Positions 1-51,509 of a stretch of DNA of 51,509 nt are shown here, in pieces. How positions within the stretch are numbered: the first letter of the stretch is position 1; each line of letters begins with the position of its first letter. The translations under genes were made by a program, and so were the position numbers. The notes beneath the pieces are model-generated. The model worked only from the letters and a program-made list of their open reading frames with translations. It did not search any database and had not been told where the DNA came from. The stretch covers positions 1 through 51,509 of the forward strand of contig CAMQYS010000014.1 in the NCBI GenBank assembly GCA_947039395.1, read 5' to 3'. This DNA is from an uncultured Deferribacteraceae bacterium. GTDB lineage: Bacteria > Chrysiogenota > Deferribacteres > Deferribacterales > Mucispirillaceae.

Positions 1-415
1 ACTGTTTATAGTTCGTAACTATTCGCAAATTCGTAACTGGTTTACTGTTCGTAACAGTTCGCAAACTCGTAACTGGTTTACAGTTCTTAATTGTTAGCAA
101 TTGGTAACTTATTTACAGTTCGTAACTGTTTATAGTTCGTAACTATTCGCAAATTCGTAACTGGTTTACAGTTCGTAACTGTTTATAGTTCGTAACTATT
201 CGCAAACTCGTAACTGGTTTACTGTTCGTAACCGTTAGTAAACTCGTAACTGGTTTACAGTTCGTAACTGGTTTACAGTTCGTAACCGGTTTACAGTTCG
301 TAACAGTTCGCAAATTCGTAACTGGTTTACAGTTCGTAACCGTTAGCAAACTCGTAACTGTTTACAGTTCTTAATTGTTAGCAATTCGTAGCTTTTAGCA
401 AACTCGTAATTAGTT
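1..415. repeat. 18-bp tandem repeat array (minisatellite)
   Basis: About 23 head-to-tail units with a period of 18 bp (occasionally 17), consensus AGTTCGTAACTGGTTTAC. The CGTAAC core recurs at 14, 32, 50, 68, 121, 138, 156, 174, 191, 209, 227, 245, 263, 281, 299, 317, 335 and 353, then degrades. Each unit carries the imperfect inverted repeat GTAAC-TG-GTTTAC. There is a higher-order layer: the variant block GTTCGTAACTATTCGCAAA recurs near 11, 136 and 189, and a block with CTTAATTGTTAGCAATT recurs near 86 and 370. The array begins at or before the window edge. There are no unique spacers between units, so this is not CRISPR. Function unknown. Confidence 0.95.
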
Positions 416-534
416 CGCAGTCATTCATAACATAAAATAATAACTACTTAATAATATTCAAAATCATCAATATACTTCCCTAAATCTCATTAATTTATCA
501 TTTATAATAAACACTATCTTACTTTATAAGTTAC

Positions 535-571
535 AAAAAAAGAGTATATCAACTTTATGTTAATATACTCT
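535..571 (-). terminator. Rho-independent terminator after the M23 gene
   Basis: A perfect 9-bp inverted repeat (AGAGTATAT at 541-549, ATATACTCT at 563-571) is followed on the minus strand by a run of T (535-541 on the plus strand read as A). It lies about 95 bases past the stop codon of the endopeptidase gene. The stem is AT-rich, as expected in this genome. Nothing else is recognisable in the rest of the 416-666 spacer. Confidence 0.7.
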
Positions 572-666
572 CTCTATATATTTTATTAATTAATCTAACT
601 TCCAATTTAATAATTTAAAGTCAAATAATAGTTTTAAATTTACTATAAATTATGATGAACAAGTAT

Positions 667-1818
667 TTAATTGTGAGCAAGCATCCTAATATTTCTATCC
701 GTTGCTGCATAGTACAACCCTGCATTTTGTATAGTTGCTAATCTATCTTCTACTTGTAAATCAAAATCAGCCATCAACTCCTTTTTTATACTCTTTTCAG
801 GTTGTATTTTCATTTTAAGAGGATTGATCCATGAATTATAATGTTTAACTCTATAATCCAAATGAGGGCCAGTAGAAATACCCGTATTACCTACATAACC
901 GATCGTTTGACCTTTTGTAACTCTATACCCCTCTTTAAGACCTCTGTTAAATCCATTTAGATGAAGATAATATGTTTTATATCCGTTAGCATGTTGAACG
1001 ATTACATAATTTCCATTATATTTACCGTATCTCATCTTACTGATTACACCATTCGCTGTAGTGAAAACAGGAGTTCCTCTAGGAGCTGCATAATCTACTC
1101 CATAATGAGGTTTATAAACTTTATTAACTGGATGTAATCGTGAATATGAAAACCGTGATGATATTCTTGTAAATTTTAATGGCACTTTTAAAAAACCTCT
1201 AGCTAACGCTTTACCTTCAGGAGTGTAATAACCTTCATACTCGGTATTAGCATAAAAAGCAATCTTCTTGCTTCTTCCATTAACATTAAAATCAGCAGCT
1301 AATATCTTTCCATATCCTGCATATCCACCATTAACAAACTTCTTTTCTACTAATATACTATATTTATCGCCAACTCTAAGATCTCTAAAAAAATCTATCT
1401 CCCACTCATAAACTGAAGCCATCATTGCTGCTAACTCAATATTCTCTCCGATACCTTGAATTGAGTCAAATAGGTTTGTTGTAATAATACCAGATACTAA
1501 TATAGGCATAGTAACAACCTCTGACTCTATCTCTTCAAGAGAGTAACCTTCTTCTACAAACTCTATAACAATATCAGTATTTTTTTGTGGTGAAACAATT
1601 GCATACTCATCATTTAAAATAATAATTTCGCCTATTTTTAATATATATTCAGGATAACGCTTTCGGATATCATAAAACAATTTATCTATCTCAATAGGTG
1701 TAAGCTGTTCTGAAAATATACCTTGTAATGTATCTCCCGATTTAACTAAGTACTCTTGTGCAGATACAGAAACTGTAAAAAGAAATAATATAAAAGTAGA
1801 TAAGAAAAAATTTTTCAC
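667..1818 (-). CDS. LysM / M23-family murein endopeptidase (MepM/Csd3-like)
   Basis: Secreted peptidoglycan hydrolase of 383 residues, expected to cut peptide cross-links in the periplasm. It has a signal peptide (residues 1-20, ending SVSA), a LysM-like segment (about 22-70), a central domain typical of MepM/Csd3 proteins (about 105-220) and a C-terminal M23 domain (about 228-335). The zinc site shows H238-x3-D242 (HYGVD) and the catalytic-type histidines H286 and H319. The last motif reads GPHLDY, so Asp321 replaces the usual third zinc ligand His of HLH. The start is GTG, chosen because AGGAGT lies 7-8 bases upstream. It stands alone with its own terminator. The family assignment is secure; the cleaved bond is not known. 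Confidence 0.88.
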   Translation of the reverse strand: MKNFFLSTFILFLFTVSVSAQEYLVKSGDTLQGIFSEQLTPIEIDKLFYDIRKRYPEYILKIGEIIILNDEYAIVSPQKNTDIVIEFVEEGYSLEEIESEVVTMPILVSGIITTNLFDSIQGIGENIELAAMMASVYEWEIDFFRDLRVGDKYSILVEKKFVNGGYAGYGKILAADFNVNGRSKKIAFYANTEYEGYYTPEGKALARGFLKVPLKFTRISSRFSYSRLHPVNKVYKPHYGVDYAAPRGTPVFTTANGVISKMRYGKYNGNYVIVQHANGYKTYYLHLNGFNRGLKEGYRVTKGQTIGYVGNTGISTGPHLDYRVKHYNSWINPLKMKIQPEKSIKKELMADFDLQVEDRLATIQNAGLYYAATDRNIRMLAHN

Positions 1819-1971
1819 CGAACACTCCTAATTTTCAAAATATTTAACTAACTTCATAATTGGTAATAAAACCGATATAATTAATTTAAGTACAATAAGT
1901 TAGTATAAAAATATTAGTAACAATAATATAACAAAAAACAAAAAAACAAAACAGAAAAAACATATTTAACT

Positions 1972-1996
1972 CAATTAATTATCTCTCTATTAATTG
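1972..1996 (-). terminator. Hairpin spanning the dedA stop codon
   Basis: CAATTAAT (1972-1979) and ATTAATTG (1989-1996) form a perfect 8-bp inverted repeat around a 9-base loop, and the dedA stop codon lies at its foot. On the minus strand a T6 run follows about 11 bases later. It could be a weak terminator; the all-AT stem and the distance to the T run make this uncertain. Confidence 0.35.
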
Positions 1997-2644
1997 GTTA
2001 TCACGTTTATTGCGATACTTATGAATAATTATATATATTACAATTATCGCCAAAATACCTGCAAATAAAAAGTATGAAATCATATGTAAATTATCTTTTA
2101 ACAGATCTATATTATTTCCTAAAACGTAACCTAATAAAGCTAAAATAGTAACCCAAATACCAGCACCTAATGCTGTATATAATAAAAACTTAAAAATATT
2201 CATTCTAACAAGCCCTGCTGGTAGAGAGATATACTGTCTTATCCCAGGAATTAATCTTCCTGTAAATATAGTTATCTCGCCATGTTTTTTAAAAAAAGCT
2301 TCAAACTTCTCAAACCTACCATCACTTAAAAAAAGATATTTTGAATATTTTATTATAAATGATCTACCAAAATATGCAGCGATATAATAATTTACAAGTG
2401 CTCCTAATAATGAACCTAATATTCCACATAATATAACAATAACTAAATTCATCTCACCTTGTGATGCTAGAAAACCAGCAGGTGGAACTATTACTTCACT
2501 AGGAAATGGAATAAAAGAACTCTCTATTCCCATTAAAAATATTATACCAAAGTACCCAAGTTTACCAACCGTTCTTACTACAAAATCTACTACTTCAGTA
2601 AAAACACCTGTCATACCTGCAATCAAATCTTTAAAATAATCCAT
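1979..2644 (-). CDS. DedA-family integral membrane protein
   Basis: A 221-residue inner-membrane protein of the DedA/SNARE-associated (VTT) superfamily. Members are linked to lipid scrambling (undecaprenyl phosphate or phospholipid recycling) and membrane-potential maintenance. Family hallmarks are visible: [17 protein letters not shown] near residues 41-57, the GxxxG-rich segment [19 protein letters not shown] near 76-94, and the re-entrant [18 protein letters not shown] near 127-144. Four to five hydrophobic segments are present, and the tail is basic. Length is normal. It has no close partner: 319 bases separate it from recN upstream. The exact substrate cannot be read from sequence. Confidence 0.87.
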
Positions 2645-2963
2645 CTTTTATATAGCTCTCTTTATAATAATTAACTAGTTAAATATACTTCAAAACTCTA
2701 ATCTTGCACTACCTTATTAATTTAAAAGCCTAAATTATTAATTCCAAATCTACATACTGTTATCAACTCTAAAATTGAACAACATTTTATAAATTTAATA
2801 CATGTAAATTATTTATCAACCCTAATCTACAAAACGCTTTATAAACCTGTTATTTACAAGATAGTTATAATTTTAAAATTTATTGCACTATGTTAATATT
2901 TAAATTTATTATATCATAATTAACTATGCTAAACTTACTGCACATTATTTATCAACTCTAAGC
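2645..2963. repeat. Spacer with degenerate repeats of the recN 3' end
   Basis: No gene is visible. TTTATCAACTCT occurs inside the end of recN (2980-2991) and again 32 bases away at 2948-2959, just outside the stop codon. More decayed copies (TTATCAACTCTA, TTATCAACCCTA) lie near 2760 and 2813. The spacer therefore looks like old tandem duplications of the gene end. Confidence 0.55.
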
Positions 2964-4616
2964 TTATTGCTTACTTGAATTTATCAACTCTCTTGCTTGA
3001 GAAAGCGATGTTTCGCTTTCACTACCTGTCATCATTATAGCTAAAACTCTCTCTCTCTCACTACTACTAAGTTTAATTATATCAGTAGTGGTAATATCTG
3101 TATCAACCCTTTTTATAATATGAAAGTGACTATCAGCCATAGCAGCAACCACTGGAAGATGTGTTATAACAATCAATTGTTTAGTGCAACTTAAAGATTT
3201 TAATCTCTCTGCAACAGATTTAGCAGCCTTACCACTAATACCTGTATCTATCTCATCAAATAGAAGAGTTTCAACATGATCACTATCGGCAAACACTTCC
3301 TTTAATGCTAACATAACTCTTGAAATCTCCCCACCTGATGCAACTGATACTAAAGGTTGTAAATCAAACCCTTTATTGGTAGATATATAAAACTCTGCTA
3401 CAACTCCACCGTTTTTATCAAGCTCTGAAAGTTCTGTAAACCTAACTTCAAACCTTGAACCGTTAAGCTCTAACTGTTCTAAAATCACTACTATTTTTTC
3501 AGATAAGTTTTTAGATAGCTCATGACGAGAACAATTTAATATCTCTGCTTTCTCACCTGCCTCTTTTCTACATATAGATAACTCTTCAATAAGTTTTTCT
3601 TGTATCTCTTTAAAATTATCAATTCGGCTTAACTTCTCTTGTAACTCATCTCTCTTATTTAATATCACATCTATATCTTGTGTTGAATATTTTTTATATA
3701 AGTTAACAAGTTTATACTTTCTATCTATAAGGTTGTTTAATTCATTTTCAGAATTTTCTTGTTTATCAAAAACATTTTTAATTAATTTAACAGACTCTTC
3801 AATCTGTTCATAAGAGTTCTTAATCATATCAGATGCTTTAGTTAAATCAGGAGATAGTTTCTCAACATTGAATAACGATTTAGATGATTTTGAAAGAAGA
3901 TCTATAACTGATATCTCCCCTTCTTCTAAAATATCTATAACCGTTGCAGTACACTGTTTTATCTTATCCATCTCTGATAAGAAAGTTATCTCATTATCTA
4001 TCTTTAAATCTTTATCCTTATTTAAGGATAATAAATCAATTTCATTTATATCAAATTGATATAAATCTTTTAATCGGCTACTTTCATCTAAATCTTTATT
4101 AAGATTATCTAATTCATCTTTTTTGTTCTTATAATTACGATATGATAATGCATAATTATTCTTGATATTCATAGGTATAAAATAATCTATCATACCTAAA
4201 TGTCTTTTAGGATTAAAAAGAAGTTGATGCTCATGCTGTCCATGAATATCCATTAAAAACTCTGATACTTCTTTAAGTTTATTAACTGGTGCTACCTTTG
4301 AATTAATTAAAACTTTATTCTTAGCATCTATATCTGCAAGTCTTGACAATATTACTTCTTCATCTATATCAAAAGCATATTTTAGTTCATCATTTATTGA
4401 AGGTAGATTAGAAAATGTTGCCTCTACTAATAATGGCATACTACTATCTCTAAGAGTTGCTTTATTAAACCTCTCTCCCATAAGAAATTTTAATGCACCT
4501 ACAAGTACAGACTTTCCAGCACCTGTTTCGCCCGTTATAATATTTAAACCAGATCCAAAATCTAGACTACTCTTTTTAATTACAGCAAGATTTTCAACAG
4601 AAAGATAGGTTAACAC
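2964..4616 (-). CDS. recN: DNA repair protein RecN
   Basis: SMC-like ATPase acting early in double-strand break repair. Walker A is GETGAGKS (residues 29-36), the ABC signature lies in VASGGEISRVMLALK, and Walker B is LLFDEIDTGISG, with a long coiled-coil region between the ATPase halves. It is about 550 residues, normal for the family. I chose the GTG at 4616: RecN proteins begin near (M)LTYLSVENLAV, and a GGGGGA ribosome-binding site precedes it. An in-frame TTG five codons earlier is the alternative. The start overlaps the end of nadK by 7 bases, implying translational coupling in xseB-ispA-dxs-tlyA-nadK-recN. Confidence 0.95.
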   Translation of the reverse strand: MLTYLSVENLAVIKKSSLDFGSGLNIITGETGAGKSVLVGALKFLMGERFNKATLRDSSMPLLVEATFSNLPSINDELKYAFDIDEEVILSRLADIDAKNKVLINSKVAPVNKLKEVSEFLMDIHGQHEHQLLFNPKRHLGMIDYFIPMNIKNNYALSYRNYKNKKDELDNLNKDLDESSRLKDLYQFDINEIDLLSLNKDKDLKIDNEITFLSEMDKIKQCTATVIDILEEGEISVIDLLSKSSKSLFNVEKLSPDLTKASDMIKNSYEQIEESVKLIKNVFDKQENSENELNNLIDRKYKLVNLYKKYSTQDIDVILNKRDELQEKLSRIDNFKEIQEKLIEELSICRKEAGEKAEILNCSRHELSKNLSEKIVVILEQLELNGSRFEVRFTELSELDKNGGVVAEFYISTNKGFDLQPLVSVASGGEISRVMLALKEVFADSDHVETLLFDEIDTGISGKAAKSVAERLKSLSCTKQLIVITHLPVVAAMADSHFHIIKRVDTDITTTDIIKLSSSERERVLAIMMTGSESETSLSQARELINSSKQ

Positions 4617-5488
4617 AACTCTGTCCCCCAACCTAATTTGTTTTTTAATATAGAGTAATACGATTTATCTCTATTTGTAGCTATTTGTGCAGGCTTTAAT
4701 GATCGTCTAATAATCACAGTATCACCTCTATCTAAAGAATATATAGCTTGTCCATCATGCGTCACTGATGCCTCTGATTTTGATATATCTACTGAAAACT
4801 TAATAGATATTGTTAAATCACTATCTGCTGGAATAACAATAGGACGGATATATAACGTGTGTGGACATATAGGCACAACTAATATAACATTTAACTCTGG
4901 ATGTATAATCGGCCCACCTGATGATAACGCGTAACCTGTTGATCCTGTTGGTGTCGATATAATTAATCCATCTGCTCTAAAACGATTAATTACCTCTAAA
5001 TTATTCTCTATAGTTATTTCAAGTATCTTAGATGTGATAGCTTTATTGATAACAATCTCATTTAATGCATTAAAACCTGTAACTAAATTATCGTTGTTAT
5101 AGATCTTACTCTCTAGTCGCATTCTCTCTCTTAATATCAATTTACCATTTATTGCATCATCAATATAACTTTCTAAATCATCTAATTGCAACTCCATAAT
5201 AAAGCCAACTCTACCTAAGTTAAACGGTAATATAGGAACATCAATCTCTTCAAATAATTGTAATGCATGTAAAAGAGTTCCATCTCCTCCTAAAACAATA
5301 ACAAATTTAGATGTAGCTCGCATCTGCTCTATTGTTGAAAACTTAATATCAATATTATGAGGCTTAGCATTATCTTCCAACATCAATGGTTGAATATTTT
5401 TAGATAAAAGTAGATTAATAACATTAGTCGCTATTTTTTCAATACGATCATCAGATAATTTCACAATAATTGAAGCTTTAACCATCAT
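4610..5488 (-). CDS. nadK: NAD kinase
   Basis: Phosphorylates NAD to NADP in the cytosol. Diagnostic motifs are VLGGDGTLLHA (the GGDGT ATP/NAD site), NEIVI, and DGLIISTPTGSTGYALSSGG; total length is about 292 residues. The ATG-ATG pair at 5488 is preferred because AGGATG lies 6 bases upstream. An ATG three codons earlier would itself sit inside that ribosome-binding site. The gene lies 27 bases after tlyA and overlaps recN. No residues of the active site appear altered. Confidence 0.94.
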   Translation of the reverse strand: MMVKASIIVKLSDDRIEKIATNVINLLLSKNIQPLMLEDNAKPHNIDIKFSTIEQMRATSKFVIVLGGDGTLLHALQLFEEIDVPILPFNLGRVGFIMELQLDDLESYIDDAINGKLILRERMRLESKIYNNDNLVTGFNALNEIVINKAITSKILEITIENNLEVINRFRADGLIISTPTGSTGYALSSGGPIIHPELNVILVVPICPHTLYIRPIVIPADSDLTISIKFSVDISKSEASVTHDGQAIYSLDRGDTVIIRRSLKPAQIATNRDKSYYSILKNKLGWGTELC

Positions 5489-5515
5489 ACAAGACATCCT
5501 ATTATATAATAATAC

Positions 5516-6256
5516 TTAAACATCATGATTATAACTAAAAATAGATATATATTCAACGTTTCCTTTTCGTCCCTTTATCGGAGACTCAAATATATCTATT
5601 TTCTCAAAATTATGTTCTACAGCAAACTTTTCAATCTCATCTATAACTCTATGCCTAACTGAAGGATCTTGAACGATTCCTCCCTTCATAACCTCTTCTT
5701 GTTTTGCTTCAAATTGAGGCTTTATTAAGGCAACATAAATTGATTTATATTTACAAAACTCTACAGCTTTTGGAATAATCTTTTTCAACGATATAAAAGA
5801 TAAGTCCGATAATAAAATATCTACCTTCTCCCCAATCTGATTAAAATCTATATATCGGAAATTTATCCCTTCTAATAAATTCACTTTCGGATTATTTTTC
5901 AACCTCTCATGAATTAAATTTACTCCAACATCAACCGAATAAATTTTAGAAGCATTATTCCTAAGAGCAACTTCTGTAAATCCACCCGTTGAACAACCAA
6001 TATCTATAACAACTTTATCTGTAAAATCTACTATCTTTCTATCAACTACAGATTGAAGCTTTAATGCACCTCGACTTACATAATCATGTTCTTTCTTAAG
6101 TCTTATATCTGAATTAATCTTAACCATCGTGCCAGCTTTATTCACTAAAACATCGTTCACTAATACAATATCTTGAATAAGATAACTCCTAGCAATCTTT
6201 ATATCTGTTGCTAACTCTTTTAATACAAGAAGAGTATCTATACGTTCTTTACTCAT
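5516..6256 (-). CDS. tlyA: TlyA-family rRNA 2'-O-methyltransferase
   Basis: Predicted SAM-dependent methyltransferase; TlyA members 2'-O-methylate cytidines of 16S and/or 23S rRNA. It has an N-terminal S4 RNA-binding domain (about residues 1-60), the linker motif YVSRGALKL, and an FtsJ-type Rossmann domain with the SAM-binding VIDIGCSTGGFTEVAL. The catalytic-type Lys in RGALKL, Asp in LLSDLSFISL and Lys in ALIKPQFE are all present. At 246 residues it is of normal length. The ATG overlaps the dxs stop codon (ATGA), so the two are coupled. Which rRNA is modified cannot be told from sequence. Confidence 0.9.
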   Translation of the reverse strand: MSKERIDTLLVLKELATDIKIARSYLIQDIVLVNDVLVNKAGTMVKINSDIRLKKEHDYVSRGALKLQSVVDRKIVDFTDKVVIDIGCSTGGFTEVALRNNASKIYSVDVGVNLIHERLKNNPKVNLLEGINFRYIDFNQIGEKVDILLSDLSFISLKKIIPKAVEFCKYKSIYVALIKPQFEAKQEEVMKGGIVQDPSVRHRVIDEIEKFAVEHNFEKIDIFESPIKGRKGNVEYISIFSYNHDV

Positions 6257-8136
6257 ATAAGCTTAGAAATTTTCTTAAACATTTTATCAGCAGTTAGATT
6301 GTAATCATCTCTAAGCGATGGCACATCACCTTGTTCCACAAAACAATCATCAAACCCAAACTTCTTCACCACTATTGATAGTTTTGCTTCTTGTAAAACA
6401 GATTGAACCATTTCGCCCAATCCACCCGATATAACATTTTCTTCAATCGTAATTATTAACGACTTATCTTTCAATTCCTTAACCAATACTTTAGTATCAA
6501 GTGGCTTTAGAAACCTTACGTTTATCAAGGAGATAGATATGTTTTTATCAAGTAGCTTATTATATAATTTATAAGCTTCATTAAAAATATATCCATTAGA
6601 GATAATAGCGATATCTTTTCCTTTAAAAATAACTTCAGGAATACCTAACTCAACTTTTATATCTTTAAGTTCAGGATAATTATTTACCCCACCTCTCGGA
6701 TATCTTATAGCCACTGGAGAGTTTAATGATAAAGATAATGATAACATCTGTTCAAGTTCATAACTATCTTTTGGTAACATAACGATTATGTTCGGTATAG
6801 CTCTTAAAAATGTTAAATCAAATACTCCATGATGTGTTGGCCCATCTGCCCCAACTAATCCAGATCTATCTATACAGAAGGTGACTGGTAATTTTGATAT
6901 CGCTACATCATGAATAATCTGATCGTAAGCACGTTGAAGAAAAGTTGAGTATACTGCAAAAAATGGACGCATTCCGAACGTTGCAAGCCCTGCTGAAAAA
7001 GCAACTGCATGTTGTTCAGCTATACCTACATCAAAAAATCTATTTGGGAAAAGTTCAGAAAATCCACGAAGACCTGTTCCATCTTTCATCGCTGCAGTTA
7101 TCGCAACAACTCGACTATCCTCTTCTGCAAGCTTACTTAAATTTCTACCAAAACAATCTGACCATGACTCTACACTATTTGATGAGCCACTAATTTCACC
7201 TGTTTCAACATTAAATGATGATACTCCATGATAAATATCTGGCTTCTTTTCTGCTGGTAAATATCCTCTACCTTTTTGAGTTATAACATGTATTATAACT
7301 GGCTTTCTTTGCAAGCAAGCGTTACTTAAAGCTTTCTCAATATCACTGATCTTATGTCCATTGATAGGACCTATATATTTAATACCAAGGTTTTCAAAAA
7401 CCGTTCCAGGTATGAAAAATGATACTAACGATGACTCGATCTTTTTAATAAACTTTATAAATCTATCTCCAAGTGGAGCATCTTCTAACATATTTCTAAG
7501 GTCTTGTTTAAACTTTGTTACAAACTCTCCAGATAATGATTTTGATAGATATGTTGAAAATGCTCCAACATTTTTATCTATACTCATCTCATTATCATTC
7601 AAAATGATAACTAAATTTTTCTTGAGTGAACCTGCATTATTTAAACCTTCAAATGCTAAACCGCCACCTAATGCACCATCACCAATTACTGCAACTGTTT
7701 TTGCATCTTTACCTTCAATCTCATTACTAACTTTTATTCCAAGTCCGACTGAAACCGATGTACTTGTGTGTCCCGATATAGCCGTATCATATTCACTCTC
7801 TGTTGGTGAACAGAAACCAGATATCCCTTTATATTGACGAAGTGTAGAAAATCTTTCACGTCTACCAGTTAACAACTTATAAGCATATGATTGATGCCCA
7901 ACATCCCAAACAATCTTATCCTTAGATAAATCTAATGAACGCAATAATGCTAATGTCAATTCTACAACACCTAAACTAGGAGCTAAATGTCCACCTGTTT
8001 TTGAAACTGTATTAATTATTTCATCTCTAAGCTCTGCCGATAGAACTGTTAAATCATCGTAATTAAGTTTTTTTATATCGCTAGGAGATGATATATTATC
8101 TAATATCAACTTCTTATTTGCACTCTTTTCATCCAT
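6253..8136 (-). CDS. dxs: 1-deoxy-D-xylulose-5-phosphate synthase
   Basis: TPP-dependent first enzyme of the MEP isoprenoid pathway, joining pyruvate and glyceraldehyde 3-phosphate. At 627 residues it is of normal length. Visible landmarks are TGGHLAPSLGVVEL near the N-terminus, the TPP/Mg motif GDGALGGGLAFEGLNNAG with the following NDN, FFDVGIAEQHAV with the catalytic Glu, and GADGPTHHGVFD. It is preceded by ispA (124-base spacer) and overlaps tlyA by four bases. The xseB-ispA-dxs-tlyA-nadK-recN order is common in bacteria. Confidence 0.97.
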   Translation of the reverse strand: MDEKSANKKLILDNISSPSDIKKLNYDDLTVLSAELRDEIINTVSKTGGHLAPSLGVVELTLALLRSLDLSKDKIVWDVGHQSYAYKLLTGRRERFSTLRQYKGISGFCSPTESEYDTAISGHTSTSVSVGLGIKVSNEIEGKDAKTVAVIGDGALGGGLAFEGLNNAGSLKKNLVIILNDNEMSIDKNVGAFSTYLSKSLSGEFVTKFKQDLRNMLEDAPLGDRFIKFIKKIESSLVSFFIPGTVFENLGIKYIGPINGHKISDIEKALSNACLQRKPVIIHVITQKGRGYLPAEKKPDIYHGVSSFNVETGEISGSSNSVESWSDCFGRNLSKLAEEDSRVVAITAAMKDGTGLRGFSELFPNRFFDVGIAEQHAVAFSAGLATFGMRPFFAVYSTFLQRAYDQIIHDVAISKLPVTFCIDRSGLVGADGPTHHGVFDLTFLRAIPNIIVMLPKDSYELEQMLSLSLSLNSPVAIRYPRGGVNNYPELKDIKVELGIPEVIFKGKDIAIISNGYIFNEAYKLYNKLLDKNISISLINVRFLKPLDTKVLVKELKDKSLIITIEENVISGGLGEMVQSVLQEAKLSIVVKKFGFDDCFVEQGDVPSLRDDYNLTADKMFKKISKLI

Positions 8137-8259
8137 ACTTACAAAAACCTTCTTAGTACTTATTCAATAATTGTATCTACCTATCAAAATAACATTATCC
8201 ACTACTAATAGTAAAATTACTAACCGTAGAAACACTAGCAACTAGAATAGCATTATATG

Positions 8260-9165
8260 TTATTTATCTCTATATATAATATAATCTGATATACCATTTA
8301 AAACTTTTGCACGGTCACCAAAAAATGAAATATCGTCTTTTGCTTTATTAAGAAGTTCATCTAAAATTCTTTTTGATTCATCTAATCCAAAAAGTGATGG
8401 ATATGTTAACTTAGACTGAACAACATCTTTACCTGCTGTCTTACCTAAAACTTCCTTAGATGAAGTTATATCTAAAATATCATCTTGTATCTGAAATGCT
8501 AGTCCTATACTGTTTCCATAAGAAGATAACAATCTACACTCTTCCTCATAAGCGTTAGCAAGTCTTGCACCTATAAGAATTGATGCTTTAATTAATTCTG
8601 TACTTTTATTCATATGAATATATTTTAGTAATGATTTATCTGGAGTAGAATTTTCGCCGTATAAAATATCTGCAACCTGACCAGCGATCATACCTTTATC
8701 GCCTGATGATACTGAAAGACTTGTTGAAATATCAACTCTAGCTGTATCTGATATTGATGGAGATATAGATCTATCATTAATCAGTTCAAACGCCTTAGTC
8801 ACAAGAGCATCTCCTGATAAAATCGCTAACGCTTCACCGTATACTTTATGATTAGTTAGTTTTCCTCTACGATAATCATCATCATCCATAGCAGGTAAAT
8901 CATCGTGAATTAATGAGTATGTGTGAACCATCTCAACAGCTGCTGCAAACGGTATTACAATATCAATATTATCTGAAAATAAACTGTATGATGATATTAA
9001 AAGTGAAGCACGAATACGTTTGCCACCTGCAAATAGAGAGTAACGCATAGACTCAATAAGTTTAGATGAATAACTATCTTTAATTATAAGATATTTATCT
9101 AAAAAACTATCTACCTTTAACGCACACTCTGTAATGAATGATTTTGTGTCAACATTATTCATCAT
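8260..9165 (-). CDS. ispA: Geranyl/farnesyl diphosphate synthase
   Basis: Trans-prenyltransferase condensing IPP with allylic diphosphates to make farnesyl diphosphate, the step after the MEP pathway begun by the neighbouring dxs. The first Asp-rich motif is LIHDDLPAMDDDDYRRG and the second is QIQDDILDI; KLTNHKVYGEALAILSGDAL is also typical. About 301 residues. The start lies inside the xseB end: an ATG at 9165 is chosen over the in-frame TTG at 9168, and the ATG at 9162 is equally possible. There is no clear Shine-Dalgarno, so translation is probably coupled to xseB. Product chain length is inferred from family only. Confidence 0.93.
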   Translation of the reverse strand: MMNNVDTKSFITECALKVDSFLDKYLIIKDSYSSKLIESMRYSLFAGGKRIRASLLISSYSLFSDNIDIVIPFAAAVEMVHTYSLIHDDLPAMDDDDYRRGKLTNHKVYGEALAILSGDALVTKAFELINDRSISPSISDTARVDISTSLSVSSGDKGMIAGQVADILYGENSTPDKSLLKYIHMNKSTELIKASILIGARLANAYEEECRLLSSYGNSIGLAFQIQDDILDITSSKEVLGKTAGKDVVQSKLTYPSLFGLDESKRILDELLNKAKDDISFFGDRAKVLNGISDYIIYRDK

Positions 9166-9421
9166 CAATATCTAATTTTTCCCTTTTGATATTAGATCCA
9201 TCTACTGTTGCAACTGATACAATACTCTCTATATTATCAAGAGTATCTCTGCATTCATTTGCAAGTTTAATTCCTTCTTTAAATAATAAAACCGAGTCTT
9301 CAAGAGTCGACTTATTTCCCTCTAATTTAGAGACAATACTTTCTAATCTACTCATTTTTTTCTCAAAATTTTTAATATTATCTAAACTTTTACCACTCTC
9401 TTTAACTTTCTTATCTTCCAT
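9155..9421 (-). CDS. xseB: Exodeoxyribonuclease VII small subunit
   Basis: Small subunit of the XseA/XseB single-strand exonuclease. The 88-residue protein matches the family pattern: FEKKMSRLESIVSKLEGN, then LEDSVLLFKEGIKLANECRDTL, forming a helical hairpin. The large subunit (xseA) is in the same window at 29431-30765 but not adjacent. The ATG at 9421 is preferred to a TTG two codons earlier because AGAG sits 5 bases before it. Its end overlaps the start of ispA. Confidence 0.92.
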   Translation of the reverse strand: MEDKKVKESGKSLDNIKNFEKKMSRLESIVSKLEGNKSTLEDSVLLFKEGIKLANECRDTLDNIESIVSVATVDGSNIKREKLDIDDE

Positions 9422-9469
9422 AATCAACTCTAAATAATCTTAATTAATACCTATAAGCGATACAAATAT

Positions 9470-9937
9470 CTACTTTAAATTCTTTTCCAATATACCTAAA
9501 ACTCTCTTCGCATTACCTTTTGCTTTAACATTGTATAACGCCTCTTCAATAATACCGTTCTCATCTATTATAAATGTTGAGCGTTTTATACCTGTAACTA
9601 ATTTACCATATAACGATCTATCTCCATATGCAAAATAACTTTTCACAACTTCTTTATCGCTATCAACAAGAAGATCAATCTTCAAATTATATTTTTCTTT
9701 AAACTTTTTATGGCTTTCGCATGAATCAGGAGAAACACCTATAATAATAGTATTTAGTGCTTCAAACTCATCAACAAGAGATGTAAAATCGTTAGCTTGA
9801 AGAGTGCAACCTGGAGTACTATCTTTAGGATAAAAATAAAGAACAACTTTCTTACCTCTTAAATCCTCTAATTTTATATCTTTTTCATCAATATTTTGTA
9901 ATGAAAAACTAGGAGCTTTATCACCCTTTTTTAACAT
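9470..9937 (-). CDS. bcp: PrxQ/BCP-type thiol peroxidase lacking the usual resolving cysteine
   Basis: Thioredoxin-fold peroxidase (155 residues) reducing hydroperoxides in the cytosol. The peroxidatic Cys44 lies in DSTPGCT. In most E. coli-like BCPs a resolving Cys follows five residues later; here position 49 is Asn (CTLQAND). The only other cysteine is Cys73 (GVSPDSCESHKKF). It is therefore either a 1-Cys enzyme or one that resolves through Cys73. It is a monocistronic-looking gene between rlmN and xseB. Family assignment is firm; the mechanism is inference. Confidence 0.92.
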   Translation of the reverse strand: MLKKGDKAPSFSLQNIDEKDIKLEDLRGKKVVLYFYPKDSTPGCTLQANDFTSLVDEFEALNTIIIGVSPDSCESHKKFKEKYNLKIDLLVDSDKEVVKSYFAYGDRSLYGKLVTGIKRSTFIIDENGIIEEALYNVKAKGNAKRVLGILEKNLK

Positions 9938-10054
9938 AGCTTACCTTTTTATTATTTTATTTTTTATAACTTAATTACACCTAATAATTTTATTCTACTA
10001 CAAATTAATCATATTGTAATTTTTGATCTACTACGATTTAATTACACTATAATT
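9938..10054. repeat. Degenerate tandem repeat abutting the rlmN stop codon
   Basis: Three decayed units of roughly 30-36 bp, each ending in a TCTACT-like core. They run from near 9970 to the end of rlmN, whose own 3' end carries ACTCTACTTC. Examples are TTAATTACACCTAATAATTT and TTAATTACACTATAATTTTA. No gene is visible. Confidence 0.45.
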
Positions 10055-11104
10055 TTACTCTACTTCTTGTAACTTACTTGCACCAGATAGCTGTCCACAC
10101 GCAGCAGAAATATCTTTACCTAAACGCTTACGCAGAAAAGCTGATACTTTATTCGCAATTAAATAGTTCTGAAATTTTTCAACGACTATCGCTTTAGGCT
10201 CTTTGAAATCTGTAAATTCCGAACCGTTATAAATTATTAAATTAACCTTTGCTTTTACACCTTTCATAAGCTTAACCAACAGCTTTGCATCTTCTAAACT
10301 ATCATTTACACCATCAATTAATATATACTCTAATGTTATTCTTTTACGTTTATCAAGTTCAAGAGTTTTCAGTTTTTTGATAAGTTCTTCTAACGGATAT
10401 TTATTTGATATAGGCATAATATCTTTTCTTACACTTTGACGTGGTGAGTTTATTGATACTGCAAGATTAACTGGCGTTTCCATTCTAAATAATCTATCAA
10501 TATTTTTGAGATAACCACTTGTTGATACAGTTATTTTTCTATGTGAAAAACCAAGATACTTATCATCTAATATGATCTCTAATGCTTGAATAAGTGAATC
10601 AATATTATCTAACGGTTCGCCCATTCCCATAAATACTAGATTAGATAATCTAATATTAAATAGTTTATCAGCTTCACTTCTTAGATATTGAACTTGTTTG
10701 AAAATTTCAGCAGGTGTAAGATTACGCTTAAAACCTATCGACATGAATGTAGCACAAAATGTACAACCCATTCTACAGCCTACTTGAGATGAAATACAAG
10801 CAGTCAATCTATCGCCATCTTTTAATAGAACAGATTCAATTCTTTCTCCATCTGATAATTCAAATAAAAATTTAATCGTACCATCGGTTGAAGATTCTCT
10901 TGAAACTTCTATAAAATGTGTTATCGGATATCTTGACGATAATTTTTCTCTAAGCGGTAACGGGATATTTGACATTTGATCGTAAGAATATACACCACGT
11001 TTAAATAACCACTCAACTATTTGATCGGCTCTATAGCTACTTTCACCATGTGATTTAATAACTTGTTGTAACTCAATAACAGAAAGATTATCTATAAACT
11101 TCAT
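10055..11104 (-). CDS. rlmN: Dual-specificity RNA methyltransferase RlmN
   Basis: Radical-SAM enzyme that methylates C2 of adenine at A2503 of 23S rRNA and A37 of some tRNAs. The cluster-binding motif is C110-x3-C114-x2-C117 (GCRMGCTFC), followed by NLVFMGMGEPLDN. The C-terminal methyl-carrying cysteine is in SAACGQLSG. The 349-residue length is normal. No good Shine-Dalgarno precedes the ATG, and the gene begins 14 bases after the STAS gene, so coupling is likely. Confidence 0.96.
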   Translation of the reverse strand: MKFIDNLSVIELQQVIKSHGESSYRADQIVEWLFKRGVYSYDQMSNIPLPLREKLSSRYPITHFIEVSRESSTDGTIKFLFELSDGERIESVLLKDGDRLTACISSQVGCRMGCTFCATFMSIGFKRNLTPAEIFKQVQYLRSEADKLFNIRLSNLVFMGMGEPLDNIDSLIQALEIILDDKYLGFSHRKITVSTSGYLKNIDRLFRMETPVNLAVSINSPRQSVRKDIMPISNKYPLEELIKKLKTLELDKRKRITLEYILIDGVNDSLEDAKLLVKLMKGVKAKVNLIIYNGSEFTDFKEPKAIVVEKFQNYLIANKVSAFLRKRLGKDISAACGQLSGASKLQEVE

Positions 11105-11118
11105 AAATCAACAATGTA

Positions 11119-11472
11119 TTACTCTGCAGACAAGGTTGTAACAACATCTTCATCTGTTTCTTCTATTCTAAAGAGTCTGTCAAGATTAGTATGCATAAAA
11201 ACCTTTTTAATATCCTCATTAATAGAGGTAAGTACTAAATATTTTTCACTTTCTTTTATTACTCTTAACATTCTAATCAACTCTCGTAAACCAGAACTAT
11301 TTAGATAAGTTACACGTGAAAAATTTATAACAAACACATCTACACTTTCCATTTTAACAGCGATATGATTTCCTAACTCTTCACCGTTGAAAGAGTCAAT
11401 CTCGTATATTGGATATAAAAACTCAATTTTCTTCCCATTACTTAAAACTTCAGTATTATTACTAAAAGACAT
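11119..11472 (-). CDS. STAS-domain protein (anti-sigma factor antagonist type)
   Basis: Single-domain STAS protein of 117 residues. SpoIIAA-like members control sigma factors or other outputs through reversible Ser phosphorylation by a kinase partner. The conserved patch VINFSRVTYLNSSGLRELI carries the expected phosphoacceptor (Ser59 or Ser60). GGAGG lies ahead of the ATG. No kinase or phosphatase partner is in this window, so its target is unknown. It is probably co-transcribed with rlmN. Confidence 0.87.
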   Translation of the reverse strand: MSFSNNTEVLSNGKKIEFLYPIYEIDSFNGEELGNHIAVKMESVDVFVINFSRVTYLNSSGLRELIRMLRVIKESEKYLVLTSINEDIKKVFMHTNLDRLFRIEETDEDVVTTLSAE

Positions 11473-11515
11473 TTTTGTATATCCTCCGAATTAAAGATAA
11501 ATTATTCTAACAGTT

Positions 11516-11575
11516 ATAAATATTAAAAACAACTATAATATTTATAAGACACTTCTTACTACTTATAAAGACATT
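11516..11575. repeat. Inverted repeat and 21-bp duplication next to the pyrE stop codon
   Basis: A perfect 9-bp inverted repeat (ATAAATATT at 516-524, AATATTTAT at 537-545, offsets from 11000) lies in the pyrE-STAS spacer. It overlaps an imperfect 21-bp duplication: TTATAAGACACTTCT at 11542 and TTATAAAGACATTCTATCTG at 11563, the latter running into the end of pyrE. There is no T run, so a terminator is not supported. Confidence 0.5.
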
Positions 11576-12136
11576 CTATCTGCTGCCTGGTTTGATAGCT
11601 GCTGTACCTAGTGTTGTACATATCGGACAATTAGATGCTTCATAACTTTTCACTAAAACTCTTACTAAAGACATATATGGCTGACTAAAATTAGGAGACT
11701 CTTCGCTTCTATCAATAATTGAAACAATAGCCACAACTTCCCCACCATTTTCTTCAATAGCTGCAATACACTCTTTTGTTGACCTACCAGTTGTAACAAC
11801 ATCTTCAGCAATAACTATTTTCTCTTTAGGTGATAAAGTAAAACCTCGTCTAAAAGTCATTTTACCATCAACTCTTTCAGTAAATATAGAACGTTTAGAT
11901 AGTAATCTTGATAGTTCATAACCGAAACGTATACCTCCAATTGCTGGAGATACAACTGTTGTAAAATCAAAATGTTTTAACTTCGGTATCAATTGAGAAA
12001 TAACACCAGTAGCTATTTCAGGGTATTGTAAAACTTGTTCTGATTGTAGATATGTATCTGAATGCATTCCTGATGATAATAAAAAATGTCCTCTAAGTAA
12101 TCCATTATTCTCTTCATATACTTTTACAATATCCAT
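11576..12136 (-). CDS. pyrE: Orotate phosphoribosyltransferase
   Basis: Converts orotate and PRPP to OMP, the penultimate step of UMP synthesis; the decarboxylase pyrF lies about 390 bases upstream. The PRPP-binding motif is KIVIAEDVVTTGRST, with VSPAIGGIRFGYELSR and FTERVDGKMTFRRGF also characteristic. The ATG at 12136 gives 187 residues and follows AGAGAAGGGTGT, a good ribosome-binding site; an upstream 17-residue extension is rejected. The C-terminal NCPICTTLGTAAIKPGSR resembles the PyrE subgroup of archaea and deltaproteobacteria-like lineages. Confidence 0.94.
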   Translation of the reverse strand: MDIVKVYEENNGLLRGHFLLSSGMHSDTYLQSEQVLQYPEIATGVISQLIPKLKHFDFTTVVSPAIGGIRFGYELSRLLSKRSIFTERVDGKMTFRRGFTLSPKEKIVIAEDVVTTGRSTKECIAAIEENGGEVVAIVSIIDRSEESPNFSQPYMSLVRVLVKSYEASNCPICTTLGTAAIKPGSR

Positions 12137-12524
12137 ACACCCTTCTCTATCTTTATATATTTTTGATCTACAAAACAGAATCATCAACTTACTAGAACTT
12201 CCTTGATATATCTCCTAAATAATTACTATTGCAAACTAATAAAATAACCTACTCTTATGAAATATATCTCACCAATATAGCAATATCATACCACTATATA
12301 CAGTCACTCTATATATACATTTATTTCTCCATACATACAACATATATTTGAGCAGATAGAAATAATATATAAATATTGAGAGAAGCATTCGTTGATAACT
12401 ATATCATATATTTATTGATAATTATAGATAGAATTAAGCAAGTCTGTTTGTAGATATGTTTCAATTAAATAAATCTTATTTATGTTAATGCTTAGGTTAA
12501 TTAAATATTATAAAAAGTGCAAAA
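12137..12524. other. 388-base gene-free spacer between pyrE and pyrF
   Basis: AT-rich and full of stop codons. I see no open frame with a ribosome-binding site and no terminator with a T run. A short imperfect repeat (GTTGATAACTATATCATA and a following ATTGATAATTATAGATAG) lies near 12392-12430. Nothing else could be supported. Confidence 0.5.
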
Positions 12525-13244
12525 CTAATCTTTAAGTTCTTCAAGAATATTTGTAGCAGCATTTAACGGATCATTTGCCGATGTAACAGGTCTTCCAACG
12601 ACAATATAATCTGAACCGATTGATTTCGCATCTGCTGGAGTAACTACACGTTTTTGATCATCTACATTATCATCAAGCATTCGTATACCTGGAGTGATAG
12701 TTATAAAGTCTGTGCCACATCGCTCTTTAATCGTTCTAACCTCTGATGCAGATGAAACAACTCCATCAAGTCCAGATAGTTTTGCTTTATAAGCTAAATC
12801 TGATACATATTTGGCTTCATCAGATATAGAGATAGAGAAATCTTGCAAGTATTTTTTATTAAGCGATGTTAATAATGTTACTCCGATTAATAATGGTTTA
12901 GTTTGTAAAGATGATGATAGTTTACTATACTCATCATCTAGAACCCTCTTTGCTTCACACATCATCTCAACTCCACCTTGAGTATGAAGGTTGAAAATAT
13001 CCACACCCGCACGAATAGATACCGCAATAGCACCTGCTACCGTATTTGGAATATCATGAAATTTTAAATCTAAAAAAACCTTCTTATCTTTAGACTTCAA
13101 ATAATCAATCGACGCAAAACCTGATGATAGAAATAATTCTAATCCAACTTTATAATATTCTACCGAATCAGATAAAATATCTATCATAGATTTTGCGTCA
13201 TTTAAATTATTATAATCTAATGCTACTATTAACTTTGTTTTCAA
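12525..13244 (-). CDS. pyrF: Orotidine 5'-phosphate decarboxylase
   Basis: Final step of UMP synthesis. The TIM-barrel active-site motif D-x-K-x2-D is seen in VFLDLKFHDIPNTV, with LIVALDYNN at the N-terminus and TPGIRM and YIVVGRPVT near the C-terminus (phosphate site). It is 239 residues, and the start codon is TTG; the nearby out-of-frame ATG stops after four codons. It lies 36 bases after rnfB, with no visible terminator between, so it may be read from the glyA/rnf transcript. Confidence 0.95.
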   Translation of the reverse strand: MKTKLIVALDYNNLNDAKSMIDILSDSVEYYKVGLELFLSSGFASIDYLKSKDKKVFLDLKFHDIPNTVAGAIAVSIRAGVDIFNLHTQGGVEMMCEAKRVLDDEYSKLSSSLQTKPLLIGVTLLTSLNKKYLQDFSISISDEAKYVSDLAYKAKLSGLDGVVSSASEVRTIKERCGTDFITITPGIRMLDDNVDDQKRVVTPADAKSIGSDYIVVGRPVTSANDPLNAATNILEELKD

Positions 13245-13280
13245 TTTACTACCATTAAATAATATTTCTACAAATAATAA

Positions 13281-14072
13281 CTATCTGTTTGCAGTATGCT
13301 TAAAAATAACTTTCGATGGGCAAGGATCAACACACAGATAGCAATCAGTACACTTATCTCTATCAACTTTTGATAGAAAGTCAGTTACATGAATAGCATC
13401 ATCATTACATTTTTTCTCACATATCTTACAACCGATACAACCTGCTGAACAATATTTCTTAGTCACAGCACCTTTATCTTTTGAACTACAAACAACTGTA
13501 ACACCTTTAGATATATCTTGTATCTCAATAAGGTTTTTAGGACATGCAACAACACACTTACCACAAGAAACACAACCTTTCTCATCAATATGAGGTAAGC
13601 CATCTTTCCCCATACTTATTACATCAAACGGACACGCACGCATACAGTTTCCTTCACCGATACAACCGTAACTGCAAGCTTTATTACTGCCAAATGAATC
13701 TGCTATAACTTGACAATCTTTTACACCATCATACTTAAAACTATCTAAACAGTTCTCTCCACCATTACATAAAAGAACAGCACTGGTAGTAGCTACCATA
13801 CCTGATGATATATTAAAACGTTCTGCCGCTTCATCTCTATCTTCATCACTCATAACGCTACAACCTGAAAATGTACTACCACCACTTGTGATAGATTGAG
13901 CAAGACCTGCACAACCTGCAAAACCACAAGCACCACAGTTAACTCCAGGAAGAGCTTCTAGTATCGCTACAAATTTCTCATCTTTATCTACTTTGAAAAA
14001 ACTTGAACCAAATGTTAAGATTATTCCTATAATTAATCCTATTAAACTAAAAACAATTATCGCTGTAATCAT
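13281..14072 (-). CDS. rnfB: Rnf complex subunit RnfB
   Basis: Iron-sulfur subunit that passes electrons from reduced ferredoxin into the ion-pumping Rnf complex. The N-terminal hydrophobic anchor (about residues 1-25) is followed by the Fe-S domain (VNCGACGFAGCAGLA). Four further ferredoxin-like cysteine clusters follow: CSYGCIGEGNCMRACP, CVSCGKCVVACP, CSAGCIGCKICEKKC and CTDCYLCVDPCP. At 263 residues it is longer than the proteobacterial form (about 190) and closer to the multi-cluster clostridial type. Its ATG overlaps the rnfA stop codon (ATGA). It is the last rnf gene. Confidence 0.96.
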   Translation of the reverse strand: MITAIIVFSLIGLIIGIILTFGSSFFKVDKDEKFVAILEALPGVNCGACGFAGCAGLAQSITSGGSTFSGCSVMSDEDRDEAAERFNISSGMVATTSAVLLCNGGENCLDSFKYDGVKDCQVIADSFGSNKACSYGCIGEGNCMRACPFDVISMGKDGLPHIDEKGCVSCGKCVVACPKNLIEIQDISKGVTVVCSSKDKGAVTKKYCSAGCIGCKICEKKCNDDAIHVTDFLSKVDRDKCTDCYLCVDPCPSKVIFKHTANR

Positions 14073-14650
14073 AATTTTACCATCCCTGAGAAGCCCATAA
14101 ACGCTAACGATAATATACCAGCTGTGATAAACGCAATCGGGATACCTCTAAAATTTTTAGATATAACTGATTGATCGATATACTCTCTTAATCCTGAAAA
14201 TATAATTATCGCAATAGCGTAACCTAATGATGTTCCAAAAGAGAATACAACCATATTTATAAAGTTATATCCATCTTTAATATTTATAATCGCAACACCT
14301 AATATAATACAGTTTGTTGTGATTAACGGTAGAAATATACCTAAACTACTGTATAACTCTGGAACATACTTCTCTAAAAACATCTCTAGCAACTGAACAA
14401 CAGCCGCTATAACAAATACAAAAACTATCGTTTGTAGATACATAATATCAAACGGTATAAGTACCGCATAATATACGATCCACGAAATAACCGAAGATAT
14501 CATAATTACCGCTGCAACTGAAAATGACATCCCTATTGCTGTTTCTAACTTACGAGAAACACCTAAAAAGGAACATATACCTAAGAACTTAGTTAAAACT
14601 ATATTATTTACTAACGCTGCCGAAATTAATAGAAGTATTGAATATGTCAT
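14069..14650 (-). CDS. rnfA: Rnf complex subunit RnfA
   Basis: Integral membrane subunit (193 residues, six predicted helices), homologous to RnfE and NqrE. RnfA and RnfE together form the core that holds a membrane Fe-S cluster. The signature VNNIVLTKFLGICSFLGVS and TNCIILGVAI contain the two conserved cysteines. GAGGTATAT precedes the ATG. It sits 7 bases after rnfE and overlaps rnfB. Confidence 0.96.
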   Translation of the reverse strand: MTYSILLLISAALVNNIVLTKFLGICSFLGVSRKLETAIGMSFSVAAVIMISSVISWIVYYAVLIPFDIMYLQTIVFVFVIAAVVQLLEMFLEKYVPELYSSLGIFLPLITTNCIILGVAIINIKDGYNFINMVVFSFGTSLGYAIAIIIFSGLREYIDQSVISKNFRGIPIAFITAGILSLAFMGFSGMVKL

Positions 14651-14657
14651 ATATACC

Positions 14658-15260
14658 TCACGACCTTGATTTTTTAGCTATATTTAATATCATATTTACC
14701 ATACCAATTAAAAGCCCTAATGTGATAAAAGCTCCTGCTGGGTAAACAAATAACGAAAACGGATTATACGCTTCTGGCATTATTCTAACACCGAAGATAG
14801 AACCCTCTCCGAACAACTCTCTAACTGATGATAATAGAAGTAAGGCTAAGGTAAATCCTATACCTGAACCTAAAGCATCTAATGTTGAGTCGATAACATT
14901 ATTCTTTGACGCAAATACCTCTGCTCGTCCTAAAACGATACAGTTAACAACTATCAGTGGAATAAATAAACCTAACACTTTATGTAAATCATGCACATAC
15001 GCATTCATCAATAGATCCACAACTGTAACTAATGAGGCTATCACTAGAATATACGATGGGATACGAACCGATTTCGGAATGTATGATGCTAGCAATGAAA
15101 TAATAATATTTGAGCCTAATAGAACAGCTGTTGTCGCAAGCCCTAACGCTAAACCATTTATAGCTGCAGAGGTTACAGCTAATGTAGGACATAATCCTAA
15201 AAACTGTCTAAATACTGCATTATCTTTAAAAACTCCGTTCGTAAACGTTTTTATTTTCAT
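14658..15260 (-). CDS. rnfE: Rnf complex subunit RnfE
   Basis: Integral membrane subunit (200 residues, six helices), paralogous to RnfA and homologous to NqrD. The characteristic segments are NAVFRQFLGLCPTLAVTSAA and IVVNCIVLGRAEVFA, each with one of the cysteines that hold the intramembrane cluster. The C-terminal SVRELFGEGSIFGV is typical of RnfE. The ATG overlaps the end of rnfG by four bases. Confidence 0.96.
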   Translation of the reverse strand: MKIKTFTNGVFKDNAVFRQFLGLCPTLAVTSAAINGLALGLATTAVLLGSNIIISLLASYIPKSVRIPSYILVIASLVTVVDLLMNAYVHDLHKVLGLFIPLIVVNCIVLGRAEVFASKNNVIDSTLDALGSGIGFTLALLLLSSVRELFGEGSIFGVRIMPEAYNPFSLFVYPAGAFITLGLLIGMVNMILNIAKKSRS

Positions 15261-15859
15261 AAATCACCACTATTTACAGAATTTAATTCTGATGAACTTG
15301 TTAACTTAAAATTAGCTTTAATAAAATAAAGTGCTTCTGCAACCGCTTGTGATGTTGAACGTGATGAGTAGGTAGCCCCACTTATCTGATCTATAACTCC
15401 ACCATCTTTCTTTATATTCAACTCTACTGGATCTGCTATACCATTAAATGCAGTTAAAAACTTCTCTTGTGTGATCTTTGCTCCAAGACCAGGAGTTTCA
15501 GTATGCTGAACAATAAATACACCTTCAACTTTTCCTGCACTAGAAATACCAACTAGGTAAGTTATAAGTCCATTATAACCTTTGTTTGATATAACCTGTA
15601 GTGCGTATGCGATTGTTTTATTGTCGGCTGTTTTTGCCTCATAAACCGATCTATTATCTACTGTGATAAACTCTGCATAAGGATCATTAGCGTACTTTGG
15701 TAGCACTTGATCTAAACCTTTAACAAAATCTAAACGATACATTTCAATTATTCTATCTTTCGTTTCAGCATTAACAAATGATAAAATCACGCCTACAACT
15801 AAAGATATAACTGTAACCGATATAACCATATAATATTTACTATTCATAAAGTCTTTCAT
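15257..15859 (-). CDS. rnfG: Rnf complex subunit RnfG (covalent FMN)
   Basis: Membrane-anchored periplasmic flavoprotein subunit. It has one N-terminal helix (YYMVISVTVISLVVGVILS) and the FMN-binding domain with the attachment motif SGATYSS, whose Thr is linked to FMN by ApbE/Ftp. ApbE is not in this window. The ATG at 15859 (about 200 residues) is chosen because TTTGGAGG lies just before it; the site falls within the last codons of rnfD. Confidence 0.95.
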   Translation of the reverse strand: MKDFMNSKYYMVISVTVISLVVGVILSFVNAETKDRIIEMYRLDFVKGLDQVLPKYANDPYAEFITVDNRSVYEAKTADNKTIAYALQVISNKGYNGLITYLVGISSAGKVEGVFIVQHTETPGLGAKITQEKFLTAFNGIADPVELNIKKDGGVIDQISGATYSSRSTSQAVAEALYFIKANFKLTSSSELNSVNSGDL

Positions 15860-15860
15860 G

Positions 15861-16871
15861 TTAACCTCCAAACGATCTAGGTTTAGTATAACGATCAATA
15901 AGTGGTACTAATGAATTCATCAGTAGTATTGAAAAACCAATACCTTCTGGGTAACTTGAAAAAATTCTTATTAGAACAGTAAGAGCTCCACACCCTATTC
16001 CAAAAATAATCTGACCTTTAGAGTATAACGGAGAGGTAACAAAATCTGTTGCCATAAACAACGCACCTAAAACTATACCACCTGATAGAACTTGTGTAAT
16101 CGGATCTAAAATATAACCTTGATTAAAGTACCAGAATACAGTTGCTAAAACTAAAAATGTAGTTAAGCATGCGAACGGAATTCTCCATGCACCTATTCTT
16201 GTAATTAAAATTACAGCACCACCTATTAGAAGAGCTAATGTCGATACCTCTCCTGCTGCTCCTGGGATAAATCCTAAGAATGATGGCAACCATGTCTCTG
16301 TCATTAATACAGGTAAAGTTCCACCGACCGCAACTGTCTCTTTCGCTGCTGTTAATGTCGTAGCCATAGATACTGCATCTATCGGAACTGTTGTAATATT
16401 AAATAATCCGTTCTCAAATATATTTGAGGTCGGAAGATAAAACGTACTCATATATGATGAGTAACCAACAAGAACAGCTATTCTACCAGTTATTGCAGGA
16501 TTATAAACATTTCTACCAAAACCACCAAATAACTCTTTTCCTATTAAAGATGCGATAAGCGCTGCTACTACATAAATATAGTATGGAAGTATAGGAGGTA
16601 ATGTCATAACTATAAATGCTGCTGTTATAGATCCTTTAAACTCTAGAAAACGATGTAAATAATCTTTCCTATATTTTATTGAGTCGTAAGTCCACTCTGT
16701 AAGGGCACAAACAGACATTGTTAATAAATAAGCAAAAAGAATTCTGTATCCATAATAATAAAAAGAGAAACAAACCGCTGGCAACATCGCTGCTGCTAAG
16801 ATAAAGATAGTATGCTTCATCACATATTTTCCATGCTGATGAGGAGGAAGTTTCATTAAAAATTCACTCAT
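15861..16871 (-). CDS. rnfD: Rnf complex subunit RnfD (covalent FMN)
   Basis: Polytopic subunit of 336 residues, homologous to NqrB. FGGFGRNVYNPAITGRIAVL is characteristic of the family. The flavin-attachment region reads DAVSMATTL, where the Thr of S-x-A-T is the expected FMN site. The start overlaps the rnfC stop (ATGA), and the stop is one base before the rnfG ATG, so the operon is tightly packed. Confidence 0.95.
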   Translation of the reverse strand: MSEFLMKLPPHQHGKYVMKHTIFILAAAMLPAVCFSFYYYGYRILFAYLLTMSVCALTEWTYDSIKYRKDYLHRFLEFKGSITAAFIVMTLPPILPYYIYVVAALIASLIGKELFGGFGRNVYNPAITGRIAVLVGYSSYMSTFYLPTSNIFENGLFNITTVPIDAVSMATTLTAAKETVAVGGTLPVLMTETWLPSFLGFIPGAAGEVSTLALLIGGAVILITRIGAWRIPFACLTTFLVLATVFWYFNQGYILDPITQVLSGGIVLGALFMATDFVTSPLYSKGQIIFGIGCGALTVLIRIFSSYPEGIGFSILLMNSLVPLIDRYTKPRSFGG

Positions 16872-18193
16872 TTTTTACCTCCTGAAGCTTTTTCCATCTC
16901 TAACGATGCTATATGATCTTTTACTAAGAAATTTTTAGCATATTGAATACTTTCCATAAGTTTCCTACTTGATATACATACATAAGAACAACATCCACAC
17001 TCAATACAACTCATTAAGTCGTCTTTCAGTGCTTGATCTATATCGCCTTGTACTATCGAGTTATTAATTCCTGTTGGAGACAATCTCATTACACACGAAT
17101 CAATACAACGACCACATCGTGCACATGCCTCTTCATCATGACTTGCTACCTTATCATTTAAAAGAAGAACAGCAGATACTGTCTTTAATAGAGGTGTATC
17201 TAAATCTGCAATTGATGTCCCCGTCATTAAACCACCTAAAATAATACGATTATACTGTTCTGGATCAAGATTAAGTTTTTCAAGTAACGATCTAACTGTT
17301 GTTCCAACTTTAACTATTATATTTTGATGAGTTGGTATATCTCCTGAAATAGTAACAACTCTATCAATAACAGGTTTAGATTTTTTAATTGCTTCATATA
17401 TACTATATATAGTAGATATATTTTGTATCATAACCTTAACAGATGAAGGAAATTCACCTTTTTTAACAGTTCTACCAAGAAGAACATATATTAACTGTTT
17501 TTCGCCACTATATGGATATTTACGAGGTAATTCCGCTATATCAATACTGTTATCTTTAGCAAGTTGTTTAAACTTATCTGTCTGCTCTGTAGTATTGCCC
17601 TCAAGCGCTACGATAACTCTTTTGATATCTAACTCTTTTTTGATCAATAAAATTGTTTCTATTAATTCATCAGCTTTATTGATCAATATTGATTGATCAC
17701 AAGTTAAGTAAGGCTCACTCTCTGATGCATTAATAATAAGAGTATCCACCTGTGACTTAGATGAACAAAATTTGATATAACTAGGGAACCCTGCGCCACC
17801 CATACCAAGAACACCAGCATTTTTTACAGAACTTTCAATATCCTTTGCAGGAGTAAGTTTCGTATAATCTCCAGATTGTTCTGATGCTTTAATAACGATC
17901 CCTTCTGTTGTGATTAATTTACTATGTTTAATCTGTGTAATATCTTCTATAATCCCATCAACTGATGAGTGTATATCTATAGAAAATCCTGATTCACTAG
18001 CCTTTGCAATAAGATCCCCTGCTTTAACTACATCTCCTTTTGAAACCACAGGAATTGAGTTAGTACAGAAAGAGTTGCTAAGTGGATAGTAGAATAGCTC
18101 TCCATCAAGAACTGGCAACGTATTAATAATATTCGCATCAGCAAACTTATTTTGCTTAAGCTTAATACCGCCTTTAATTGAGTAAAGTTTCAT
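16868..18193 (-). CDS. rnfC: Rnf complex subunit RnfC
   Basis: Cytosolic NADH-binding flavoprotein subunit, homologous to Nqo1/NuoF; it exchanges electrons with NAD. The sequence shows VLGMGGAGFPSYIKF (nucleotide/FMN region) and two 4Fe-4S motifs, CARCGRCIDSC and CIECGCCSYVC, near the C-terminus. It has 441 residues, with the short C-terminal tail usual outside gammaproteobacteria. AAAGGTGAAG precedes the ATG. It is the first rnf gene, 8 bases after the deaminase gene. The order C-D-G-E-A-B is the one seen in clostridia and many anaerobes. Confidence 0.96.
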   Translation of the reverse strand: MKLYSIKGGIKLKQNKFADANIINTLPVLDGELFYYPLSNSFCTNSIPVVSKGDVVKAGDLIAKASESGFSIDIHSSVDGIIEDITQIKHSKLITTEGIVIKASEQSGDYTKLTPAKDIESSVKNAGVLGMGGAGFPSYIKFCSSKSQVDTLIINASESEPYLTCDQSILINKADELIETILLIKKELDIKRVIVALEGNTTEQTDKFKQLAKDNSIDIAELPRKYPYSGEKQLIYVLLGRTVKKGEFPSSVKVMIQNISTIYSIYEAIKKSKPVIDRVVTISGDIPTHQNIIVKVGTTVRSLLEKLNLDPEQYNRIILGGLMTGTSIADLDTPLLKTVSAVLLLNDKVASHDEEACARCGRCIDSCVMRLSPTGINNSIVQGDIDQALKDDLMSCIECGCCSYVCISSRKLMESIQYAKNFLVKDHIASLEMEKASGGKK

Positions 18194-18200
18194 ATTTTCT

Positions 18201-18647
18201 TCACCTTTTATGTTTTACTACTGATATGTTTGTTTCTGCTAAAAGCTCTTCTGCTAATAAATCCTGATATTCCTCTAAATATACTATTCTTGAAATACGT
18301 GCATTTATAAGCATTTTAGTACATATTGAACATGGTTTATTCGTACAATAAACAACTGCACCATCTGTAGAAACACCATGAACAGCAGCTTGAATTATAG
18401 CATTCTGCTCTGCATGAACACCTCTACATATTTCATGGTTACTTCCTGATGGAACATTCATAGCTGTTCGTAAACAACCTACTTCTGATGCATGGGGTAA
18501 TCCTGATGGAGCACCGTTATACCCTGTTGATATAATGAAATTATCTTTTACTAAAATAGCTCCTACCTGTCTCCTTATACAAGTAGAACGTTCTTTTGCA
18601 ACCTCTGCCATTCTCATAAAATATTCATCCCAACCGATACGATCCAT
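18201..18647 (-). CDS. dCMP deaminase (ComEB-like)
   Basis: Zinc-dependent cytidine/deoxycytidylate deaminase family protein of 148 residues that probably turns dCMP into dUMP for thymidylate synthesis. Zinc ligands and catalytic Glu are seen in GVHAEQNAI and KPCSICTKML, and GYNGAPSGLPH is typical of dCMP deaminases. It sits between glyA and rnfC. GlyA makes the methylene-THF used by thymidylate synthase, which gives a plausible link. An AGGT ribosome-binding site lies 11 bases upstream. Confidence 0.91.
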   Translation of the reverse strand: MDRIGWDEYFMRMAEVAKERSTCIRRQVGAILVKDNFIISTGYNGAPSGLPHASEVGCLRTAMNVPSGSNHEICRGVHAEQNAIIQAAVHGVSTDGAVVYCTNKPCSICTKMLINARISRIVYLEEYQDLLAEELLAETNISVVKHKR

Positions 18648-18709
18648 AAAACATTTTACCTACTAAATTATTGTTTCTAAATATATTCTATAACTCATAC
18701 CAAATTACT

Positions 18710-19957
18710 CTACTTTATGTAAAGAGGAAACGCAAGACACAATTTTTGTACTATCTTCTTTACAGATAAAACTTTCTCTTTATCTGTAATATTATTAAGT
18801 ACCTCAGATATAAGATCTGCTATCGATTCCATCTGTGCTTCACACATACCTCTACTAGTAATTGCTGCTGTACCTATTCTAATACCACTTGTAATAAATG
18901 GTGATTGTGTTTCAAATGGTATAGTGTTTTTATTTGTAGTAATATTTGCAGTATCAAGTGCTATCTGACAATCTTTACCTGTTAAACCTTTATTACTCAC
19001 ATCAACTTGTAGTAGATGATTATCTGTACCACCAGATACAATTCTAAAACCTTTTGCGATTAGTGCATCTGATAAAGCTTTAGCATTTTTAACAATCTGA
19101 AATTGATACTCTTTATAATCATTTCCCATACACTCCTTTAATGCAACAGCTTTAGCCGCTATAACATGCATTAATGGACCACCTTGCATACCAGGAAAAA
19201 CAAATGAATTAACTTTTTTAGCGATCGTCTCATCGTTACAAAGTATCATACCACCTCTTGGACCACGCAATGTTTTATGTGTTGTAGTTGTAACTATATG
19301 GGCATGCTCCATAGGTGATGGGTGAACACCTGCTGCAACTAACCCTGCAATATGTGCCATATCAACCATAAGGTATGCGCCTATCTCATCGGCTATCTCT
19401 CTAAAAGCTTTAAAATCTATTATACGTGAATACGCTGATGCACCTGCAACTATCATCTTAGGTTTATACTCTTTTGCTAATTTTCTAACATTATCCATAT
19501 CAAGTATCTCTGTATCTTTAGAAACACCGTATGAAACAACTTTTAAAAATTTACCTGAAAAATTTACTGGTGATCCATGAGTTAAATGTCCTCCATGAGA
19601 GAGATCCATACCCATAATCGTATCACCTATTTCAAGCAATGAAAAATACGCTGCAAAATTTGCTTGAGAACCAGAGTGAGGTTGAACATTAACAAAATTA
19701 CATTTGAAAACTTCCTTCGCTCTCTCAATAGCAAGAGTTTCAACTATATCAACAAACTCGCAACCACCGTAATATCTTTTACCAGGATATCCTTCTGCAT
19801 ACTTATTTGTTAATAATGAACCTTGTGCTTCCATTACCGCCTCTGATACAAAATTCTCTGAAGCGATTAACTCTAAATGCTCTTCTTGACGGGTAGCCTC
19901 TTGCATTATCGCCTTATAAACTTCACTATCTTCTTTTTCCAACACCTTGTAATTCAT
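18710..19957 (-). CDS. glyA: Serine hydroxymethyltransferase
   Basis: PLP enzyme interconverting serine and glycine with transfer of a one-carbon unit to THF. The PLP-lysine motif [14 protein letters not shown] is intact, with [20 protein letters not shown] and [15 protein letters not shown] near the N-terminus. The ATG at 19957 gives 415 residues and follows TAGGGGTACAAG; the seven-codon upstream extension is rejected. A TATAAT-like box lies near 19983, but its -35 is poor. It is probably the first gene of a glyA-dCMP deaminase-rnf unit. Confidence 0.96.
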
Positions 19958-20149
19958 TCTTGTACCCCTAAAAAACAAAATTATATATCTATAAAAACTA
20001 ACTCTTTAACTGTTTAATAAAATCAATTGCTTAACTATTAAAAAATATTAACTCATTTATGATTACTTAATAAAACTAATTTACTAAGTAAAAAATAAAA
20101 TCAATTCATTAATTACTCTATAAAACTTACTTATTAACTATAAATAAAA

Positions 20150-20347
20150 CTAACGTATATCTCACTTATCTACTCTATAAAACTAATTTACTAGCTATAA
20201 ATAAAATTAACGTATATCTAACTTATCTACTCTATAAAACTAATTTACTAGCTACAAATAAAATTAACGTATATCTAACTTATCTACTCTATAAAACTAA
20301 TTTACTAGCTACAAATAAAATTAACGTATATCTAACTTATCTACTCT
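20150..20347. repeat. 57-bp tandem repeat seeded by the rpiB 3' end
   Basis: Three full 57-bp units start at 20150, 20207 and 20264; the last two are identical and the first differs at about three positions. The first 27 bases of the unit are the last eight codons plus stop codon of rpiB, exact at 20321-20347. Thus the repeat begins in the gene and continues downstream of it. The region 19958-20149 holds older, more decayed copies (CTCTATAAAACT, TTTACTA) and no gene. Confidence 0.95.
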
Positions 20348-20770
20348 AAGTTGATGGCGTCCACCATCAAACTCTGTTAATAAAAACTTATCAATTATAG
20401 ATTTAATTAACTCAATATCATCACCGAAAACTCTAGCACCTAACGATAAAATATTTGCATCATTATGTTTTCTTGTCATCTCAGCTAAATCTTTACTACA
20501 ACATACAGCAGCCCTTATACCATCGTAGCGGTTTGCAGCAATAGAAACACCGATACCTGTACCACATATAAGAATACCAACTTGTGAACGACTAGATAAA
20601 ATCTCTTTTACAACCGCTTGAGCGTAATCAGGATAATCAACAGACTCTAATGAAAAACAACCGCAATCGGTGGTCTTATACCCTTTCATGTTTAGATAAT
20701 CTAGCACTACTGACTTTAACTCATAACCAGCATGGTCTGAGCCAACTGCGATATTTAATATCTTACTCAT
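20321..20770 (-). CDS. rpiB: Ribose-5-phosphate isomerase B
   Basis: Interconverts ribulose 5-phosphate and ribose 5-phosphate. All expected catalytic residues are present: Asp12-His13 (GSDHAG), Cys69 (ILICGTGIG, the base), His102-Asn103 (KHND), and Arg138 and Arg142 (GGRHQLR). The ATG at 20770 gives 149 residues and follows GAAGGATAGG by 4 bases, better than an ATG five codons upstream. A second, altered copy (21023-21421) lies immediately upstream. The last codons form part of a 57-bp tandem repeat. Confidence 0.95.
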   Translation of the reverse strand: MSKILNIAVGSDHAGYELKSVVLDYLNMKGYKTTDCGCFSLESVDYPDYAQAVVKEILSSRSQVGILICGTGIGVSIAANRYDGIRAAVCCSKDLAEMTRKHNDANILSLGARVFGDDIELIKSIIDKFLLTEFDGGRHQLRVDKLDIR

Positions 20771-21022
20771 CAACCTATCCTTCATTTATTACTCTACTTA
20801 CTTTAAATTATACTTTTAAAACATACCATTAAATTTAATCATAGAACTTATCCAGCTGTTTCAAATATATCGTAAAATCTACTCATAAAACTTAACCAAC
20901 TATCTCAAAACATATCACACTAATTCTACTTCTAAAACTTGCTAATAAAACTTGCTCAAATATCTTAAAACGTATCGTAAAAATCTATTCACAAACTTAT
21001 TCACAAAACTTTATCAACTATA
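20771..21022. repeat. Spacer of degenerate repeats between the two rpiB copies
   Basis: No gene. The sequence is made of decayed units of roughly 45-60 bp containing AAAACTTAACCAACTATC, AAAACTTGCTCAAATATC, CAAAACTTTATCAACTAT and ATCGTAAAATCTA. The last unit merges with the 3' end of the second rpiB copy, whose end carries TTGATAAAAACTTGTC. Confidence 0.55.
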
Positions 21023-21421
21023 TTAAGTTGATAAAAACTTGTCAATTATTGATTTAACTAACTCCGTATCGTCACCTATTGACTTAGCACCCAATGATAA
21101 CACATTTGCATCATCATGTTTTCTTGCTATCTCTGCTTTATCCTCACTACCACATATAACAGCCCTTATCCCATCATGACAATTAGAAACAGCCGCTGCA
21201 CCAGTACCTGAAGTACATATAAGTATACCTACTGTTGAACGCTCTGATAAAATCTCTTTCACAACAGCGTTAGCGTATTCAGAATAATCAATATAATCTT
21301 GTGAAAAACAACCACAATCTGTAATGTTATACCCTTTACTTTTCAAATAATCTATGACTATTAATTTTAACTCATAACCAACGTGGGTTGAGCCAACTGC
21401 GATATTTAATATCTTACTCAC
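21023..21421 (-). CDS. Divergent RpiB paralogue with altered active site
   Basis: Tandem paralogue of rpiB, about 132 residues from the GTG at 21421, which follows GAGGATTAGG and matches the ATG of the intact copy. The first 25 bases of both genes and their leaders are almost the same, showing recent duplication. The active site is eroded: Asp12 is Thr (GSTHVG), the GTG after Cys69 is TSG (ILICTSGTG), Asn103 is Asp (KHDD), and the C-terminal GGRHQxR arm is gone. Cys69 and His102 remain. The frame is open, so it could be a decaying copy or have a new role; isomerase activity looks unlikely. Confidence 0.8.
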   Translation of the reverse strand: MSKILNIAVGSTHVGYELKLIVIDYLKSKGYNITDCGCFSQDYIDYSEYANAVVKEILSERSTVGILICTSGTGAAAVSNCHDGIRAVICGSEDKAEIARKHDDANVLSLGAKSIGDDTELVKSIIDKFLST

Positions 21422-21558
21422 CAACCTAATCCTCATTATAATATATATATTACTATACAATTTATAATATATCTATTGCTATACACTTTCAAGTAGCTAA
21501 AACATATACTAAAAATCTACTCTGAAAATATTTGTAAACTTGTCAGACATTATATTTT

Positions 21559-22572
21559 TTAATCATCTTTTGGAGTAAAGTCAATCTTAGATGTAAAAGC
21601 AGAATCAGGGTCTGAATTACTATCAACTTCCGTATCAGTAGCTGAACTACCTTTAAGATCATGATTGTATAACGGACGCTCTAGTAATCTATCATAACTC
21701 GACCACTCCCCACCTGCAACATTATCTTTAGCAAATACAGACTCAAATGTTTGCATTTTAGCATCTATATTATCTATATAGTGAAGTAAAAAAGCCTCAC
21801 GTATTTTAGGACGTTTAGGCGAACCAAACTCTAAATAACCGTGATGAGATGCTATTAAATGCAATACCAATGTTTCGGCCATTTTAGGAAAATTATCTAT
21901 CTTTGCAACATAATCCCTAACCATATCTATACCTATAAGAAGGTGTCCTAAAAGCCTTCCGTCATCTGTGTAATCAAAACCGTTATCAATATCTAGCTCA
22001 TGAATTTTTCCTACATCATGAAATAAAACACCCATGAAAAGTAGGTCTCTATTTACAGATTTTCCGTAAAAATCTGCAACTAATTTAGATAATTTCAACA
22101 TAGATAATGTATGATCTAAAAGTCCATTAACATACGCATGATGAACAGTTTTTGCAGCAGGGCTTCTCATGAATTTATCAAACTGATACTTATCATCTAT
22201 AAACATATTCGCTAAGGATTTAAAGTAATCAGCCTCTACATTCTTATTAAGAAAAGATGTAAGCTCTGCAACCATCGCTCCCATATCTTTCCCACTTTTA
22301 GGTAGAAATACAGATTTATCTGCATTCTCAATCAACGTCATATCTTTAACCTTCAACTGAGTTACACCGTTATAAGATTGAACAACACCATCAATATTAA
22401 CTACACAACCTTTCTCAACTTTGCATCTTAATTTATTGCTGTCAAACATAATGCCGTTGATAACTGCTCCATCTGTATCTGATAAAGATAATCGTAAATA
22501 AGGCTTATTATCTTTTGTTTGTAAAGTTTGAAGATTAAATATCATATAATCTTTTTTAATACTTAGTTCCAT
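21559..22572 (-). CDS. YhaM-like OB-fold/HD-domain 3'-5' exoribonuclease
   Basis: A protein of 337 residues with an N-terminal OB-fold nucleic-acid-binding domain (about 10-85) and a central HD domain (about 140-300). The metal motifs are GLLDHTLSM, LFHDVGKIHEL and ASHHGYLEFG. This layout is that of YhaM/CBF1 exonucleases acting on RNA or DNA ends. The last 30 residues are polar and variable. The ATG at 22572 is favoured over a GTG one codon earlier (AAGGTG is 5 bases away). It is the last gene of the rib/nusB cluster. Confidence 0.84.
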   Translation of the reverse strand: MELSIKKDYMIFNLQTLQTKDNKPYLRLSLSDTDGAVINGIMFDSNKLRCKVEKGCVVNIDGVVQSYNGVTQLKVKDMTLIENADKSVFLPKSGKDMGAMVAELTSFLNKNVEADYFKSLANMFIDDKYQFDKFMRSPAAKTVHHAYVNGLLDHTLSMLKLSKLVADFYGKSVNRDLLFMGVLFHDVGKIHELDIDNGFDYTDDGRLLGHLLIGIDMVRDYVAKIDNFPKMAETLVLHLIASHHGYLEFGSPKRPKIREAFLLHYIDNIDAKMQTFESVFAKDNVAGGEWSSYDRLLERPLYNHDLKGSSATDTEVDSNSDPDSAFTSKIDFTPKDD

Positions 22573-22608
22573 CACACACCTTTAATAAATTAACATCACT
22601 AAATAATA

Positions 22609-22878
22609 TCAATCAAAATCAATATTATCTGATTCTGTTATAGTTAAATTTTCTATTAAAAAACCGTCTAATCTTAGAGACTCTAAAACTTCTAAAAGAG
22701 TATCCTTCATAGACGATGTTGTCATCATTATACAGTTATTATTATATAAAGAATCTGTACGTATCATCGCTAAAGACTCGTAAGAATCAATAATAGAATT
22801 GATTAAAACAATATCTTTTAGCTCTGCATTAAATCTTATTTTATAAGATTTTTCTGTAGCTGCAATACTATCTAGCAC
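22609..22878 (-). CDS. Small conserved-looking protein (possibly DUF4911)
   Basis: An 89-residue protein that I do not recognise with certainty. It shows an alpha/beta pattern (DIVLINSIIDSYESLAMIRT, then NNCIMMTTSSMKDTLLEVLE) that recalls DUF4911 proteins of deltaproteobacteria. It starts with GTG, one base overlapping the stop codon of the upstream gene (TAGTG), so it is translationally coupled. It sits between nusB and the YhaM-like nuclease gene, hinting at RNA metabolism, but no function is claimed. Confidence 0.65.
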   Translation of the reverse strand: MLDSIAATEKSYKIRFNAELKDIVLINSIIDSYESLAMIRTDSLYNNNCIMMTTSSMKDTLLEVLESLRLDGFLIENLTITESDNIDFD

Positions 22879-23264
22879 TATGTAAACTCAATAAACTTTA
22901 CAGTGATATATGAAAGTTCATCTCTTACTTGTTGAGTATTCAATAGTATAGATCTTTCTATATATATAACTTTACTTCTAAAATTATTTATTACTTTTAA
23001 AAATTTTTCCATATCTTTATTTATATTTTCAAAATCTAAGAGAAATACACCTCTTTCAAATAACATAGGTAGATGTTTATAAAAAACAGCTTCATTTAGA
23101 TCAAGTGGATAAAGTGTTTTTTGCATAGAGCCATAAGAAAAGAAATCCAATTTTAATGAACCACCCCTAGGAAACTTATTTAAAAAATCATAATCCAAAA
23201 TAATCGGATAATTATCTTCAGGTAAATCATTAAAATAAATAAAACTACTATTATTCTCGCTCAT
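22878..23264 (-). CDS. Hypothetical protein, 128 aa
   Basis: Not recognised. The sequence is acidic and aromatic-rich, begins MSENNSSFIYFNDLPEDNYP, has no signal peptide or membrane span, and alternates short strands and helices (YKHLPMLFERGVFLLDF, KVIYIERSILL). It lies 15 bases after nusB and overlaps the next gene by one base, so it is almost surely a translated member of the rib-nusB operon. The conserved operon position may be the best clue. Confidence 0.7.
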   Translation of the reverse strand: MSENNSSFIYFNDLPEDNYPIILDYDFLNKFPRGGSLKLDFFSYGSMQKTLYPLDLNEAVFYKHLPMLFERGVFLLDFENINKDMEKFLKVINNFRSKVIYIERSILLNTQQVRDELSYITVKFIEFT

Positions 23265-23279
23265 TCGTGCCCCCTAGAA

Positions 23280-23684
23280 TTAAAACGATTTAGATATATT
23301 ATCTAATATACCATTGATAAACGCAGCAGACTTATCATCTCCATAATGCTTCGCTATAGCTGTATAATCTCTCAAAATATTAGATGTAGGACGATTCTTT
23401 TCAAATATCTCTGTTATTCCTAATCTTAATATTATACGCTCTATTAATGATAATCTCTCAATACTCCATTTTGATGACAAAAATTGAGCCACCAAAATAT
23501 CATTATCTGAAGACCTCTCTACTGTAGTAGAAAGTAAAAATGAGATATCTGCTTGCTCATTTTCAGATACCATAGGATATTTTAATAAACAACTACTTTT
23601 TATATTTTCAATCGTATCTGATGTAATCTCGTATGCATATAGTACCTGCAATGCAACATCAACTATTATATTTTTTTTAGCCAC
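23280..23684 (-). CDS. nusB: Transcription antitermination factor NusB
   Basis: RNA-binding factor that, with NusE, assembles on boxA for rRNA antitermination. At 134 residues it is of normal length; the typical helical pattern includes VDVALQVLYAYEI near the start, WSIERLSLIERIILRLGITE (helix 5) and DDKSAAFINGILDNI at the end. It lies after ribH, the usual ribH-nusB order. Confidence 0.93.
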   Translation of the reverse strand: MAKKNIIVDVALQVLYAYEITSDTIENIKSSCLLKYPMVSENEQADISFLLSTTVERSSDNDILVAQFLSSKWSIERLSLIERIILRLGITEIFEKNRPTSNILRDYTAIAKHYGDDKSAAFINGILDNISKSF

Positions 23685-23732
23685 TTTTTATTTAACTCTT
23701 AACTTCTATTACTATCTTTATCAACAACTTTA

Positions 23733-24206
23733 TTATCCTTTTATCTGCTTAAATAATGAAACCATCTCTATAGCAGTCAACGCAGCATCAAAACCTTTAT
23801 TACCAGATTTAGTGCCAGCACGTTCTATCGCTTGCTCAATTGAATCAGTAGTTAGAACACCAAATACAACAGGTATTCCACTCTCCATTGATGCAGCCGC
23901 AACCCCTTTAGATACCTCACTTGCAACATAATCAAAATGTGGAGTAGAACCTCGTATTACTGCTCCTAATGTGATAACAACATCATACTTTCCTGATTTT
24001 GCTAACTTAAGTGATGTAAGTGGAATCTCATATGCTCCCGGTACTCTGATAACTGATATATCTTCCAAATTTCCATTATGACGAACTAAACAATCTACTG
24101 CACCTGCAACCAACTTTTCTGAAATAAAATCATTAAATCTAGATGAAACTACAGCAACTTTAATGCCCTTTGCATCTAACTGACCTTCTATTACTTTAAA
24201 AGACAT
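23733..24206 (-). CDS. ribH: 6,7-dimethyl-8-ribityllumazine synthase
   Basis: Condenses 3,4-dihydroxy-2-butanone 4-phosphate with the ribityl-pyrimidine to give lumazine, the substrate of RibE. It has 157 residues with [34 protein letters not shown] (catalytic His) and [11 protein letters not shown]. It is separated from ribBA by a repeat-filled spacer of 178 bases, while the rest of the operon is tight. A ribosome-binding site (AGGAGG) precedes the ATG. Confidence 0.96.
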
Positions 24207-24384
24207 AACGCCTCCTTATAATTAATATAAATATATTGTACTTTAATCTAATCGTAAAACTATAGCATAGTTTACCTTAATCTAAACTCTAAACTAACTT
24301 GACTCAATTTAAACACTAAAACTATAATACACTTTATCCTAATCTAAACATCAAACCATAGAATAACCTAAGTGCATTTTAATT
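24207..24384. repeat. Degenerate repeats of the ribBA 3' end
   Basis: Four decayed copies of TTAATCTAAAnnCTAAACTAT start near 24243, 24277, 24338 and 24384. The last copy is the 3' end of ribBA including its stop codon. Spacing is irregular (34 to 61 bases). No gene or terminator is visible. Confidence 0.65.
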
Positions 24385-25593
24385 TTAATCTAAATCTAAA
24401 CTATGCCCCATTTTACTTTTTTTAGTATGCATATATTTCGTATTATGCTCATTTAATTCACACTCAATAGCAACTCGTTCAACGATATCTAATCCATATC
24501 CCTCTAATGATGATAATTTTCTAGGGTTGTTTGTTAATAAACGTAGTTTCTTTACACCTAGCTTAACAAGTATTTGTGCACCAAAACCGTACTCTCTTAA
24601 ATCTTCTGCAAATCCTAAATTGATATTCGCCTCTACCGTATCTTGCCCTTGATCTTGAAGATGATACGCTCGTATCTTATTCATCAAGCCGATACCTCTA
24701 CCTTCTTGAAACATATAGAGAACAACTCCTCTACCATCTTTCTCAATAAGATCCATAGCATACCTTAATTGATCGCCACAGTCACATCTGCATGATCTAA
24801 ATACATCTCCTGTTAAACATTGAGAATGAACCCTTGTTAATACTGGCTCACCATTTGTAACATCTCCTTTAACTAACACTACAGCCTCTTGATTATCAAC
24901 GACACTAGTGTAACCTTTTATAACAAAATCTCCAGATACTGTCGGTAATTGTGCTACTGCAATCTCCCTAACAATATCATCATTGCTTAATCTATACTGA
25001 ATAAGATCTGCTATCGTTAAAATCTTTAAATTATGTTCCTTTGCGAAAATCTCTAAATCAGGCATTCTTGCCATCTCGCCATCTTCTTTCATTATCTCAC
25101 AGATAACGCCTGCTTGAGTAACTCCTGCTAATTTTGATAAATCAACTGAACCTTCTGTTTGTCCTGCTCTTACTAGAACTCCACCTTCTCGTGCCATGAT
25201 AGGAAATATATGTCCTGGAGTTACTATATCATCAACCGTAGAATTCTTATCTACTGCTGTTAAAATCGTCTTTGCTCTATCAGCTGCAGAAATACCTGTT
25301 GAGACCCCTTCCTTAGACTCTATTGATATAGTAAAAGCTGTGCCAAACCTTGATCTATTATCACTACTCATAAGTGGTAAATTTAACTCATTACAACGCT
25401 CTTGTGTTAAAGTTAAGCATATTAATCCTCGACAATATTTTGCCATAAAATTAATCTTATCTGGTGTGATAAACTCCGCAGCTATACATATATCTCCTTC
25501 ATTTTCTCTATCTTCATCATCTACTAATATCAACATACCACCTGATTTAATTATCTCTATCGCCTCAGGGACTGTTGCTCTAAAATCATTCAT
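24385..25593 (-). CDS. ribBA: Bifunctional DHBP synthase / GTP cyclohydrolase II
   Basis: Supplies both riboflavin precursors. The N-terminal RibB half (about 1-200) has VDDEDRENEGD and TPGHIFPI. The motif usually reading R-x-G-H-T-E is RAGQTEGSVDL here, so the metal-binding His is Gln. The C-terminal RibA half (about 205-400) has the zinc cysteines of HSQCLTGDVFRSCRCDCG and the EGRGIGL loop. It has 402 residues. I recall Gln in some other RibBA proteins, so the change may be normal in this lineage. It lies between ribE and ribH. Confidence 0.95.
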   Translation of the reverse strand: MNDFRATVPEAIEIIKSGGMLILVDDEDRENEGDICIAAEFITPDKINFMAKYCRGLICLTLTQERCNELNLPLMSSDNRSRFGTAFTISIESKEGVSTGISAADRAKTILTAVDKNSTVDDIVTPGHIFPIMAREGGVLVRAGQTEGSVDLSKLAGVTQAGVICEIMKEDGEMARMPDLEIFAKEHNLKILTIADLIQYRLSNDDIVREIAVAQLPTVSGDFVIKGYTSVVDNQEAVVLVKGDVTNGEPVLTRVHSQCLTGDVFRSCRCDCGDQLRYAMDLIEKDGRGVVLYMFQEGRGIGLMNKIRAYHLQDQGQDTVEANINLGFAEDLREYGFGAQILVKLGVKKLRLLTNNPRKLSSLEGYGLDIVERVAIECELNEHNTKYMHTKKSKMGHSLDLD

Positions 25594-25652
25594 AAACTAC
25601 CTCTTTGAATTACAACCTGCACATACATATAAAACTATATATATAACATTTA

Positions 25653-26294
25653 TTATCTGTCTTGTAAAAGAGTTAACAATCTTCCATCTTTGCTACTCTT
25701 ATTGTTACCCTTATCTAAAAGACGCTCAATATACCTAGATATCTGATCAACCTCAACATTTACCGTATCGCCTACTCGTTTTAAATGCAAACTTGTATTT
25801 GAAAATGTATGAGGAATTACTGCTATATCAAATGATCCTTTACGAATATCTGATACTGTTAAACTTATACCATCAATCGTGATAGAACCTTTACTTGCAA
25901 TATATCTCTCTATATCAATACTTGATGATACAGTAAGCTTATAACCGTTACCGATACTTTCTATTGATAACAATCGCTCCATAGAATCAACATGTCCTGA
26001 TACTAAATGTCCACCTAGTCTATCCGATAAACGTAATGCTAATTCTAAGTTTACTAGACTACCTATTGATATATTTGAAAATGAACTTCGTTTTATAGTC
26101 TCATAACTTATATCCGCACTAAATGAGTTCTTATCACTTTCAACAACAGTTAAACACACTCCGTTACACGCTATAGAATCTCCTATTACAGACTCCTCAA
26201 GTATCTTAGTTGCAGATATAACTACTCGTGCATAACCTTGTCCATTACTCTTATTAACCACCTTACCTACTTCTGATATTAATCCTGTAAACAT
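25653..26294 (-). CDS. ribE: Riboflavin synthase (alpha subunit)
   Basis: Dismutates two lumazine molecules to riboflavin. It starts with the diagnostic MFTGLISEVGKV and has two lumazine-binding repeats (about 1-95 and 98-190): NGVCLTV with GGHLVSGHVD, and DGISLTV near residue 140. 213 residues. It overlaps ribD by 16 bases with no separate Shine-Dalgarno, pointing to translational coupling. Confidence 0.96.
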   Translation of the reverse strand: MFTGLISEVGKVVNKSNGQGYARVVISATKILEESVIGDSIACNGVCLTVVESDKNSFSADISYETIKRSSFSNISIGSLVNLELALRLSDRLGGHLVSGHVDSMERLLSIESIGNGYKLTVSSSIDIERYIASKGSITIDGISLTVSDIRKGSFDIAVIPHTFSNTSLHLKRVGDTVNVEVDQISRYIERLLDKGNNKSSKDGRLLTLLQDR

Positions 26295-27445
26295 AATCTA
26301 TCACGCACTTCATAAGTTTTTGAAACAATTTCTTGAATATAATCTTTCTGCTTGCCATCTATATAGATATCATTATTTATCTTTTTGTATGTGTAAGATA
26401 GAAAACGATCAATATTAGAAAGTTCACTACTACCTAGTCCAGATACAGCTCGCATAGATGATGAGCCTCCAATTATCATTGGGGCTAAAAAAATATGATA
26501 TCTATCTATAAGATCTCTATCCTTAAATGTACCTAGTAATGTAGATCCAGCCTCTATCATAATATCTATTATATTCATCTGCTTTAGCGTTTTTAATACT
26601 TGATAAATATCTAAATAACCATCTTCGCCTTTAGCAACTTTAATAACTTTAACTCCAAAATTTGTAAAATACTTTACTCTTTCATCTTCAACATCTTCAT
26701 TTACAAAAACAACTGTATCTATATCTTTAGCTGTTTTTACAATTGATGATCTATGAGCAATTGATAATTTGCTATCTAAAATAACTCGTGTAGGTTGAGC
26801 GATAACATCTCCCACTCTACTATTTAATGTTGGGTCATCACTATGAACAGTACCGATACCTGTCATCACTGCACCAACTTCTGATCTTAATTTATGAACA
26901 GCAACTCTTGATGTTTCATCTGTTATCCATTGAGACTCACCAGTTTTAGTCGCTATAATACCATCCATACTCATAGCTAATTTAGCTCTAATATATGGAA
27001 TATCCGATTGTTGAGATTTAATAAAATCTTCTATAAGTTCTGCAGCTTTAATAGCAGATACCCCTAATTTAACTTTTATACCTGCATCAATCAACTTCTT
27101 CGTGCCACCAAAATAATTATTAGGGTTCGGATCAAGCAACCCTATAACAACCTCTTTTACGCCACTATCAATTAACCTATCAACACATGGAGGAGTTTTA
27201 CCTGTTGTCGAACAAGGCTCTAATGTAAGGTATATTTTGCCACCTTTTGCAAGATCTTGAACCTCATCTAATAACTCTATTTCTGCGTGTTTTGAACCAA
27301 AACTTTTATGTGCTGATATCTTAACTATATCACCATTTTTATCAACTAAAGCAGATCCAACTTTAGGATTGCTCTTAGTTAATCCTGAATATCGTTTTGA
27401 ATACTCGATACATTCTTCCATTATTAAAGAATCTTTATCTATCAT
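26279..27445 (-). CDS. ribD: Bifunctional pyrimidine deaminase/reductase RibD
   Basis: Carries out the deaminase and reductase steps after GTP cyclohydrolase II. The N-terminal deaminase domain has zinc motifs KHAEIELL and LEPCSTTGKTPPC. The C-terminal reductase domain includes AKLAMSMDGIIAT, ESQWITDE and EAGSTLLG. 388 residues. The ATG follows the plsY stop codon directly (TAGATG). I saw no FMN riboswitch before the rib genes. Confidence 0.95.
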   Translation of the reverse strand: MIDKDSLIMEECIEYSKRYSGLTKSNPKVGSALVDKNGDIVKISAHKSFGSKHAEIELLDEVQDLAKGGKIYLTLEPCSTTGKTPPCVDRLIDSGVKEVVIGLLDPNPNNYFGGTKKLIDAGIKVKLGVSAIKAAELIEDFIKSQQSDIPYIRAKLAMSMDGIIATKTGESQWITDETSRVAVHKLRSEVGAVMTGIGTVHSDDPTLNSRVGDVIAQPTRVILDSKLSIAHRSSIVKTAKDIDTVVFVNEDVEDERVKYFTNFGVKVIKVAKGEDGYLDIYQVLKTLKQMNIIDIMIEAGSTLLGTFKDRDLIDRYHIFLAPMIIGGSSSMRAVSGLGSSELSNIDRFLSYTYKKINNDIYIDGKQKDYIQEIVSKTYEVRDRLCLQD

Positions 27446-28054
27446 CTATGATTTATCACTCTTAAACTTATTTTCAGTGCCACTAAATATTCGTAAAATA
27501 TTACCTCTATGCTTATATATTATAAATAAAGATAACAGAAGAGTAAAGAGAATTAACCACGGTTCATCTCTATAAAAAACTATAGTGGAAACAAAAAGGA
27601 CTAAAGCTCCAACAACTGATGCTAATGAAACCATACGCCATATTAAAAATATTATAGTAAAAACTAGTAAAGCAGTTAATAACGACTTCGGAATAATAGC
27701 AAGCGATGCACCTGCTGCTGTTGCAACACCTTTACCACCCTTAAACTTTAGAAATGGAGAATAAGTATGTCCAACAATAGCTGCGATCGCAACTAGGAGA
27801 GAATGCCATGTCTCATCAAATATCATAAGTGATGCAAAAACTGGCATAAATCCTTTTAACATATCAAGAAGTAAAACCGTTATAAATCCTAACTTACCCG
27901 ATACTCTTGCAACATTTGTCGCACCAGGATTTCCTGAACCAACTTTTCGTATATCAACACCATTCATAAGTCTAACATATATATATGCAAACGGAATTGA
28001 ACCTAAAATAAACGAACCAAAAAGATACATCATAAAAAAATATATATTTTCCAT
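27446..28054 (-). CDS. plsY: Acyl-phosphate glycerol-3-phosphate acyltransferase
   Basis: Integral membrane enzyme that acylates glycerol 3-phosphate from acyl phosphate, the first step of phospholipid synthesis. The three family motifs are GSIPFAYIYVRL, GSGNPGATNVARVSG and VGHTYSPFLKFKGGKGVATA, among five hydrophobic spans. 202 residues. The partner plsX is not in this window. It directly precedes ribD with no gap. Confidence 0.95.
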   Translation of the reverse strand: MENIYFFMMYLFGSFILGSIPFAYIYVRLMNGVDIRKVGSGNPGATNVARVSGKLGFITVLLLDMLKGFMPVFASLMIFDETWHSLLVAIAAIVGHTYSPFLKFKGGKGVATAAGASLAIIPKSLLTALLVFTIIFLIWRMVSLASVVGALVLFVSTIVFYRDEPWLILFTLLLSLFIIYKHRGNILRIFSGTENKFKSDKS

Positions 28055-28259
28055 AAAACTTAACCAACTTTCATAATTTTTAAAATCTTTATGCTAAACA
28101 TCTAGCATAACTCTCAATCAACTTTAATAATTTTTACAACTCTATATACTTAATATTTGATCTATATGTCTACCGTAAAACTTAACCATTATTCAAATAT
28201 AGTAACTCTATATCTAAAAGAATCTCTATCTTTATAGAACTTCAAAAACTAAAAATATA

Positions 28260-28838
28260 CTAATAATCAACATCTATAGATTTTGATGAGTCAACAAATG
28301 CTTTTATATATATGTATCCTGAATATATAGACATTAAAGTTGAGATATATATTAAAACAGTTCCTATAAAATATGTGTTTATATATATACCCAAAAATGA
28401 ATTACTCTTATACATTAAAAAACCTATCGCTATCATCTGAAAAATTGTCTTCGTTTTACCCCAACCACCTGCTGCGATAATCAAACCTTTAGATGAGGAT
28501 AAATCTCTTATCGCTGCAACTAATAGATCTCTACTAACTATAATAGCAACAATCCAAGCATCAACCCTACCTAACTGGATCAACACTAACATTATTGTTG
28601 TAATCAAAATCTTATCTGCAATAGGATCAAGAATCTTTCCAAAATCTGTTATAAGGTTATATTTACGTGCTAAATAACCATCAATAAGATCTGATACAGA
28701 TATTAGTACAAAAAGAAATAACGCAAAAATATTTGCATAAAAATTCTCTGGATATAAAAAAACTACAACAAGAGGGACAAGTAAAATTCTTAAAAAAGTT
28801 ATCTTGTTTGCTATATTCATTTTAGTAAAAAAATCCAT
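28260..28838 (-). CDS. pgsA: CDP-diacylglycerol-glycerol-3-phosphate phosphatidyltransferase
   Basis: Makes phosphatidylglycerol phosphate at the inner membrane. The CDP-alcohol signature D-x2-D-G-x2-A-R-x8-G-x3-D-x3-D reads SDLIDGYLARK followed by TDFGKILDPIAD, complete. Several membrane spans. The ATG at 28838 (192 residues) follows GAGAGGATCG; a TTG seven codons earlier is less likely. It lies 43 bases after greA. The spacer to plsY (28055-28259) has decayed repeats such as CAACTTTAATAATTTTTA and no gene. Confidence 0.92.
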   Translation of the reverse strand: MDFFTKMNIANKITFLRILLVPLVVVFLYPENFYANIFALFLFVLISVSDLIDGYLARKYNLITDFGKILDPIADKILITTIMLVLIQLGRVDAWIVAIIVSRDLLVAAIRDLSSSKGLIIAAGGWGKTKTIFQMIAIGFLMYKSNSFLGIYINTYFIGTVLIYISTLMSIYSGYIYIKAFVDSSKSIDVDY

Positions 28839-28881
28839 TAATACGATCCTCTCTTTCAAACTATTATAAGGTATTGGAACA

Positions 28882-29358
28882 TTAATTATCGAAAGATATT
28901 TTTATAATTTCATACTCAATATCACCACCAGGTGCTACAACTAAAATATCATCACCCTCTTTTCTACCGATCATAGCTCTTGAAAGGGGAGATAAAACAG
29001 ATATCTCTCCCTTAGTAATATCAGCTTCATCTGGGCCTAAAACTCTATACTTCTTTATCTCATTAGTATCAATATTCTCAAGCACAACTGTTGCACCAAA
29101 TGTAACTTTATCACCTTTAATACTACTTACATCAATAACGTCAAATAACGACATCTTAGAGTCAAGTTCTGTTATCCTAGCTTCTATCAACCCTTGACGT
29201 TCTTTAGCAGCATCATACTCTGCATTCTCACTTAAATCACCATGACCTCTAGCTATCGCGATCTCTTGAACAACTAGAGGGCTTTCAACAGTTTTTAATC
29301 GCTCTAATTCTGTCTTTAATCTCTCATAACCCAATGTCGATATAGGTATTCTCTGCAT
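28882..29358 (-). CDS. greA: Transcription elongation factor GreA
   Basis: Rescues backtracked RNA polymerase by inserting its coiled-coil into the secondary channel. The N-terminal coiled-coil contains the acidic tip GDLSENAEYDAAKERQG, with both catalytic acidic residues, and the C-terminal FKBP-like domain ends with IGRKEGDDILV. 158 residues. GAGGAG precedes the start. Confidence 0.96.
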   Translation of the reverse strand: MQRIPISTLGYERLKTELERLKTVESPLVVQEIAIARGHGDLSENAEYDAAKERQGLIEARITELDSKMSLFDVIDVSSIKGDKVTFGATVVLENIDTNEIKKYRVLGPDEADITKGEISVLSPLSRAMIGRKEGDDILVVAPGGDIEYEIIKISFDN

Positions 29359-29430
29359 AACCCCTAAACTCCTCTAAATAAAGATAATTTCAAACATACA
29401 ACATATAATCATAAAATTACTTTTTTAATC

Positions 29431-30765
29431 TTAAATATCTTCTTTAGTTATAAATTTACTTGTAACTTTTATATCTTTTAATCTAATCTCTAAACAATCG
29501 CCATCATCTATAGATGTTTGACTATTAAAAACCTCTCCATCTTTACTTACAATAGCATATCCTCTATCTAAAACATTGTAAGGATTTAAAAGGTTCAACT
29601 TAGTGTCTATTATAGAAAGAGATGAACTTTTTTTCATTATTATATTATGAAAAGTTTTTACTAAATTATCATATAATAAAGCAATCTCACCTCTTAAACT
29701 AGCTACAACCTTTAAAGGATGTGATTTATCTAACTCTTTTTGAATATAGGCAAGTTGATTCTTTTCTATATAACATCTATTAACTAAAATATCATTAATA
29801 CGCACATTTAAAAAATTTAATTTAGTGCGATAACCATCTAACACATGATCTGGAGAGTTAGAAATTAATGCAGTTTCGTATCTATCTAAATTATAGTTAC
29901 TCTCTTCTATCTTATCTCTAAAACTGTCTATCAACGTATCGTTTAATCTAGATAATCTACTCTCCATTTCAACACTAATACTTGAAACAAGTTCAGCAGC
30001 AGCTGTTGGAGTTGACGCCCTTACATCTGCTACAAAATCTAATATTAAATAATCTCTCTCATGACCTATTGCAGAAATAATAGGGATTTTCATTGATGAA
30101 ACTCTTCTTGCTAAACTTTCATCATTAAAAAGAGATAGATCATCTAATGATCCACCACCTCTTGTTATCACTAATAAATCATAACTTTCAGATACCCTGT
30201 CAATCTTATCTAAAACCTTAATAACTTCAAAAACAGATTGAATACCTTGAACTGGGATCGGATAGATATCTATCTCTAACTTAGCATTAAACCTTTTTAC
30301 TGTTGATAAAAAATCTTTTAAAGCTGCTGCCTGAAGAGAGGTCGTAATAGCTATCCTGCCTATATTATTAGGTAATACCTGCTTACGTTCCTCTTCAAAT
30401 AAACCCTCTAATTCAAGACGAGTTTTCGACTCTATAAACTGTTTATATAACTCCCCATCTGATGAAAATATTATCTTTCTTGCTAAAAACTTATACGAAC
30501 CATCTGTTTCATATAAATTAACCATACCGATAACTACTACCTTATCCCCATGTTTAGGGATAAAAGCATTACGAACAGAACTATAATTCTTGAAATATGC
30601 AACATTTAATACAGTACCTAACTCTTTTAACTTAAAATAGTAATGTCCTGCTGATGAACATGAAATATCTGATACCTCTCCAGATATAGATATTAACGTG
30701 TCATAAGTTGCTGTCAATATTGACTTTATTTCTTCAGTAAACTCTTTAACTGTGTAACTTCTCAT
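29431..30765 (-). CDS. xseA: Exodeoxyribonuclease VII large subunit
   Basis: Catalytic subunit of exonuclease VII, working with XseB (9155-9421). It has an N-terminal OB domain (about 1-100), then the nuclease core with RIAITTSLQAAALKDFLS, ITRGGGSLDDLSLFNDE, SAIGHERDYLILDFVAD and RASTPTAAAELV, and a long coiled-coil C-terminal region. 444 residues. There is no clear Shine-Dalgarno, and it begins 88 bases after ftsB. Confidence 0.95.
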   Translation of the reverse strand: MRSYTVKEFTEEIKSILTATYDTLISISGEVSDISCSSAGHYYFKLKELGTVLNVAYFKNYSSVRNAFIPKHGDKVVVIGMVNLYETDGSYKFLARKIIFSSDGELYKQFIESKTRLELEGLFEEERKQVLPNNIGRIAITTSLQAAALKDFLSTVKRFNAKLEIDIYPIPVQGIQSVFEVIKVLDKIDRVSESYDLLVITRGGGSLDDLSLFNDESLARRVSSMKIPIISAIGHERDYLILDFVADVRASTPTAAAELVSSISVEMESRLSRLNDTLIDSFRDKIEESNYNLDRYETALISNSPDHVLDGYRTKLNFLNVRINDILVNRCYIEKNQLAYIQKELDKSHPLKVVASLRGEIALLYDNLVKTFHNIIMKKSSSLSIIDTKLNLLNPYNVLDRGYAIVSKDGEVFNSQTSIDDGDCLEIRLKDIKVTSKFITKEDI

Positions 30766-30804
30766 ATAAGTTAGATATATTATAACGATAAACTTTTCAT
30801 ATAT

Positions 30805-30853
30805 TTAATTATCATCAGATGTTAAATTGTATAAAGTATAACTATTTATATAC
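30805..30853. repeat. 49-bp duplicate of the ftsB 3' end
   Basis: The block from 30805 repeats the end of ftsB at 30854 with a 49-bp offset. TTAATTATCATC is exact in both, then the copies diverge (AGATGTTAAA against GGACATTAAA). Read on the minus strand the copy encodes a ghost of the protein tail (TSDDN-stop against MSDDN-stop), including the stop codon. Confidence 0.85.
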
Positions 30854-31159
30854 TTAATTATCATCGGACATTAAACTATTTAGACGATAAATATTTTTAT
30901 CTAGTATATATACATCCTCTCCTTCTTTTTGCATACCTATATCTTTTCTTATTAAATATTCAAGATATTCATTATCTTGAGAGATCTTATCTAACTCTTT
31001 CTCAATAAAAGATATCCTATTTCCTAAATCTTCAGCCTTTTTTTCATATTCTGACTTAATTTTTGACATTTCAACAAATTTCAATATACCATTATGTCCA
31101 AATATCGTATAGAAAATAAGGAAAATCGTAAGCACTATAAAAACTACTGTGTATTTCAT
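30854..31159 (-). CDS. ftsB: FtsB/DivIC-type septum formation protein
   Basis: Small bitopic division protein, about 101 residues. It has an N-terminal membrane helix (VVFIVLTIFLIFYTIFG), then a coiled coil (KSEYEKKAEDLGNRISFIEKE), and the motif LEYLIRKDIGMQKEGEDVYIL, in which RKDIGM-x-x-x-GE is typical of FtsB. It would bridge FtsL and FtsQ at the septum. The ATG at 31159 follows AAGGTGAGA; the 15-residue upstream extension is rejected. Confidence 0.86.
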   Translation of the reverse strand: MKYTVVFIVLTIFLIFYTIFGHNGILKFVEMSKIKSEYEKKAEDLGNRISFIEKELDKISQDNEYLEYLIRKDIGMQKEGEDVYILDKNIYRLNSLMSDDN

Positions 31160-31192
31160 AAAACAGTATCTCACCTTAAATATGTAGTAAAT

Positions 31193-31205
31193 AGTGATAA
31201 TCACT
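31193..31205. promoter_or_regulatory. 13-bp palindrome upstream of ftsB
   Basis: AGTGAT-A-ATCACT is a perfect palindrome centred about 40 bases before the ftsB ATG, followed by a second palindrome TAACATGTTA at 31217-31226. It could be an operator for the ftsB-xseA-greA unit. No promoter hexamers could be set confidently around it. Confidence 0.3.
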
Positions 31206-31250
31206 CAATTAGAGTGTAACATGTTAATAAAAAATTTAAAAGAAAATTAT

Positions 31251-31340
31251 AGATGTTTAATAGATTATCTAATGAAATGTATCAATATTTAACACTTTTC
31301 AATAAAATGGATTAGTATTTAGCACATTCATGATGGATAA
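31251..31340. repeat. 30-bp tandem repeat reaching into metH
   Basis: Three 30-bp units start at 31251, 31281 and 31311. The last is the 3' end of metH, including its stop codon at 31312-31314. Units 2 and 3 share ATnAnTATTTAnCAC, while the first unit is strongly decayed. The exact 30-bp phase supports tandem duplication rather than chance. Confidence 0.75.
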
Positions 31341-34300
31341 CTATAGCAGCTGTTGTGAATTCTGGCTCCATTTGTGATGATGAGTTGAATGAAATACCTA
31401 ATTTCTCTCCACCTAATAACTTAATGATCGTTTCATTACTTGATAAATCTGGAAGTTGAACATATCCAAATGAGTATCTACACGACCTATACTTATTACT
31501 TAAAATTGAATTAACTGTTAAATCATCTTTAAATCCTAAATCTTCACGGATATCTGTATGAACAGAATCAGCTATAGCCTCTGTTAATAATGTGAAAAAA
31601 CCATGAGATAAAAGATAATCTTTATACTTATACTCTTCAAAATTACTCTTAGAGTAATCTATAGCACCACTACCAACAGTTACTATCTGTAACGCTAAAA
31701 GATCTTCTTTACCTACAGGAAAATACTCTGATAATGAACGATTTCTTATAAATGGAAAATTAAATGTTGCAAGCTCATTATCATCTGTATCGTAAACAGT
31801 TATATCGCCATCTGTCTCACTCTTTCTAATAGCTTTGAAAAAACCGTAACTTGCTTTAATATCAAGTACATTATCTTTAATCAATCTATTAAGTAAGGAA
31901 TCATATTCAGCTTCAGCTTCAGCTAATAACGACTTATCCTCTATTTTATATCCCCATGCTGTTTTGAAAAGAGAGACTTTATTAAAATATTTAAGCGCTT
32001 TGCCAAGAGGATATCTTTCAATCGTTTTAACACCGTAAAAAGCTGGCGTTGGCACTTCTGAAAATGTAATATCCTCTTTCTCATAAACTTTAGCAGTACC
32101 CTCTACCCCTTGAGTAGCCCTTTCTGGTACTTTTTTAGATATATATTTATCTTCTAACACATTTATCGCATCAAAAGCATCTTTACAGTAGAAAACTTTT
32201 TTGGGAAGTAAAGGCTCACAATCTGATTCAACAAATTTTCTTGTAAGAGCAGCTCCACCTAATAAAACTTTTGAGTCGCCTAGAGTTTCAGATATTTTTA
32301 AGATATTGTCTCTCATAATCAATGTAGACTTAACAAGAAGTCCGCTCATACCTATAGCTGTTGCAGAATGCTCTTTATACGCGTTTATCATCTCATCAAC
32401 TGATATTTTTATACCTAGATTTACAACATTGTATCCGTTATTAGTAAGTATAATATCTACTAGATTTTTACCTATATCATGAACATCGCCAGCAACTGTT
32501 GCTAAAATAATAGTATCTGATTTTGCAGTATCATTCTTAACTAAATACGGTTCTAATATAGATACAGATCGTTTCATAGCTTCAGCTGATTGAAGAACAA
32601 ACGGTAATAAAATTTTACCCTCTGAAAACCCTTTACCAACATCTTGCATAGCTGGAAGAAGAATATTATCTATTATTGATGCAGCTTCACGCTCTTTTAA
32701 TATCTCTAATAAAACTATATCTAAATCTGTTTTATCGCCTGTTAATATTTTACGTGTTAATGTATCTTCAAACGATAAATTTTCATAACTCTCTTTTTCC
32801 ATTACAGTATCTGCAAAATGAGCTATAAACTTCTCTAAAACATCTTCCCTCTTATAATATATAAGGTTGTTACAAACCTCTATATCCTCATCAGTTAGTT
32901 TAGATAATGGAAATAATTTAGATGAATGTGCAATCGCCATATCAAGTCCAGCCGTTACCGCTCTTGAAAGAAATACCGAGTTCAATATAGGTCTTGAATT
33001 TGCAGCAAGTCCAAACGATACGTTAGATAAACCTAATACAGTTTTAACACCTTTACAAACTTTCTTGATCTCTCTAATAGCATCAAGAGTATCAATAGCA
33101 GCAGTTCTTAACGACTCATCACCTGATCCTATAGAAAATGTTAACGGATCAATTATTAGATCTTCTGCTGGATATCCGTACTCATTACACCATATATCAT
33201 ATATACGTTTAGCAATCTCTACTTTTTTCTCAACAGTTTGAGCCATTCCATCTTCATCAATAGTTAAAGCTATCATTGATGCTGGATGAGATGATACTAA
33301 CTTAAATATTCTATGTAATTTCTCTCCACCATCTTCTAGGTTTGTTGAGTTAATTATAGGTTTACCTGAATATAGCTTTAAAGAAACTTCCATAACATCA
33401 CAAGATGTAGAGTCTATAACTAAAGGAGCTGTAACACTCTGATTAACAATAGGCATTAACATCTTATAATCAGTCACTTCATCTCTACCTGTGTAAGCTA
33501 ATGATAGATCTATAAAATGTGAACCATCTTTCTCTTGAGTACGCATAACCTCAATCATCTTATCAACATCTAATGATAGAAGCGCATCTCTAAAAAGTTT
33601 TGAACCTGTAGCATTTGCACGCTCTCCTATAAACGCTGGAGAAGGCATCTGAGTTAAAGACTCTGTTACAAAAAGACTTGATGACTTACCAACACCTGTA
33701 ACGATTGATAAATCCTTTAACTTATAATCTTGAACTAAATTTGAAAGTGCTGATATATATGATCCATCTGTACCACAACAACCACCAACCATACAAATAG
33801 GAAGTTCGTCTAACATATTTTTGATTATAGTTATAAATTTATCAACTTTCATAGGATATACGGTAACGCCATTTATAGACTCTGGTAGACCCGCATTTGG
33901 AGAGATATATAAACGCCCTTTATAAAAACCGCTTAACTTCCTAAGAGGTTCAAGCATTAAATCTGGACCCATAGCACAGTTTAAACCAAGTGCATATATA
34001 TCCATACGGCTTAATATTGTAGATACCGTCTCTAAATCTGTACCTGTTAGAAGAGTATTGTTTGACTCAACAGTAAATGACACAACGATCGGAAGATCTT
34101 TACTATATTTTTTAGATAAATCTCTACAAACATTAATAGCTACACGCATCTGTAGAACATCTTGACTTGTCTCAATATTTACAAGATCAATATCTTCTAT
34201 TACAGATTCAACTTGTTCTAAATATTGAGAGTAAAGCAAATCATAAGTTATCTGATTAAGAGAGACTAATTTAGTACCAGGACCTATTGATAACGATACA

Positions 34301-34623
34301 AACTTATTATCATATTTATTAGCAGCATCTCGTGCCAACTTAACAGCTGCTCTATTAATCTCAACTACTTTATCGCCTAGATCGTATTCATCAAGTACTA
34401 CTCTTATAGCACCAAATGTATTGGTTACCGCAATATCTGCTCCTGATCTAAAATAATCATCATGAATAGACGATATTATATTAGGAGCTACAATACTTAG
34501 ATATTCATTACAACCAACTCTACCATTCCATACAGACTCAGCGATATCAACTTGCTGAATTCTTGTTCCCATAGCGCCATCGTAAACTACTATTTTATCT
34601 GATGAATACTCTCTAAATGTCAT
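31312..34623 (-). CDS. metH: Cobalamin-dependent methionine synthase
   Basis: Transfers a methyl group from methyl-THF to homocysteine via cobalamin. Domains in order: homocysteine-binding barrel (1-300; zinc Cys215 in GLNCAMGPD and Cys281-282 in VGGCCGTDG); pterin-binding barrel (about 325-590, FIGERANATGSK); cobalamin cap and binding domain (about 625-850, D711-x-His713-x2-G in AGDVHDIGKN); and the AdoMet activation domain (about 870-1103, RYSFGYVQLPD). 1103 residues against about 1230 in E. coli; the reduction is mostly in the activation domain. The activation end reads HHECAKY where E. coli has a PEA-x-YF motif. It follows rplS by 6 bases. Confidence 0.96.
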   Translation of the reverse strand: MTFREYSSDKIVVYDGAMGTRIQQVDIAESVWNGRVGCNEYLSIVAPNIISSIHDDYFRSGADIAVTNTFGAIRVVLDEYDLGDKVVEINRAAVKLARDAANKYDNKFVSLSIGPGTKLVSLNQITYDLLYSQYLEQVESVIEDIDLVNIETSQDVLQMRVAINVCRDLSKKYSKDLPIVVSFTVESNNTLLTGTDLETVSTILSRMDIYALGLNCAMGPDLMLEPLRKLSGFYKGRLYISPNAGLPESINGVTVYPMKVDKFITIIKNMLDELPICMVGGCCGTDGSYISALSNLVQDYKLKDLSIVTGVGKSSSLFVTESLTQMPSPAFIGERANATGSKLFRDALLSLDVDKMIEVMRTQEKDGSHFIDLSLAYTGRDEVTDYKMLMPIVNQSVTAPLVIDSTSCDVMEVSLKLYSGKPIINSTNLEDGGEKLHRIFKLVSSHPASMIALTIDEDGMAQTVEKKVEIAKRIYDIWCNEYGYPAEDLIIDPLTFSIGSGDESLRTAAIDTLDAIREIKKVCKGVKTVLGLSNVSFGLAANSRPILNSVFLSRAVTAGLDMAIAHSSKLFPLSKLTDEDIEVCNNLIYYKREDVLEKFIAHFADTVMEKESYENLSFEDTLTRKILTGDKTDLDIVLLEILKEREAASIIDNILLPAMQDVGKGFSEGKILLPFVLQSAEAMKRSVSILEPYLVKNDTAKSDTIILATVAGDVHDIGKNLVDIILTNNGYNVVNLGIKISVDEMINAYKEHSATAIGMSGLLVKSTLIMRDNILKISETLGDSKVLLGGAALTRKFVESDCEPLLPKKVFYCKDAFDAINVLEDKYISKKVPERATQGVEGTAKVYEKEDITFSEVPTPAFYGVKTIERYPLGKALKYFNKVSLFKTAWGYKIEDKSLLAEAEAEYDSLLNRLIKDNVLDIKASYGFFKAIRKSETDGDITVYDTDDNELATFNFPFIRNRSLSEYFPVGKEDLLALQIVTVGSGAIDYSKSNFEEYKYKDYLLSHGFFTLLTEAIADSVHTDIREDLGFKDDLTVNSILSNKYRSCRYSFGYVQLPDLSSNETIIKLLGGEKLGISFNSSSQMEPEFTTAAIVIHHECAKY

Positions 34624-34629
34624 CTGAAA

Positions 34630-34986
34630 CTAGAAACCTTTTTTACGTTCTTTAATTCTTGTAGCTTTACCTCTAAGTGCACGTAAGTAGAATAATTTAG
34701 CTCTTCTAACACGTCCACTTCTCATAAGCTCTAACTTATCTATTCTTGGTGAATATAATGGGAAAGTACGCTCAACACCGATATTACCAACCATTTTACG
34801 AACTTTAAATGTTGTTCCAACACCACTTCTATGAATAGCTATCACAACCCCTTCATACGGCTGAATTCTTTCTTTAGTGCCCTCAACAATCTTGAAGTAA
34901 ACACGGACAGTATCACCTGATCTAAATGCTGGATGTTGCTTATCCTTATACATGCTCTCTACAGCTTCAATAATCTTATTTTTCAT
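34630..34986 (-). CDS. rplS: 50S ribosomal protein L19
   Basis: Large-subunit protein at the 30S/50S interface. It has 118 residues with [50 protein letters not shown] and [27 protein letters not shown] precedes the ATG. Its place after trmD matches the widespread rpsP-rimM-trmD-rplS order. The upstream spacer (34987-35101) contains 20-bp decayed repeats such as TAACCTAAGTTGATAGTTA. Confidence 0.97.
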
Positions 34987-35101
34987 GATTTTCTCCTAAA
35001 AATATCTATCTATTTATAATTTATAATTTATTTAATATCTGTAACCTAAGTTGATAGTTATAACCTATAACTTAAAAGTTAACAACTACTTACTACTCTA
35101 C

Positions 35102-36415
35102 TCAACTATTGACTAGTCGACTAAGTGCAATAGCAACCGCTGATCTTACTGATAGATGATTAAATCCACCTACACCTTCTATCGGTTCTAATACAAAATC
35201 TACCATCTCAAAAATATCTTCTGTAAATCCCCAACCTGTACCAAATATAAGTAAAACATGCTCATCTGATGAAAGTTTTGATAACTCATTAAAACTAATC
35301 GTTGCTCTAGAACTTCTTGCTGTTGTTGCAACTATTATAGGTCTATAACCTATCTTATCTTTTATCTTCTTAATAGCATCTAATAACGTAGATACTATAC
35401 TTGTTCTTGAAAATGCTTCACTTCTGTTAGGATTATACTCTACACCATAACCTTTTACCCAGTGATTTATAACTATATTAGCTATATCTCGTTGAGACTT
35501 TACTGGTGAAATAATAAAAAAATCATCAACTCCAAACGTACAAGACGATCTTGAAATATCATGTATATCTAAATTCGTAATAGATGTTGTTACTACATCT
35601 TTCTGCTTATCCTTCATAGGATAGTGCATTAACGCAATAGATAAATTAATCTTAGATGGCTCATTATAAAAACTCTTATGAGCTTCTACCAACCGACTCT
35701 CTTTACTCTGATCTTTAATTGATACAAGATCAGGTCTAGATAGTTTAGTCGCCATAAAAGATTCATCTTTACGCCACTCTTCAATTCGCTTATGGTCACC
35801 CGATAGAAGTACTTTTGGTACTTTCCATCCCATAAACTCCTCTGGTCTTGTATAGTGAGGATACTCTAATGATGATGTTGAAAAAGATTCATCAACTAAC
35901 GACTCTTTATCTCCAACTACCCCATCTACAAGACGTGCAATAGCATCTATCATAATCATCGCTGCAGGCTCACCACCTGTTAATATATAATCCCCTATTG
36001 AGTATTGATAGTCACATAAATGCTCGCTAACTCTCTCATCAACACCTTCGTAACGTCCACATACAAATGTTAAGCTATCATACTGCGATAACTCAATAGC
36101 ATCTTTCTGTGCAAAACGTCTACCACGTGGATCAAGAATAATAACTTTATGTTTATCACTATCCTCTCCCTTCTCATTAAGAGTGCTTTTAATAGATTCC
36201 AATGCGTTGTAGATAGGCTCAACTTTCATTACTAAGCCAACTCCACCACCAAACTGATAGTCATCTGTTGTTCTATGTTTATCAGTTGTAAAATCTCTCA
36301 AATTAATAGCATTAATTTCAATCAACTTATTATCTATCGCTTTAGATATAACGCCTTGATTAAAAGGGAGCTTACACATATCAGGAAAAATTGTAATCAC
36401 ATTATAACTTTTCAC
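35102..36415 (-). CDS. trmD: TrmD tRNA (m1G37) methyltransferase fused to a second RNA methyltransferase domain
   Basis: A 437-residue two-domain protein. Residues 1 to about 235 are a full TrmD, the SPOUT enzyme making m1G37: YQFGGGVGLVMKVEP, VCGRYEGVDERVSEH and the knot YSIGDYILTGGEPA. Residues about 255-437 resemble the separate RNA_Me_trans (DUF2168-type) protein that follows trmD in deltaproteobacteria and Aquificota: IALMHYPMKDKQ, DFFIISPVKSQRDIA, LLIFGTGWGFTEDIF and GVGGFNHLSVRSAVAIALSR. The join is in frame, with no internal start needed. It overlaps rimM by 14 bases. The target of the second domain is unknown. Confidence 0.93.
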   Translation of the reverse strand: MKSYNVITIFPDMCKLPFNQGVISKAIDNKLIEINAINLRDFTTDKHRTTDDYQFGGGVGLVMKVEPIYNALESIKSTLNEKGEDSDKHKVIILDPRGRRFAQKDAIELSQYDSLTFVCGRYEGVDERVSEHLCDYQYSIGDYILTGGEPAAMIMIDAIARLVDGVVGDKESLVDESFSTSSLEYPHYTRPEEFMGWKVPKVLLSGDHKRIEEWRKDESFMATKLSRPDLVSIKDQSKESRLVEAHKSFYNEPSKINLSIALMHYPMKDKQKDVVTTSITNLDIHDISRSSCTFGVDDFFIISPVKSQRDIANIVINHWVKGYGVEYNPNRSEAFSRTSIVSTLLDAIKKIKDKIGYRPIIVATTARSSRATISFNELSKLSSDEHVLLIFGTGWGFTEDIFEMVDFVLEPIEGVGGFNHLSVRSAVAIALSRLVNS

Positions 36416-36932
36416 TCACCAAACCTATCGTATCTATAACAATAATTTTGTCAATAGAATCGATTTTTTTTACATGATAAGGGTTATTAGATATAAGAGA
36501 GTAACTACCATCAGTTAACTCTATTCTAAAGATATCTTCTGTAGATACTTCAAGGTAATCAACTAATTTCCCAATCAATACACCTTCAATATCCACAACC
36601 TTAGCACCTTCTATCTTATACCAATATATCTCCCCATTCTCTTCTTCAGGCAAATATTCTCCGTGTATAAATACACTAGATTTTTTAATTGACTTAGCCT
36701 GCACATCATCATCAATACCCTCAAACTTCACCAAATACATACTTTTGTAAGAAGATATTTCTGAAACAGGTAAAATACGAAAATGCTCATTGTTACTACT
36801 CAAACAAAACTCATTGGCAGTTAGCAAAATATCAACGTTATCCGTAACAGGCTTCAACTTAATATAACCTTTAAAGCCATAAATGTCAGCTATATAACCA
36901 ATTTTCACATACTTATTTTGGTTATTTGACAT
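36402..36932 (-). CDS. rimM: Ribosome maturation factor RimM
   Basis: Helps assemble the 30S head around S19. It has 176 residues with an N-terminal RimM domain (KIGYIADIYGFKGYIKLKPV) and a C-terminal PRC-barrel (about 95-170, YWYKIEGAKVVDIEGVLIGK). It overlaps trmD at its end and lies 8 bases after khpA. Confidence 0.94.
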   Translation of the reverse strand: MSNNQNKYVKIGYIADIYGFKGYIKLKPVTDNVDILLTANEFCLSSNNEHFRILPVSEISSYKSMYLVKFEGIDDDVQAKSIKKSSVFIHGEYLPEEENGEIYWYKIEGAKVVDIEGVLIGKLVDYLEVSTEDIFRIELTDGSYSLISNNPYHVKKIDSIDKIIVIDTIGLVSEKL

Positions 36933-36940
36933 TTCTTCTA

Positions 36941-37174
36941 TTACTCTTCAATAATATCAAGTCCGTATCTCACTTCTGACTTTGCAGATGCAGCTAACAA
37001 TATAGTTCTTATGGCTTTAGCTGTCTTTCCTTGTTTACCAATTACTCTCCCTAAATCTGACTGAGCAACACGAAGTTGGATAGTTTTGCCTTTTTCAGAA
37101 TCTACTTCCGAAATTTCAATGGCATCTGGGTTTTCCACTATTGGACTAACAATAAATTTAACTAACTCTTTCAT
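36941..37174 (-). CDS. khpA: KH-domain RNA-binding protein KhpA
   Basis: A 77-residue single KH domain with the RNA-binding loop VIGKQGKTAKAIRTIL (GxxG = GKQG), starting MKELVKFIVSPIVENPDAI as in the family. It usually acts with KhpB/Jag, which is absent from this window. It is placed between rpsP and rimM, as in many bacteria. Confidence 0.95.
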   Translation of the reverse strand: MKELVKFIVSPIVENPDAIEISEVDSEKGKTIQLRVAQSDLGRVIGKQGKTAKAIRTILLAASAKSEVRYGLDIIEE

Positions 37175-37190
37175 AATAGCCTTCTTCCTT

Positions 37191-37457
37191 CTAAACTTTT
37201 TTAATACTAAATTTTTCCAAAATACCTTTTTTCCTTAATAGGCTTCGTACAGTATCGGTAGGTATCGCACCGACACCAAGCCACTTTAATGCCTTGTCTT
37301 CATCAATCTTTAATTCCATTTCTTGTGGTAGTGGATTATATGTCCCTATGATCTCAATAAACGCTCCATCTCTTGCAACTCTTGAATCTGCGATAACGAT
37401 ACGATAAAATGGACGTTTCTTCCTACCAAATCTCATTAATCTGATTTTTGTAGCCAT
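37191..37457 (-). CDS. rpsP: 30S ribosomal protein S16
   Basis: Small-subunit assembly protein of 88 residues: [35 protein letters not shown], then [20 protein letters not shown]. It lies 16 bases before khpA and 65 bases after ffh. Confidence 0.97.
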
Positions 37458-37522
37458 TGCTTAAATCTCCTTACTCTTATTTTATTTAATTAATATCTAA
37501 TACCTTTTAAATCTTTTATCTA

Positions 37523-38878
37523 TTATCTAATATTTTTCATAACTTTACTTATCTCTTTCATTGCATCTTTCTCATTTTTACCAGATATGCTTTTGCCAAC
37601 TTTTTTAAACATCTTATTCATCTGTGTAAGCTGATCTGATAACTTATTTATATCAGAAACGTTAGTTCCTGAACCCAATGCAATCCTCTTCTTTCTACTA
37701 CCGTTTAATAAATCAGGGTTTTTTCTCTCAAGATAGGTCATCGAAAATATAATAGACTCAATACGTTTTAATTTATTCTCATCCATATCTGAGGTTGGTA
37801 GTTTAGATTTTAAACCAGGAACAAGCTTTAATATACCTTCAACAGATCCTAACTTTTTCATCATTTTAAACTGCTTTAGTAAGTCGTTAAAGTCTAAGCC
37901 AACTTTTACTTTCTTAGATAGTTCAGCTGCATCTTCTTGATCAAGAAGCTCTGATGCTTTCTCAACAAGTGTTACAATATCACCCATACCCAATATACGT
38001 GATGCTAATCTATCTGGATGAAATAGTTCAAACTCATCAAAACGCTCACCAGTACCTATAAATGTGATAGGCTTACCTGTAACATATTTAATCGATAACG
38101 CTGCACCACCACGAGTATCACCATCAGTTTTTGTAAGGATAACCCCTGATATATCAAGAGTATCATTAAAAACTTTAGCAGTATTAACCGCATCTTGACC
38201 AGTCATAGAGTCTGCAACGAAAAATATATAATCTGGGTTAAGCATATTTTTCAGCTCAACTAATTCGTTCATTAAGTCATCATTAACATGCAATCTACCC
38301 GCTGTATCAAATATAACAATATCTTTAGCCGCACGTCTTGCAAACGCTAAACCATCTTTAGCTATCTTTAAAACATCATTTGTATCATGATCTGAATATA
38401 CATCAACAGATATATTTTTACCGATAACTTCAAGCTGTTTTACTGCCGCTGCACGAAAAGTATCGCATGCAACCATTAAGCTGTTTTTTGATTGTTTTGA
38501 AAAGTATTTTGATATTTTACCAGCTGATGTTGTTTTACCTGATCCTTGAAGACCAACCAACATAATAACTGTAGGGGGATTAGATGATAAAGGAACAGAC
38601 GGAGTATAATCTTTACCACCTAGAATAGTAATAAGATTGTCATTAATTACCTTTATGAATTGCTGTGAAGGAGAAACATTTTTTATAACTTCAAGCCCTA
38701 CTGCATCTGCTTTAACAGATGTAATAAATTCTTTCACAACTTTAAAATTAACATCAGCTTCAAGTAATGATAGCCTAACTTGTTTCACAGCTTCTTCAAT
38801 ATTAGCTTCTGTTATACGAGCTTCACCTCGTAGTCGACGAAAGACACCCGAAAGTTTCTCGTTCAAATCCGCAAACAT
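37523..38878 (-). CDS. ffh: Signal recognition particle protein Ffh
   Basis: GTPase of the SRP that targets nascent membrane proteins. N domain (1-85), G domain with GLQGSGKTTSAGKISKYF, FDTAGRLHVND and TKTDGDTRGGA, and the M domain (about 300-451), which is shorter in methionines than in E. coli but has the RNA-binding RKKRIALGSGT. 451 residues. GAGGG precedes the ATG. The gene is first in a seven-gene unit driven by the promoter at 38922-38950. The SRP RNA gene is not in this window. Confidence 0.96.
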   Translation of the reverse strand: MFADLNEKLSGVFRRLRGEARITEANIEEAVKQVRLSLLEADVNFKVVKEFITSVKADAVGLEVIKNVSPSQQFIKVINDNLITILGGKDYTPSVPLSSNPPTVIMLVGLQGSGKTTSAGKISKYFSKQSKNSLMVACDTFRAAAVKQLEVIGKNISVDVYSDHDTNDVLKIAKDGLAFARRAAKDIVIFDTAGRLHVNDDLMNELVELKNMLNPDYIFFVADSMTGQDAVNTAKVFNDTLDISGVILTKTDGDTRGGAALSIKYVTGKPITFIGTGERFDEFELFHPDRLASRILGMGDIVTLVEKASELLDQEDAAELSKKVKVGLDFNDLLKQFKMMKKLGSVEGILKLVPGLKSKLPTSDMDENKLKRIESIIFSMTYLERKNPDLLNGSRKKRIALGSGTNVSDINKLSDQLTQMNKMFKKVGKSISGKNEKDAMKEISKVMKNIR

Positions 38879-38921
38879 GGTAAATAATCCCTCACGGTCC
38901 TATAAAAATTTAGTACGATGG

Positions 38922-38950
38922 ATATTACTATAATTATAAGGTACTGTCAA
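38922..38950 (-). promoter_or_regulatory. Sigma-70 type promoter for the ffh-rpsP-...-metH unit
   Basis: On the minus strand, TTGACA (38945-38950) is followed by a 17-base spacer and TAATAT (38922-38927). Transcription would start near 38915, about 37 bases before the ffh ATG. The -35 is perfect, the -10 matches at five of six positions, and the spacing is optimal. Confidence 0.75.
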
Positions 38951-39037
38951 GTATTATTTATTGATAAAAAAGATATAGGTATCTAATAAATATAACATAT
39001 TCTCATTTATTGCTTTACCAACAAATTATTACTCAAT

Positions 39038-39069
39038 AATTAGCTAACTAATAAATTTATTAGCTAATT
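39038..39069. other. Long AT-rich hairpin after the surface-protein pseudogene
   Basis: AATTAGC (39038-39044) and GCTAATT (39063-39069) flank the perfect 14-bp palindrome TAATAAATTTATTA (39049-39062), with a 4-base bulge on one side. No T run follows on either strand. It lies between the pseudogene end and the ffh promoter. Confidence 0.4.
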
Positions 39070-39091
39070 AGCTAGCATAAACTATATTTTC

Positions 39092-40328
39092 TTAATTTTT
39101 AGGTTTAACAATATTTTTCAGAGTTGGATATAAATAACCCTCTCTCATCTCCCAAATGTTCTCAAAATCCCAGTTAGTTGTGAATGTAGTTTTATCTTTA
39201 AAATCAACAGCAGTTTTTAATGGAGCATAATCTGTATTATCTAATAATATTGTTGAGTAGCTGTAGTTTTCACAAGCAGAAGAAACCGTTACATTAACTG
39301 TATCTAGCCACCCTATTATCGCAGAAGTTTGAGGAGTATTGCTAACATTATCCGTTTCTGCTATCATATCTGCATAATTATAAGACGTGCTAATAATTAT
39401 CTCAAAAGGGATAGGAGTAGCAAATGAGCTAGCTTGTGCCTTACCTATCAATCCTCCAGAATAGCTATTATTATCAACACTGTAACTCTCAATTAAACCA
39501 GTGTTATAAGAATTAGCAATAGTAACATCTCCCTTCCATACAGAACCAATTAAATCACCAGTTGTGCTGTTATCATATGCAGGAACAGGAGCTTTAGTTG
39601 TTACTTTACCAGAATTATATGAGCTTTTTATCTCTGACCTAATGTTCCACCTAGTAATCCCTCCACTCCAAAAGTACCTTCTATATCACCAATATTAAAA
39701 GAGTTGATTGTAGTAGTTCTAACAGTATTATTATTTAATGCGATAAAACCTGCTGCGCCACCATTACTTTTTATATTTCCATTATTATACGACCTATCAA
39801 TATTCACAAGATTTGTTGATATATAAACACTATCTATAAACCTAGCCGTGCTTCCTGTTATAGATGTAATATCTCCACTATTATGAGAGTTAACAATATT
39901 AACCTTATCTATAGTTTCGATATGTCCTACTAACCCACCACCTGCAGAGTTCCACCAATTATAGTCGATACTTGATCTTATAACTCCATTAGTAGAAGAG
40001 TTATCAATACTCATCATACTCGTAGCATATGATAACTCTGCACACCCTATTAATCCACCTGCCTAAGACCCAACTGTATTATCACCAACCGTACTTACAG
40101 CTCCTTTGTTAATAGATTTCTCTATAACAATAAACTCGCTAGCCCCTAAGATATTACCGATTAATCCACCTGCACTATGAGTTGCATATACAGTTACATT
40201 ACTTGATACATTAGATAGAACAATGCCTCCCCTGCAATATCTGCTATAAATGAAGCACCAAACATCGTATCATCTTCAACTGAATTTACCGTACCATCTT
40301 TAAGATGTAAATTTTTAATCGTTAAATT
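39092..40328 (-). pseudogene. Decayed GLUG-motif surface protein gene
   Basis: Fragments of one gene can be followed through three frames. The first piece (about 40328-40230) encodes NLTIKNLHLKDGTVNSVEDD. A one-base shift in GCAGGGGAGGC near 40225-40235 leads into the second frame, broken by an in-frame TAG at 40063-40065. A second shift near 39630-39655 leads to the last frame, ending with EMREGYLYPTLKNI, a typical closing segment of such proteins. GLUG-like motifs recur: AGGLIGN, AGGLIGC, GGGLVGH, EGLLGG, GDLIGS and SGGLIGK. The signal peptide and N-terminus are missing; a TGA lies directly upstream. Intact relatives are exported adhesin-like proteins. Confidence 0.8.
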
Positions 40329-40447
40329 TCAAGCTTCATACTTACAACTTTAAAGTAACGGATAATACAGCAAGCTTCCATATCCTTAATATATATACTC
40401 TACTTTAATAACAAAAAAAAATGCAAACTTATTATTGAAAAAACAAC

Positions 40448-40469
40448 CTATATTCCCATACTGGAATAT
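40448..40469 (-). terminator. Possible second terminator: 8-bp perfect hairpin
   Basis: TATATTCC (40448-40455) and GGAATATA (40462-40469) form a perfect stem with a 6-base loop. On the minus strand GGTTG and then T6 follow. It lies between the 45-bp array and the pseudogene, far from any intact gene end, so it may instead be leftover from the array transcript or the decayed gene. Confidence 0.4.
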
Positions 40470-40513
40470 AACTTTGATTTTGAAATATTTAGACTTGAAT
40501 TTACTTATATACA

Positions 40514-40800
40514 GATTGTGATCGGTTACGGTTGGTGGCTTGAATATAGTTGTGCATAGATTGTGATCGGTTACGGCTGGTGGCTTCAATATAGTTATGT
40601 GCAGATTGTGATCGGTTACGGTTGGTGGCTTCAATATAATTATGTGCAGATTGTGATCGGTTACGGTTGGTGGCTTGAATATAGTTATGTGCAGATTGTG
40701 ATCGGTTACGGTTAGTGACTTGAATATAGTTGTGTATAGATTGTGATCGGTTACGGCTGGTGGCTTCAATATAGTTTATTGTACAGATTGTGATCGGTTA
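40514..40800. repeat. 45-bp tandem repeat array
   Basis: Seven copies of a core GATTGTGATCGGTTACGG start at 40514, 40559, 40604, 40649, 40694, 40739 and 40786. The period is exactly 45 bp, 47 for the last step; the last copy is cut after 15 bases. Units differ at a few positions (GGTTGGTGGC, GGCTGGTGGC, GGTTAGTGAC; TGCATAG, TGTGCAG). The array is far richer in G than its surroundings. One minus-strand frame stays open through it because 45 is divisible by three. There are no spacers, so it is not CRISPR. The stretch 40329-40513 shows no gene. Confidence 0.95.
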
Positions 40801-40842
40801 AAATTATCTACTAAAAGATAAACTAAACTCTTAAAACAAAAT

Positions 40843-40876
40843 AAAAAAAATCTGCTTGCAAATATATTACAAGCAG
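40843..40876 (-). terminator. Rho-independent terminator of the nifS-iscU-nfu operon
   Basis: On the minus strand CTGCTTG, an 11-base loop and CAAGCAG (40870-40876 and 40852-40858) form a perfect 7-bp stem, followed within one base by T8 (40843-40850). It lies about 20 bases past the nfu stop codon. This is the strongest terminator in the window. Confidence 0.9.
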
Positions 40877-40894
40877 CTTTATAAACATAATAAA

Positions 40895-41122
40895 TTATGC
40901 AGATTTAACTTCTTTGATTGAAGGTATCTCTTCTTTAATTCTTGCTTCAATACCATTTTTCAATGTCATCATAGAAAACGGACAAGAACCACAAGCTCCA
41001 CGAAGCTGGACAGTAACTATACCATCATCTGATACATCAACTAAATCTACATCACCACCATCAGCCTGAAGCATAGGGCGTACTTTTACTAATACTGCTT
41101 CAACTTCATCTCTCAAACTCAT
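40895..41122 (-). CDS. Nfu-type Fe-S carrier protein
   Basis: A 75-residue protein corresponding to the C-terminal domain of NifU; Nfu proteins carry 4Fe-4S clusters to client enzymes. The C-x2-C motif GACGSCPFSMMTLKNGIE and LQADGGDVDLV are diagnostic. A strong AGAGGAGAG site lies within the end of iscU, 4 bases before this gene. It is the last gene before the terminator. Confidence 0.93.
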   Translation of the reverse strand: MSLRDEVEAVLVKVRPMLQADGGDVDLVDVSDDGIVTVQLRGACGSCPFSMMTLKNGIEARIKEEIPSIKEVKSA

Positions 41123-41126
41123 AGTA

Positions 41127-41576
41127 CTACTCTCCTCTTTCTCTCTTTATCTCTGCTTTAAGATCATCAACAAGACTTTCCTCTTTACCGATTTTCTTAT
41201 AGTAATCCTTTAACGCCATCTCAACAGCTTCTTCTGCCATTACTGAGCAATGAATCTTTGCAGGAGGTAGCCCTCCAAGTTTATCTACTATATTCTGATT
41301 TGTTAATCTTAACGCATCTTCTAAGTGAGTTCCACGAAGAAGTTCTGTTGTCATAGAACTTGATGCAATCGCTGCTCCACAACCAAATGTTTTAAATGTT
41401 GCCTCTTCTATAACACCTTCATCGCTTATCTTTAAAAATAACTTCATCATGTCTCCACATGAAGGGTTTCCTACTTCTCCAACCGCTGAAGGATTTTCAA
41501 TCTCTCCCATATTTCTAGGATTTGTAAAATGATCCATAACCTCATCGCTGTAAGGTCCCATATTGTTTGTAGCCAT
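41127..41576 (-). CDS. iscU: IscU/NifU-type Fe-S scaffold protein
   Basis: Scaffold on which Fe-S clusters are built using sulfur from a cysteine desulfurase. The three cluster cysteines are in VGNPSCGDMMKLF, FKTFGCGAAIASSS and AKIHCSVMAEEA, and the Asp after the first Cys (CGD) is kept. 149 residues, with a charged C-terminal extension (DDLKAEIKRERGE). It sits between nifS and nfu. Confidence 0.95.
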   Translation of the reverse strand: MATNNMGPYSDEVMDHFTNPRNMGEIENPSAVGEVGNPSCGDMMKLFLKISDEGVIEEATFKTFGCGAAIASSSMTTELLRGTHLEDALRLTNQNIVDKLGGLPPAKIHCSVMAEEAVEMALKDYYKKIGKEESLVDDLKAEIKRERGE

Positions 41577-41611
41577 AACTATACCTCATATAAAAAAATT
41601 TTATTCTTGTT

Positions 41612-41704
41612 TATTAAAAAATTCTACTATCTTCTTGCAAATAACCCTACTTTATTATATTAAAACAGGTCATTATCATATATTAAAAAATTCTACTATC
41701 TTCT
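41612..41704. repeat. 24-base exact direct repeat ending in the nifS stop codon
   Basis: A 24-base string beginning TATTAAAAAATTCTACTATC occurs at 41612-41635 and again at 41681-41704, 69 bases apart. The second copy runs two bases into the nifS stop codon. The spacer between nifS and iscU otherwise shows no gene and no terminator. Confidence 0.85.
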
Positions 41705-42887
41705 ATTTATTATAAGCAGGAGACATCTCACATAATCTATTAACTATCTTAGGTGTTACTTCTAAAATATGATCAATATCTGCCTGAGTATTATATTTTG
41801 AAAGTGTCATCGTCATAGATCCAGCACATATATCTGTTGGAACACCAACCGCTGTTAAAACATGAGAAGCTATTAAATCCTCTTCATCTTCAGCTAATAT
41901 ATTAGATGAACATGCAGAACCAGATGCTGCATAAATACCGTTCTGTGTATAAGACATAAGAAGTGACTCTCCTTCTATATACTCAACCCAAAACGACACA
42001 TGGTACGGAAGCCTATCCTCTAGTGAACCCGTAAAATGAAGAAAATCAAACGACTCTCTTAATCCTGCAATTAGTTTATCACGTAATTCTTGCATATTTG
42101 GAACATAAATCTTCATCTCTTCTTTTGCAATCTTACAAGCCTCGCCAAATCCAACGATCGCTGCAACATTCTCTGAACCTGATCTATAACCACCCTCTTG
42201 ATGGCCACCATCTAAAAGAGACTTTAATTTCACACCATTACGTATATATAACGCAGCAGCTCCACGTGGGCCATAAATGTTCTGCGACGCAATAGTCAAT
42301 GTAGATGCTTTTATCTTATTCACATCTATATCCAATACACCAGCTGATGCTATAGCATCTACATGTAAATAAATTCCCTTCTCTTCACATATCTTACCGA
42401 TGCTTTCAATATCTTGAATAACACCTATTTCAGGGTTCGCATGTGATATCGCAACGAGAGCTGTATCTGATCTAATAGCAGACTTTAAATCTTCTAAATT
42501 AATCTTTCCATCAGTATCTACTTTTAATACTGTGTATGTATAACCCTCACTAACTTTCTTAGCAAGCAAATTATGTATCGATGCATGCTCAATCTCTGAC
42601 ACAATCATATGTTTCTTATCTTTTAAAACAGCAAGAATACCTTTAACTGCTAAGTTATTTGATTCTGTTCCGTTAGATGTAAATACTATCGTATCATCTG
42701 CATTAGCATTAACTAGTGCTGCAACCTGTTTGCGTGCTTCCTCAACCGCCACATAAGATCTTCTACCTAATGGGTAAAAATGTGCCGATGGGTTACCATA
42801 CTCTTCTGATATGAACGGTAACATCTTTTCCACAACTCTTACATCTGGCTTTGTACCAGCTATGTTATCTATATATATAAAACTCAT
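41703..42887 (-). CDS. nifS: NifS-like class V aminotransferase lacking the PLP lysine
   Basis: By fold and neighbours this is the cysteine desulfurase of the nifS-iscU-nfu operon (394 residues). Kept: GTESNNLAVKG, His101 (the ring-stacking His), Asn151, Asp177 (LHVDA), RSGSEN, and the sulfur-accepting Cys326 in ASGSACSSN. Changed: the PLP-lysine site, usually S-x-H-K-I/L-x-G-P-K-G, reads SQNIYGPRG, so the Schiff-base Lys is Asn203 and the His before it is Gln202. The Gln usually near residue 180 is Ala. The frame is clean. It could be an inactive scaffold-type NifS, a normal but lysine-less clade, or an enzyme with new chemistry. GAGGAT precedes the ATG. Confidence 0.88.
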   Translation of the reverse strand: MSFIYIDNIAGTKPDVRVVEKMLPFISEEYGNPSAHFYPLGRRSYVAVEEARKQVAALVNANADDTIVFTSNGTESNNLAVKGILAVLKDKKHMIVSEIEHASIHNLLAKKVSEGYTYTVLKVDTDGKINLEDLKSAIRSDTALVAISHANPEIGVIQDIESIGKICEEKGIYLHVDAIASAGVLDIDVNKIKASTLTIASQNIYGPRGAAALYIRNGVKLKSLLDGGHQEGGYRSGSENVAAIVGFGEACKIAKEEMKIYVPNMQELRDKLIAGLRESFDFLHFTGSLEDRLPYHVSFWVEYIEGESLLMSYTQNGIYAASGSACSSNILAEDEEDLIASHVLTAVGVPTDICAGSMTMTLSKYNTQADIDHILEVTPKIVNRLCEMSPAYNK

Positions 42888-43391
42888 ATATCAAATCCTC
42901 AAAATAATTTTAATTAAAATATTATAAAACAATATCTCTTGTTAATATAGACTTTATACCTCACCTATACTAATTAAGACCTATTTTATCTCATTTAGTT
43001 CAAATTACAAGTTAAAAAATAATAATTTACAAATTTCTCAATAATTACATACAATTTATTTATTTATTAACTAGTAACACTACCTAGCATATCATAAAAT
43101 TACGATAAGTTAAATTGATAAATCCGATAGTTTGAAAGAGATATAATTAGTAATACCATTTTCAATATAAAATGAAAACCTATCTATTAGATTAAAAAAT
43201 TAATTCAAAATTTCTACAGTAGTATATCTCAATAAACAAAACTTATAACAATTTTTAAACTTAATAATTTCTACAATATTACAATCCAAGAAATTTACAA
43301 CATAACAATATAACTTAAATATATAAATAAAATAATATAAAATATATCTATACTAAAGTCTGACAACTCATCACATAAATAATCGTTTAAA
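42888..43391. other. 504-base gene-free spacer upstream of nifS
   Basis: Very AT-rich. On the minus strand a TATAAT occurs about 50 bases before nifS (near 42927), but with no acceptable -35. I found no open frame, RNA gene or terminator. Several short AT motifs (TTTCTACAGTA, TTTCTACAATA) recur near 43210 and 43268, suggesting decayed repeats. Confidence 0.5.
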
Positions 43392-44315
43392 TTATCTTCT
43401 TACATCTAATACTAATTTATCATTTTCCAACTTATATTTTAACCCTCTTCTTACAGCACCACTCCTACCAAAATTATCAAGAGTTTGACGACCGTATGTA
43501 ACCGTTAATCCTGCTGCATTACCGATATCTAAAGTAAAATTATCTATGAAATATACAGCCTTTGATTGTCCTGGTAGTCCAAAATATTCTACAGCTGGAA
43601 GATCATCTGATGTATATTTTACCCAACAATCTTCCTTAAAACCAAAAATTAATCGTTTAGGCGTTGGAGCAGCAATAGGCTCGTTTTGCGAAGCGATACC
43701 TCTTGATGTACTATTCGTTGATGTAGGCGTTGATATATTTGTTTCTGTTCTAGAGTATTTTGCCTCATTATTTGTTTCATCTAACAACGTATTTATGTTT
43801 GTTGTTGGAGATGGATACTCTATTGACATATTTTCAACATCATCTCTCTCAACTACTTCAATTGTTGATGAAACATTTTTTAACGAATAAAAAACATAAT
43901 ATGATATAGCTCCAACAATTAACAGTCCGATAATAACAGAAATGATTATAATGTTACTATTGCTAACAGGCTCTTCTGTATCTTCAACAAACTCTACATT
44001 GTCAGATGAAGTAACCTTTTTAACACTTCCATTACTCTCATTATTACCATTTTTTACGCCAAATACCTTATTTCCTACTTTTGGATATTCAATATCAAAA
44101 AGAGGTTTAATCTGTATCTCATAATCGTAACCTAGATACTCTGCATACTGTTTTATAAAACCATATGCATGAAGGTAAGATGGCATTTCATGAAATTCTC
44201 CCTTATCCATTAACACTATAGAACTTTCTCGTATCTTAGTTTCTTGAGATACCACTTTAACAGTCTTGCCTAACTCTTCTCGTTTACTTCTTAATAATTT
44301 AGCTAATTCACTCAT
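43392..44315 (-). CDS. rodZ: RodZ-like cytoskeletal membrane protein
   Basis: Membrane-anchored HTH protein that couples MreB to the cell-wall elongation machinery. It has an N-terminal helix-turn-helix (about 1-70: LAKLLRSKREELGKTVKVVS), an acidic linker, one membrane helix (about 121-145), a Ser/Thr/Asn-rich periplasmic linker (about 160-220) and a C-terminal DUF4115-type beta domain (about 225-307: EDCWVKYTSDD, LDIGNAAGLTVTYG). 307 residues. It follows coaX by 48 bases. No mre genes are in this window. Confidence 0.88.
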   Translation of the reverse strand: MSELAKLLRSKREELGKTVKVVSQETKIRESSIVLMDKGEFHEMPSYLHAYGFIKQYAEYLGYDYEIQIKPLFDIEYPKVGNKVFGVKNGNNESNGSVKKVTSSDNVEFVEDTEEPVSNSNIIIISVIIGLLIVGAISYYVFYSLKNVSSTIEVVERDDVENMSIEYPSPTTNINTLLDETNNEAKYSRTETNISTPTSTNSTSRGIASQNEPIAAPTPKRLIFGFKEDCWVKYTSDDLPAVEYFGLPGQSKAVYFIDNFTLDIGNAAGLTVTYGRQTLDNFGRSGAVRRGLKYKLENDKLVLDVRR

Positions 44316-44363
44316 AATTCTTCTTTTTATAATTTATTTTTTGATAATCATACCAACTACAAC

Positions 44364-45143
44364 CTATATTTTACTCATATCGTAAATATATTTCAATCCA
44401 TGAAGAGTAAGATACGGCTCATAAATAACTGGATAGTTAATATCATTAATGAAAACTACTGATAATCCACCAGTAAATATTATACTAACCTTTGATTCAC
44501 ATCCTTCAAACTTATCTTTCAATATCCTAGATAATAAACCGTTAATTAAATCAAGATAACCGTAATATACTCCAGATCTTATTGATGTAACGGTATCTGT
44601 TCCTAAAACCTGTGTTGGAACTGATATCGGAACATTAGGAAGTAAAGAGGTAGTATTATGTAATTGTTCTGAAAATAGTTGCACACCCGGAACTATAATG
44701 CAACCGATAAAATCCCCTTCATCTGACAATACATTAAATGTTGATGCTGTACCCATATCGACAACTATTGCAGGTGTTGAATATTTTGTCTTAACCCCTA
44801 CAATATCTGAAACTATATCCGTTCCTATATAACTAGGATCAGCTATATTAGGAATCATCTTATACGGAAAAATATCTTTAACTAAGTATGGCTCTTTTTT
44901 CAAATGTTTTCTAGTAAACTCTACTATTGTTGGAGTTATAAGTAAAACAACTGATGAAATAACTACTGCTTCAATACTATCAATAGATACATTATTGTCT
45001 AGTAGATGAGCTAAAATTATTGATGAATATTCATCTACTGTTGCATTGCTCTCTGAATTAAGTCTAAAATCAAAACTTAGTTCATCATTTATGTATCCAC
45101 CAATACAAATATTGCTATTTCCTATATCAATTACTACTATCAA
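44364..45143 (-). CDS. coaX: Type III pantothenate kinase
   Basis: First step of CoA synthesis, ATP-dependent. ASKHA-fold motifs are VIDIGNSNICIG (phosphate loop), DPSYIGTDIVSD, AIVVDMGTASTFNVLS and GCIIVPGVQL. 259 residues. The start is TTG, read from the alignment of VVIDIGNS with the N-terminus and a GGAGATATAAG site. It overlaps the end of birA by 17 bases, so translation is coupled. The birA-coaX pair is common. Confidence 0.94.
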   Translation of the reverse strand: MIVVIDIGNSNICIGGYINDELSFDFRLNSESNATVDEYSSIILAHLLDNNVSIDSIEAVVISSVVLLITPTIVEFTRKHLKKEPYLVKDIFPYKMIPNIADPSYIGTDIVSDIVGVKTKYSTPAIVVDMGTASTFNVLSDEGDFIGCIIVPGVQLFSEQLHNTTSLLPNVPISVPTQVLGTDTVTSIRSGVYYGYLDLINGLLSRILKDKFEGCESKVSIIFTGGLSVVFINDINYPVIYEPYLTLHGLKYIYDMSKI

Positions 45144-45897
45144 GACTTATATCTCCAAGCTTTATTGTTGAGAGAGATTTTTTAGAATCTACAACAATCA
45201 ATCCACCATCTTTATCGATCCCATACTCTCTATAAGTTTTCTTCTCTGTGCCAATAGTAATAGATATGTCACTACCCTTACATGCAGTATAATTTTTCCA
45301 CATCGCTTTAATATCTAACCCACCTGAAACCAATTTACTTATATTACTTTCAAGTCTTGATAATATTGATGCTAGTAAAACATCTGGATACACTGATTTT
45401 AAATAGTTATCACTTAAACTAGCTAGAGTACTGTTAATGGAGTTATCTTCTGTTTTACCAGAAATATTTATGCCAACACCTAAGATAACTCTAGTAAGTT
45501 CTTCTCCTGAAAACATCGCTTTTAAAACCATTCCAGCTACTTTCTTATTTTTTATTAATATATCATTAGGCCATTTAAGAAATGTTCCTTCTGAATACTT
45601 TCCAAGTGCCTCTACAAGAGAGTAACCTACAACAATATTTAATGGTGCTAAAAAGTTTTTTGCAATAAGTGGTAATTCTACTGAAAATAGTAGAGACTCT
45701 TCACAATTTTCCCACTTACGATTATTTCTACCCGTTCCATTGGTTTGAACACCTGCAACAACAACCTTGCCTTCTATGCGAGAGCTTTTTAAAATATATT
45801 CATTGGTTGAAGATAGAGACTTAAACACTTCAATCTCTTTCCCTAAATTCTTAGTTGTTAAAATGTCTTTAAATGAGCTCATGGAAAACTTAACCAT
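45127..45897 (-). CDS. birA: Biotin-protein ligase, single-domain form
   Basis: Attaches biotin to carrier proteins such as the acetyl-CoA carboxylase subunit. It has the catalytic domain only, without the N-terminal repressor HTH. FLKWPNDILIKNKKVAGMVL and VILGVGINISG are typical. The biotinyl-AMP loop, commonly GRGRxGRxW, reads GTGRNNRKW here; the changed residues lie in a loop tolerant in other ligases. The ATG at 45897 (257 residues) is chosen for the strong GGGGGG site just upstream. Confidence 0.92.
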   Translation of the reverse strand: MVKFSMSSFKDILTTKNLGKEIEVFKSLSSTNEYILKSSRIEGKVVVAGVQTNGTGRNNRKWENCEESLLFSVELPLIAKNFLAPLNIVVGYSLVEALGKYSEGTFLKWPNDILIKNKKVAGMVLKAMFSGEELTRVILGVGINISGKTEDNSINSTLASLSDNYLKSVYPDVLLASILSRLESNISKLVSGGLDIKAMWKNYTACKGSDISITIGTEKKTYREYGIDKDGGLIVVDSKKSLSTIKLGDISLDSSN

Positions 45898-45972
45898 AAC
45901 ATCCCCCCAGTAAATAATAAATAACAACTACAATCGTTCAACAAAGTATTATTAATTACCTTAATAAGTAAT

Positions 45973-46079
45973 AGGCGTGATTTAGCATATATTATCGGTT
46001 ATTCTATTATAGAACAATAGATTTATCAACCATTAAAATATTTCTCAAAAACTTTATAACAGACTTAGTTAACACGCCT
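45973..46079. other. Structured element, possible small RNA, between birA and leuS
   Basis: AGGCGTG (45973-45979) and CACGCCT (46073-46079) could close a 107-base element. Inside, GGTT and AACC flank the nested hairpins CTATT/AATAG and TTCTA-TTA-TAGAA near 45997-46030. The GC-rich ends stand out in an AT-rich spacer. There is no clear promoter on either strand. It lies upstream of the proposed leuS -35, so it need not be in the leuS leader. It is only a candidate. Confidence 0.3.
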
Positions 46080-46081
46080 TT

Positions 46082-46106
46082 AAGTATATTGTTAAATAAT
46101 ATACTT
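46082..46106 (+). promoter_or_regulatory. Perfect 9-bp inverted repeat before the leuS promoter
   Basis: AAGTATATT (46082-46090) and AATATACTT (46098-46106) form a perfect stem with a 7-base loop, ending six bases before the proposed -35 of leuS. It could be an operator, or a weak terminator for whatever lies upstream; no T run follows. Confidence 0.4.
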
Positions 46107-46111
46107 TATGC

Positions 46112-46139
46112 TTGAAGAATACACGCAATATGTTATAGT
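46112..46139 (+). promoter_or_regulatory. Sigma-70 type promoter for leuS-lptE-holA
   Basis: TTGAAG (46112-46117), a 16-base spacer and TATAGT (46134-46139). A transcript would start near 46146 and give a leader of about 34 bases containing AGAAGGAAA before the leuS ATG. Both hexamers are near consensus, though the spacer is one base short of optimal. Confidence 0.6.
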
Positions 46140-46179
46140 TACTATTCATTAAAAATAGAACCATGTAGAAGGAAATAAT

Positions 46180-48735
46180 ATGAAATACAACCCTAAAGCT
46201 TTTGAAAGTTTATGGCAAACAAAATGGAGTGAAAAGAAGATTTTTCATCTAAAAGATGATAAGTCTATACCTAAATATTACTGTTTAGAGATGCTACCCT
46301 ATCCATCAGGAAATATCCATATGGGACATGTTAGAAACTACTCTATAGGAGACGCTCTTGCTAGATATAAACTTATGCAAGGTTTTAATGTGTTACACCC
46401 TATGGGCTGGGACTCTTTCGGTTTACCTGCTGAAAATGCTGCTAAACAAAATAAACGTGATGCTGCTGAATGGACGTACTCTAACATAGATAAAATGAAA
46501 TCACAGATAAAAAAATTAGGGTTTTCATACGATTGGAGTAGAGAGTTTGCAACCTCTGATCCAACTTACTATAAATGGGAACAGATGATATTTATAAAGC
46601 TATGGGAGAAAGGATTAGCATATAAAAAACACTCTGAAGTTAATTGGTGTGATGATTGTGAAACAGTTCTTGCTAATGAACAAGTAGAAGATGGTGCTTG
46701 TTGGAGATGTGGAAATACTGTTAGATCTAAAGGGCTTAAACAGTGGTTCTTAAAAATTACCGAATATGCTGAAGAACTCTTAGAATATACAGACAAACTA
46801 CCTAACTGGCCTGCAAAAGTTTTAACTATGCAAAAAAACTGGATAGGAAAGTCTATAGGTGCTGAAATTGATTTCAAAATTGTTGATGATCCTAACAGTA
46901 GTACAATAACAGTTTTTACAACAAGAGCTGATACTCTATACGGTTCAACATTTATGTTACTAGCTCCTGAACATCCTCTTGTTAAAACATTAATTAGTGA
47001 TACACATAATAAAGTAGAGATTGAAGAGTTTATCAATAAAATGGCTAAACTTGATAATATCAATAGATCAAGTGATAAAAATAAAGACGGAATATTTATA
47101 AATAAATATGCTATAAACCCTGCAACAAATGAAAAAATACCTATCTATTTAGCTAACTATATACTCATGGGATATGGAACAGGAGCTGTTATGGCTGTGC
47201 CTGCTCACGATGAACGTGATTTTGAGTTTGCTAAAAAATATAACCTAGATATCAATGTGGTAATCTCTCCTGCTGATAAAAAACTAGTAGTATCTGAAAT
47301 GACTGAAGCATATATAGGTGAAGGAAATCTTGTTAACTCTGGTATCCTAAACGGTATGAACTCTAATGATGCAAATATAAAAATGATAGATCATCTAGAG
47401 GGTTATGCTAGAAAATCTATAAACTATAAACTACGTGACTGGGGGGTATCAAGACAGAGATATTGGGGCACACCTGTACCTTTTATCTACTGCGATGATT
47501 GTGGAATGCTACCTGTTCCGATTGAAGATCTACCCGTTGTGCTACCAAAAAATGTTGATTTTACTAAACAAGGAAATCCTCTTGATAATGCAGATGATTT
47601 CATTAATGTCAAATGTCCTAAATGTAATAAAGATGCAAAACGTGAAACAGATACGATGGATACTTTTATGGAGTCTTCTTGGTACTATCTAAGATATATA
47701 TCACCTAACTGTGATACAGATATGTTTGATAAAGATGATGTTAACTTCTTTATGCCTGTAGATCAATATATCGGTGGAATTGAACACGCTGTAATGCATC
47801 TGCTTTATGCAAGGTTTTTTACTAAAGCGTTGCGTGATCTTGGATATCTAAATTTCAATGAACCTTTTGTTGCTCTACTTACACAAGGTATGGTTTGTAT
47901 GGAAAGTGTTAAATGTCCAACTGATGGATATCTATATCCCGAAGAACATACTGATAGCAAATGTCTCAAATGTGGAGATGACGTTCTTAAAGGTAGAGTT
48001 GAAAAAATGAGCAAATCGAAGAAGAATGTTATAGATCCTGATTCATTAGTTGACGAATACGGCGCTGATACAATTAGGTTATTCTCTCTCTTTGCAGCTC
48101 CTCCTGCTCTTGAAATTGAATGGAGTGAAAACGGTGTCGAAGGTGGATATAGGTTTCTTAATAGATTATACCGACTTGTGATGACTGCTAAAGATATCGT
48201 AATTAAATACAGATCTATCCCTGAATTTTCTGATGGGCTTGCTAAAGAAATTATACAGATGACACATATCACTATTAAACGTGTAACCATTGATATAGAG
48301 AGATTTCAATTTAATACAGCGATTGCAGCTATCATGGAATTCTTAAACTTTTTATCGCCTATATTTGAAAAGTTAAATAGCGATAACGAAAAAACTGCGT
48401 ACGCTGATGCTATTAAAAAAATGTTAATTCTTATAACTCCTATCACTCCACATATTACTGAAGAACTTTGGCAAACAATTAATGAAAAATCATTTATCTC
48501 AAATATGCAATGGCCTACATATAATGAAAACTTTACACTAAAAGATGAGATAACTATCGTTGTTCAAGTAAATGGAAAACTTAGAAGTGAATTAAAATTT
48601 AATCGTGGAGTTGATGAAAATACTGCTATTAATACTGCATTAAAAGATGAAAAAGTTATACCTCATATAGATGGAAAAGAGATCATTAAAAAAATATTCG
48701 TAAAAGATAAGTTAATATCTTTAGTGGTAAAATAG
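46180..48735 (+). CDS. leuS: Leucyl-tRNA synthetase
   Basis: Class I aminoacyl-tRNA synthetase, 851 residues. The HIGH motif is HMGH in YPSGNIHMGHVRNYSIGD, and KMSKS is in EKMSKSKKNVIDP. The zinc-binding segment has WCDDCETVL and CWRCG, and a CP1 editing domain (about 220-410) includes TTRADTLYGSTFM and TGAVMAVPAHDERD. The order leuS-lptE-holA is widespread in Gram-negatives. It is the first plus-strand gene of the window. Confidence 0.97.
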   Translation: MKYNPKAFESLWQTKWSEKKIFHLKDDKSIPKYYCLEMLPYPSGNIHMGHVRNYSIGDALARYKLMQGFNVLHPMGWDSFGLPAENAAKQNKRDAAEWTYSNIDKMKSQIKKLGFSYDWSREFATSDPTYYKWEQMIFIKLWEKGLAYKKHSEVNWCDDCETVLANEQVEDGACWRCGNTVRSKGLKQWFLKITEYAEELLEYTDKLPNWPAKVLTMQKNWIGKSIGAEIDFKIVDDPNSSTITVFTTRADTLYGSTFMLLAPEHPLVKTLISDTHNKVEIEEFINKMAKLDNINRSSDKNKDGIFINKYAINPATNEKIPIYLANYILMGYGTGAVMAVPAHDERDFEFAKKYNLDINVVISPADKKLVVSEMTEAYIGEGNLVNSGILNGMNSNDANIKMIDHLEGYARKSINYKLRDWGVSRQRYWGTPVPFIYCDDCGMLPVPIEDLPVVLPKNVDFTKQGNPLDNADDFINVKCPKCNKDAKRETDTMDTFMESSWYYLRYISPNCDTDMFDKDDVNFFMPVDQYIGGIEHAVMHLLYARFFTKALRDLGYLNFNEPFVALLTQGMVCMESVKCPTDGYLYPEEHTDSKCLKCGDDVLKGRVEKMSKSKKNVIDPDSLVDEYGADTIRLFSLFAAPPALEIEWSENGVEGGYRFLNRLYRLVMTAKDIVIKYRSIPEFSDGLAKEIIQMTHITIKRVTIDIERFQFNTAIAAIMEFLNFLSPIFEKLNSDNEKTAYADAIKKMLILITPITPHITEELWQTINEKSFISNMQWPTYNENFTLKDEITIVVQVNGKLRSELKFNRGVDENTAINTALKDEKVIPHIDGKEIIKKIFVKDKLISLVVK

Positions 48736-48737
48736 TA

Positions 48738-49241
48738 ATGAAAAATAATCTGTTAAAATTTATATTAATTATGCTTATAATCTCCACTGTATCGTGTGGG
48801 TACTCTATTCGTGGAATTAGTAAAAGTGGTATAAATCCTAACTTCTATGTAAATAATATATGGAATAAATCACCTTCTGCAATACTTAATCCACTGATAC
48901 AAACTGAAATAGAAAATCACTTAATTAACTATAATGAACTTGCAAGAGAGAGTTATGCAAAATATACATTATCTCCTATAATCAATAGTATTAATTACTC
49001 ACCACTTATAACATCACAATATGATGAGTCAATATCTACAAACACAAGTATGAATATAACCTTTATTGTGACTGATAGAACTGGAACTGAAGTATACTCT
49101 GGAACATTCTCCGCTGTGAAATCTTATCCTGTAACTGGAGTGGCAGCAGAAGTATTAACTGGTAGAGAAATTAGTATAGCCGAAGCAATTGATAGTATCA
49201 TGGCTGATTTTAGAAATAGCTTCTATAAAATTGATAGATAA
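48738..49241 (+). CDS. lptE: LPS-assembly lipoprotein LptE
   Basis: Outer-membrane lipoprotein that plugs the LptD barrel for lipopolysaccharide insertion. 167 residues, with a lipoprotein signal ending ISTVSC (Cys20), the typical CGYSIRG start, and the tail ISIAEAIDSIMADFRNSFY. It begins 2 bases after the leuS stop codon. It shows that the organism has an outer membrane with an Lpt system. Sequence conservation in this family is low, so the assignment rests partly on position. Confidence 0.85.
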   Translation: MKNNLLKFILIMLIISTVSCGYSIRGISKSGINPNFYVNNIWNKSPSAILNPLIQTEIENHLINYNELARESYAKYTLSPIINSINYSPLITSQYDESISTNTSMNITFIVTDRTGTEVYSGTFSAVKSYPVTGVAAEVLTGREISIAEAIDSIMADFRNSFYKIDR

Positions 49242-49259
49242 AAAATATAAGTAGGCTGT

Positions 49260-50186
49260 ATGAATGAAAAAAGTATAATTATCGGTTCAGATTTTTTTGT
49301 AACAACAAACGTAAATAAAGTTGTTGATAAAAATGAAGATGCTGATATTGAAAAATATTTCGGTGATGAGTTAAATATTGATGAATACTTTGCATTCATT
49401 AACTCTGTATCAATTTTTGGAAATGATAAAATAGCCTACGTTAGAAATATAGATAAAATTAAAGATCTAATGGGGTTTCTAAAATCAGTAGAATCATGTA
49501 TTGAAACAACATTAGTTTTTTCTACAACTCTATCTTTAACAGATTTAGAAAAAAAGAGTAAAGGGATACAAAAATATATTAAATCTCTTAACTATAAACT
49601 GATAATTGAACCTACTGTAAAATCAATGTCTGTTACAGCAAGTCATGAAGTTATCAACATCTTTAAAATAAAAGGTATTGAAATTAATAATGTCACAGCT
49701 ATGCAGATACTTGAGACAACCTCTGGGAATCTAACTGCTATTAATAATGAAGCAGAGAAATTTTCTATCTACCTTAATGCTAATCCAAACGAAAAACTTT
49801 CTGACCTTTTATCAAACTTATCTGGTAAAAAAACTGAATCTATCTACGCTTTAATTGATGCCTTTGCTGAAAAAAAAATAGATACCGTTATGAAGATATT
49901 TAAAAACACACCCTTAAATGAAAATAGTAACGATTTTAGAATATATTACGGTTTAGCTAAAAGAATATCTAATATATATTTCTCGTATATATCTAATAAT
50001 TTGATAGATGAATATCAAGATTTTGTTAAACAGAAAGTTGCTGGCAATAAAAGGTTTTGGACAAAAATTGAAGCGATAAATATGATGGATAAATTTGCGT
50101 TACACGATCTCAATATCAAAACAGGTAAAATTAAGTTCTATGAAGCATTGATTGATATTTTTGCATCTGTGAATACAAAATCATAG
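49260..50186 (+). CDS. holA: DNA polymerase III delta subunit
   Basis: Clamp-loader subunit that opens the beta clamp. 308 residues, with the usual three-domain pattern; recognised from ISNSV/FINSVSIFGNDKIAYVRN, SGNLTAINNEAEKF (the NE motif) and SLFGKKTESIYALIDAFAEK-like SGKKTESIYALIDAF. The N-terminus lacks a good Walker-like motif, as is normal for delta. It follows lptE by 18 bases. HolA is poorly conserved, but the gene order supports the call. Confidence 0.88.
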   Translation: MNEKSIIIGSDFFVTTNVNKVVDKNEDADIEKYFGDELNIDEYFAFINSVSIFGNDKIAYVRNIDKIKDLMGFLKSVESCIETTLVFSTTLSLTDLEKKSKGIQKYIKSLNYKLIIEPTVKSMSVTASHEVINIFKIKGIEINNVTAMQILETTSGNLTAINNEAEKFSIYLNANPNEKLSDLLSNLSGKKTESIYALIDAFAEKKIDTVMKIFKNTPLNENSNDFRIYYGLAKRISNIYFSYISNNLIDEYQDFVKQKVAGNKRFWTKIEAINMMDKFALHDLNIKTGKIKFYEALIDIFASVNTKS

Positions 50187-50329
50187 ACTTATTTACAGTC
50201 AACATATCAACTTGATTGTTCTCAACTTGATTGTTATTAATGCAAAATAGTTACACAACAGACTTATCACTATAACATTAGCACACTTTTATAAAAATAA
50301 TTACACAGTATGCTCTTCGCTAAAACTAA
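50187..50329. other. Spacer with a 15-bp-phase direct repeat after holA
   Basis: TCAACTTGATTGTT occurs twice, at 50207-50220 and 50222-50235. No terminator with a T run is apparent, and no gene is seen before the lipoprotein remnant. Confidence 0.6.
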
Positions 50330-50509
50330 ATATCAACTCTCATATATAAATATATTATCAATACCGATGAAGGTTCTGTTTATACTTTCACACATAAGTT
50401 AATTATAAAAAAGACTGTAGATCGCTCGCACTTCGCTGTTTATTTTAGAGATGCAAATAGTGAAAAGTTTACGGTAGTGTTGAATTATACAATGAGAATA
50501 ATCTTTTAA
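50330..50509 (+). pseudogene. Remnant of a lipoprotein paralogue (3' part only)
   Basis: A frame of 59 codons without a start, ending at TAA 50507-50509. It encodes SHFAVYFRDANSEKFTVVLN, which aligns with the C-terminus of the intact lipoprotein downstream (SPYAIHLEDANNDKLAVVIN). The segment before it (LIIKKTVD) also fits the LLKMAVTN of the intact copy. At the DNA level GATGCAAATA and GTAGT are shared. The 5' part is gone; it is probably a tandem duplicate that decayed. Identified by eye, not by alignment software. Confidence 0.6.
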
Positions 50510-50624
50510 CATTTGATTAATATATTATTACTACAAAACTTTAAGTAGTAACAATAAATAATAGAATACACTTTTTTGAGTTTCTTTTATTTTCTCTAAT
50601 TATATACATATATCTTAAAAGCTT

Positions 50625-50653
50625 TTGACTTATGATACACTCTACTGTAAAAT
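50625..50653 (+). promoter_or_regulatory. Sigma-70 type promoter for the lipoprotein gene
   Basis: TTGACT (50625-50630), a 17-base spacer and TAAAAT (50648-50653). The transcript would start near 50660 with a leader of about 44 bases and AAGGAAA before the ATG. It has a near-consensus -35 with ideal spacing. Confidence 0.65.
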
Positions 50654-50703
50654 TATTTGTAAATTTGATAAAACAGTAAATTAGAAATATAAGGAAATAC
50701 AAG

Positions 50704-51147
50704 ATGAAAAAAATATTAATAGTAGTTTTAGGTATGTTTCTATTTTTAGCGTGTATTGACTCTAAAAACAACGGAAGAGATATCGTAGCTATTGAAAATT
50801 TAAATACCTCATTAATAGAAGTTGAAGTACAAAAAAAAGGTTTAGGAGTAGTCGCTGTCGGTTCAGAACAAGCTTTTGAAATAAAATTTATCAATAAAGA
50901 TACTGTTAATAAAACTGTGTTCACATTAACTGGTTATATAAATAAAGATCTTGAAAACGGAACATTAGGAACAACTTGTGATTATAAAATTAATCAAGAT
51001 AAAGAAATTATGGAGATTACTCTGAAAGCTGGTGCTAGCTGTGAATGGAAACAACTTTTAAAAATGGCTGTCACAAATGAAGGCTCTCCTTACGCAATAC
51101 ATTTAGAAGATGCAAATAATGATAAACTTGCAGTAGTAATAAATTAA
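50704..51147 (+). CDS. Small predicted lipoprotein, function unknown
   Basis: 147 residues with a signal peptide and lipobox ending LFLAC (Cys17). The mature part looks like one beta-rich domain: an N-terminal linker, then AVGSEQAFEIKFINKDTVNKT, two cysteines (TTCDYKI and ASCEWKQ) that could form a disulfide, and the C-terminal YAIHLEDANNDKLAVVIN. The pattern of a beta-sandwich with conserved cysteines recalls secreted domains of surface proteins, but I do not recognise the family. It has its own promoter and a decayed copy just upstream. The 3' end adjoins repeats that reuse its terminal bases. Confidence 0.82.
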   Translation: MKKILIVVLGMFLFLACIDSKNNGRDIVAIENLNTSLIEVEVQKKGLGVVAVGSEQAFEIKFINKDTVNKTVFTLTGYINKDLENGTLGTTCDYKINQDKEIMEITLKAGASCEWKQLLKMAVTNEGSPYAIHLEDANNDKLAVVIN

Positions 51148-51509
51148 CAGATTAGCAAATAAACCTACTATAACTAACTAGCGTAATAAATTAACAGTAG
51201 TAATTAACTGATTAACCTTATAGCAATAAACTAGACGATTAAACCTATAGTAAGAAGCTAGACTATTAAGTAAAGTTGTAAAACGATCAAACACTATCAC
51301 ATAGTTTTAAAATCGTAACTATTGAATACTACTACATAATTCTAACCTACTATAACTAACTAGCGTAATAAATTAACAGTAGTAATTAACTGATTAACCT
51401 TATAGCAATAAACTAGACGATTAAACCTATAGTAAGAAGCTAGACTATTAAGTAAAGTTGTAAAACGATCAAACACTATCACATAGTTTTAAAATCGTAA
51501 CTATTGAAT
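51148..51509. repeat. 166-bp exact direct repeat at the window edge
   Basis: Bases 51162-51327 recur without visible mismatch at 51344-51509 (offset 182 bp, 16 bases between). The second copy ends exactly at the window end, so more copies may follow. Within the unit, AATAAATTAACAG copies the last bases and stop region of the lipoprotein gene (51140-51150). No gene is visible. Confidence 0.93.

Follow-up and report, generated by a model that had tools for sequence, protein, structure and literature searches.

The window, by which we mean the whole 51,509-nucleotide stretch analysed here from an uncultured Deferribacteraceae bacterium, contains a gene for a NifS/IscS homolog in which the active-site lysine is replaced by asparagine. 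The genes for IscU and Nfu follow it downstream on the same strand (Table 1). The reading frame is free of stop codons, and the two codons in question were read directly from the bases: codon 203 (42279-42281) is AAC, for Asn, and codon 202 (42282-42284) is CAG, for Gln. An earlier note on this DNA had claimed the translation and both of these residues, and they stand, as do its assignments of His101, Asp177, Ala180, and Cys326 and its description of an operon with IscU and Nfu. That note did not mention the losses at Asn155 (Pro152 in the window protein), Arg354 (Thr359), and the phosphate-site Ser203 (Ala200; E. coli numbering), or a seven-residue insertion after Cys326, by which the Cys loop reads SACSSNILAEDEEDLIASH in the window protein versus SACTSASLEPSY in E. 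coli.

Table 1. Features of the lysine-less nifS locus in the window and of related loci in other genomes
Feature	Position	Strand	Basis or remark
Lysine-less NifS/IscS homolog, 394 aa	41703..42887	(-)	translation; Pfam Aminotran_5 and TIGR03402 scores
Gln202-Asn203 codons, replacing His205-Lys206 (E. coli IscS numbering)	42279..42284	(-)	read from bases; alignment
Ala180 codon (E. coli Gln183)	42348..42350	(-)	translation, alignment
Pro152 codon (E. coli Asn155)	42432..42434	(-)	translation, alignment
Thr359 codon (E. coli Arg354)	41811..41813	(-)	translation, alignment
Cys326 codon, retained persulfide/ligand cysteine (E. coli Cys328)	41910..41912	(-)	invariant in 111/111 aligned sequences
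Extended Cys loop following Cys326, SSNILAEDEEDLIAS, with 7 residues more than canonical IscS	41865..41909	(-)	alignment; common to the Zixibacteria-phylum clade
IscU scaffold (149 aa), retaining three ligand Cys, Asp39, and His-Cys; the genome's only IscU	41127..41576	(-)	family scan, locus comparison
Nfu (NifU C-terminal domain), 75 aa	40895..41122	(-)	family scan
Canonical NifS beside IscU, lysine-less gene missing	L070 1874-3563 (G024); L149 3611-5228 (G035)		
Lysine site occupied by Thr or Val (SSQTLGG, SSQVLGG)	L143 4288-5496; L144 4066-5271		Zixibacteria-phylum clade

The class V aminotransferase fold is present. The window protein scores 222.7 bits against Pfam Aminotran_5, and an AlphaFold2 model built from the clade alignment (mean pLDDT 83.6; the Cys loop, residues 325-339, below 50) matched IscS structures in Foldseek with TM scores of 0.89-0.92. 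Scores against the family models TIGR03402 (415.9 bits) and TIGR02006 (319.8 bits) lie under the NCBIfam equivalog cut-offs of 530.75 and 643.2, respectively; the canonical paralog, P0002, is likewise below the equivalog cut-off, at 485.1. As the lysine, Gln183, Asn155, and Arg354 are all missing and the scores are under these cut-offs, the protein should not be filed as a functional cysteine desulfurase.

Conservation and selection in the class Deferribacteres

Orthologs were searched for with a profile built from 23 orthologs, and genome-wide statements in this report rest on profile searches. Of the 48 Deferribacteres genomes, 44 have the lysine-less gene, one split fragment (G014) being counted. 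The search gave no lysine-less ortholog in the three genomes from the same phylum but outside the class (G040-G042), which use a canonical NifS with a fused NifU instead. In the alignment, all 38 distinct Deferribacteres sequences have Asn at the lysine site. The preceding residue is Gln, or Thr in two hydrothermal-vent genomes. The earlier note had named a sequencing error at 42270-42285 as something that would overturn its claim. Such an error is excluded because the 38 sequences come from separate assemblies.

Between congeners, dN/dS of the lysine-less gene is 0.06-0.10, comparable to the 0.10-0.12 of the canonical paralog; the gene is under purifying selection, and these values exclude chance or decay as the source of the change. 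The loss of a catalytic residue might as such indicate a decaying pseudogene or an assembly error. The probability of this explanation is negligible, since the same loss is seen in 38 distinct sequences with intact frames, low dN/dS, and a conserved operon. The loss of the lysine is an old, clade-wide, and conserved trait that extends beyond one gene.

The operon and the canonical paralog

The gene order nifS (lysine-less)-iscU-nfu was found at all 20 Deferribacteres loci checked, and the IscU sequences at these loci retain all three cysteine ligands, along with the Asp and the His-Cys motif. Profile searches gave a single IscU in each genome, the exceptions being weak marginal hits within one genus. 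The SUF system (SUFBD_core) was not found in 49 of 51 Deferribacterota genomes by a search that was positive in 14 of 14 control genomes. The two genomes with a SUFBD-core protein belong to the same genus (G018:C57:3642-4334 and G025:C110:1568-2260). What makes the lysine-less gene notable is its place in the operon of the single Fe-S scaffold that this bacterial class has. In one genome (G003), neither IscU nor the lysine-less NifS was found, most likely owing to an assembly gap. Just downstream of nfu in the window, at 40494-40800, there is a tandem array of 6.8 copies of a 45-bp unit with 88% matches.

A separate, canonical NifS is encoded away from iscU, in a cysE-rrf2-nifS cluster; a second, intact IscS/SufS had been suggested in the earlier note as something to look for. 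At every paralog locus read, this protein keeps the His-Lys pair, Gln183, Asn155, and Arg354. Its gene lies beside that of serine acetyltransferase (cysE) in most families, often with the gene of an Rrf2 regulator between the two. A conserved ORF of 82-84 amino acid residues was observed beside it at 10 of 13 Deferribacteres loci (for example, L068 2762-3007 and L081 3697-3948) and has no match in Pfam or NCBIfam. Genomes with the lysine-less gene also have the canonical one, the single exception being an assembly that is 73% complete.

One genus of family f4 departs from this pattern. In two of its genomes (G024 and G035), the lysine-less gene is missing, and the sole NifS found is canonical and adjoins IscU (Table 1). 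This arrangement looks like a natural replacement, in assemblies that are 88% and 78% complete, respectively. In a third genome of the family (G037), IscU-Nfu lies near a contig end, and no lysine-less NifS was detected; this genome gives no information on the point.

Concerted changes in the pocket

We scanned the alignment of 111 sequences for columns conserved at 90% or more in 43 canonical enzymes and at 10% or less in every one of the three lysine-less groups. The scan gave five such columns, Asn155, Gln183, Lys187, Lys206, and Arg354 (E. coli numbering), four of which contact PLP or the cysteine substrate in IscS structures. Most of the pocket was lost in concert: Asn155, Gln183, and the substrate-binding Arg are gone along with the lysine. 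His104, Asp180, and Cys328 (E. coli numbering) are invariant in all 111 sequences, and Thr76, Glu77, and the glycine-rich loop are also retained in the lysine-less clade. The retained His104, Asp180, Thr76, and glycine-rich loop suggest that some ligand, perhaps non-covalently bound PLP, still matters.

A replacement for the Schiff-base lysine was also looked for. No lysine in the alignment is both new and universal in the Deferribacteres lysine-less clade: K13 is present in 87% of the clade and is R or A otherwise, K82 is present in canonical enzymes too, and K120 (87% of the clade) is missing from the sister clade. An alternative PLP lysine is not supported on this ground.

Relatives outside Deferribacteres

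Outside the phylum, the sample comprised, for Bacteria, the phylum of a Zixibacteria contig and a few single genomes and, for Archaea, the one phylum reached through a Bathyarchaeota genome. In the Zixibacteria-contig phylum, 22 of 132 genomes carry relatives that score 445-529 bits in the profile search. Those that were read have lost the lysine (Asn, or in two cases Thr or Val; Table 1), have Thr in place of the Arg, and share the loop extension. The lysine position is free to drift in this clade, while in Deferribacteres it is always Asn. Most of these loci, though not all, have IscU next to the gene, and most of the genomes tested in this phylum also have SUF. In a tree built without the trait columns, the clade is the sister of the Deferribacteres clade (100/99 support). 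As the same loss is found throughout Deferribacteres and in relatives from another phylum, it points to a conserved partner of the scaffold, presumably a dead enzyme, and not to an error.

The archaeal sequences are of the type of Archaeoglobus fulgidus IscS2 (SSND.YGPKG, Lys to Asp, no insertion, beside IscU) and group with that protein (100/98). In the best maximum-likelihood tree, the lysine-less proteins of Bacteria and those of Archaea fall into separate clades, and a tree with a single clade is not rejected (p-AU 0.356). As the clades are apart, the function of the A. fulgidus protein may not be transferable to the bacterial one.

Comparison with known systems

The best match of the model in the PDB is 4hvk, described as the 'unusual L-cysteine desulfurase from A. 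fulgidus', an IscS without the lysine. The D199K variant (4r5f) is the next match, and the A. fulgidus IscU complexes 4eb5 and 4eb7 are among the top six. According to PMC7585200, which cites the primary papers, desulfurase activity is absent from A. fulgidus IscS because of the Lys-to-Asp change, and one of its cysteines ligates the cluster on IscU; PMC9769115 identifies this ligand as Cys321, in a complex with IscU D35A. Our alignment gives the changes in A. fulgidus IscS2 as K to D, Q to A, H to N, and R to L. The window protein resembles it in the replaced lysine (Asp there, Asn here), in the change of Gln183 to Ala, in the loss of the His205 and Arg354 equivalents, in the retained Cys, Asp180, and His104, in its probable role as a partner of IscU, and in being closest to it in fold. 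It differs from IscS2, which has no loop insertion, keeps Asn155, has Asp instead of Asn, and lies on a separate branch in the best tree. On present evidence, the window protein would, by analogy, work like the A. fulgidus IscS2 partner.

Methanosarcina acetivorans IscS1, which we compared by its description only, is also reported to lack the catalytic lysine and PLP-binding residues; unlike the window protein, it belongs to one of three iscSU pairs in its genome (PMC7585200). Canonical E. coli IscS (1p3w, 3lvl) shares the fold, Cys328, Asp180, His104, and the operon with IscU; it has Lys206, His205, Gln183, Asn155, and Arg354 and a shorter Cys loop, and is a true desulfurase. The minimal ISC system, MIS, is likewise a small scaffold system with no chaperones in the operon. 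It is described in PMC12192291 as having a cysteine desulfurase, whereas the partner here has lost its catalytic residues and its operon also includes a gene for Nfu, located after iscU.

Proposed function and sulfur source

The earlier note had held that standard desulfuration should fail, and the joint loss of Arg354, Asn155, Gln183, and the lysine, together with the precedent of A. fulgidus IscS, supports this. The window protein is probably an IscS/NifS that no longer works as an enzyme and acts instead as a dedicated partner of IscU, with sulfur arriving as sulfide or from the canonical NifS. Among the roles that the note had offered, that of a partner or ligand donor on IscU fits best, and PLP bound differently through another lysine is unsupported. 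For the bacterial clade, this reading is drawn from sequence, conservation, selection, genomic context, and phylogeny.

From the sequence and from the A. fulgidus analogy, we infer the following scheme. The protein would still fold as a class V dimer with a mobile Cys loop, longer by seven residues, and would be unable to form the internal aldimine or to bind the carboxylate of cysteine, so that no persulfide would be made from cysteine. It would dock IscU, and its Cys326 would either accept sulfur or serve transiently as the fourth ligand of the [2Fe-2S] cluster while this forms, as reported for A. fulgidus IscS2-IscU. The finished cluster would be handed to Nfu and to targets. Sulfur would come as free sulfide, or as persulfide or sulfide from the canonical NifS of the cysE-rrf2-nifS cluster.

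It is improbable that the protein is still a PLP enzyme, catalysing desulfuration or another reaction with non-covalent PLP or an alternative lysine. The retained His104, Asp180, Thr76, and Glu77 would suit such an enzyme, and PLP is drawn in the A. fulgidus complex 4EB5 in PMC9769115; however, the clade has no lysine that is at once new and universal, which speaks against a substitute for the Schiff-base lysine, Gln183, Asn155, and Arg354 are gone as well, and the lysine position drifts to Thr and Val in the Zixibacteria-phylum clade. For a retired partner of IscU, two sources of sulfur are weighed. In one version, the protein only positions IscU, Cys326 caps the cluster, and free sulfide is the direct source. 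We give this version close to an even chance. It is the published reading for A. fulgidus IscS (PMC7585200); in E. coli without IscS, H2S feeds IscU and rescues Fe-S assembly on it, growth being IscU-dependent (PMC13015791); and, with the cysteine-binding Asn155 and Arg354 lost, no substrate site is kept. Against it, nearly all of these genomes keep the canonical NifS, and a plentiful supply of sulfide is not certain, since sulfur respiration is absent from most of the Deferribacteres tested for it (PMC6896113).

The canonical NifS could also act in trans, making the persulfide and passing it to Cys326 or to bound IscU, so that the two paralogs split the roles. The near-constant company of the canonical gene is consistent with such a relay, as are its place in a cysteine-supply cluster and not beside IscU, the invariance of Cys326, and the two f4 genomes in which the single NifS found is canonical and beside IscU. 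However, those two assemblies are incomplete, the canonical NifS may serve only tRNA thiolation and other pathways, and the archaeal genomes G099 and G145 show just the lysine-less type at E ≤ 1e-50. Two docked class V dimers are not known to exchange persulfide. The relay is a tentative proposal, which we place somewhat behind direct feeding by sulfide.

Significance and additional observations

Fe-S assembly is essential, and in textbook schemes the scaffold works with an active cysteine desulfurase. In this class, to which the gut commensal Mucispirillum belongs, the one scaffold operon combines IscU with a protein that should make no persulfide. Archaea were already known to have proteins of this kind; what this analysis adds is the clade in Bacteria, with its insertion in the loop. 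In the open-access literature searched, we found no paper describing the bacterial lysine-less clade or other lysine-less desulfurases. The whole class may build its Fe-S clusters on one IscU with an obligate non-enzymatic IscS, fed by sulfide or by the separate NifS, a generalization that we hold as a serious possibility short of an even chance. If it is true, lysine-less IscS-IscU pairs would be an ancient and widespread way for both Bacteria and Archaea to assemble Fe-S clusters, not a curiosity of Archaeoglobus, and Bacteria would use the longer, acidic Cys loop to deliver iron or sulfide. The role of the class V fold for IscU beyond desulfuration, and sulfide as the physiological sulfur source of an ISC system, become testable. 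For these genes, the automated label 'cysteine desulfurase' is probably incorrect, at the least in Deferribacterota, in part of the Zixibacteria phylum, and in many archaea.

Two other genes may be mentioned. A class V aminotransferase of the TIGR01977 type (L002 1468-2646; G000:C4:56639-57748) keeps the lysine (GNKNLFAPHG), and its catalytic-Cys region (GTLQSNPRAH) is apparently without cysteine, which makes it a second degenerate desulfurase homolog, of the opposite kind. In the window, trmD (35102-36415) appears to be fused to a second domain of about 190 amino acid residues, giving a protein of 437 residues in total.
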